NCBI GenBank assembly: GCA_903847335.1
Contig: CAINDI010000176.1
Location: forward strand, 1 to 38,368
DNA length: 38,368 nt
From: an uncultured Verrucomicrobiota bacterium
Lineage (GTDB): Bacteria > Verrucomicrobiota > Verrucomicrobiia > Palsa-1439
Direction: 5' to 3'
Positions 1-38,368 of the stretch are shown here, in pieces. Below the pieces are notes generated by a model that saw only the letters and a list, made by a program, of their open reading frames with translations, did no database searches and was not told the origin of the DNA. Positions within the stretch are counted from its first letter, which is position 1, and the number at the start of each line of letters is the position of its first letter. The position numbers were made by a program, and so were the translations under genes.

Positions 1-3000
1 CTGAATTGATTGTCAGACTAGCGGTATTTACCCCCGCATAATGCCCGCTATTATTGAGATTCGTACTCGCCCGTTGCCATTGGTAAACCAAGTTCGAACC
101 ACCCGCCGTCACGGAGAATATCGCCGGACTTCCGGTACAAATCGTCGAACTGACTGGCGACAGACTAATGGTCGGAACGGAATCAAAGACAGTAATCGTA
201 TTCGTCGCACTCGCCGACCCGCCATTCCAACTCACTGTCAAGATGGCGAGGTTGGTGCTGAGCGCTTGCGAATAGGTATGCACGAGGCTGTTCGTGTAGG
301 TCGAGACCCACAGATTGCTGGTATTGCCATCACCAAAATCCCACGTCCAATTCGTGATTGATCCACTGCTGATATCGGTGAACGTCACGGTCAACGGGGC
401 TGGACCATTGGTAGGAGTCACTGTAAAACTCGCCACCGCTTCGCTGGAGCCAATTCCGGTCATCCAATTCGTTACAACTCCACCGTCACTGAGGAACACT
501 ACGGCATTTGTCACCGCGCCACTCGACTGCGGCGCAAAATTCAAAACCGTCAGATTCGTACCGGCATAACCGGCCAACGTAATTTCATTCGTCGCGACTA
601 AATCAAACCCGACGGCAAGACTCAGATTCGTTATGGCGATATTTAACTGACCACACGCCTCATTCGTGATTGTAAAGCTGACGGCATTCGTCGCCCCCAC
701 CGCCACCAAGCCCACGGTGTTTGTTGACGGATTCACCACCAACGCACCGAGAGCCACCGTTTGAGTGGCTACTCCAGAAATCACTGTAGCTCCGCAACTA
801 TTACTGAACGCCGCCCGATACTGATAACCCTGATTACTCGGCAGTGCTGTAACGCTGTAACTCAAGTTCGTCGCATTCAAAACTGGAGTCCAGATGCTGC
901 CATCCGGGCTGGACGACCATTGCACGCTCGGCGTCGGGCTACCACTCACGCTCGCATGGAAAACCGTCGTCGCTCCAGCACACGTTGTCAGATTTGTTGG
1001 AGAACTATTAACCACCGGAGCAGTGTTTACCGTCACCGTTACCAATGCACAACCGGAGGTATGACTGCAAGGACTGGCGTTTTCATAGAGACCGTAGTAA
1101 GTGGTTGTGATTATCGGACTGACACTCAGATTATTACCGGTTCCGACCGGGGTGCCATCACACGAATCGGTGTACCAATGGATTACCTCACCAGTACCGC
1201 CGCCACCACCGATTAGCGTTAATGTTGTTGAGCCACCGGAGCAAATTGGATTTGTACTCGCCGACGCCGACGTCGGATCTGCTGACTGTGTATTCACTGC
1301 CGCGATTGTCGTATTGGTCACGCTCGCACCGTAAATACTGGCAATCAAAGTGTAAGTCCCACTGGCGGCTGCAGTCACACTCGGAATTGTTGGATTCTGA
1401 CTGAAATTGGTAAAGCTATTCGGCCCGCTCCAGCTATAGCTCGCGCCAGAAATTGACGGTGATGCCGTGAGATTCAATGTCGAACCCACACACACCGGTC
1501 CATTATTACTCGCGGTAATTCCCGTCAAATTCACAGCGGTAATCAAATTATTACTCGTGACTGTGCCGGTGGCCAACGCATTACTGACCACTAAAGTTAC
1601 TGGATACACACCATCGGTGCTGTACGTGTGGCTCACGCTACCGGTGGCGATATTCGTCGTCGTGCCATCGCCAAAGTTCCATTGCCAAGTCGTGGGCGTT
1701 CCGCCGGTCGTCGTGTCCGTAAACGTGACTGCAAACGGTACTACGCCATTTGTCGGACTCGCTGTGAAACTCGCGTTCAAAACCTGATTTGAGAAGAGAA
1801 TCGCCAAGTTACTGACGTTGGCGTTTAGCACGTTCGCCGCTGCGTTCGTAGTGAACGCCCCATTTTGGAAGGCAAATCCAAGATTATAGACCGAGTCAAT
1901 CCATTGGTTTGCGGGTGCACTTCCGAGCAATGTAACCACGGCCATCGTACCGCTGTTACTCCGCACCATCGAAACCGCTAAGCCGGACGGAAGATTGCTC
2001 ACCACCACGTTGTTGGTTAATTGGCTGCCATCCACTCCGGTAAACGTATCGCCACTCAGCGTAATCACCAACGGCTGAGAATTATCAATCGCCCCACTGT
2101 TCGTCGGCATCAGCTCGGTAAAGAGAGTCTTGCTGTAGGTAAGGATACCATTCCCAGTTTCGTACGCTCCGATGTCTGCCGCCGCACCGCGAACTCGCGC
2201 AAAACCGGTTCCGCGTTGGTCATAGGCGAGATTCAATGGATTCGCTCCGGCATCAATACAAAGTGAATTACTCGCCAGCGCAATGGTCGGTGTCGCGCCC
2301 CCGTTGTACGCCGGCGGTAAGATGACCCCCGGAACCGAGTTGCTAATATTATTCCCCAACCACACCGCCGTGCTGCTCGCGATCTGCGCTTGCACATAAC
2401 AGTTTGAGAAAAAGATTGTACCGGTGTATTCGCTGACATCCGCCCCACTGATTTGATTGCTCGCCAGAATGGAGCTCACCACTAAAAGATTACTAGGGGA
2501 ACCGCTGGCAATCGGATAAAGACCCCTATTCCCAACAATCGTGCAGTTTTCAATTAAACCCTGTATTCCTGCTGAACCGTAGTTAATCACGGCTCCGCTT
2601 TGACCTGCTTGATTCCCGTAAAACGTCGAATTCCGGATAATCGTTCGATCGGCTCCCGTCTGACTGGCTTGATAAAGCACCCCGCCTTTAGAGGAAGCGG
2701 AGTTACTAATAAAGGCGGAACTATCCAACACAATTGTGCCAGCACCCGCATAAATCACACCCCCACCATAGCCCATATTCGTCGGTCCGGCCGTGTTTTG
2801 CGCCACCAGACAATTGCTGATCGTTAACGAGTTCGGCCATCCACTCACCGTCGCAAATGCACCGCCACCGAAACCATTACTACCAGTATAGGAATCATTC
2901 ATCTGAACCACGCAGTTCTGGACCGTAGCCGTGCCCATAAAAATAAAGACCGCCGCCCCACCAACCTGATAGTTGGCAGCACCGGTGTAGTTATAGTACC

Positions 3001-6000
3001 CATACTGGAGGGTCAGATTCTGAATGGTCACAGTTTTAGGGACTGAATTGCTCACAATCAGAATCCGATCCACTGCATTACTCCGCGTGGTCGCACCTTG
3101 CAAGATAGTATTGGTCATCCCCAACCCGGTCAGCGTCAGTGACTTCGTAATCGTGATGCCACACTCGGTCCAGAGGTTGGAATTGAGGACGATGGTGTCA
3201 CCATCTTTTACTAAATTCGTCGTTACAGCTTTCGTCAACGTTGGGAAGGTATTGTGATTGTTCGTGGTGCCGGTCAAATCCACCGGCACATACCAAGTGT
3301 TTCCACCACTCGAACAGACATTCATCACCAATGTCAACGTCGGCGCATTCGTCGGTGCCGCACACGCTTCACTCGAACTTAACTGACAGTCCACCGTGTC
3401 CCCGGTGACTGGTGTATAACTAAAGCTCGCACTGCTATTTCCAGCCACCACCAGCCCGTTTGTCTTCCAAGTGTAACTTGGAGTCGGCCCCGCGTTCACT
3501 GGGTTTGCCGTGAAGGTAACCGAGGTACCGGAGCAGTTCGTCAACCCCGGACTCGCCGTCACTACGACCGAAGCGACGACACTATTCACCGTCAAACTTA
3601 CCGGTGCCGAAGTCACGCTGTCACCGGTGCTGTTGTAGACGATACAGCGGTAGCTGGTGGCATCCACATTCGCCGCCGGGTTAATCCTCAGGTTCGCCGT
3701 GGACACACCACTGAAATCGCCACCATTATTGAGATTCGTGTTCGCTTGCTGCCATTGGTAACTCGCCACACCGCTGGCGGTAATACTCAAAATTGCCGTA
3801 TTGCTCAAACAAACTGTCACCGGGACCGGCGCTAGCGTAATCACCGGCAAAGTAGCCCGAACCACAATCGTTTGCGAAGTACTGCTCGCTCCGACTGGTC
3901 CACTCACCGTTAAGGTCGCCAGATTAGTGCTGAACGGCGTCGTATAGGAATGCACCACACTTGTCGCAAGTGTATTCGTCGTACCGCCATCACCAAAGAT
4001 CCACGCCCGATTCGTAATCGTGCCGGTACTATTATCTGTAAATGTCACACTCAACGGCCCCGGTCCATTCGTCACGCTCGCGCTGAAAATCGCCACCGGC
4101 GGTGTCGTCGCCACGATCAAACCCGCTTGGGTGTTTGTCCCGCTCGCCAACGCATCGCTCACTACTAATGTCACCGAGTAAGTTCCGCTGTTCGTGTACG
4201 TATAACTCACCACATTGGTCGTCGCCACGTTCGTCGACCCACCATCGCCAAACGCCCACGCCCAATTCGTCGGTGACCCACCGGTCCCACCGGTCGTGGC
4301 ACTCGTAAACGTTACCGCAAAAGGTATCCCCCCTGTCGTCACATTCGCCGTGAAATTCACATTCAGAACCTCATTTGAGAAAATAATCGCTAGATTGGTC
4401 ACCGCTGAGTTAATCGCCTGCGAGGCATAGCCATGACTCAACGCCCCATCCGTGAAGGTGAAGCCGAGATTGGTCACCGAGTTGATGGCTTGATTTGCAA
4501 TTGCCGACCCACTCCACGTGCTCACCAGCGTGGTGTTATTGCTCTGGACTAAAGCTACCGTCAACCCCGCTGGCACAGCGGAGGTACTCACCAATCCGGC
4601 CGCCACGTAATCTTCGCCATTCGAACCGGTAAAGGTGTCACCAGTCAGCGTGATTACTAGCGGTTGCGAATTATCAATTCCACCCGTATTCGGCGGCACT
4701 AACTCGCTAAAGCGATTCGTGCTGTAGTTCAACGAAGTCGGCGTACCGGATTCGTACGCACCAATATCCGTTCCTGCGCCCCGCGTCCGGATATAACCAA
4801 CTCCCCGCTGGTCGGTGGCTAAACCCAAAACGTTCGTGCCGTGGTCAATCGCCAGACCGTTCGTAATCGCGCAGGTCATTGTCAAACCACCGTTATTCGC
4901 CGGTGGAGGAACACTCTGGAAAATCAACGGACTTAGCCCCACATAGCTGCCATGAATATTTGTCACGCCACCCACCGACGCAGGAGCATTGACAGTATCG
5001 TTCGCATTGTTAATGATTAGATTATTGCGGACATCATAGATAGAACCACCACCGGAACCACCCAAGTCAGTCGCGCCGTTGCTCGCCACAACGCTACTAA
5101 ATAAGCCGATGTAGGTCGCAGTCGTTGATTGATTGGCGATTCCACCGCCACCGGTGGGTGCGGTATTACTCACAATCGTACAGTTATAAACCATCCCAGT
5201 TGTGTAACCATTGATGAAATTAATCCCACCACCGCCGCTTGCTGTCCCAGCGGTATTCCCGTACACGGTACAGTTGATGAGCGTCGCAGCATTTCCCAAA
5301 GTCAATCCGCCACCAACACCTCCCGAATAGTTATACGCAAATGTACACCGTTGCAGGAGTGTAACACCACCGGCGATCGCTGAAAATAACCCGCCACTCG
5401 TATTCGCGCCAGTCCCTGAGTTCGTGTTCCCCACAAACGTCGAATCCGAAATCGTTACCTGTAGCACATTCGCATATAAGGCCGCGCTGTATCCACTCGC
5501 GGATTGATTCCCAGAAAAAACACACCGAACAATACTGACAAAACCAGTCGTGGAGCCAAAGTTAATCGCCGCCACGCCACCGGTCGAGGTAAGATTATTC
5601 TGGATGATACAGTTAGACATCGTTAGAGAGCTGCCAGATGTATTATTATACACTGCCCCACCACCCGCTGAGCCACCCACCCCAACGACTTGATTGCTGG
5701 AAATACTCACGCTCTGCAAAACCACTTGGGCCACATTAGGACTGTACAACGCCGAACCGATGGAGTTGGTCAGATTGCCATACTGGAGAGTTAAATCGCT
5801 AAACTTAACACTATTATTGAGCTGAAAGATTCGGTTGGTTCCCGATCCATAAGCCGCTGTCGGCTGAATAAAGGTATTGGTCATCCCGGAACCTTTCAGA
5901 TAACAAGCTCGACCGATAATCGTATTAGTCTCGTAGTACGTCCCGGCCATCAGGTTAATCGTATCGCAGTTAGTCGAAGAGACTTTCCCTACGGCATATA

Positions 6001-8851
6001 AAATCGTCTGCCATGGACTCGCAAACGTACCGGGATTCGCATTATTACCGGTGGGCGACACCCAATAGTTGGAAGACAACATTCCGTATGCAAAGAGCAC
6101 ATTTAAGTTCGTCACACTGCTCTTCGAGATAGCCGCCGCACCACCATGCGTGAACGCACTGTTTTGAAGCGTCATTCCGAGGTTGGTGATATTGTTCGCT
6201 GTTAAGTAATTCACAGCATTGCCCAGCAAGGAAAACGTCACCGTATTCGGGCCGGCGTACACCACACTCGCCACCAATCCCGTCGGCACATTGCTCGGCG
6301 TTGCCTTCCCCGTCACCACGAAGTCTTCTCCGGTCGAACCAGAAAAAGTATCGCCCACTAACGTCAAACTCAGCTTGTTTGAGATACTCCCGTCGTTTTG
6401 CCAACTGCCAACAAAATTCGTCCCGCTATAAGTAATCACCGGATCAATAAACGAAATCACCAAGTTCGAAACCGTCGAGTTCGTGACGGAAGCCGCCGGT
6501 GTGTTATAAAACGCGCTATTCTGAAATGCGAACGTCAGGTTGCTCACGTTGTTGATAGAGTTATGCGCGAGTGCATTTCCCAAGAGCGATGCAGAAATGT
6601 GGGTGTGCGTGGTATTTTCCCCCATAATCACAGCCGTCAAATTCGACGGCAGATTACCAACCGTCACCCAACCAGCCGCCACAAAATCCCCACTCCCCGG
6701 CGGCGTATTGAACATAGCGTTGGTCAACGTAATGACTATCGTATTTGCAATACTGCCATCGTTCGCCGCCGACTCGGTATACGTCGTACGATTGTAACTC
6801 AACTGCACATTACTCGCCGGATCAATGAACGTAATGCTCAGATTCGTCACTGAATTATTCGCAATCACCGCCGCATTCCCACCGACAAACGCGGAGTTAT
6901 TAAACGTCAGCCCCACATTGTTTGTGCTGTTGGCAGCCGCATGCGCTGTCGCTTTGCCGGTAAAACTAACCTGAACAGTATTCAGACTTGCGACGGTTAC
7001 GACCGCCGTCAAACCCGCCGGTACATTGGTCGGGATCACCGCACCGATGCCGACTAAGTCTTGCCCATTTCCACCGAGAAAACTATCACCGGTGAGCGTG
7101 ATGGTGTTGACGGTGCTAATTCGCCCATCATTCCACACGGCATCTTCATTAAAATTCGTTCCACCATAGGTCAAAGTCCCACTACTCACCGGAGCGTCAA
7201 AGAACACCACATTTAAATTACTCACACTATAATTGACGACATTGGATTGCAGTCCTGCACCGGCATAAGCTGTGAAAGATTGGTCGAGAAATGTAATTCC
7301 GAGATTGGTCACCGAGTTCACCGCCGCATGTGCGGTCGCGCTGCCGAGTAACGTGACGACCAAGTTTGTGCCGCTATTGGTCCGAACCATCGAGAGTGAT
7401 AAACCGGCCGGCACATTGGAAGTGCTCACCAAGCCGGTGGCGACAAAGTCCTGGCCGTTGGTACCGGCAAAAGTATCACCGGTGATTGTAATCACCAATG
7501 GCTGAGAGTTATTAATTACTCCGGTACCGCCTGGAGTCTGCTGCCAGAAATTGGTCGTGCTATATTTTAAATTGCTCGCCGCATACTCAAACGCCCCCAT
7601 ACACGCCTGCGCACCACGAACACGCACGAAGCCTGCGCCACGTTGGTCGTATGCCAAACCCAACGGATTCGCTCCATTTGTGATACAGGGACTACCGGCC
7701 TGCAACGCAAACGTCGGCGTGGAACCACCATTGTAAGTCGGAGTCAGCGACACCAGTTTTGGCGTGACATTCGTGATACTCGTACCTAGCCATTTTGGAT
7801 TACCATTCGCACCAACCCTAGTTTGTACTAAGCTGTTAGAAAAAATAATATAGTCGCCGGAATAATATTCACTCGCTGCACCGGCTGCACTGCCATTACT
7901 GGCGAGAATGGAACTGACGACCAATAGATTCGTCACCGGCGCCGAACCATTAGCGATCGCGCCGTAGTTTGAAATATTGGAAACAATCGTGCAGTTGTAA
8001 ATCAATCCAGTTGCACCGAGATTGCTAGTAAAGCCAATCGCACCACCCCCGCCGGCCCCTGGCGTACCGCCTGTGTTCCCATAGAAAGTAGAATTCCGAA
8101 TGATGAATCGATTGGTTGAATTATATGCATAAATCGCACCACCTTTACTCGGTGCAGTGTTCCCAGCAAAATAACAGCTATCGACCAACAAGGCACCACT
8201 TTGCATCATTACACCGCCACCTGTGTTTCCCGCACCATTCGGCCCGATTGTGTTATTTGCCACAATGCAGTTGCTCAGGGTCAGCGAGTTCATAATGGGA
8301 GAATCTTGCACAATACCTCCACCGCCAAAGCTGCTACCAGGAATCCACGAATCGTTCATTTGAATTACGCAGTTCTGCACTGTGACCGTCCCGGAGTAAT
8401 TGTAAATTCCAGCCCCACCCACACAATACGAGCCGGTTATCAAATTATTAGTCACGTAATAGCCATATTGAATCGTCATGTTCTGAATGTTTACAACATT
8501 ATTTGAAGGGTAAGTGACGCTACCAATCTGAAAGATTCGGTTCACGGCATTACTGCGAGTGGTGGCGCCTTGCAAAACCGTATTGGTCATTCCCAAGCCG
8601 GTAATCGTGAGGGATTTATTAGTGATGAGAACCCCACACTCCGTCCAAAGATTGGTGTTGAGCACGATGGTGTCACCGTTGGAGGTCAGAACGCTCGCCA
8701 CGGCGTTGGAGAGTGTTAAAAAGGTGTTTGTCCCACCGGGACCCGTCGGCACATACCAAGTGTTCGTCGCCGCTGTGACGGACGCAACGCCCAGCACAAA
8801 AATGAACGCCGCCAAAACCAAACGCACGCAACTGCTGAATCTTTTAATCAT
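1..8851 (-). CDS. Giant secreted multi-domain surface protein (beta-helix / choice-of-anchor Q / PKD / Ig-like), C-terminus outside window
   Basis: The frame opens at ATG 8849-8851 and stays open to the window edge, at least 2950 codons. I checked frame agreement at landmark motifs from start to edge, including codons around 8851, 6070, 4258, 1690 and 352. Residues 1-28 are a signal peptide (basic start, LVLAAFIFVLGVA core, A-rich cleavage region). Three Asn/Gly-rich parallel beta-helix modules follow, at about residues 30-420, 928-1370 and 1850-2230. Each ends in a choice-of-anchor Q type motif, DQRG then GAYE or GAFE, with the Asp at residues 402, 1347 and 2211. Six ~110-residue stalk-like repeats lie between the modules. 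Four PKD domains carry W-x-FGDG near residues 1532, 1616, 2391 and 2837, and Ig-like domains with YQWQ-type cores follow the PKDs. A choice-of-anchor D/HYDIN-like segment lies near residues 2700-2760. The likely role is adhesion or glycan binding outside the cell. Catalysis is not shown, and the anchor or sorting domain lies beyond the edge. Confidence 0.88.
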   Translation of the reverse strand, partial: MIKRFSSCVRLVLAAFIFVLGVASVTAATNTWYVPTGPGGTNTFLTLSNAVASVLTSNGDTIVLNTNLWTECGVLITNKSLTITGLGMTNTVLQGATTRSNAVNRIFQIGSVTYPSNNVVNIQNMTIQYGYYVTNNLITGSYCVGGAGIYNYSGTVTVQNCVIQMNDSWIPGSSFGGGGIVQDSPIMNSLTLSNCIVANNTIGPNGAGNTGGGVMMQSGALLVDSCYFAGNTAPSKGGAIYAYNSTNRFIIRNSTFYGNTGGTPGAGGGGAIGFTSNLGATGLIYNCTIVSNISNYGAIANGSAPVTNLLVVSSILASNGSAAGAASEYYSGDYIIFSNSLVQTRVGANGNPKWLGTSITNVTPKLVSLTPTYNGGSTPTFALQAGSPCITNGANPLGLAYDQRGAGFVRVRGAQACMGAFEYAASNLKYSTTNFWQQTPGGTGVINNSQPLVITITGDTFAGTNGQDFVATGLVSTSNVPAGLSLSMVRTNSGTNLVVTLLGSATAHAAVNSVTNLGITFLDQSFTAYAGAGLQSNVVNYSVSNLNVVFFDAPVSSGTLTYGGTNFNEDAVWNDGRISTVNTITLTGDSFLGGNGQDLVGIGAVIPTNVPAGLTAVVTVASLNTVQVSFTGKATAHAAANSTNNVGLTFNNSAFVGGNAAVIANNSVTNLSITFIDPASNVQLSYNRTTYTESAANDGSIANTIVITLTNAMFNTPPGSGDFVAAGWVTVGNLPSNLTAVIMGENTTHTHISASLLGNALAHNSINNVSNLTFAFQNSAFYNTPAASVTNSTVSNLVISFIDPVITYSGTNFVGSWQNDGSISNKLSLTLVGDTFSGSTGEDFVVTGKATPSNVPTGLVASVVYAGPNTVTFSLLGNAVNYLTANNITNLGMTLQNSAFTHGGAAAISKSSVTNLNVLFAYGMLSSNYWVSPTGNNANPGTFASPWQTILYAVGKVSSTNCDTINLMAGTYYETNTIIGRACYLKGSGMTNTFIQPTAAYGSGTNRIFQLNNSVKFSDLTLQYGNLTNSIGSALYSPNVAQVVLQSVSISSNQVVGVGGSAGGGAVYNNTSGSSLTMSNCIIQNNLTSTGGVAAINFGSTTGFVSIVRCVFSGNQSASGYSAALYANVLQVTISDSTFVGNTNSGTGANTSGGLFSAIAGGVTLLQRCTFAYNYSGGVGGGLTLGNAATLINCTVYGNTAGTASGGGGINFINGYTTGMVYNCTIVSNTAPTGGGGIANQSTTATYIGLFSSVVASNGATDLGGSGGGSIYDVRNNLIINNANDTVNAPASVGGVTNIHGSYVGLSPLIFQSVPPPANNGGLTMTCAITNGLAIDHGTNVLGLATDQRGVGYIRTRGAGTDIGAYESGTPTSLNYSTNRFSELVPPNTGGIDNSQPLVITLTGDTFTGSNGEDYVAAGLVSTSAVPAGLTVALVQSNNTTLVSTWSGSAIANQAINSVTNLGFTFTDGALSHGYASQAINSAVTNLAIIFSNEVLNVNFTANVTTGGIPFAVTFTSATTGGTGGSPTNWAWAFGDGGSTNVATTNVVSYTYTNSGTYSVTLVVSDALASGTNTQAGLIVATTPPVAIFSASVTNGPGPLSVTFTDNSTGTITNRAWIFGDGGTTNTLATSVVHSYTTPFSTNLATLTVSGPVGASSTSQTIVVRATLPVITLAPVPVTVCLSNTAILSITASGVASYQWQQANTNLNNGGDFSGVSTANLRINPAANVDATSYRCIVYNSTGDSVTSAPVSLTVNSVVASVVVTASPGLTNCSGTSVTFTANPVNAGPTPSYTWKTNGLVVAGNSSASFSYTPVTGDTVDCQLSSSEACAAPTNAPTLTLVMNVCSSGGNTWYVPVDLTGTTNNHNTFPTLTKAVTTNLVKDGDTIVLNSNLWTECGITITKSLTLTGLGMTNTILQGATTRSNAVDRILIVSNSVPKTVTIQNLTLQYGYYNYTGAANYQVGGAAVFIFMGTATVQNCVVQMNDSYTGSNGFGGGAFATVSGWPNSLTISNCLVAQNTAGPTNMGYGGGVIYAGAGTIVLDSSAFISNSASSKGGVLYQASQTGADRTIIRNSTFYGNQAGQSGAVINYGSAGIQGLIENCTIVGNRGLYPIASGSPSNLLVVSSILASNQISGADVSEYTGTIFFSNCYVQAQIASSTAVWLGNNISNSVPGVILPPAYNGGATPTIALASNSLCIDAGANPLNLAYDQRGTGFARVRGAAADIGAYETGNGILTYSKTLFTELMPTNSGAIDNSQPLVITLSGDTFTGVDGSQLTNNVVVSNLPSGLAVSMVRSNSGTMAVVTLLGSAPANQWIDSVYNLGFAFQNGAFTTNAAANVLNANVSNLAILFSNQVLNASFTASPTNGVVPFAVTFTDTTTGGTPTTWQWNFGDGTTTNIATGSVSHTYSTDGVYPVTLVVSNALATGTVTSNNLITAVNLTGITASNNGPVCVGSTLNLTASPSISGASYSWSGPNSFTNFSQNPTIPSVTAAASGTYTLIASIYGASVTNTTIAAVNTQSADPTSASASTNPICSGGSTTLTLIGGGGGTGEVIHWYTDSCDGTPVGTGNNLSVSPIITTTYYGLYENASPCSHTSGCALVTVTVNTAPVVNSSPTNLTTCAGATTVFHASVSGSPTPSVQWSSSPDGSIWTPVLNATNLSYSVTALPSNQGYQYRAAFSNSCGATVISGVATQTVALGALVVNPSTNTVGLVAVGATNAVSFTITNEACGQLNIAITNLSLAVGFDLVATNEITLAGYAGTNLTVLNFAPQSSGAVTNAVVFLSDGGVVTNWMTGIGSSEAVASFTVTPTNGPAPLTVTFTDISSGSITNWTWDFGDGNTSNLWVSTYTNSLVHTYSQALSTNLAILTVSWNGGSASATNTITVFDSVPTISLSPVSSTICTGSPAIFSVTAGGSNLVYQWQRASTNLNNSGHYAGVNTASLTINS
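2150..3300 (-). repeat. Beta-helix module C, a diverged duplicate of module A (7590-8770)
   Basis: Residues about 1850-2230 of the giant protein repeat the plan of residues 30-420. Both begin with TWYVP, then share the blocks DGDTIVLN or NGDTIVLN, NLWTECG, LTGLGMTNT and LQGATTRSNAV, and end with DQRG and GA-[FY]-E. Corresponding DNA blocks, for example around 3085-3190 and 8545-8660, are still clearly similar. The middle module (4760-6075) follows the same plan but is more diverged. This looks like internal duplication of a whole helix plus anchor-motif unit. Confidence 0.75.
6085..7550 (-). repeat. Run of four ~110-residue stalk-like repeats in the giant protein
   Basis: Four consecutive modules (about residues 434-922) share the pattern NDGxI, ITLxGDxFxG, G-[QE]-DFVxxG, NVPxGL, LxGxAxxH and NLxxxFxxxAF. 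Two further copies follow the second and third beta-helices, near 4370-4710 and 1790-2155. The spacing of about 105-120 residues, high Thr/Asn/Ser content and absence of Cys fit an extended beta-sandwich stalk. I recognise the pattern as common in large bacterial surface proteins but cannot assign a family name. Confidence 0.7.
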
Positions 8852-8911
8852 ATAAAAATCACTCGCCACTAAAGTTATTACCTCACCTAATCTAACACCT
8901 GAAAGGTAGGC

Positions 8912-8922
8912 GCGTGACAATA
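8912..8922. promoter_or_regulatory. Shared 11-mer in the divergent intergenic region
   Basis: The 168-bp gap between the giant gene (minus) and the first propeller gene (plus) contains GCGTGACAATA. Its complement, TATTGTCACGC, recurs exactly at 36005-36015 in the icd promoter region. On the minus strand TTGTCA could act as a -35 box for the giant gene, but no convincing -10 follows at the right distance. Apart from this and the Shine-Dalgarno of the plus-strand gene I see no clear element in the gap. Confidence 0.25.
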
Positions 8923-9020
8923 ACTTTGCAAGCGGAAAAACCGTCGTGAGCAGTTTTTTTCTTTACCTCACAATTCCAATCGACTACACCCACGATACCA
9001 ACCTGCACTAAAAAGGAAAT

Positions 9021-11153
9021 ATGAAACATATTATCACCGGTCTACTTCTGCTTATTGCAACCCAACTCCACGCCGCCGGGAAACCGTTTGAAGTATTTGG
9101 CATTGGCGGCGGGGGTGGCATGTTAACACCGTCGGTCTCACCACAAGACCCGAATCTAATGTTTATCTCCTGCGACATGGGCGGCGTTTATCGCTCCACG
9201 GATAGCGGCAAACACTGGACCATGCTTCACTGGCAACAATTGAACAGCAGTTGTGTATGTCGCCCCCTCTTCGTCGGCGACGCCATTCTCTGGGTTAGTG
9301 GCTCAACGCCCAAGATTAGTCACGATAAAGGAGCAACATGGCAGGAATTATTATCAACGAAAACCTTACCCTGGAAAGGTCAAGTCATCCGCATGGCAGC
9401 TGACCCCACCGATTCCTCGGTACTCCTCTTCGGCACTGATGCTTTTGAGTTATGGCGCTCAACGGATGCCGGTAAGACTTGGACACTGAGTCGCTCCGGT
9501 AAAGTACATGCGATTTTTGGGCTAGGTAAAAAACTTTACGCCGCCGTGGAAAAAGCCTTTTTAATCAGCACCGATAAAGGCGCCACTTGGGAAGAAATCA
9601 ATCTTAGTACCTCTTTACCGGAGGCCAAGGAACATACTTTTCTCAGCTTGACCGGTGGTTCAGCAAACGGTGTCACCGTCCTCTTTGGCTCGGTTTACAA
9701 CGTCGGAATATTGCAATCGCTCGACGAGGGACGGACTTGGAAGAAGGTGGATCAATCCCGCGACTGCAATACGGTGTTGATGGCGACCAATCAGACCCGC
9801 GTGGTCTATGCCGCTCAAACTGGAGGATATCAAGGGGCCTCACACATGTTCCGGACCCGCGACGGCGGCACGACTTGGGAAGATTGCTTCCAGATGCACA
9901 GTCCGAAATCCAATGTGCAGCTAACGTGGCTCCAGACTGAACTCAAATGGGGAACACTGATTTCACCATTCGGCGCCGCGAATTCACTGACGGATCCCAA
10001 GGTGGCGTTTATTAGTACACAGAGCGATTTTTACAGCACGCGCGATGGCGGCGATTCGTGGCAACAGATGCAAAATGAGCAAGTTGCGACCCACCGGTAT
10101 CGCGGGATCGGCTTAGAGGTGACCGGTAGCTGGCAATTTCTACTGGATCCGCTCGATAAAAACCGCCGCTACATCGCCTTCACTGACATCGGATTTCTCC
10201 GGAGTACAGACCGAGGTGAAACGTGGAGTCATTCCGCAAAAGGTTGTCCATGGGGCAACACTTTTTATCAAGTAGTTTTTGACCCCGCGATTTCGAGCCG
10301 GATGTATGCCGCCACCAGTTCCCGGCATGATATTCCCAATTGGACAGCCGTTGCTCCTCTCAAGCCGGGTCCGAATGCAAGGGGTGGCATATGTATTTCG
10401 GACGATGCGGGCGTCACTTGGAAACCGTCGACCAATGGGCTGCCCTTGTTGCCCTGCACCTCTATCTGTCTCGACCCACGGGATTCCAAAACGATTTACA
10501 CCACCGTCTACGAAGGGGGCTGCTACAAATCTGTCGATGGCGGACAAACTTGGGTGAATAAATCCACCGGACTTGGTAACCCGGGAAACCTTCACGCTTA
10601 TAAAGTCTTCGTTCACCCCAAGACCGGTGATGTGTATTGTAGCATCACCGCCTTCCGGATAAACGGTAATGAGTTCCCGGTACCCGGTGGATTGTGGAAG
10701 TCGACTAACGGCGGCGATTCATGGATTGACCTCACGCATAACCTCGAACTGCACTGGCCGGGTGGATTCGCCGTCAATCCGAATGATCCAAATATTATTT
10801 ATTTAGCCGCCGCGACCATTGCCGGTGGCCCAGAAGGTGGGATTTATGCGACGCGCGATGGTGGTAAAACATGGAAGCGCCTTCTCAAGGATGCAGATTT
10901 TGCCGCCATCGGAGGGCGCGCTTATGTGCATGCCTTCTACGTCAACCTGGACCCAACCAACCCCGACCATGTCTATCTCGGCACTGTTGGGCATGGCTTG
11001 TGGGTAAGTTTGGACGCTGGTAAAACGTGGAAGCAAATCAATGGACTGCCGTTCGCCGAACCCACCAACGTTACATTCGATCCCGAGAATGCCGATCTCA
11101 TGTATGTCTGCACTTGGGGCGGCGGCACTTGGCATGGTCCGCGATTACCGTAG
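9021..11153 (+). CDS. Secreted Asp-box (BNR) beta-propeller protein, GH74-like, copy 1
   Basis: The 710-residue protein has a signal peptide (residues 1-18, cleavage near LHA-A) and about 13 Asp-box motifs of the type S/T-x-D-x-G-x-T-W (STDAGKTW, STDKGATW, TRDGGDSW, SVDGGQTW). This fits two seven-bladed propellers, as in GH74 xyloglucanases and sialidase/VPS10-like proteins. The start GIGGGGG...CDMGGVYRSTD resembles the GH74 N-terminus, where the Asp of TDxGGxYR is a catalytic residue; here it is D52. A second GH74-like motif, TDIGFLRS, has D389. The Asp pair as catalytic residues is inference. A strong Shine-Dalgarno (AAAAGGAAAT) precedes ATG 9021. It heads a plus-strand run and is followed 36 nt later by a close paralogue. 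Its likely role is cleaving or binding an extracellular glycan; substrate unknown. Confidence 0.85.
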   Translation: MKHIITGLLLLIATQLHAAGKPFEVFGIGGGGGMLTPSVSPQDPNLMFISCDMGGVYRSTDSGKHWTMLHWQQLNSSCVCRPLFVGDAILWVSGSTPKISHDKGATWQELLSTKTLPWKGQVIRMAADPTDSSVLLFGTDAFELWRSTDAGKTWTLSRSGKVHAIFGLGKKLYAAVEKAFLISTDKGATWEEINLSTSLPEAKEHTFLSLTGGSANGVTVLFGSVYNVGILQSLDEGRTWKKVDQSRDCNTVLMATNQTRVVYAAQTGGYQGASHMFRTRDGGTTWEDCFQMHSPKSNVQLTWLQTELKWGTLISPFGAANSLTDPKVAFISTQSDFYSTRDGGDSWQQMQNEQVATHRYRGIGLEVTGSWQFLLDPLDKNRRYIAFTDIGFLRSTDRGETWSHSAKGCPWGNTFYQVVFDPAISSRMYAATSSRHDIPNWTAVAPLKPGPNARGGICISDDAGVTWKPSTNGLPLLPCTSICLDPRDSKTIYTTVYEGGCYKSVDGGQTWVNKSTGLGNPGNLHAYKVFVHPKTGDVYCSITAFRINGNEFPVPGGLWKSTNGGDSWIDLTHNLELHWPGGFAVNPNDPNIIYLAAATIAGGPEGGIYATRDGGKTWKRLLKDADFAAIGGRAYVHAFYVNLDPTNPDHVYLGTVGHGLWVSLDAGKTWKQINGLPFAEPTNVTFDPENADLMYVCTWGGGTWHGPRLP

Positions 11154-11189
11154 GCAATTAACCCAATGAAAACACCCCAGAAAGGCCTT

Positions 11190-13316
11190 ATGAAACAGAT
11201 TCTCACCGCTCTTCTACTTCTGACTACAACCCAACTCCACGCAGCGGAAAAACCATTTGAAGTGGTCGGCATCGGCGGTGCCGGCGGAATGTTTACTCCG
11301 GCGGTTTCGCCACAAGATCCAAACCTAATGTTTATCTCCTGCGATATGGGCGGCGTTTATCGCTCCACCGATGGCGGCAAACATTGGGCGATGCTCCATT
11401 GGCGGCAATTGAATACTAGCCTCGCGTGTCGCCCACTATTCGTCGGCGATGCCATCCTCTGGATTAGTGGACCAACGCCCAAGATTAGCCGAGATAAAGG
11501 AGCAACATGGCAGGAATTATTATCAACGAAAACCTTACCCTGGAAAGGTCAAGTCATCCGCATGGCTGCCGATTCCACCGATTCGGCAGTGCTCCTTTTT
11601 GGAACTGACGCCAGTGAGTTGTGGCGGTCAACCGATACTGGCAAAACCTGGAGACTGAGCCGCTCCGGTAAAGTGCATGCGATTTTGGGGCTGGGCAAAA
11701 AACTCTATGCCGCCGTGGATAAGGCCTTTTTTATCAGCACCGACAAAGGCGACACTTGGGAAGAAATCAATCTGGGAGCTTCCGTACCGGAGGCCAAGGA
11801 ACAAACATTTCTCAGCTTGACCGGTGGTTCAGCAAACGGTGTCACCGTCCTCTTTGGCTCGATTGCTGACGTTGGCATGCTCCGGTCACTCGATGAAGGA
11901 AAGACTTGGAAACTCGTCGATACTGCCTGGGGTTGCACTGAAGTGGTAATGGCAGAGAATCAAACCAAAATCGTCTATGCGGCTCAAACAGACTCCAGTG
12001 AAGCCCGGTTTATGTACCGGACACAGGATGGTGGTGAGACTTGGAAGGATTGCTTCCGGATGAAGGGAAGACGCAATGTGCAGCCTTCTTGGGTTCAGAC
12101 CGAACTTATATGGGGATATTATTTTTCACGCTTTGGTGTGAGTGTTTCGGCGACTGATGCGAAGATTGCACTTCTCAGCACGCAGGGCGATTTTTACCTC
12201 ACCCGCGATGGCGGCGATTCATGGCAGCAGATGATGAATGAAGTGGTGGCACCAAAACTTTACCGGTGTACAGGGCTAGAAGTGACAAGCTGCTGGAAAT
12301 TCTTATTTGATCCATTCGACAAAAACCGGCGGTACATTAACTATACCGATATTGGTTTTACTCGCAGCACGGACCAGGGTGAAACATGGAGTTGGTCCGC
12401 CCAAGGCTGCCCGTGGTACAACACTTTCTATGAAGTCATTTTTGATCCGGTGGTTCCGGGTCGGATGTACGCAGCCACTAGCTCGCGCCACGATATTCCC
12501 AACTGGACAGCCATTGCGGCTCTCAAACCCGGTCCAAACTCAATGGGTGGCGTCTGTATTTCAGAGGATGCGGGGGCGACTTGGAAACCTTTGAATAAGG
12601 GACTGCCGCTACTGCCGTGTACTTCAATTTGTCGCGACCCACGTGAACTACAAACGCTCTACACCACACTGTACGAAGGTGGTTGCTACAAGTCTGTGGA
12701 TGGTGGTTTGACTTGGACGAACAAATCCACCGGCTTGGGTAATCCGGGTAACCTGCACGCCTACAAAGTTTTTGTCCATCCCAAGACCGGTGAAGTGTAT
12801 TGCAGTATTACCGCCTTTCGGAAGAACGGAAATGAATATCCGGTGCCCGGTGGTTTATGGAAATCCTCTAATGGCGGCGATTCATGGATTGATCTCACGC
12901 AAGATCTCAAGCTCCACTGGCCAGCCGGATTCGCTGTGAATCCAAACGATCCCAATGTTATTTATATTGCTGCCGCCAGCATTAAAGGTGGACTCGAAGG
13001 CGGGATTTATGCGACGCGCGACGGTGGTAAAACATGGAAGCGCCTCCTTAAAGATGAAGACTTTTTTTCCACTGGCGGACTTCCATACGTGCAGGCGTTT
13101 CACGTCAATCTCGAACCGGGACATCCGGACCATGTTTACCTCAGCACCGGCACACACGGTTTGTGGGTGAGCCTGAACGATGGTCAAACATGGCAGCGCC
13201 TGGAAGGATTACCTTTCATCAGCGTGAATAATGTAACCTTTGATCCAGACAATGCCGACCTCATGTACGTCGCTACATTTGGCGGTGGCGTCTGGCGCGG
13301 CCCACGCCTCCCATAG
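11190..13316 (+). CDS. Secreted Asp-box (BNR) beta-propeller protein, GH74-like, copy 2
   Basis: This 708-residue protein is a tandem paralogue of the preceding gene, collinear over its full length with the same Asp-boxes (STDGGKHW, STDTGKTW, STDKGDTW, TRDGGETW, SVDGGLTW) and the same candidate residues (D52 in CDMGGVYRS; the Asp of YTDIGFTRS). I chose ATG 11190 because AAAGG lies just upstream and the signal peptide MKQILTALLLL then aligns with copy 1. An in-frame ATG at 11166 has no ribosome site. Two DNA patches (11493-11566 and 11808-11861) are identical to copy 1 (9324-9397 and 9639-9692), while surrounding codons differ widely. Eight nt separate it from the GH1 gene. Confidence 0.84.
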   Translation: MKQILTALLLLTTTQLHAAEKPFEVVGIGGAGGMFTPAVSPQDPNLMFISCDMGGVYRSTDGGKHWAMLHWRQLNTSLACRPLFVGDAILWISGPTPKISRDKGATWQELLSTKTLPWKGQVIRMAADSTDSAVLLFGTDASELWRSTDTGKTWRLSRSGKVHAILGLGKKLYAAVDKAFFISTDKGDTWEEINLGASVPEAKEQTFLSLTGGSANGVTVLFGSIADVGMLRSLDEGKTWKLVDTAWGCTEVVMAENQTKIVYAAQTDSSEARFMYRTQDGGETWKDCFRMKGRRNVQPSWVQTELIWGYYFSRFGVSVSATDAKIALLSTQGDFYLTRDGGDSWQQMMNEVVAPKLYRCTGLEVTSCWKFLFDPFDKNRRYINYTDIGFTRSTDQGETWSWSAQGCPWYNTFYEVIFDPVVPGRMYAATSSRHDIPNWTAIAALKPGPNSMGGVCISEDAGATWKPLNKGLPLLPCTSICRDPRELQTLYTTLYEGGCYKSVDGGLTWTNKSTGLGNPGNLHAYKVFVHPKTGEVYCSITAFRKNGNEYPVPGGLWKSSNGGDSWIDLTQDLKLHWPAGFAVNPNDPNVIYIAAASIKGGLEGGIYATRDGGKTWKRLLKDEDFFSTGGLPYVQAFHVNLEPGHPDHVYLSTGTHGLWVSLNDGQTWQRLEGLPFISVNNVTFDPDNADLMYVATFGGGVWRGPRLP

Positions 13317-13324
13317 GAACGACT

Positions 13325-14683
13325 ATGAAGTTTCCCAAAAACTTCCTCTGGGGCGCAGCTGCCTCAGCTTTCCAAACCGAGGGGGCTTGGCGCGCGAACG
13401 GCAAAGGGTTGTCCAACTGGGACCTCTTCTGCCGCATCCCCGGCAAGATTAAGGGCGGCGACGATGGGCGCATTTCCATCGACCACTACCACCGCTACAA
13501 ATCCGACATTGCCTTGATGGCCAAATGCGGCTTGCAGACCTATCGCCTTTCAATCTCATGGCCTCGCGTACTCCCGCACGGCGCCGGCAAACCCAATCCC
13601 AAAGGGCTGGCCTTTTATGACCGGCTCATTGACACCTTTCTCGCCAACGGCATCCGGCCGTTTGTGAACCTGCATCATTGGGATATGCCCGAGGCACTCG
13701 ACCGGAAAGGTGGCTGGCGCAACCGGGATGTCGTGCAGGCTTTTGCCGATTACGCTGGACTCATGTCCGACCGTCTCTCCGACCGTGTGCAAGACTGGAT
13801 TACCTTCAATGAAATCAAGCATATCTACGAAGGGTGCTATCAGGGCGGTTGGAATGCGCCTGGCCTACTGCTCTCTCCACAGGTCAACAATCAGGTGCTA
13901 CACAATGTGCATCTGGCACATGGACTGGCTGTCCAAGCCCTCCGCGCCCACGCCCGGCAGAAGATTTCCGCCGGCCTGGTACACGCCTTCTGGCTACGCC
14001 TGCCCTTGGACGAACAGAACCTACGTGACGTGGTGGCCGCAGAGCACTGCTTCCGGGACAAGAACGCCCTACTCTTTGATCCACTCTACAAGGGGCGCTA
14101 CCCAGACAATGCCTGGAAACCTGGCGAGGAACCAGAGATTCTCAACGACGACATGCGCCACATCTCGACACCGCTCGATTTCTTTGGCCTCAATTGCTAC
14201 TCCGGATTTCACGTTACGGCCGACGACTCCCCTATCGGCTACCGCGAGGTCATGCCGGCGTTCGGCACACCATGCAACACGCTGGGGTGGCCAATCCTGC
14301 CAAACTCCATGTACTGGGCCATCAAACACGTCTGGGATAACTACCCAGTGAAACGACTGAACATCTCGGAAAACGGCTATGCCGGCGTGGATGTCGTCAC
14401 ACATGACGGACGGGTGCACGATGAAGACCGCATCCGCTACCTCTCCGCTCACATTCGCGAGATGCAGCGGGCCATGCAGGAAGGCTACAGCGTGGACGGC
14501 TACTTTGTGTGGTCGTTCTTCGACAACTTTGAATGGTGCCACGGGTACAGCCAGCGACTTGGTCTGGTGTACGTTGACTACCCGACACAACGCCGCATCT
14601 CTAAGGACAGCTTCGATTTCTACCGCGATCTCATCCGCACACGGCACTTACCGGAGACCGCAAAAAAAGATCGACATGTATGA
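13325..14683 (+). CDS. GH1 family beta-glucosidase, cytoplasmic
   Basis: At 452 residues it has the usual GH1 length. The N-terminal GH1 signature (NFLWGAAASAFQTEG, then GKGLSNWD) is intact, the acid/base Glu is E163 in WITFNE, and the nucleophile is E349 in ISENGY. The C-terminal substrate region VWSFFDNFEW is typical. There is no signal peptide, so it should cleave imported beta-glucosides in the cytoplasm. AGGA, overlapping the stop of the upstream propeller gene, serves as ribosome site, which implies translation in the same transcript. The gene looks visibly more G+C-rich than its neighbours and contains no ACCGGT. A relic of a third propeller gene begins 10 nt after its stop, so it seems to have entered or replaced part of a propeller gene array. 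Aryl-glucosidase or beta-galactosidase specificity cannot be excluded. Confidence 0.93.
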   Translation: MKFPKNFLWGAAASAFQTEGAWRANGKGLSNWDLFCRIPGKIKGGDDGRISIDHYHRYKSDIALMAKCGLQTYRLSISWPRVLPHGAGKPNPKGLAFYDRLIDTFLANGIRPFVNLHHWDMPEALDRKGGWRNRDVVQAFADYAGLMSDRLSDRVQDWITFNEIKHIYEGCYQGGWNAPGLLLSPQVNNQVLHNVHLAHGLAVQALRAHARQKISAGLVHAFWLRLPLDEQNLRDVVAAEHCFRDKNALLFDPLYKGRYPDNAWKPGEEPEILNDDMRHISTPLDFFGLNCYSGFHVTADDSPIGYREVMPAFGTPCNTLGWPILPNSMYWAIKHVWDNYPVKRLNISENGYAGVDVVTHDGRVHDEDRIRYLSAHIREMQRAMQEGYSVDGYFVWSFFDNFEWCHGYSQRLGLVYVDYPTQRRISKDSFDFYRDLIRTRHLPETAKKDRHV

Positions 14684-14693
14684 CTATGACTGT

Positions 14694-14811
14694 AAATCAA
14701 TGGACTGCCGTTCGCCTACCCCACCAACGTTACATTCAATCCCGAGAATGCCAATCTCATGTATGTCTGCACTTAGGCGACAGTCCTTGGCGCGCCCCGC
14801 GACTACCGTAG
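14694..14811 (+). pseudogene. 3' relic of a third Asp-box propeller gene
   Basis: This 118-bp stretch matches the last codons of propeller copy 1 (11035-11153). About the first 75 bases differ at only a few positions. The TGG of CTWGGG has become a TAG stop, one base is missing shortly after, and the ending still reads WRAPRLP-stop in the shifted frame, like WHGPRLP and WRGPRLP of the two intact copies. There is no start and no upstream part, so it is a dead remnant. It lies between the GH1 stop and the SGNH gene and marks a third copy that was lost or replaced. Confidence 0.85.
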
Positions 14812-14842
14812 AACTTAAACCAAAAGAAAAATAGGTATCAAA

Positions 14843-17032
14843 ATGATAAACAACAAAACTCTTCGAAGATTAATTTTACTCGGTGGACTATTGCTGCCGG
14901 CAAAAACAGTACCGGTGGTGGCGGAACCGAGTGCACAATATTTTCCGATTGGCACCAATCAAATCATCGAGATAATTGGCGATAGCATTGGCGGACCAGG
15001 GCAAATTTACCCAATGATTGAGCAGGCACTACCGGCGCGTCGGTTATTCGGCCTTGGGGCCAGTTGCGGCGGCAATACCTTACGCGACGCCTTAGGTAGA
15101 CTTGATCGCGATGCGATGCGCACCGATCTTGATTCAGGTGCCGACGTCAACTGGTACATCACCATGTTCGGTGCAAATGACGCCGCCCTATTCGACGCAC
15201 AAGGTTTCGAGGCAAATTACCGACGATTGATTGAAATAATTAAACGAAGGACACACGCACATCTCACCCTAGTCGCAACGCCCTGCTTTACGCCAGCGGA
15301 GAACAAGGCCAACAAACGCCTCAGTGAATTTGCAGATGTCGTAGCAAAACTAGGCCGGGAATACAGCTTAGCAACGGTCGACCTTTACCATCCGTGTCTC
15401 GAACAATTTAATGCAAATAGCGGCACGCCGTTTATGAAAGACAGCATCCATCCGGCAGCAGCCGGTCACAAGTTTATGGCCGAAACATTTCTGAAACAAT
15501 TTAACTTCTACGGGCTTTCCGAGCAAGTGGAGGTTGATCTTGCCACGCTGAAAACAACCGGAACAACCGGCTGCGATGCAACGATTGCAAAGACGGACGA
15601 CGGCTTGACATTGACACTTGTGAATCGCTGGGATTTTAAACGCAAAATTGGACTCGTGCTCCATGATGCAGAAAAGTTCGATATTTTTGACGCGACCGGC
15701 ACAAAACTGGACATACAAAATGGCCGGGCAATTCCAGAGCTACCGGAGCCATCTGGATTACTTCTGACCGATCTTGCAGCAATCCGCAGCGACACAACTA
15801 CCCCAGCCAATGCACAACGGTTAGCTGGAGAAATTGAGACTGAAGCGCAACGAAGTCGGGTGTTAAAATTACGACTCTTACCGAAAAATGTAACAGCAGT
15901 AGCTGTGAAGGAGTCCGAATCGGTTTCAATTTTCGAAAAAGCTATTGAACTCGCAAATCTTGCGAAGTCAAATACAAATGCCCAGCGCTTCGTTGATCAA
16001 TTTACCGATTTACGCGTTAACTTCCTCAAAGAACGTTTCCCAAAAACAGCGGGAAGCTACGCACTGCGCGATTTATACGGAGTCACTCGTGTGGGCGATG
16101 CCGCAGCGAAACCAATCGAACGCTTTGAAGTTGTTTTCATTAATCATGAGGCCCCCAACGCCAGCGGCGAAATTCGGATTGCCGCAACGCCTAAAGGCTG
16201 GAATGTCAAAGCGGTAACTCCGACGACATTTACCGGTCTCATACGTGGTCAACGTTTTACAGTTGAATTTGAGCTTACCGGCGAAGAAACGTGCACTTGG
16301 CAAGGTGAAATGTTGGTCGCCGCTAACTTCAAACTTTCAGGAAATTCGCAGCCGGTCAAACAAGCGGTTGTTCAGCTTTTTTCGCCGTGGCTTGGCATTG
16401 GCACTTTTTGTGACACGAAGGAAAGGGAAACCGCTTCAATTGAGGAAAAGTTCGCGGTGATCTATCCACCGGAAAAGACCATTGATCCAGCGGCGACCTT
16501 TACAAGGTTTGACGGAAAGGCACTACACTGGCAGGCTTTCCGGTCCTTCTATTCCCATCCGGGCGTCGATCGCTCAGGACAGATTCAATGGATTGAAAAC
16601 GGAATGCGGACCAACGGAAAGGGCGGAAAGGTTTTTGACCCATGGAAACCGGCCGGCGTCCTTTACATCGCGAAATGGGTTTATTCGCCGGTGGAGCGTG
16701 ATGTAAAACTCTTACCGGTCTTTTCGAGTCGCGCAGCGAAACTCTGGCTCAACGGAACAGCAATCATCAACGCAATTACGCTAGATATAAAAGTGTGGCG
16801 AGAAACCGAAACCGGAATGAACTGGACAGCATGGAATAAAACAGAATATTACACTCGCAAAACAGTGGATGCTCATCTCATTAAAGGCTGGAACTCCATC
16901 CTCTTTAAACTTGTCAGCAATTCACGCCCGTCAGATACTGACGATATATTTGATCTAAAAATCTTTAGTACCAGTAACAACCTCATTCCCGATCTACTTG
17001 GAAGCTGTTTCCCACCGGCTGTACCGAAATAA
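14843..17032 (+). CDS. Secreted SGNH/GDSL hydrolase with C-terminal beta-sandwich region
   Basis: The 729-residue protein starts with an N-terminal export signal (hydrophobic LILLGGLLLPA, cleavage near residue 27). The SGNH blocks are present: GDS with nucleophile S48, Gly in GASCGG (about 72-77), N112 in FGAND, and D200/H203 in DSIHP. Residues 220-330 look like a small beta domain. Residues 430-500 resemble an NPCBM- or Ig-like segment. Residues 560-720, with KLWLNGT and KGWNSILFKL, look like a jelly-roll often attached to bacterial glycan enzymes. SGNH enzymes remove acetyl or other ester groups, so a carbohydrate esterase acting with the neighbouring glycosidases is the best guess; the substrate is not visible. 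The ribosome site is weak (ATAGGTATC). Confidence 0.82.
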   Translation: MINNKTLRRLILLGGLLLPAKTVPVVAEPSAQYFPIGTNQIIEIIGDSIGGPGQIYPMIEQALPARRLFGLGASCGGNTLRDALGRLDRDAMRTDLDSGADVNWYITMFGANDAALFDAQGFEANYRRLIEIIKRRTHAHLTLVATPCFTPAENKANKRLSEFADVVAKLGREYSLATVDLYHPCLEQFNANSGTPFMKDSIHPAAAGHKFMAETFLKQFNFYGLSEQVEVDLATLKTTGTTGCDATIAKTDDGLTLTLVNRWDFKRKIGLVLHDAEKFDIFDATGTKLDIQNGRAIPELPEPSGLLLTDLAAIRSDTTTPANAQRLAGEIETEAQRSRVLKLRLLPKNVTAVAVKESESVSIFEKAIELANLAKSNTNAQRFVDQFTDLRVNFLKERFPKTAGSYALRDLYGVTRVGDAAAKPIERFEVVFINHEAPNASGEIRIAATPKGWNVKAVTPTTFTGLIRGQRFTVEFELTGEETCTWQGEMLVAANFKLSGNSQPVKQAVVQLFSPWLGIGTFCDTKERETASIEEKFAVIYPPEKTIDPAATFTRFDGKALHWQAFRSFYSHPGVDRSGQIQWIENGMRTNGKGGKVFDPWKPAGVLYIAKWVYSPVERDVKLLPVFSSRAAKLWLNGTAIINAITLDIKVWRETETGMNWTAWNKTEYYTRKTVDAHLIKGWNSILFKLVSNSRPSDTDDIFDLKIFSTSNNLIPDLLGSCFPPAVPK

Positions 17033-17062
17033 TGCTGATAGAAAAATGTGCGAGAAAAATTT

Positions 17063-18514
17063 ATGACTAAACCTCCAGAAATAGGCAAAACTAATGAAGC
17101 AGTGAACGCTCATGACCGTAAAATCTACACTTGCGGCACATTGCGCTATACGATTTTCGGCCTGTTTATGTTGTTCTTTTGGCTGCTCTGGGGCGACTTT
17201 GTCTCCAGTCTCCTCGATGTAAACATTCCAAATATCCTACCCTTAAAGCTTAAAGATCTAGGGGCTGACGACACTACGCTAATGATTCTGAATAAAACCC
17301 TTGCGTATGGTATCACCTTTGCCTTTGCCCCGATGGTGAGTTTTAAGAGCGACCGGCATCGTGGTCGCTGGGGTCGTCGAATGCCGTTCTTGCTCTGGTC
17401 GACACCGTTTGTCGGGCTCTTCATGGTACTAATCGGCTGCTATGGCAATATCGTCCACTTCTTCATGGGCGACGCACAACAAGTCGTCGTCCTAGGATTG
17501 ACGCTCAGTCGACAACTATTGACACTCGTAGTGTTTGGCGCGTTGTTCGTTGGTTTTGATTTTGCCAACATTTTTGTCGGCACAGTTTATTATTACCTAT
17601 TTAACGACGTGGTGCCGGAGCAGTTCCTCTCGCGGTTTCTCTCATTATTCCGAATCGTAGGCCTTCTCGCTGGCATGCTCTATAATAAGTTTATTTTCCC
17701 TCATGCTCTCGAACACTTTCGATTCATTTTCGTAGCGGGCGGCATCGCCTATGCGGTGGGCTTTCTACTCATGTGCTTTTTCGTTAAAGAAGGCGACTAC
17801 CCGCCACCACCGGAGAACATTGATAAACGCACCGGCCTGCTTTCCTCAATAAAAACGTTTAGAAAGGAGTGTTTTACTCATCGATTTTATTGGTATTTTT
17901 TTCTGACAAGTGCGTGTTTTTTCGTCTCGTACCAATCTGGCGTCTACTCAGTGATTCGGAACCGGGACTCACTCGGATTAACATTAAAGCAATTGGGAAA
18001 TATGGCGTTTTATATCGCGCCAGTGAGCTTAGCACTCCAATATCCAGCTGGTTGGTTGGCTGATAAATATAATCCGATTCGCGTGTATATGATTTCCACC
18101 TTAATCTGCCTCTTTAGCAACATAGCCCAATGCATCTTCATCTTCCGCGATTTCGGACCTGCAACAAATCTCGTTCTTATGTATTGCATGGCACTTCTTT
18201 TCATGCCGTTCAATGCTGTAAGTGGCGCAGCGGAAATACCCATGTATATGCGTGTGCTACCGAAGGAGCGCTATGGTCAGTTCTGTGCGGCAAATGCCAT
18301 GCTTAGAAGTCTTGCTATGATCTTCGGCAGTATCGGAGCATCATTCTTCATGGATGCCTTGCGAATTCACTTTCACATGGATAATTGGCGCTACCGCTAC
18401 TACCCAGTTTGGATGTTTTTTTTCCAAGCCATTGCAGTCGTCTTTATGTTCTTAATGTACCGGGAATGGAAGCGCTTAGGCGGTAACAAAGCGTACAAAC
18501 CGCCGGAAGTTTGA
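17063..18514 (+). CDS. Sugar:cation symporter of the GPH/MFS type
   Basis: This 483-residue integral membrane protein has about 12 hydrophobic segments, starting with GLFMLFFWLLWGDF. The loop SDRHRGRWGRRMPF between helices 2 and 3 is the hallmark of glycoside-pentoside-hexuronide symporters and SLC45-like sugar carriers. It should import a glycoside or small oligosaccharide with H+ or Na+ across the inner membrane, feeding the cytoplasmic GH1 enzyme encoded upstream. I prefer ATG 17063; an in-frame GTG at 17048 adds five residues and has no better ribosome site. It lies 30 nt after the SGNH gene. The substrate cannot be read from sequence. Confidence 0.85.
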   Translation: MTKPPEIGKTNEAVNAHDRKIYTCGTLRYTIFGLFMLFFWLLWGDFVSSLLDVNIPNILPLKLKDLGADDTTLMILNKTLAYGITFAFAPMVSFKSDRHRGRWGRRMPFLLWSTPFVGLFMVLIGCYGNIVHFFMGDAQQVVVLGLTLSRQLLTLVVFGALFVGFDFANIFVGTVYYYLFNDVVPEQFLSRFLSLFRIVGLLAGMLYNKFIFPHALEHFRFIFVAGGIAYAVGFLLMCFFVKEGDYPPPPENIDKRTGLLSSIKTFRKECFTHRFYWYFFLTSACFFVSYQSGVYSVIRNRDSLGLTLKQLGNMAFYIAPVSLALQYPAGWLADKYNPIRVYMISTLICLFSNIAQCIFIFRDFGPATNLVLMYCMALLFMPFNAVSGAAEIPMYMRVLPKERYGQFCAANAMLRSLAMIFGSIGASFFMDALRIHFHMDNWRYRYYPVWMFFFQAIAVVFMFLMYREWKRLGGNKAYKPPEV

Positions 18515-18546
18515 AAAAACTCTAGCTAAAACTTTACGGGGACAAT

Positions 18547-20019
18547 ATGAAATCTATCCTAGCGGTTATCTTGTTCTGTATCGCAATTGATCTACACGCC
18601 GCCGACATTACGATTTGGCCGGGCGACGTGAAGGCATGGACGAATATCGATGTTTATGCGTTGCGCGAAGCTGAGGCAAAAGCCGCATACGATGACGCTG
18701 CGAAGGGGGCGCCCGACCCGGTAAAAATTGCACCTTATAAAGAGCTTGTGCAACCGGCGAAGGAACCGGATATACAAATCGAACAGGCAACGGACGGAGT
18801 GAGCGGCAAGCGAGGCATGAGATTGACGTTCGCGGGCGGGCGCATGCCAACGATTGCGATGAAACCGTCCGAGACTGATTGGACGAAATTCAAAACCTTC
18901 AAAGCAACGGTGACGGCATCGCGAACCTGCTTGGTGGTCTTTCGTGTGATGTGTGACAAAAGTCAATACGGGACACAACATAATGACGGAGTTTCGCGCT
19001 GGGAATTTGCCGCGCGCTGCGAGGCCGGGAAAAACCTGCTCGTCACCGCCGGGCCACCCGATCCAATGAAGTGGAAAAATATCACATCGCTGGAAATCTA
19101 CATGTATAATCCGCACCTCGATGAGTCGATTATCGTCAATGCAATCGAGCTTTCAAGTAACCCACCGGTAGAGACCACACCTTTCCGCGAATTGAACAAG
19201 CATATGGTCATTCTCCCGGCGGGCGGATGGAAAATGCTTGGCACCAATCTCGTCGTGAAAGACGTTGATGAGCTTGCCGAGAAACTGAAAGATAAATGGA
19301 CAAAACCAGAAGATAAGTCTGCACCGGAACTCGAAGCGGACTTTCGGTCAGAATACGACAAACTTAAAAAAGACCACCCGAAAGCCGCGTTCATGACACT
19401 CCGGGATGGTGACAAGGGATGCGATCCGAAAGATCCAAGCAAGGTATTTTCGGGATGGATGGATACCGGAACACCGTCGCACGGACCGATGTCATTGACG
19501 CTTGCTAGCTTTCGTAACTCCGGGAAAAGCGTCGAGATTGAAACCTGCTTTCGCGCCCGACCAGGATTCTTACGCGTGGACCTGTCGAGCATCCCAAAAG
19601 AGGCGACGATTCTTGCCGCTCGACTAATTCTTGTTCGCGGACTTAGCATTATTGCCACCAACTGGGAGACCAAGCCAACGCTGTTCGTCGCCGAACCGTG
19701 TCGGCGCGAATGGAACGAATATCAAGTCAACTGCTTTGAATACGCAAAAGACCAGTTCTGGAAGGACTACTCCGCACAATCTTGGGGTGAAGATGGTGAC
19801 TGCGATGCGGTAATGCTAGCGCACGGACCTGCGGCAGGTAAGACACTAACGCTCGACTTCGCTGAGGCCGTAAAATATTGGACCGTTGGCCGGCATGAGA
19901 ATCACGGCTTTATCATTTACGGCTCACCGAAGTACATAGATTATTTCCATACGGCCACGCGTGAATCCCCCACAATCAGCAACCGCCCGGCATTATTGGT
20001 TATCTACGAACCAAAGTAG
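18547..20019 (+). CDS. Secreted protein with C-terminal DNRLRE-like domain
   Basis: The 490-residue protein has a signal peptide (residues 1-18, LAVILFCIAIDLHA). Residues about 20-205 look like a galactose-binding or CBM-like beta-sandwich, with hydrophobic strands and a WTKFKTF core. Residues 205-290 are charged and partly helical. Residues about 310-490 resemble the DNRLRE domain: LRVDLSSIPKEATILAARL, then AVKYWTVG, HGFIIYG and a final LLVIYEP. Such domains are usually structural, for surface binding or assembly, rather than catalytic. It is the last plus-strand gene of the propeller/GH1/transporter run, 32 nt after the symporter, and faces a convergent gene 13 nt away. I do not recognise a specific function. 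Confidence 0.68.
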   Translation: MKSILAVILFCIAIDLHAADITIWPGDVKAWTNIDVYALREAEAKAAYDDAAKGAPDPVKIAPYKELVQPAKEPDIQIEQATDGVSGKRGMRLTFAGGRMPTIAMKPSETDWTKFKTFKATVTASRTCLVVFRVMCDKSQYGTQHNDGVSRWEFAARCEAGKNLLVTAGPPDPMKWKNITSLEIYMYNPHLDESIIVNAIELSSNPPVETTPFRELNKHMVILPAGGWKMLGTNLVVKDVDELAEKLKDKWTKPEDKSAPELEADFRSEYDKLKKDHPKAAFMTLRDGDKGCDPKDPSKVFSGWMDTGTPSHGPMSLTLASFRNSGKSVEIETCFRARPGFLRVDLSSIPKEATILAARLILVRGLSIIATNWETKPTLFVAEPCRREWNEYQVNCFEYAKDQFWKDYSAQSWGEDGDCDAVMLAHGPAAGKTLTLDFAEAVKYWTVGRHENHGFIIYGSPKYIDYFHTATRESPTISNRPALLVIYEPK

Positions 20020-20032
20020 CAAACCTCGCGAA

Positions 20033-21112
20033 TTAAGCTCGACCCGCTACGCGGTGTTCGTGTGCCGTCTTATACATTGACAAGATATTAGCGATTGGCG
20101 CATCCACTTGAATGTAGGTGTGTCCCGGGCCGACAACATAGCCACCATCTTGACCAAGGATATCCATTAACCGACGAACCTCATCCGCAACAGTCGCCGG
20201 AGTTCCTTGACATAGAATCTGCTGGAGATCCACCCCACCGTAGAAACAAATATGCTTTCCAAAGTCGCGTTTCAGCGCCATCGGGTCCATTCCTTCCGCA
20301 CGAATTTGAATCGGCTCCAACATATCGACCCCGCAATCAATAATCATCGGCAGTAACGGACGGACGGCGCCACAGACGTGGAGTAGGAACTTCTTATTGT
20401 GCCGGTGAGCAAGGTCAACCACCTTCCGGAGGTAGGGCACACAGTATCGTTTGAAAGTTTCCGGTGAAAACAATGGTGCGCGTTGCGAGCAATAGTCGTC
20501 CGCCATATAGACAATGTCGATTCCCTCGGCACCAGGCTGGTTCAACATGTTTTCTTCAAACGCCAGAATCCGTTCGGCAACCGTTCCAATCAGCTTTTCT
20601 GCATACTCGGGATTACCAGCAAAATCCATCATGGTATCTTCCATCCCACGCAGGAATGATGTGATGAAATATGCGCCCCACGACGATGCGGCGATGATTG
20701 CCCGGTCCTTGTGGGCAGGAATTTCCGTTACAAAATGCGAAAAATCCTGCACTTTTGGCTCCGGCCAAAGATGCCGGTCAATATCCGAAAGGTCATCCTT
20801 ACCGGCTAACGGACTCCAACCGAGTTCCTCGTAACTTCCGCCGCCATATTCAACCTTCACCGTCTTCCAGCCCCAAATCGACATCTTATCCGAATGCTGT
20901 TCTTGCCCCGGAGCCGCAATGTAATTCTTGGGCAAAACCATCCACGTATCAACGTGAAGATAATCAAAAAGCTCTTCGCGCGTCCGGAGGCCGAGATGTT
21001 GATACAACGCATCGAAAACTTCCTTCTCCGCATCAAAAGTAATCGGCATCCGATCTGTCGTCCGGTGCTCTGCCGCGGCCAACACTCGCTGTTTAGAAGT
21101 CATTTTATCCAT
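20033..21112 (-). CDS. Uroporphyrinogen decarboxylase (URO-D) superfamily protein, MtaA/CmuA-like branch
   Basis: The 359-residue protein covers a full URO-D barrel, with the start SKQRVLAAAEH...DRMP, MADD at 203-206, HVCG at 245-248, the FYGGVDLQ strand at 290-297, and GPGHTYIQ at 328-335. True HemE would carry an Arg-rich RQAGRY motif near the N-terminus; it is absent, so haem synthesis is unlikely. In MtaA/CmuA-type methyltransferases an H-x-C plus a distant Cys bind zinc. Here H245, C247 and, in place of the second Cys, H331 could form the site (inference). A corrinoid-linked or other methyl-transfer role is possible but unproven. ATG 21103 (MTSKQRV) is an attractive alternative start. 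It lies 24 nt after the DUF4832 gene, probably in one operon. Confidence 0.8.
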   Translation of the reverse strand: MDKMTSKQRVLAAAEHRTTDRMPITFDAEKEVFDALYQHLGLRTREELFDYLHVDTWMVLPKNYIAAPGQEQHSDKMSIWGWKTVKVEYGGGSYEELGWSPLAGKDDLSDIDRHLWPEPKVQDFSHFVTEIPAHKDRAIIAASSWGAYFITSFLRGMEDTMMDFAGNPEYAEKLIGTVAERILAFEENMLNQPGAEGIDIVYMADDYCSQRAPLFSPETFKRYCVPYLRKVVDLAHRHNKKFLLHVCGAVRPLLPMIIDCGVDMLEPIQIRAEGMDPMALKRDFGKHICFYGGVDLQQILCQGTPATVADEVRRLMDILGQDGGYVVGPGHTYIQVDAPIANILSMYKTAHEHRVAGRA

Positions 21113-21136
21113 AGATTTTATCTTTACTGTTAGTGT

Positions 21137-22903
21137 CTACAAAACGTCAACGCTCGTTAAAGCATGCCAGCCGTCAACTTGTGTACCGTCGATGGCAAAC
21201 CAAACACGGGGCCGTTTTTCTTCATCGATAATGACAAGATCCAGCTTAGCTTCGCCAGAGTTGAGTCCTTTCGGGAGCGCAATTTTCTCCTCGAACCAAC
21301 GATGCCCCGGCAACCAACTGCGGATATCTTGTTTCAACGGTACAACCACCGCACGATTTTTCTGCCGGAAGCGTAGCGCCAACCGGTACGACCGGTAAAT
21401 CGGCGCACAACCAATATTATCGATGAAACATTCAATCTTAAACCGTTCGCCACGACGAACCGTTAGCGGCAACAGTGCTTGACGTAAAACAAAACGGTAG
21501 CCGATTTTCTTATCAAATTCCTCCAGTTTTTCGCGCCACGCCGCCGGGAAAAATGCGCTCTTTGGCATAAACACCGAGGTGTGGTACCGGTAGCCCTCGC
21601 GGATAATGGCATCTAAATCGTAGCCTTTTAGAAACCAGCCCGGAGCGTTCCAACAGCTTTCCATCGTGACCGGTGCCTGCTGCCAAGCATTGCGCAACCC
21701 TTGTTTCTCAACCTCCTTCGGATAAGCATCGTAAGTATGATTCCACCCCTTGCCGAATGGCACTTCCGGTACATCTGCCGAGCTAAAATCACCAAAGCAA
21801 TCAGTACGCCATCCGATGTGGCGTTTAGTACCAGCAGTGCGGCGTTGCGCATGCCTGCAACCCGGCGTGCCAAGCATGGAAAGTAGCTGAGTTTTCTTGA
21901 AGCTACTGAGATAAATATCGGCTAACTTCGCCGCAGTGGCCGGTGTTGCATTGCCACCGGCTTCTCCCCAAAATCCAGCGTAAGCAATATCCACGCTTTC
22001 CAGGTCGGGATGTCCATCATACCGGCGAGCAAACGCCCGGATGAAGTCGCCGAAATGTTTCAAGTAAAGCGGATCATTGGAATCTGGCTCGTTGGAAAAA
22101 AACATTCCTTTCCGCTTCCAGTGTGCACCGGTATCCCAATACCAGTCTGGAACGTTGACAGAACACTTCGGTGGATGACGCTTGGCGGTCGTAGGTGACT
22201 TGTCGTAGTAGCGACGTTGCGTGTAAGGCTGAAACCGCAGTTGTAATGTCTGACCATGCTCACTCGCCGCTCGCAATGCGCCATCCACAATATCCCAGCG
22301 GTATTTGCCTTTGTCCGGTTCAAACCAAGCCCACGGCCACCGGCAATAACTCAGCGTAGTTCGAGGGATATATTTGGAATTGTCGGCAATGGTTTTTACA
22401 GCCGGAAATTCCACCGGACCATAGGTATCGTACCAACTCCACGCAGCGTAAAGCGGATCGCCTTGAAAACGCTGATAAGTTGTTGTCCCACGATGAGGAT
22501 TCGGCAGCCAAGCATTTGATTCAACGGGGCGAATGCGCTGAATTACCTCGTCCGGTCCATAGGCATCGCGCCACCGCCGGAGCGACGGACGCTTCACTGG
22601 CTTGTAATCCGCGGATTCAATGACTTGACGCAACACTCGGAGCAATCCATCCCCAACTCCTTCGCTAAATAACGCCTGCCAAGCCGCTGGCGTGCGGCGT
22701 TTGGGAGCGCGTTCCGTAAAACCCGGCATCTCTCGCAACAGAAGCAAGATTCGCCGGGTGGCAGCGTTTTGATTCAACCGCTTCCGCCAGAAGGAAGCTT
22801 GCTCGCAATCCACCGGTAACGACTTCTTCAAGTCCGGTATCGCGCGTAAAAGTTCAAGGATGTTTCGGACTACCTGTGCTTCACTAATCAAACCTTGTTT
22901 CAT
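21137..22903 (-). CDS. DUF4832 domain protein with glycoside-hydrolase-like TIM barrel
   Basis: The 588-residue protein has no signal peptide. Residues 1-95 are helical and contain two similar units, RNILELLRAIPDL and RRILLLLREMPGF, followed by a third looser one, LLRVLRQVI. Residues about 130-460 form a TIM-barrel-like region with WAWFEPDKGKYRWD, the pattern of clan A beta-galactosidase-type enzymes, and YAGFWGE with E314 as a candidate acid/base. Residues about 460-588 match the DUF4832 beta-sandwich (LPLTVRRGERFKIECFIDN). It probably acts on a glycan, but substrate and activity are unknown. A promoter-like pair lies 9 nt upstream of the ATG, so the mRNA may be leaderless. It is divergent from the DUF4434 gene and upstream of the URO-D-like gene. 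Confidence 0.75.
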   Translation of the reverse strand: MKQGLISEAQVVRNILELLRAIPDLKKSLPVDCEQASFWRKRLNQNAATRRILLLLREMPGFTERAPKRRTPAAWQALFSEGVGDGLLRVLRQVIESADYKPVKRPSLRRWRDAYGPDEVIQRIRPVESNAWLPNPHRGTTTYQRFQGDPLYAAWSWYDTYGPVEFPAVKTIADNSKYIPRTTLSYCRWPWAWFEPDKGKYRWDIVDGALRAASEHGQTLQLRFQPYTQRRYYDKSPTTAKRHPPKCSVNVPDWYWDTGAHWKRKGMFFSNEPDSNDPLYLKHFGDFIRAFARRYDGHPDLESVDIAYAGFWGEAGGNATPATAAKLADIYLSSFKKTQLLSMLGTPGCRHAQRRTAGTKRHIGWRTDCFGDFSSADVPEVPFGKGWNHTYDAYPKEVEKQGLRNAWQQAPVTMESCWNAPGWFLKGYDLDAIIREGYRYHTSVFMPKSAFFPAAWREKLEEFDKKIGYRFVLRQALLPLTVRRGERFKIECFIDNIGCAPIYRSYRLALRFRQKNRAVVVPLKQDIRSWLPGHRWFEEKIALPKGLNSGEAKLDLVIIDEEKRPRVWFAIDGTQVDGWHALTSVDVL

Positions 22904-22912
22904 GAAGTCGAT

Positions 22913-22940
22913 TTCATACCACGACTAATGCCTTTGTCAA
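22913..22940 (-). promoter_or_regulatory. Promoter for the DUF4832 gene, possibly leaderless
   Basis: On the minus strand TTGACA (22940-22935) is followed after 16 nt by TATGAA (22918-22913). The -35 is perfect and the -10 matches four of six. The -10 ends only 9 nt before the ATG at 22903, so transcription would start about 2-3 nt from the start codon, and there is no ribosome site. Confidence 0.5.
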
Positions 22941-22978
22941 CGAACGACTTTTTTGCCCATCACGTCAGCCATATCCGC

Positions 22979-23006
22979 TTGACAACTGCGTGGGCTAGAT
23001 GAAAAT
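22979..23006 (+). promoter_or_regulatory. Candidate promoter for the DUF4434-TonB run
   Basis: TTGACA (22979-22984) is followed after 16 nt by GAAAAT (23001-23006), a four-of-six -10. The start codon at 23051 lies 44 nt downstream, with GGAG about 12 nt before it as a normal ribosome site. It is back-to-back with the promoter of the divergent gene. Confidence 0.35.
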
Positions 23007-23050
23007 CGGCTCTTACATAAAACCGATATTCACCGGAGCACTCAAGAAAC

Positions 23051-23995
23051 ATGCAACCAAAATTTCCACAAGGTAAAATCAGCGCCACATTCGTTGATTT
23101 TTCAGAACGAACGGACTTTTACGATAAAATGCTCCAGTGCGAGCCGGAGTATTGGCGAAATGAAATTCGCGATTTACGAGATGCGGGAATTACCGACATT
23201 GTCATTGCTCGAACAGTCCTCGCTGGGAAGGCGCATTACCATTCGGAGTTATTGGAAGAGTGGAGCGAGACAGATCCCGTTGCCGCACTCATGCAAGCCG
23301 CCGCTGAGAATAATGTCGGCGTCTATCTGGGATTAGATTTGAATCTTCACTTTTGGGATCAAGACCGCGATTTTAGCCGAATGATGAAACGCGATCTGAA
23401 TCTGAACCGTCACATCCTCAGCGAGCTACTTCCCGCCTATGGATCAAACCCAGCGCTCAAAGGCATCTATGTCACGCACGAGCCGGACCATGACAATGTG
23501 CTAACCGCAGAACGCGCTAAAGCACTTCGGGAATTTCTTGGCGACATGTACCAACTGATTAAAACGGAATGCGGGTTACCGGTGTTTTGTTCCCCATTTT
23601 TCGCCAAAAGTCTCCCACCGGAAGAATTAGCCGCGTGGTGGTCTGAATTTGTTGACCGTCCGATGTTTGACATCGTTGCCATGCAAGATGGTGTTGGTTG
23701 CGTGCGGAATATTGCACCGGAGGATATTCCCCCACTCTATACCGAGCTCGCAAAAGTTTTTGCCGCCCAAAAGATCCAGTTTTGGAACAATGTAGAAACA
23801 TTCACAATTATCAAACGTGGACTACCGCTAATACCAGCACCCATGGAGCGAATCGCCCAGCAATATGAGTTAGGCCGCCCATTTGTGGAACGCACCATTA
23901 CTTGGGAATACAGTCACTTTCTAGGTCGTCAACTACTCGGGAAAGAACGGTATGAAACTTTCCGCCGATGGAATTTATCGAAACCACTAAAATAA
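23051..23995 (+). CDS. DUF4434 domain protein (TIM-barrel glycosidase-like)
   Basis: The 314-residue protein shows alternating strands and helices of a TIM barrel: ISATFVDF, ITDIVIART, NVGVYLGLDLN, LKGIYVTHEPD, LPVFCSPFF, FDIVAMQDGVG and IQFWNNVETF. The MQDGVG motif is characteristic of DUF4434 proteins, which are related to clan A glycoside hydrolases. E157 in THEPD and E266 in NNVETF are the natural candidates for catalytic carboxylates (inference, positions approximate). There is no signal peptide, so a cytoplasmic site is expected unless export is unusual. Its 3' end overlaps the TonB gene by 28 bp, tying it to the transport module; it is divergent from the DUF4832 gene. Activity is unknown. 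Confidence 0.75.
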   Translation: MQPKFPQGKISATFVDFSERTDFYDKMLQCEPEYWRNEIRDLRDAGITDIVIARTVLAGKAHYHSELLEEWSETDPVAALMQAAAENNVGVYLGLDLNLHFWDQDRDFSRMMKRDLNLNRHILSELLPAYGSNPALKGIYVTHEPDHDNVLTAERAKALREFLGDMYQLIKTECGLPVFCSPFFAKSLPPEELAAWWSEFVDRPMFDIVAMQDGVGCVRNIAPEDIPPLYTELAKVFAAQKIQFWNNVETFTIIKRGLPLIPAPMERIAQQYELGRPFVERTITWEYSHFLGRQLLGKERYETFRRWNLSKPLK

Positions 23996-24705
23996 CTAGA
24001 CTGAATACAAATCAACCGAGAGGCACCGGAAGCAATACTGACAATAGCACTCTCGAACGGTTTTGTTTTGACTCCGATGCCGCCGAATCCGACCGGCATC
24101 TCGCGTGGGTAAATTCCATTTGCGCGGCATTTCTAATGATCGGACTCATCGGCATTCAACCTCACACGCCGACTATCGCCAAGCGAACCCTACCGGTAGA
24201 AGAAATCGTGGCGACAACAGTTGAGCCGGTAACAATTTCAACTGTCGGTGGAAATACTGATTTAACACCGGAACCTATCACTCACAATGGGGCCGCGGCT
24301 ATCGCCGTCACGCTCGACTCACCGGCGGTAGTTTTTTCTGTACCGACCGCTGGAAACGTGTTGGTACCGGTGGGATTAGCGCAAGCGCCACCCGCCAATC
24401 CTCTAATTGCGATCGCGCCGCTTGGCAATAGTCCGATTGGAATCGCCGTTTCGACCGGCACCTCCGGCAGTCGTCCAGCACCGGCATATCCCGCCGAATC
24501 GCTCCGCGCCCATGAACAAGGTACCGTCGTTTTACTAATCGAAGTTACGGAGAACGGCCAAGCCAATTCAGTAACGGTAAAAGAATCCTCCGGCTACCGG
24601 CGGCTGGATCAAGCGGCAGTTGAGGTGGTGCACCGGTTCTGGTATTTTGGCCACGCCACAGGCAAGCGACTGTACGAATCGCCGATTGTGTTCCGACTGC
24701 AATGA
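23968..24705 (+). CDS. TonB family energy transducer
   Basis: The 245-residue protein has an N-terminal cytoplasmic segment (1-42), one transmembrane helix (about 45-62, VNSICAAFLMIGLIGI), a Thr/Val/Pro-rich periplasmic linker (65-165) and a C-terminal TonB domain (about 168-245). That domain starts PAPAYP and contains GTVVLLIEVTENG and ESSGYRRLDQAAVE. TonB couples the inner-membrane proton gradient, via ExbB/ExbD, to outer-membrane receptors. The linker lacks the long Pro-Lys/Pro-Glu tract of classical TonB. The start overlaps the DUF4434 gene by 28 bp; no later in-frame Met keeps the membrane helix, so this start is the best available. ExbB follows 13 nt downstream. Confidence 0.85.
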   Translation: MEFIETTKITRLNTNQPRGTGSNTDNSTLERFCFDSDAAESDRHLAWVNSICAAFLMIGLIGIQPHTPTIAKRTLPVEEIVATTVEPVTISTVGGNTDLTPEPITHNGAAAIAVTLDSPAVVFSVPTAGNVLVPVGLAQAPPANPLIAIAPLGNSPIGIAVSTGTSGSRPAPAYPAESLRAHEQGTVVLLIEVTENGQANSVTVKESSGYRRLDQAAVEVVHRFWYFGHATGKRLYESPIVFRLQ

Positions 24706-24718
24706 AAAGGATAAAAAT

Positions 24719-25351
24719 ATGTTAGCCAATATCGTTATCGAATATTTCCAGCGCGGCGGCCTTGTCATGTGGCCGATTCTGATTTGTGCGGTTGTACTGG
24801 TGGCCGTCATCGGTGAACGCCTGTTTTGGTGGTGGCGCGAAACTCGGCTACGTGATCACGACCGGTTGATGCAGGTGCTCGACGCACTCCACAAAGGCAA
24901 CGTGGAAGAAGCCGCACAACTCGCCAAAGGCTCGCACGATCCGGTCGTGCAGATGGTGGATCATGGATTAAACGATCACGCGACCTCATTGCAAATTGCG
25001 ATGCAAGCGGCTGCCGGTGTGGTGTTGCGCCGGGCCGGACGATTTATCCCTGTACTAGACACACTGGTGACATTAGCTCCACTGCTGGGCTTGCTCGGCA
25101 CAGTCACTGGTATCATGCATTCTTTCACATCCCTCGGCAGCGCGGAATTAGCCATTAGTAAAGTGACCGGTGGCATCGGCGAAGCGTTAATTGCCACGGC
25201 CTGCGGTTTGTGCATCGCAATCGTGGCGCTAGTTCCGCTGAATTATTTCTCCGGTAAAGTCGCGGCACTCCAATATGATTTAGAAACAGCGGCGTCAAAT
25301 GTCGAAGTCTTGCTCAACCGCATCCGACATCAACGCCAAGACGCCGATTAG
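24719..25351 (+). CDS. exbB: MotA/TolQ/ExbB proton channel family protein
   Basis: The 210-residue inner-membrane protein has a first transmembrane helix at about residues 17-33 (VMWPILICAVVLVAVIG), a cytoplasmic helical loop, and two further helices around residues 110-135 and 155-180. The family signature TLAPLLGLLGTVTGI is intact. I start at ATG 24719 because AAAAGGAT lies 8-10 nt upstream; an ATG at 24620 in the same frame lies inside the TonB gene and is not plausible. With ExbD it forms the proton-driven stator that energises TonB. TolQ of a Tol-Pal system is the alternative, but the TonB gene next to it favours ExbB. Confidence 0.9.
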   Translation: MLANIVIEYFQRGGLVMWPILICAVVLVAVIGERLFWWWRETRLRDHDRLMQVLDALHKGNVEEAAQLAKGSHDPVVQMVDHGLNDHATSLQIAMQAAAGVVLRRAGRFIPVLDTLVTLAPLLGLLGTVTGIMHSFTSLGSAELAISKVTGGIGEALIATACGLCIAIVALVPLNYFSGKVAALQYDLETAASNVEVLLNRIRHQRQDAD

Positions 25352-25359
25352 TCGAGCGC

Positions 25360-25773
25360 ATGCACATCAGCTCACCAGTTCAGGGTAAGCACGCACGGAT
25401 TGAAATCATTCCGCTCATTGACATCATGTTTTTTCTACTGGCGTCGTTCATGATGGTGAGCCTGAGCATGACCAAAGTGGCAAACATCCATCTCAACCTA
25501 CCACCGGCAATCGCCGCGCAATCCGATTTCGGTCCCGATATGCTGCACATTGCCGTGGACAAGACCGGCGGAATTTGGGTTGAGAAACAAAAGCTGACAC
25601 CGGCAGAATTGCACACCGTGCTGACAAACCGGACTCATTTCAATCCACACCTACCGGTCTACATCGGCGGCGATACCGAGACACGCCACGGCGATATGGT
25701 GGATGTCCTCGATCTCGCCCGTAAGGCCGGTATTCAAAAGATCGCGTTCACCGTCGTTGCGAAGCAGCCATGA
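25360..25773 (+). CDS. exbD: ExbD/TolR family protein, copy 1
   Basis: The 137-residue protein has a short cytoplasmic N-terminus, one transmembrane helix with the conserved Asp (D21 in IIPLIDIMFFLL) that carries protons in the ExbB/ExbD stator, and a periplasmic domain (about 45-137) ending KAGIQKIAFTVV. It follows ExbB by 8 nt and overlaps the next exbD by 4 nt (ATGA), so the two ExbDs are translationally coupled. Confidence 0.9.
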   Translation: MHISSPVQGKHARIEIIPLIDIMFFLLASFMMVSLSMTKVANIHLNLPPAIAAQSDFGPDMLHIAVDKTGGIWVEKQKLTPAELHTVLTNRTHFNPHLPVYIGGDTETRHGDMVDVLDLARKAGIQKIAFTVVAKQP

Positions 25774-26177
25774 AAATCATTTCGCCGTTGCCAAAAAAAC
25801 ATGGCCGACTGGAGATTATCCCGTTGATTGACATCATGTTTTTCTTATTGGCTTCGTTCATGATGGTCAGCCTGCAAATGCAACACTTACTGACTCTCAA
25901 CGCCGCCCTCCCCACCGCCACGCTCGTCACCACGACGAAGCTCGACATGACGACGGTAACGGTCGACCGGTTCGGACAAGTGGCCATCGCCGGACAGCAA
26001 GTTGCTTTCCCGGAACTCGAACGATTATTGAAAACAAAACTCGCCGGTAACGCCAATTATCCCGTCTACATCCAAGGTCACTGTGACACGACGCACGGCG
26101 CGATTATTTACGTCCTCGACTTCATCCGGCGCGCCGGCATTCACAAAGTTGCGCTCTCCGTTAAAACCACCTCTTAA
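25770..26177 (+). CDS. exbD: ExbD/TolR family protein, copy 2
   Basis: At 135 residues it is a close paralogue of the preceding protein. The membrane segment EIIPLIDIMFFLLASFMM is identical, including D21, while the periplasmic domain is much more diverged and ends RAGIHKVALSV. Paired exbD genes are common in multi-subunit TonB modules and may form a mixed ExbD dimer within the ExbB pentamer (inference). Confidence 0.9.
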   Translation: MKIISPLPKKHGRLEIIPLIDIMFFLLASFMMVSLQMQHLLTLNAALPTATLVTTTKLDMTTVTVDRFGQVAIAGQQVAFPELERLLKTKLAGNANYPVYIQGHCDTTHGAIIYVLDFIRRAGIHKVALSVKTTS

Positions 26178-26178
26178 T

Positions 26179-26667
26179 ATGAAAATCACTCCACAATATC
26201 TACTCATCTTCTTAGCGCTCGGATTATGCGGATTGTGCACCCGTCAATGGTACAGCCAAGCCCATCAACACACCATGCTGACTACACTCTCACAAACCAT
26301 TGCCGACCAATCCGCTGCAGTGCAGCAGCAGAAAAACTCAATCGCCGTCATGGACAGGCAAGTTGCGGCAATGGATTCACACCTGACCGAGTTTAAAAGC
26401 ACAATTAAAAGTAATGCCGCTGAAATTCTGATCTTGCGAGGCGAGAATGACCGAATGACCGGCACCCTAGCGCAATACAAACAGCTCACCGAAACTCTCG
26501 AATCGCGAGTAAAACAAGCCAACGCCGTAATCAAAGATATCGCCGAACAGCGCGATGATTTCCTAAAGCGCCTGAACGAAACGATTCAAGACCGTAACGA
26601 AGTCGTCGCAAAGTATAATGCGTTAGTCAAACAGCTCGAAGACCGCCAAACCGCTCAGAAGAAATAA
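26179..26667 (+). CDS. Membrane-anchored periplasmic coiled-coil protein
   Basis: The 162-residue protein has an N-terminal transmembrane or signal segment (YLLIFLALGLCGLC, residues 7-20). The rest is one long predicted coiled coil (about 30-160) rich in Gln, Glu, Lys and Asn with heptad-like spacing (TLSQTIADQSAAVQQQ, YNALVKQLEDRQ). It starts 1 nt after the second exbD stop. An earlier in-frame ATG (26083) lies inside exbD and is rejected. A Cys at the end of the hydrophobic segment (LCGLCTR) might be a lipobox, but the consensus is poor. I do not recognise a named family. Its position suggests a scaffold or partner of the TonB/ExbBD complex. Confidence 0.75.
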   Translation: MKITPQYLLIFLALGLCGLCTRQWYSQAHQHTMLTTLSQTIADQSAAVQQQKNSIAVMDRQVAAMDSHLTEFKSTIKSNAAEILILRGENDRMTGTLAQYKQLTETLESRVKQANAVIKDIAEQRDDFLKRLNETIQDRNEVVAKYNALVKQLEDRQTAQKK

Positions 26668-26679
26668 CCCCACCGCCGG

Positions 26680-27852
26680 TCATGGATTAGCTTGGAGCAG
26701 TTGCGAACAGTACCATTGCATTCGTGGATGATGAAAAAAACTCTTCCACAGATTACCCTTCAAGGGCACCGAGATACGGCCGTCGCGATGTAAGTAGCCG
26801 TACCATTCACCATGTTTGGAATCGGGAAAATACTGATAGCTCCAGTCGTGTACCAATTGATGCCAGCGGGCATATTTTTCGTCACCGGTGAGCTGATGTG
26901 CGAGCAAGGTCGCGATAATCGTTTCATTGTGCGGCCACCAAAATTTCATATCATGCCAGTACTCCTGCACCGGTTTGTCGTAGATATCGCGAAAGTAAAA
27001 AATCCCGCCATACTCGCTATCCCACCCGCGTTCCCACATCCAATCGAGCATGTCACACCCAAGTCGTACCAGCGATGCATCGCTGCGATAATGTCCTTCG
27101 TGCATGATAAACCACGCGCCTTCAATCGCATGACCGGGATTAAGCATCCGGCCATCAAAATGATCCAGAATTTCGCCAGTCGGCCCCACTGTTTCCATCA
27201 CTACACGCAAGTTGGGTTTCACGAAGTACCGGCGGATTTCATCGATACAACGATCAATCCACCCAGTCAAGATCGGGTCATCACCGAGGTTTGTACGTAA
27301 TTCTTGAGCTGTGACAATGGTGATCATCCGCGGCCCTATGCCAATCATCGGCCGCGTGTTGGTGAACTTCGGTGGCATCAATCCCGGCGTGAAATTCCAG
27401 CGAGTGAAGTGTTCAAATAACTCGCGGGCGCGAACCGCCGACCGGCTGCTGCCTGTAGCCCGGGCATGTACCGCATAGGCGATGGCCGCAAAGGCTTCAC
27501 TGAACGCGTACCGGCGCTTGCGGATTGGACGACCTTCGCGCGTCACGTGGAAGAACATCCGTCCATCGGTGTCCACACAGTGGCGTTCAAGAAATTCCAG
27601 CCCTCGTTCCGCCCACTCGAGCCACTCCGCCCGCTTCTCAACAGTGTTATACAGTGCCAACAGCATCCAACACATCCGGCCCTGCGCCCACACGCTTTTG
27701 TCGGTGTCCAACAGTGTTCCATCGCGATCAAGCGCGTGCAGAAATCCACCGTGCTCCGTGTCTACAGCACGTGGAAACCAAAAGGGTACGGTATCCTTCA
27801 ACAAACCGTCGCGATAAATTTTAAGTAATTCCTGCTTGTGATTTGTAGTCAC
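26680..27852 (-). CDS. N-acylglucosamine 2-epimerase (AGE) family sugar epimerase
   Basis: The 390-residue protein has the length of AGE/RnBP enzymes and an all-helical (alpha/alpha)6 barrel pattern. Likely active-site residues are R59 in QGRM, H241 and E244 in GHAIEGAW, H308 in WWPHNE, and H374/H375 near the C-terminus (HHPRM). The family interconverts GlcNAc/ManNAc, cellobiose/glucosyl-mannose, or mannose/glucose at C2; which applies is not decided. The start is GTG 27852, supported by AGGGAG seven nt upstream. It is cytoplasmic. It converges on the coiled-coil gene with a 12-bp gap and is divergent from the mutarotase gene, consistent with a shared role in sugar processing. Confidence 0.88.
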   Translation of the reverse strand: MTTNHKQELLKIYRDGLLKDTVPFWFPRAVDTEHGGFLHALDRDGTLLDTDKSVWAQGRMCWMLLALYNTVEKRAEWLEWAERGLEFLERHCVDTDGRMFFHVTREGRPIRKRRYAFSEAFAAIAYAVHARATGSSRSAVRARELFEHFTRWNFTPGLMPPKFTNTRPMIGIGPRMITIVTAQELRTNLGDDPILTGWIDRCIDEIRRYFVKPNLRVVMETVGPTGEILDHFDGRMLNPGHAIEGAWFIMHEGHYRSDASLVRLGCDMLDWMWERGWDSEYGGIFYFRDIYDKPVQEYWHDMKFWWPHNETIIATLLAHQLTGDEKYARWHQLVHDWSYQYFPDSKHGEWYGYLHRDGRISVPLKGNLWKSFFHHPRMQWYCSQLLQANP

Positions 27853-27957
27853 CTGAGTCTCCCTGCTATGCCCTGCCTTGTTAGCTTTTATCTACCGGCA
27901 GGTGATAAATACTGCATTCACGTACTACCGACAAGAATTTACAATCGAAAATGACAG

Positions 27958-27985
27958 TTGCACTGAAAATTACCGGTAGTATTAT
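27958..27985 (+). promoter_or_regulatory. Promoter for the mutarotase gene, possibly leaderless
   Basis: TTGCAC (27958-27963), 16 nt, then TATTAT (27980-27985, five of six). The -10 ends 9 nt before ATG 27995, leaving a leader of about 3 nt and no ribosome site. The spacer contains ACCGGT. Confidence 0.45.
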
Positions 27986-27994
27986 GCCGCAACA

Positions 27995-28849
27995 ATGAAA
28001 CCTTCTTTAGAAATTCCGAATGTCGTAAAATTTGAAACCGGCAACGGCGGACTTCCACGCGTTGCCGTCACCGGCCCGCTCGCCAACGCTACTATTTACC
28101 GGTACGGCGCACACGTCACCCACTTCCAACCACACGGCGAAAAGCCGGTTCTCTTTATGACCCGGCAAGCTCAATTCATTCCGGGTAAACCAATCCGCGG
28201 CGGGATTCCAATTGTTTTCCCGTGGTTCGGCCCACATCCTACTGACACCAATTTACCCATGCATGGCCCATCACGGCTCGTGGAGTGGAATTTAGTTTCG
28301 ACAGAACTCCGCGCTGACGGCGCTGTGGAATTAGTCTTCGCGTTACCACCCTTCTTGCAATACCGCGTTGCTATCGGGCGAGAACTTGATCTGACTTTAG
28401 AAGTTTATAACTCCGGTCAGACACCATTCAAGTTTGAAGAAGCCTTGCACACCTACTTTTGCGTCAGCGATGTCCGACAAATCACCGTCACCGGTCTCGA
28501 AAATACCCGCTATGACAGCAAAGTCGAAAACGTCACCGGCCAACTGCAAGGTTCGGATCCGATCCGGTTTACCAGTGAAGTTGATCGGACCTACTTGAAT
28601 ACAAACACCACTTGCATCATCCACGATCCGACTTGGCAACGCCGCATTGTCGTTGAGAAACGCAATTCCGATACAACGCAGCTTTGGAATCCATGGATTG
28701 CAAGAGCGAAAGCGATTCCGGATTTCGGCGATGACGAATGGCCGGGAATGGTCTGCATCGAAACTGTCAACGCACGCGTTAACGCCGTCACGCTTGCACC
28801 CGGCCAGACTCACGCCATGCGCACCATCGCTCGTGTCGAAAAAATCTAA
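27995..28849 (+). CDS. D-hexose-6-phosphate mutarotase (aldose 1-epimerase family, YeaD-like)
   Basis: The 284-residue protein has the galactose-mutarotase beta-sandwich fold. It carries the YeaD-type motifs [11 protein letters not shown], a catalytic His region in HTYFCVSDV (near residue 150), RYDSKVE, and a C-terminal [10 protein letters not shown] with the likely catalytic Glu. The substrate is probably a hexose 6-phosphate; anomer interconversion supports flux into glycolysis. No signal peptide is seen. It is divergent from the epimerase gene. Its stop codon overlaps that of clpX on the other strand (28846-28849). Confidence 0.86.
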
Positions 28850-30114
28850 GCCGCGTCTTTCGACTGCTTTTTCTGAACTAACGGCTCGGCTTTACCTTCG
28901 ACAACCGTGCGATTGATGGTGACTTTGTCAATATCGTCGCGACTTGGAATGTCGTACATCAACTCCATCATCAGTTTTTCGAGCAGTGACCGCAAGGCGC
29001 GCGCTCCGGTACCCTTTTTAATCGCGGCCTCGGCAAGTGCGTGAAGCGCATCTTTCGTGAAGCTCAAACTCACGCCTTCCATTGCGAAAAGCTTAGCATA
29101 CTGCTTGGTCATCGCATTTTTGGTGTCGTTGAGAATCGCCACTAACTCCACTTCCGTAAGTTCGCTGAGCACCGGTACAATCGGCAGCCGCCCAATAAAT
29201 TCAGGAATGAGACCAAACTGAAGCAAGTCTTCCGGCTCGACATGTTCGAGCACCGAGACGCGTTGCGCCGGTGTCACCGGCACTTCACCACGCGCAAAAC
29301 CAAGCGTGTGCTCGCCAATGCGTCGCGCAATAATTTTATCGAGACCGACAAATGCGCCGCCGCAGATGAATAAAATATTTTTTGTGTTAACGCGAATGTA
29401 TTCCTGCTGCGGATGCTTCCGTCCACCTTGCGGCGGAACATTGCAGATCGTGCCTTCGAGAATTTTTAACAACGCCTGCTGAACGCCTTCACCGGAGACA
29501 TCCCGCGTGATGCTGGCGGAATCACTCTTGCGGCCAATCTTGTCAATTTCGTCGATATAGACGATACCGAGTTCCGCGCGTTTCACATCGTAATCGCAGT
29601 TCTGGAGCAACCGGAGGATAATGTTCTCCACATCCTCACCGACGTAGCCAGCTTCCGTGAGTGTCGTGGCATCGGCAATGCAAAACGGCACATCGAGAAT
29701 CCGCGCCAGCGTTCGCGCCAGCAAAGTTTTACCAGAGCCAGTCGGACCAATCATCAGGATATTGCTTTTCTCAATCTCCACATCCCGGTGATGTTCGACG
29801 ATATGTTGCTCTTCATCCTGCTGAATGCGCTTGAAATGATTATGAACGGCGACAGCGATATTCTTCTTCGCGTGATCCTGACCGACAATGTAGAGGTCGA
29901 GCTGACGTTTAATCTCCACCGGCTTCGGAACACTGAGTCGTGGCGTAGATTTCTTACCGGAAGGTTGACTCAACTCTTTATCGACAATGCTTTTGCAAAC
30001 GATAATGCAATTGTCGCAGATAAAAACACCGGGACCAGCAATCAGCTTTCGCACTTCGCCGTGGGTCTTTCCACAGAAACTGCACATCGTGAGATTAGTA
30101 GGCGTTTTCGCCAT
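28846..30114 (-). CDS. clpX: ClpX, ATP-dependent unfoldase of the ClpXP protease
   Basis: The 422-residue protein is full length. The N-terminal zinc-binding domain has C11, C14, C33 and C36. Walker A is GPTGSGKT (123-130) and Walker B is IVYIDE (184-189). The arginine-finger region reads FIGRLP, and sensor 2 reads GARALR. The ClpP-contacting loop is LGF (271-273) rather than the usual IGF. ClpX recognises and unfolds proteins and feeds them to ClpP. The start ATG 30114 lies 6 nt after the clpP stop, in the conserved order tig-clpP-clpX. Confidence 0.97.
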
Positions 30115-30120
30115 ATAAGT

Positions 30121-30738
30121 CTAGGACGACTTCTTCTCACCGTCGCGCCGGGACTTCACAACTTCATCCACCAAACCGTAATCGCGCGCTTCACTGGCGG
30201 ACATAAAGAAATCTCGGTCGGTATCTTTGGCAATCGCTTCGACAGACTTACCGGTGTGCAACGCGAGAATTTCGTTCAACCGGTCTCGCGTGTGCAAAAT
30301 TTCTTTCGCTTGGATGCTGATGTCACTCGCCTGCCCTTGCACACCGCCCCACGGTTGGTGAATCATGATGCGCGCATTCGGCAACGCGAACCGTTTGCCT
30401 TTTGTGCCGGCCGCCAACAAGACCGCTCCCATGCTCGCCGCTTGACCGATGCAATAAGTTGTCACATCGCATTTCAAAAACTGAATCGTATCGTAAATCG
30501 CTAAACCCGCCGTGACCGAACCACCGGGCGAGTTGATATAAACACTGATATCCTTACCGGCATCTTCCGATTGCAAAAAAAGCAACTGCGCCGTCATGAT
30601 GTTTGCCACGTTGTCATCAATTGCGGTGCCGAGGAAAATAATCCGGTCTTTCAACAGCCGTGAATAAATGTCGTAGGCGCGCTCACCGCGACCGGTTTGC
30701 TCGATTACTGTCGGAATCAGATATTGTGATTGTGCCAT
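30121..30738 (-). CDS. clpP: ClpP, proteolytic subunit of the Clp protease
   Basis: The 205-residue serine protease has the catalytic triad S102 in AASMGA, H127 in MIHQPWGG and D176 in DTDRDFF, with the same spacing as in Escherichia coli ClpP. I start at ATG 30738, where GAGGTAG provides a strong ribosome site 7-8 nt upstream and the family start ([12 protein letters not shown]) follows directly. The longer frame to 30792 runs into tig. It forms a 14-mer barrel that degrades substrates delivered by ClpX, encoded 6 nt downstream; 7 nt separate it from tig. Confidence 0.97.
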
Positions 30739-30745
30739 AACTACC

Positions 30746-32053
30746 TCAAGCTTTCGTTGTTTCGACCTTAGCATTGGCAATGAGGAAATCAAGAGTCTTG
30801 CCCACTAGAATCTGTTCCTCAACTTCACCCAATCCGCCGCGCTCATCCAATTGCGCCTTCAACTTCTCCGCCGGCATCCGGTACTGTCGCGCCATCGCCG
30901 CGAGCCGCTCTTCCATCTCCGCTTCGGTTACCGTAATCTTTTCCGCCTGCGCTACCGCATCGAGAACGAACGACGACCGGACGCGCTCTTTCGCGCTCTG
31001 CGAGGCGTAACCAAAAATTTCGTCCTTCTTACTTTCCAACACATCCTTGTTAACGCCGCGCTGACTATTCTCGCGAACGAGATCATAGACAATGCTCCGC
31101 GTCTCTTGCGCCACCAACGACTCCGGTAACTCAAACTCCACTTTGCTGAGCAAATGATCCACGACTTGCTTACGCAACTCGCCATTCACCTGCGCCTCGC
31201 GTTCCGCGACCAAGCTCTTCCGGACTTCGGCCTTCAGCTTTTCCACCGAATCCAAACCGACCTTCTTTGCGAATTCGTCATTCACCTCCGGCAACTTCTT
31301 CTCCTTGATACCGGTGACATCCACAAAATACGTCGCCTTTTTACTCGCAAGCGGCTTCACTGCAAAATCCGCCGGAAAGCTCACCAACACCTGTCTCTTC
31401 TCGCCCACCTGCGCACCAATCAATTGCTCGCAGAATCCCGGCAAGAACGAATCTGAATTCACCAACAACCAGAAATCTTTATGCTCACCAAGTGTCTTTG
31501 CCTCCGGTGCCAATTCACCAATCGGCTTGCCTTCGGCCACGCCGGTATAATTAATGATTGCGAAATCGCCGGTCTTCAACCCTCGTCCGGTCACATCCGC
31601 AAAATCCGCTTGCTGGTCACGCAATCCGTCAATTGTTTTCTCCACATCCGCATCGGCCACCGGCGTTTCCGTTTTCTTCACAGCAATGCCTTTGTATTCC
31701 GGTAGCTCAAATTCCGGGGCCGTATCCATCACCGCCGTGAACACGAACGGCTTACCGGGCAGACTCTCCACCGAATCCACATTTGGCTGACCGACCACGC
31801 GCAATTCTTTTTCTTTCACCGCTTCCCGGTACGCATCTGGAATAACGCGCTGACGGACTTCGTTATCAATTTCGCTGGCATAACGTTTTTCCACAAGCGG
31901 CTCCGGAGCCTTGCCGGCCCGGAAGCCGGGAATCGCCGCGCCTTTGCGGAATTCTTGGAGGATTTCGGCACGCACACCGGCAACGCGGCTAGCGGCCACT
32001 TCAATCCGCAATTTCTTGCGGCACGGAGAGATATTTTCAATGGTGACAGACAT
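30746..32053 (-). CDS. tig: Trigger factor, ribosome-associated chaperone/prolyl isomerase
   Basis: The 435-residue protein has all three trigger-factor parts: the ribosome-binding domain (1-115) with signature GFRAGKAP (43-50), an FKBP-type prolyl isomerase domain (about 155-245, [15 protein letters not shown]), and a helical chaperone domain to the C-terminus. I chose ATG 32053 ([15 protein letters not shown]) because trigger factors begin just before the basic-rich first strand; the upstream extension has no family match. A promoter-like pair ends 9 nt before this ATG. It is the first gene of tig-clpP-clpX, linking nascent-chain folding to proteolysis. Confidence 0.96.
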
Positions 32054-32062
32054 AAGGCGCGT

Positions 32063-32091
32063 ACGGTAAGTGATGCTCCCCACTCCGTCAA
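32063..32091 (-). promoter_or_regulatory. Candidate promoter for tig-clpP-clpX, possibly leaderless
   Basis: On the minus strand TTGACG (32091-32086) is followed after 17 nt by TACCGT (32068-32063). The -10 is weak (three of six), but it ends 9 nt before the tig ATG, the same geometry as three other genes in the window. No ribosome site is visible before the ATG. Confidence 0.35.
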
Positions 32092-32114
32092 GTCTCGACT
32101 ACGCTTGTGTCGAC

Positions 32115-32516
32115 TTAAAACAACAACTTCTCGTGCCGTCCAAGCGCTTTTTGTTGCGCTAAAACAGTTTCGACGCGTTTCAGAAGTTCATCTGTGCTGA
32201 ATGGTTTTTCCAGAAAATCCTGAGCGCCACCGCGTAACGCGGCCACGACTCGTTGCTGAGATGCCGCGCCGGTAATCATGATGACCGCAATCGAAGATTT
32301 GTGTTTTTTGATTTTCTGCAGCAACTCCAACCCGGCTTGTTGGCCACTCGGCAGGCCAATATCCACTAGCGCCAAATCCAACGGTTGATTCTTCATCAAC
32401 TCAAAACCTTGCGCCAAATCCCCCGCCAGGACGACTTCGTGACCGGCGGTGGTCAACATTTCTCCCAGCATTTCCACCATCGCCCGCTCATCATCAACGA
32501 CTAAAATTCGCGCCAT
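32115..32516 (-). CDS. Single-domain response regulator (CheY-like receiver)
   Basis: The 133-residue protein is a lone receiver domain. It has the acidic pair D8/D9, the phospho-acceptor D52 in LALVDIGLP, T82 in MITGAAS and K104 in LEKPF. There is no output domain, so it must act through protein contacts or a phosphorelay. AGAAGGAC gives a good ribosome site before ATG 32516. It lies 13 nt after the PTS EIIA-like gene and is probably co-transcribed with it and the Mg2+ ATPase. No histidine kinase gene is in the window. Confidence 0.92.
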   Translation of the reverse strand: MARILVVDDERAMVEMLGEMLTTAGHEVVLAGDLAQGFELMKNQPLDLALVDIGLPSGQQAGLELLQKIKKHKSSIAVIMITGAASQQRVVAALRGGAQDFLEKPFSTDELLKRVETVLAQQKALGRHEKLLF

Positions 32517-32529
32517 AACTCAAGTCCTT

Positions 32530-33339
32530 CTAATTTTTAACCACCGGTAGCACAATCGCAGCACATTGATAGAGTGTCCGTCCATCAGCATAGCTAGTGA
32601 CTCCGAGTACATATACTTGCCGGCCAGCAGCGATAAAGGCACCGCCGGCAGTCAGACGTTCCGCTAAATTATTCTCACGCTCCACAGCGGCGATCCATTG
32701 TGCGTCAGCGGCGAGAACAAAATTACCGCGACCCGGAAGAACGAGGATTGAAAATCCTAGCGCCGGTACACTCGGTTCGCCAACCACTCCGACCGGTGCA
32801 GCCGGAATGGCTTGCGATTGTTTAATCTCCAATCGAATCATCCGAGCAACGGCTTCCGGACCAGAATCACCTGCCACCGCCGCCACCCAATCAATTAAGA
32901 GATTCCGGACACCGTTTAGATCAATCGCTTTCGCAATCGGATCGATACCACCCAATTTTCGCATCGCCTTGACGAGCGTGGAAACTTCTTTGAGGTAAAC
33001 ATTTTTCTGTGCACCGGGAATGTAGTACATCACCACGAGGTGAACTCGCCCACCATCGGTCGCCCCATAATCAATACCGGTATTCGACCAACCAATCGCA
33101 CAGTAAAGGTCGCCATCTTCACGCGGTGCCCGGAAATGCGGAACAGCAATCCCCATCCCGATACCGGTATTGCATTCTTGCTCGCGGCGCTTCACTTCCT
33201 CGATAGCGTCGGTGCCGACTTGAATATCCGGATTGGCATCGAGAATCCGCGCAAGAAATTCCAAGACACGGTCTTTATTACCGCCTTCGGGTAATTCGAA
33301 GAGACGGCCTTCTTGCAGAGCGGTTAAAATGCTGCGCAT
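32530..33339 (-). CDS. PTS EIIA (fructose/nitrogen type) domain protein with unassigned C-terminal domain
   Basis: The 269-residue protein has residues 1-150 matching PTS EIIA type 2, with the phospho-acceptor His likely H68 in GMGIAVPHFR. Residues 165-269 form a separate domain with hydrophobic strands (FSILVLPGRGNFVLA, QVYVLGVTSY) that I do not recognise. No EIIB or EIIC permease component lies nearby, so a regulatory PTS role is more likely than sugar transport. The start is 2 nt after the Mg2+ ATPase stop, and a receiver protein follows, suggesting a signalling operon. Confidence 0.82.
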   Translation of the reverse strand: MRSILTALQEGRLFELPEGGNKDRVLEFLARILDANPDIQVGTDAIEEVKRREQECNTGIGMGIAVPHFRAPREDGDLYCAIGWSNTGIDYGATDGGRVHLVVMYYIPGAQKNVYLKEVSTLVKAMRKLGGIDPIAKAIDLNGVRNLLIDWVAAVAGDSGPEAVARMIRLEIKQSQAIPAAPVGVVGEPSVPALGFSILVLPGRGNFVLAADAQWIAAVERENNLAERLTAGGAFIAAGRQVYVLGVTSYADGRTLYQCAAIVLPVVKN

Positions 33340-33341
33340 GA

Positions 33342-35909
33342 TTAATCAGTTCCAAACTTCCGGGCGAACCACATTTTTACAGTATGTGTAAGGACACTGT
33401 ACGCCAAAAGGTAGCCGGCAATCCACAGGAAATATACCGGTGGCAATGGCACAAACCCAAGCCAGTGCGCCAGCGGTGAAAACGGCAACCACACCCCAAT
33501 CGCCATAATGAACAGTGTGCTTCCCAGCAACGCCGCACTCGGCCGACTTTGAATAAATGGAATCCGGTGGGTCCGGATAATGTGAACGATGAGCGTTTGC
33601 GTCAGCAGTGATTCAACAAACCAACCGGTATGAAAGAGCGCCGCCTGCGTCGTACCATCGGGATCGGCTACGCCTTTCCCAATTTGGCAATTGAAAAAAT
33701 AGAGCATCAGAAAAAAGGTCGCATAATCGAAAATCGAACTGATCGGGCCAATGAAAAGCATGAAGTTGCGGATGCTGGCGATGTTCCAACGGCGTGGCTT
33801 TGTCAGATATTCCTCATCCACGTTATCCAACGGAATACCAACCTGCGAGAAATCGTAAAGTAAATTATTGACGAGCACCTGAATCGGCGCCATCGGGAGG
33901 AACGGTAGGAAGTAAGCACCGCCCACCACGCTGAACATATTGCCGAAGTTAGAACTCGCCCCCATCTTGATGTATTTGACGATGTTGCCGAAAACTTTCC
34001 GGCCTTCGATAATCCCGTCTTCCAGCACCATCAGACTTTTCTCTAGCAAAATAATATCGGCCGATTCCTTGGCTACATCCACTGCTGAATCAACAGAAAT
34101 GCCGACATCCGCCGCCTTCATCGCCAACACGTCATTGATTCCGTCCCCCATGAAGCCGACTACATGGCCTTTCGCTCGCAACGCTCGGATGACTTTCTCT
34201 TTTTGGTCCGGCGTCAACCGGGCAAAAACATTACCGGTATCCACCTGCCGTGAAAATTCTTCCTCACTCATGGCTGCCAATTGCGGTCCGGTCACTACCT
34301 GGCTAATCGTTAAACCGACATCGCGACAAACTTTCTGGCTCACCAATTCATTATCACCGGTCAAGACCTTAACCGTCACTCCCGAGCGCGATAACGCTTC
34401 AATCGCTTGCCGTGAGCTTTGTTTGGCCGGATCAAAAAACGCGATATAACCGAGTAGCGTCAACTCCGATTCATCCGCCACACTGAAGGTTTGTTTCGAC
34501 CGGTCAAACTCCCGGTACGCAATCGCAAGCACCCGGTAGCCGTCGGTGCTGAGATTCCGGTACTCATCCATCAAGTCATCGCGAAGCAATTGAATCAGCG
34601 GATTAATTTCATCATCCACCTGATAGTTTTCGCAAATCCGCGCCACCTCTTCGACTGCACCCTTGCAAATCAAAACATTCCGGTCTTCGTAATCAATCAC
34701 CACTGACATCCGCCGGCGTTTGAAGTCGAATGGAATTTCATCCACTTTCCGGCAATTCTTTTCGACATCAATATCCGAATGCGCCAGAACTGCGCGGTCG
34801 AGGAGATTGCGCAAACCAGTCTGGTAATGACTGTTCATGTAGGCGTACCGGAGGACATCTTCACTCTGCCGGTTCGTCACATCCACATACCGCTCCAGCA
34901 CCACGTGATCCTGCGTCAACGTTCCGGTCTTGTCAGTGCAAAGCACATCCATCGCGCCGAAATTTTGAATGGCGTTGAGATGTTTGACGATGACTTTTTT
35001 CTTCGCCATCTGCAACGCGCCCTTGCCGAGGCAGACAGTGATAATCATCGGCAACATTTCCGGCGTCAGCCCGACTGCCACCGACAACGCAAACAACAGC
35101 GCCTCCACCCAGTTGTGCTTGGTAATGCCGACGATTAAGAATGTCAGACTCACCATCACAATCATGAACCGAATCATCAGCCATGTGAAAGACTGGATTC
35201 CCTTCTCAAAACTCGTCAGCTCACGCTTCGCCATCATCTTCTGCGATAACGCGCCAAAGAATGTTTGCGTACCGGTGCTCAACACCACGGCGCGCGCCGA
35301 ACCACTGAGGACATTGGTTCCCATGAAACAGGCATTCGGAGATTCCAGCGGGGTCTTACCGGCGGCTGGCAACTCCGCACTTTTTTCCACCGGCATCGAC
35401 TCACCGGTCAACGCCGACTGCGTCACAAAGAAATCTTTGGCAGATAAAATCCGAATATCGGCCGGAATGAGACTTCCCGCCGCCAACACCACCACATCCC
35501 CCGGCACAACCTCCTCCAACGGCACTTCCACCTGCTTCCCATCACGCACAACATCCGTCGTCGTCTTCACCAGTTTTTGCAACTGCTCCACCGCCCGCGT
35601 CGACCGGGTCTCTTGAAAGTACGCCAACGACACGCTCAACACCACCATCCCACCCACCACCACCGCCGACCGCAAATCGCCCATCACATAGGAAACCAGC
35701 GCAATGATTAGCAATTGGATGGCCAACGGGTTCCGGCAGCGCTCCAGAATATCGATAAAAAAAGAATGCCGCCGCCCCGCCGCAACCGTATTCGGCCCGA
35801 CCTCACGCAATCGCTCCGCCGCGACTTCCGCCGTCAGTCCATCTCGACTGCTGGCCAAGTCTGAAAACAAATCGGCTTCACTGCAGGAATAGAGCTTTTC
35901 GTTTGCCAT
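33342..35909 (-). CDS. mgtA: Mg2+-importing P-type ATPase (MgtA/MgtB type)
   Basis: The 855-residue P-type ATPase has the phosphorylated Asp at D326 in CTDKTGT, the actuator motif LTGESMP, the hinge GDGINDVLAMK, and a transmembrane-4 motif LTPEMLPM typical of the P3B Mg2+ transporters. The C-terminal HTGWFVESLLTQ is also MgtA-like. It is slightly shorter than enterobacterial MgtA, mainly at the N-terminus, and has about ten membrane helices. Role: ATP-driven Mg2+ uptake across the inner membrane. A TAGAAT box lies 14 nt before the ATG without a clear -35. I see no Mg2+-sensing leader; the upstream gap to icd is only 135 bp. It heads the run with the EIIA-like and receiver genes. Confidence 0.92.
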   Translation of the reverse strand: MANEKLYSCSEADLFSDLASSRDGLTAEVAAERLREVGPNTVAAGRRHSFFIDILERCRNPLAIQLLIIALVSYVMGDLRSAVVVGGMVVLSVSLAYFQETRSTRAVEQLQKLVKTTTDVVRDGKQVEVPLEEVVPGDVVVLAAGSLIPADIRILSAKDFFVTQSALTGESMPVEKSAELPAAGKTPLESPNACFMGTNVLSGSARAVVLSTGTQTFFGALSQKMMAKRELTSFEKGIQSFTWLMIRFMIVMVSLTFLIVGITKHNWVEALLFALSVAVGLTPEMLPMIITVCLGKGALQMAKKKVIVKHLNAIQNFGAMDVLCTDKTGTLTQDHVVLERYVDVTNRQSEDVLRYAYMNSHYQTGLRNLLDRAVLAHSDIDVEKNCRKVDEIPFDFKRRRMSVVIDYEDRNVLICKGAVEEVARICENYQVDDEINPLIQLLRDDLMDEYRNLSTDGYRVLAIAYREFDRSKQTFSVADESELTLLGYIAFFDPAKQSSRQAIEALSRSGVTVKVLTGDNELVSQKVCRDVGLTISQVVTGPQLAAMSEEEFSRQVDTGNVFARLTPDQKEKVIRALRAKGHVVGFMGDGINDVLAMKAADVGISVDSAVDVAKESADIILLEKSLMVLEDGIIEGRKVFGNIVKYIKMGASSNFGNMFSVVGGAYFLPFLPMAPIQVLVNNLLYDFSQVGIPLDNVDEEYLTKPRRWNIASIRNFMLFIGPISSIFDYATFFLMLYFFNCQIGKGVADPDGTTQAALFHTGWFVESLLTQTLIVHIIRTHRIPFIQSRPSAALLGSTLFIMAIGVWLPFSPLAHWLGFVPLPPVYFLWIAGYLLAYSVLTHTVKMWFARKFGTD

Positions 35910-35973
35910 GATGACTTCGTCACATTCTATTTAACTTTTCCCATGCGTTCCGGCAACAGGAACTTGCGTTTTC

Positions 35974-36005
35974 AGAAAGATTTTCCACAAATGTAACATC
36001 TTTCT
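35974..36005. promoter_or_regulatory. Inverted repeat upstream of the icd -35 box
   Basis: AGAAAGAT (35974-35981) and its exact complement ATCTTTCT (35998-36005) are separated by 16 nt. The dyad ends one base before the TTGTCA -35 candidate, a usual place for an activator or repressor site. There is no T-run after it, so it is not a terminator. Confidence 0.4.
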
Positions 36006-36006
36006 A

Positions 36007-36034
36007 TTGTCACGCCGCGTGACTTTGGTATTGT
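36007..36034 (+). promoter_or_regulatory. icd promoter with a palindrome in the spacer, possibly leaderless
   Basis: TTGTCA (36007-36012), 16 nt, then TATTGT (36029-36034). The -10 ends 10 nt before ATG 36045, so the mRNA leader would be about 3-4 nt. A perfect palindrome, GTCACGC-c-GCGTGAC (36009-36023), overlaps the -35 and fills the spacer, a typical repressor operator position. Confidence 0.45.
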
Positions 36035-36044
36035 CTCCGCCACT

Positions 36045-37250
36045 ATGGCAAAAATCTCAATCTCTAACGGCAAGCTCTCAGTTCCAAATAACCCAACCCT
36101 TCCTTTCATCCGTGGCGACGGCACCGGCCCTGACATCTGGGCCGCCAGCGTCCGCGTACTCGATGCCGCCGTTGCGAAAGCCTATTCCGGCAAGCGCAAG
36201 ATCGAATGGCTCGAAGTTTTCGCCGGTGAGGAATCGTTTAAGAAATTTAATAACTGGCTCCCCGACGAAACCGTCAAGGCGTTCCAAGATTACCTCGTCG
36301 GCATCAAAGGCCCGTTGACCACACCGGTGGGCAAAGGCATCCGCAGCTTGAACGTCGCGCTCCGGCAAATGCTTGACCTTTATGTTTGCTTGCGGCCGGT
36401 GATGTGGTTCAACGGCGTCCCCTCACCCGTCAAACATCCCGAGAAGGTCAACATGGTTATCTTCCGGGAAAACACCGAGGACATTTACGCCGGCATCGAG
36501 TGGGAAGCCGGTTCGCCCGAAGCCAAGAAGCTCATCGCGTTCCTCCAAAACGAAATGGGCGTGAAGAAAATCCGGTTCCCCGAAACCAGCGGCATCGGCA
36601 TCAAACCGGTCTCCTCCGAAGGCACCGAACGCCTCATCCGCGCCGCGATCAAGTACGCCATTGATAACAACCGCAAGAGCGTCACGATTGTCCACAAGGG
36701 CAACATCATGAAGTTCACCGAAGGCGGCTTCCGCGATTGGGGCTACGCCCTCGCGAAGCGCGAATTCGGCGCTGTCGAGATTGACGGCGGTCCGTGGTGC
36801 AAACTCCCCAACGGCATCGTCATCAAAGACGCCATCGCCGACATCACCTTGCAGCAAGTGTTGACCCGTCCCGCCGAGTTCGACGTCATCGCCACGCTCA
36901 ACCTGAACGGCGATTACCTCAGCGACGCGTTGGCCGCGCAAGTCGGCGGCATCGGCATCGCCCCCGGCGGCAACATCAATTACATCACCGGCCACGCCAT
37001 CTTCGAAGCCACCCACGGCACCGCGCCGAAATACGCCGGTAAAGACATGGTCAACCCCGGTAGCGTCATCCTGTCCGGTGAGATGATGTTGCGATACATG
37101 GGCTGGACGGAAGCCGCCGACCTCATCATCAAAGGCATGGACGGCGCGATCAACGCCAAGACGGTGACCTACGACTTCGCCCGCCAGATGGAAGGCGCGA
37201 AGGAAGTGAAGTGCTCCGCATTCGGAACGGCCATGATCGAACGGATGTGA
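36045..37250 (+). CDS. icd: NADP-dependent isocitrate dehydrogenase
   Basis: The 401-residue enzyme follows the Escherichia coli Icd plan: [12 protein letters not shown] near the start, the substrate-binding segment RSLNVALRQ with S101 (equivalent to the regulatory Ser113), [16 protein letters not shown], and [17 protein letters not shown]. The Lys-Tyr of APKYAG is the NADP-type choice. It converts isocitrate to 2-oxoglutarate, making CO2 and NADPH in the TCA cycle. It is slightly shorter than the 416 residues of E. coli. No AceK kinase is nearby. The start ATG 36045 follows the promoter directly. Confidence 0.95.
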
Positions 37251-37263
37251 CCATGACGCATCC

Positions 37264-37842
37264 TTATTGACCATTCGAGACGGCGCGATGACGGAAGCAA
37301 CTCACAAGATGGTCATTGACCATGCCGGCGGCTTGCATGAAGGCGTAGCAGATCGTTGTACCCACGAACTTGAATCCGCGTCCGCGCAGATCCTCGCTCA
37401 TCGCGTCGGACTCGGCGGTGTGTGACGGTAGGTCGCTAAGCTGGTGAAACCGGTTAGCCCGCGTCTGCCCGCCGGTGAATTGCCAGATGTACCGGTCAAA
37501 TGAGCCGAACTCCGCTTGCACCGCAAGGAAACACCGGGCGTTGATGATGGCTGATTGCACCTTGAGCCGGTTGCGGATGATGCCGGTATCGGCGAGCAGC
37601 CGGACCACGTCGCGGTCGCCGTACCGCGCTACCTTGGCGGCGTCGAAGTTGTCGAATGCGCGCCGGTAATTCTCGCGCTTCAGCAGCACGGTCTGCCAAC
37701 TCAGCCCGGCCTGCGCGGCGTCGAGGACGAGGAACTCGTACAGTTTCCGGTCGTCGTGCAGCGGCACGCCCCATTCCGTGTCGTGATACGCCGTCATCAA
37801 TGGATGCGACAGACACCAAGGGCAACGAGAAGGCTCTTGCAT
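37264..37842 (-). CDS. tag: DNA-3-methyladenine glycosylase I (Tag)
   Basis: The 192-residue protein has the Tag zinc ligands with the family spacing: C7 and H20 (C-x12-H, YHDTEWG) near the start, and H and C in NDHLVSC near the end. The base-recognition segment reads LDAAQAGLSW, with D41 where E. coli Tag has Glu38. It removes 3-methyladenine from alkylated DNA. I use ATG 37842; an in-frame GTG at 37848 is possible and neither has a clear ribosome site. It lies 12 nt after the ychF stop and converges on icd with a 13-bp gap. Confidence 0.94.
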   Translation of the reverse strand: MQEPSRCPWCLSHPLMTAYHDTEWGVPLHDDRKLYEFLVLDAAQAGLSWQTVLLKRENYRRAFDNFDAAKVARYGDRDVVRLLADTGIIRNRLKVQSAIINARCFLAVQAEFGSFDRYIWQFTGGQTRANRFHQLSDLPSHTAESDAMSEDLRGRGFKFVGTTICYAFMQAAGMVNDHLVSCFRHRAVSNGQ

Positions 37843-37854
37843 GAACACGGTGGA

Positions 37855-38368
37855 CTACACGTTAAACTTAAAGATCAGCACGTCGCCGTCTTTCACGACG
37901 TATTCCTTACCTTCCATCCGGTACAAACCTTTTTCACGCGCAACGGCGACACTGCCGCATTTGATCAGAGCATCGTAGGCGACGGTTTCGGCTTTGATGA
38001 AACCGCGCTCGAAGTCGGAATGAATCACGCCGGCGGCTTTCGGGGCGGTATCGCCGGCATGGATTGTCCACGCGCGAACTTCTTTTTCGCCGGCCGTGAA
38101 ATATGTCCGCAGACCGAGTAGATGATAGGTCGCGCGGATGAGCGCGCCGACACCGGATTCGTTTACGCCAAGTTCCTTGAGAAACGCCTGCGCTTCCTCC
38201 GGTGACAAATCCACCAAGTCGCTCTCAATCTGTGCGCTGATAACCACGGCTTCGCAGGCGAGATGCGTCTGCACATACTCGCGCACCTTGAGGACGTGCG
38301 GATTGGTGTCGGCGGTGGCGAGGTCAGATTCTTTCACGTTGCAGGCAAAAATGGTGGACTTATCTGTC
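37855..38368 (-). CDS. ychF: YchF/OLA1 family ATPase, C-terminal part (N-terminus outside window)
   Basis: The reading frame runs in from the right edge; about 170 C-terminal residues are present. It shows ACNVKESDL after the missing G domain, the helical region, SAQIESDLVDLSPEEA, YHLLGLRTYFTAGEKEVRAW, and the TGS domain with KCGSVAVAREKG and the final VKDGDVLIFKFNV. These match the C-terminal third of YchF, a ribosome-associated P-loop ATPase linked to oxidative-stress control. A possible start at 38337 is only an internal Val. The P-loop itself is not in the window. Confidence 0.95.
   Translation of the reverse strand, partial: TDKSTIFACNVKESDLATADTNPHVLKVREYVQTHLACEAVVISAQIESDLVDLSPEEAQAFLKELGVNESGVGALIRATYHLLGLRTYFTAGEKEVRAWTIHAGDTAPKAAGVIHSDFERGFIKAETVAYDALIKCGSVAVAREKGLYRMEGKEYVVKDGDVLIFKFNV

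Follow-up and report, generated by a model that had tools for sequence, protein, structure and literature searches.

A giant open frame at the contig edge

The window analysed here, the whole stretch of 38,368 bases, is an entire contig (C176) of a source genome of 2.35 Mb in 177 contigs. Its left end is filled by a minus-strand frame of 2950 codons without a stop, running from ATG 8851 to base 2, while the other five frames over the same 8.85 kb hold 69-200 stops each. The frame is open already from a TTG at 8920, and the ATG at 8851 is the more plausible start. A single frame across 1-8851, unfinished at the edge, had been proposed in the earlier note, and both statements held: no stop or frameshift was seen, and the frame reaches base 2 of the complete contig. 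Since the window is the entire contig, the truncation of the gene is an assembly edge. Its product is plausibly among the largest proteins of its genome.

Domain matches span nearly the whole length of the protein, and its modules follow one another from the N-terminus in this order (all on the minus strand):

2..8851, minus strand: whole open frame from ATG 8851, 2950 codons, cut by the contig edge
8768..8851, minus strand: signal-peptide-like N-terminus (MIKRFSSCVRLVLAAFIFVLGVASVTAA), judged by eye from the translation
7580..8767, minus strand: BH1, right-handed beta-helix with a choice_anch_Q domain at its end (7583-7738), from profile, AlphaFold and Foldseek
7187..7576, minus strand: stalk repeat S1, from repeat alignment and profile
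6815..7183, minus strand: stalk repeat S2, from repeat alignment and profile; groups with second-position repeats of genome G164
6440..6811, minus strand: stalk repeat S3, from repeat alignment and profile; groups with third-position repeats of G164
6086..6439, minus strand: stalk repeat S4, from repeat alignment, profile and tree
4742..6073, minus strand: BH2, beta-helix with choice_anch_Q (4748-4906), from profile
4373..4738, minus strand: stalk repeat S5, from repeat alignment and profile
3845..4372, minus strand: PKD1 and PKD2, profile matches at 4130-4318 and 3860-4087
3305..3847, minus strand: two Ig-like domains, the first with an I-set/Ig_3 match, the second assigned from position and 30% identity only
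2150..3301, minus strand: BH3, beta-helix with choice_anch_Q (2156-2317), from profile; 58% identical to BH1
1784..2146, minus strand: stalk repeat S6, from repeat alignment and profile
1532..1783, minus strand: PKD3, profile match at 1562-1747
746..1531, minus strand: three Ig-like domains (Ig_2-like, Ig_7, Ig-like), the third assigned from its place in the chain and from 38% identity to the Ig_2-like one
437..745, minus strand: about 100 residues left unassigned, with strands patterned like choice-of-anchor D/ASPM-SPD2-Hydin on visual inspection only
179..436, minus strand: PKD4, profile match at 188-403
2..178, minus strand: final Ig-like domain, truncated where the contig ends; shares 54% identity with the Ig domain that follows PKD2

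The composition anticipated in the earlier note was recovered: three beta-helix/choice-of-anchor Q units (three choice_anch_Q profile matches), six stalk-like repeats (36-53% identity to the first copy when aligned), four PKD domains (four profile matches) and several, about six, Ig-like domains with matches to I-set/Ig_3/Ig_2/Ig_7. The stretch at 437-745 gave no Pfam or NCBIfam profile match at E 0.1, and choice-of-anchor D, an impression by eye, was dropped as its assignment. Self-comparison revealed a block duplication, pairing BH1 with BH3 (58%), PKD1 with PKD3 (63%), PKD2 with PKD4 (55%) and the Ig domain after PKD2 with that after PKD4 (54%). A scan of GTDB contigs for a close relative returned matches over the PKD/Ig half only.

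When the first 300 bases were compared with the other contigs of the genome, no overlap was found; what matched was an internal repeat and some short stretches at chance level. The genome was also searched with PKD, choice_anch_Q and the entire protein as queries, and nothing beyond the giant gene itself came back. Contig C20 begins with a PEP-CTERM fragment that looked like a candidate for the missing C-terminus, but it was discarded because a complete protein on contig C130 ends in an identical sequence. The same PEP-CTERM end is thus encoded at the edges of both contigs (C20, 1-90; C130, 52-885), which are therefore probably adjacent in the genome. PEP-CTERM matches in the source genome number 16, of which 13 were counted over the cut-off.

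The giant gene is adjoined by a Sortilin-Vps10/BNR-repeat protein in two copies on the divergent strand (9021-13316). In G164 one such protein, 26-28% identical, lies directly downstream of the counterpart gene (L164, 12706-15078), and this gene neighbourhood may be conserved. A sugar-utilisation-like cluster (GH1, GDSL, MFS) beside the giant gene contains a 490-residue protein without a Pfam match (18547-20019).

A stalk repeat outside the domain libraries

The repeat of about 120 residues that occurs six times in the giant protein has no counterpart in the libraries searched. Thirty copies compared with Pfam-A gave a best E of 0.0048, to one unrelated model, and no family common to two copies; one copy reached Pfam ChiW_Ig_like at an E of 0.097 only. 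Neither NCBIfam nor the PDB sequences returned a match. A model of two repeats had a mean pLDDT of 56, with the S4 core at about 70-84, and was beta-rich. Foldseek placed this low-confidence model against antibody Fabs and other generic Ig/beta-sandwich structures at a TM of about 0.2; the modelled fold looks like a beta-sandwich. The name "stalk" and the role it implies are inferred from tandem occurrence.

The repeat is thinly but widely distributed. Searched with a profile built from the six copies in the window, 6 of 288 further Verrucomicrobiota genomes contained it, and matches extend to other classes of that phylum, Bacteroidota and Bacillota. With a wider profile it was present in 2 of 384 genomes of the class, the source genome included, in none of the 10 other genomes of the family, and in Chitinophaga fulva. 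A Flammeovirga protein with a T9SS sorting domain carries 11 tandem copies and a Brevibacillus plasmid protein three; none was found in the phages searched. The joining of tandem repeats to a T9SS sorting domain in Bacteroidota places the stalk on exported proteins.

An ordered cassette shared with another class

Genome G164, from the same phylum and another class, contains open reading frames of 2594, 2660, 1915 and 1430 codons that combine beta-helix/choice_anch_Q units with stalk repeats. The N-terminal half of the giant protein (beta-helix, S1-S4, beta-helix) is collinear with the giant G164 proteins, at 46% identity over 888 columns for BH1-S4 and 43.6% over 1093 columns for window residues 451-1519. 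In a tree of 51 repeats, copies cluster by their position in the chain and not by protein, with supports of 98/98 for the first position, 97/89 for the second and 99/98 for the third; the fourth is weaker (92/80 for part). The identity of S2, for example, reaches 63-66% with three of the second-position repeats of G164, but only 37-48% with the remaining repeats of the giant protein. An alignment of three stalk repeats was left out, having been aligned on shared sequence. The grouping of S1, S2 and S3 by position argues that the cassette is old and ordered, with each stalk position individually conserved, and on the same sequence comparisons duplication in G164 affected whole cassettes.

Spread of the cassette by horizontal transfer was also considered. 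Its occurrence is patchy (in 0 of the 10 family members and, with the source counted, in 2 of 384 class genomes), but the cassette's identity to G164, about 46%, is not above that of a housekeeping gene (Tag glycosylase, 56%).

The G164 proteins also bear on the integrity of the frame itself. Their collinearity over more than 1,000 residues within single open reading frames (2594 and 2660 codons) argues against an assembly artefact or a set of separate genes. An origin of part of the long frame in the assembly, through repeats collapsed or joined or through a mis-binned contig, is highly improbable, even though the gene contains internal repeats, the genome is fragmented (177 contigs) with 4.45% contamination, and the stalk is missing from all 10 other genomes of the family. 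The internal repeats are 61-86% identical at the DNA level over short pieces, too divergent for simple collapse, and the module order recurs in intact proteins of another genome. The trigger factor encoded on the contig shares 73% identity with that of the other member of its genus and 51-68% with those of the remaining family members, from which the contig appears correctly binned. Probe sites for EUB338-III and Ver47 are both present without mismatch in the 16S gene of the source genome, which we take from the probes' specificity to mark Verrucomicrobiota. A second, divergent trigger-factor C-terminal domain (22.8 bits) is encoded on another contig of this genome (C121, 18188-18454; L185), as a paralogue or as contamination.

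In the complete G164 relatives the chain stops about 10 residues past a choice_anch_Q domain, and neither PEP-CTERM nor any other recognised anchor is present. One G164 relative (L162, 4578-8665) is split by a frame change between its first and second stalk repeats (open reading frames 4578-6281 and 6020-8665), which reflects either a broken gene or a mistake in the assembly. A separate observation concerns a short C-terminal motif, G-[ST]-[VL]-[FY]-x-[IV]-[RQNK]-stop, carried by about 10 mostly large, mostly secreted proteins of different architectures (GSVYKVR, GTVYSIR, GSVFKIR, GTVYLIR and GTLFIIQ, for instance) at L162, L164, L166, L211, L213 and L220 of G164 and L172 of genome G218. Of 383 C-termini sampled in G164, 11 match it, where the internal rate would predict about 0.2, though the pattern had been drawn from some of these same proteins. 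It is possibly an undescribed short sorting signal.

Beta-helix heads and a putative binding role

The three choice_anch_Q matches (NCBIfam NF041518) score 62.4, 54.0 and 51.7 bits, well above the curated cut-off of 25. As in other choice-of-anchor Q proteins, each closes a beta-helix; here, however, the domain is internal three times and is followed directly by a stalk repeat instead of serving as a terminal anchor. AlphaFold models BH1 as a beta-helix with confident rungs over roughly the first 300 residues; the rest of the model fails, and confidence is low in the choice_anch_Q part. Foldseek aligned BH1 with pectin methylesterases, pectate and alginate lyases, epimerases and phage tailspikes, at a probability of 1.0 to pectin methylesterases and lyases, which identifies the fold as a right-handed beta-helix.

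These best structural matches are enzymes, and the beta-helices could be read as a polysaccharide lyase, esterase or epimerase, making the protein a cell-surface degrader akin to the giant carbohydrate-active proteins of the PVC superphylum. Adjoining genes include a GH1, a GDSL esterase, a sugar transporter and epimerases, and beta-helix domains are found together with PL6 lyase domains in a published PVC giant protein (PMC12057145). The sequences of the helices nevertheless make this reading rather unlikely. In the helix body of nine aligned beta-helix units the columns conserved at 80% are mainly Gly, Asn and Thr, and in this small alignment no D, E, K, R or H reaches that level; the lack of a conserved charged residue argues against a lyase or esterase. 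Furthermore, Pfam and NCBIfam gave no lyase or esterase match in the giant protein, and the beta-helix profile matched no PDB sequence.

We lean instead, with reasonable confidence, toward a surface-tethered protein that binds glycans or matrix, with non-catalytic beta-helix heads on a putative beta-sandwich stalk. There is a precedent: CBM-54 of ChiW is a beta-helix that binds a polysaccharide and does not cleave it, and is joined to Ig-like domains (PMC5132251). The giant protein shares with ChiW this pairing of a non-catalytic beta-helix and Ig-like domains on an exported protein (PMC5132251), but it has no SLH or GH18 domains, and the structural match between ChiW and the stalk is weak (4.6 A over 110 columns). 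With chlamydial Pmps and other beta-helical adhesins it shares the right-handed beta-helix, FxxN-like motifs, GG-hydrophobic turns, which are more frequent in its beta-helices than in shuffled sequences, and the PVC superphylum. In contrast, its Chlam_PMP score (17.3 bits) falls below the Pfam cut-off of 20.6, and the visible part has no autotransporter barrel. To our knowledge, Pmps also lack the Ig, PKD and stalk sequence that is abundant here. In Pmp proteins the GG-hydrophobic motifs build the helix and the loops face outward (PMC10715098).

The signal peptide and the kinds of domain present predict a surface location. The visible 2950 residues would be the N-terminal part of a giant protein that Sec exports from the cytoplasm, that passes the outer membrane by some further route and that is presumably fixed to the cell surface through a C-terminal anchor past the contig edge. 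There the stalk, Ig-like and PKD domains would form a long spacer on which three non-catalytic beta-helices present loops binding glycans, matrix or other cells. The beta-helix and S1-S4 would have been inherited as a unit, and the protein would have grown by duplication of beta-helix-plus-stalk and PKD-plus-Ig blocks.

No anchor is visible in the 2950 residues. Given the PEP-CTERM proteins of the same genome, our guess is an anchor of the PEP-CTERM/exosortase kind; it may be a different one, since the complete G164 relatives end without PEP-CTERM. Those endings, which carry no recognised anchor, together with the anchorless visible part, would also suit a protein released from the cell, extracellular or matrix-forming. 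We regard release as quite improbable: the C-terminus lies beyond the contig edge, and spacers of the Ig, PKD and stalk kind typically belong to tethered proteins.

PVC bacteria are already known to have giant modular surface proteins (PMC12057145). The present protein resembles them as a very long exported modular protein with beta-helices; it differs in its size, about 3,000 visible residues being far below the largest, and in having no enzymatic domain in the visible part. New are the ordered cassette and the repeat itself. On balance, the stalk repeat is probably an extracellular domain family not yet described, in that Pfam-A, NCBIfam and the PDB have no entry for it. The family would occur in at least Verrucomicrobiota, Bacteroidota and Bacillota on proteins with different sorting systems, and in Verrucomicrobiota it would make up an ordered cassette of four repeats following a beta-helix head, its positions kept distinct across classes. 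The conserved order of diverged repeats suggests a separate role for each stalk position. Giant surface proteins are often dismissed as low-information repeats; the present one contains a repeat overlooked by the standard domain libraries despite its recurrence in three phyla, and a stalk profile would annotate many surface proteins now labelled "hypothetical".
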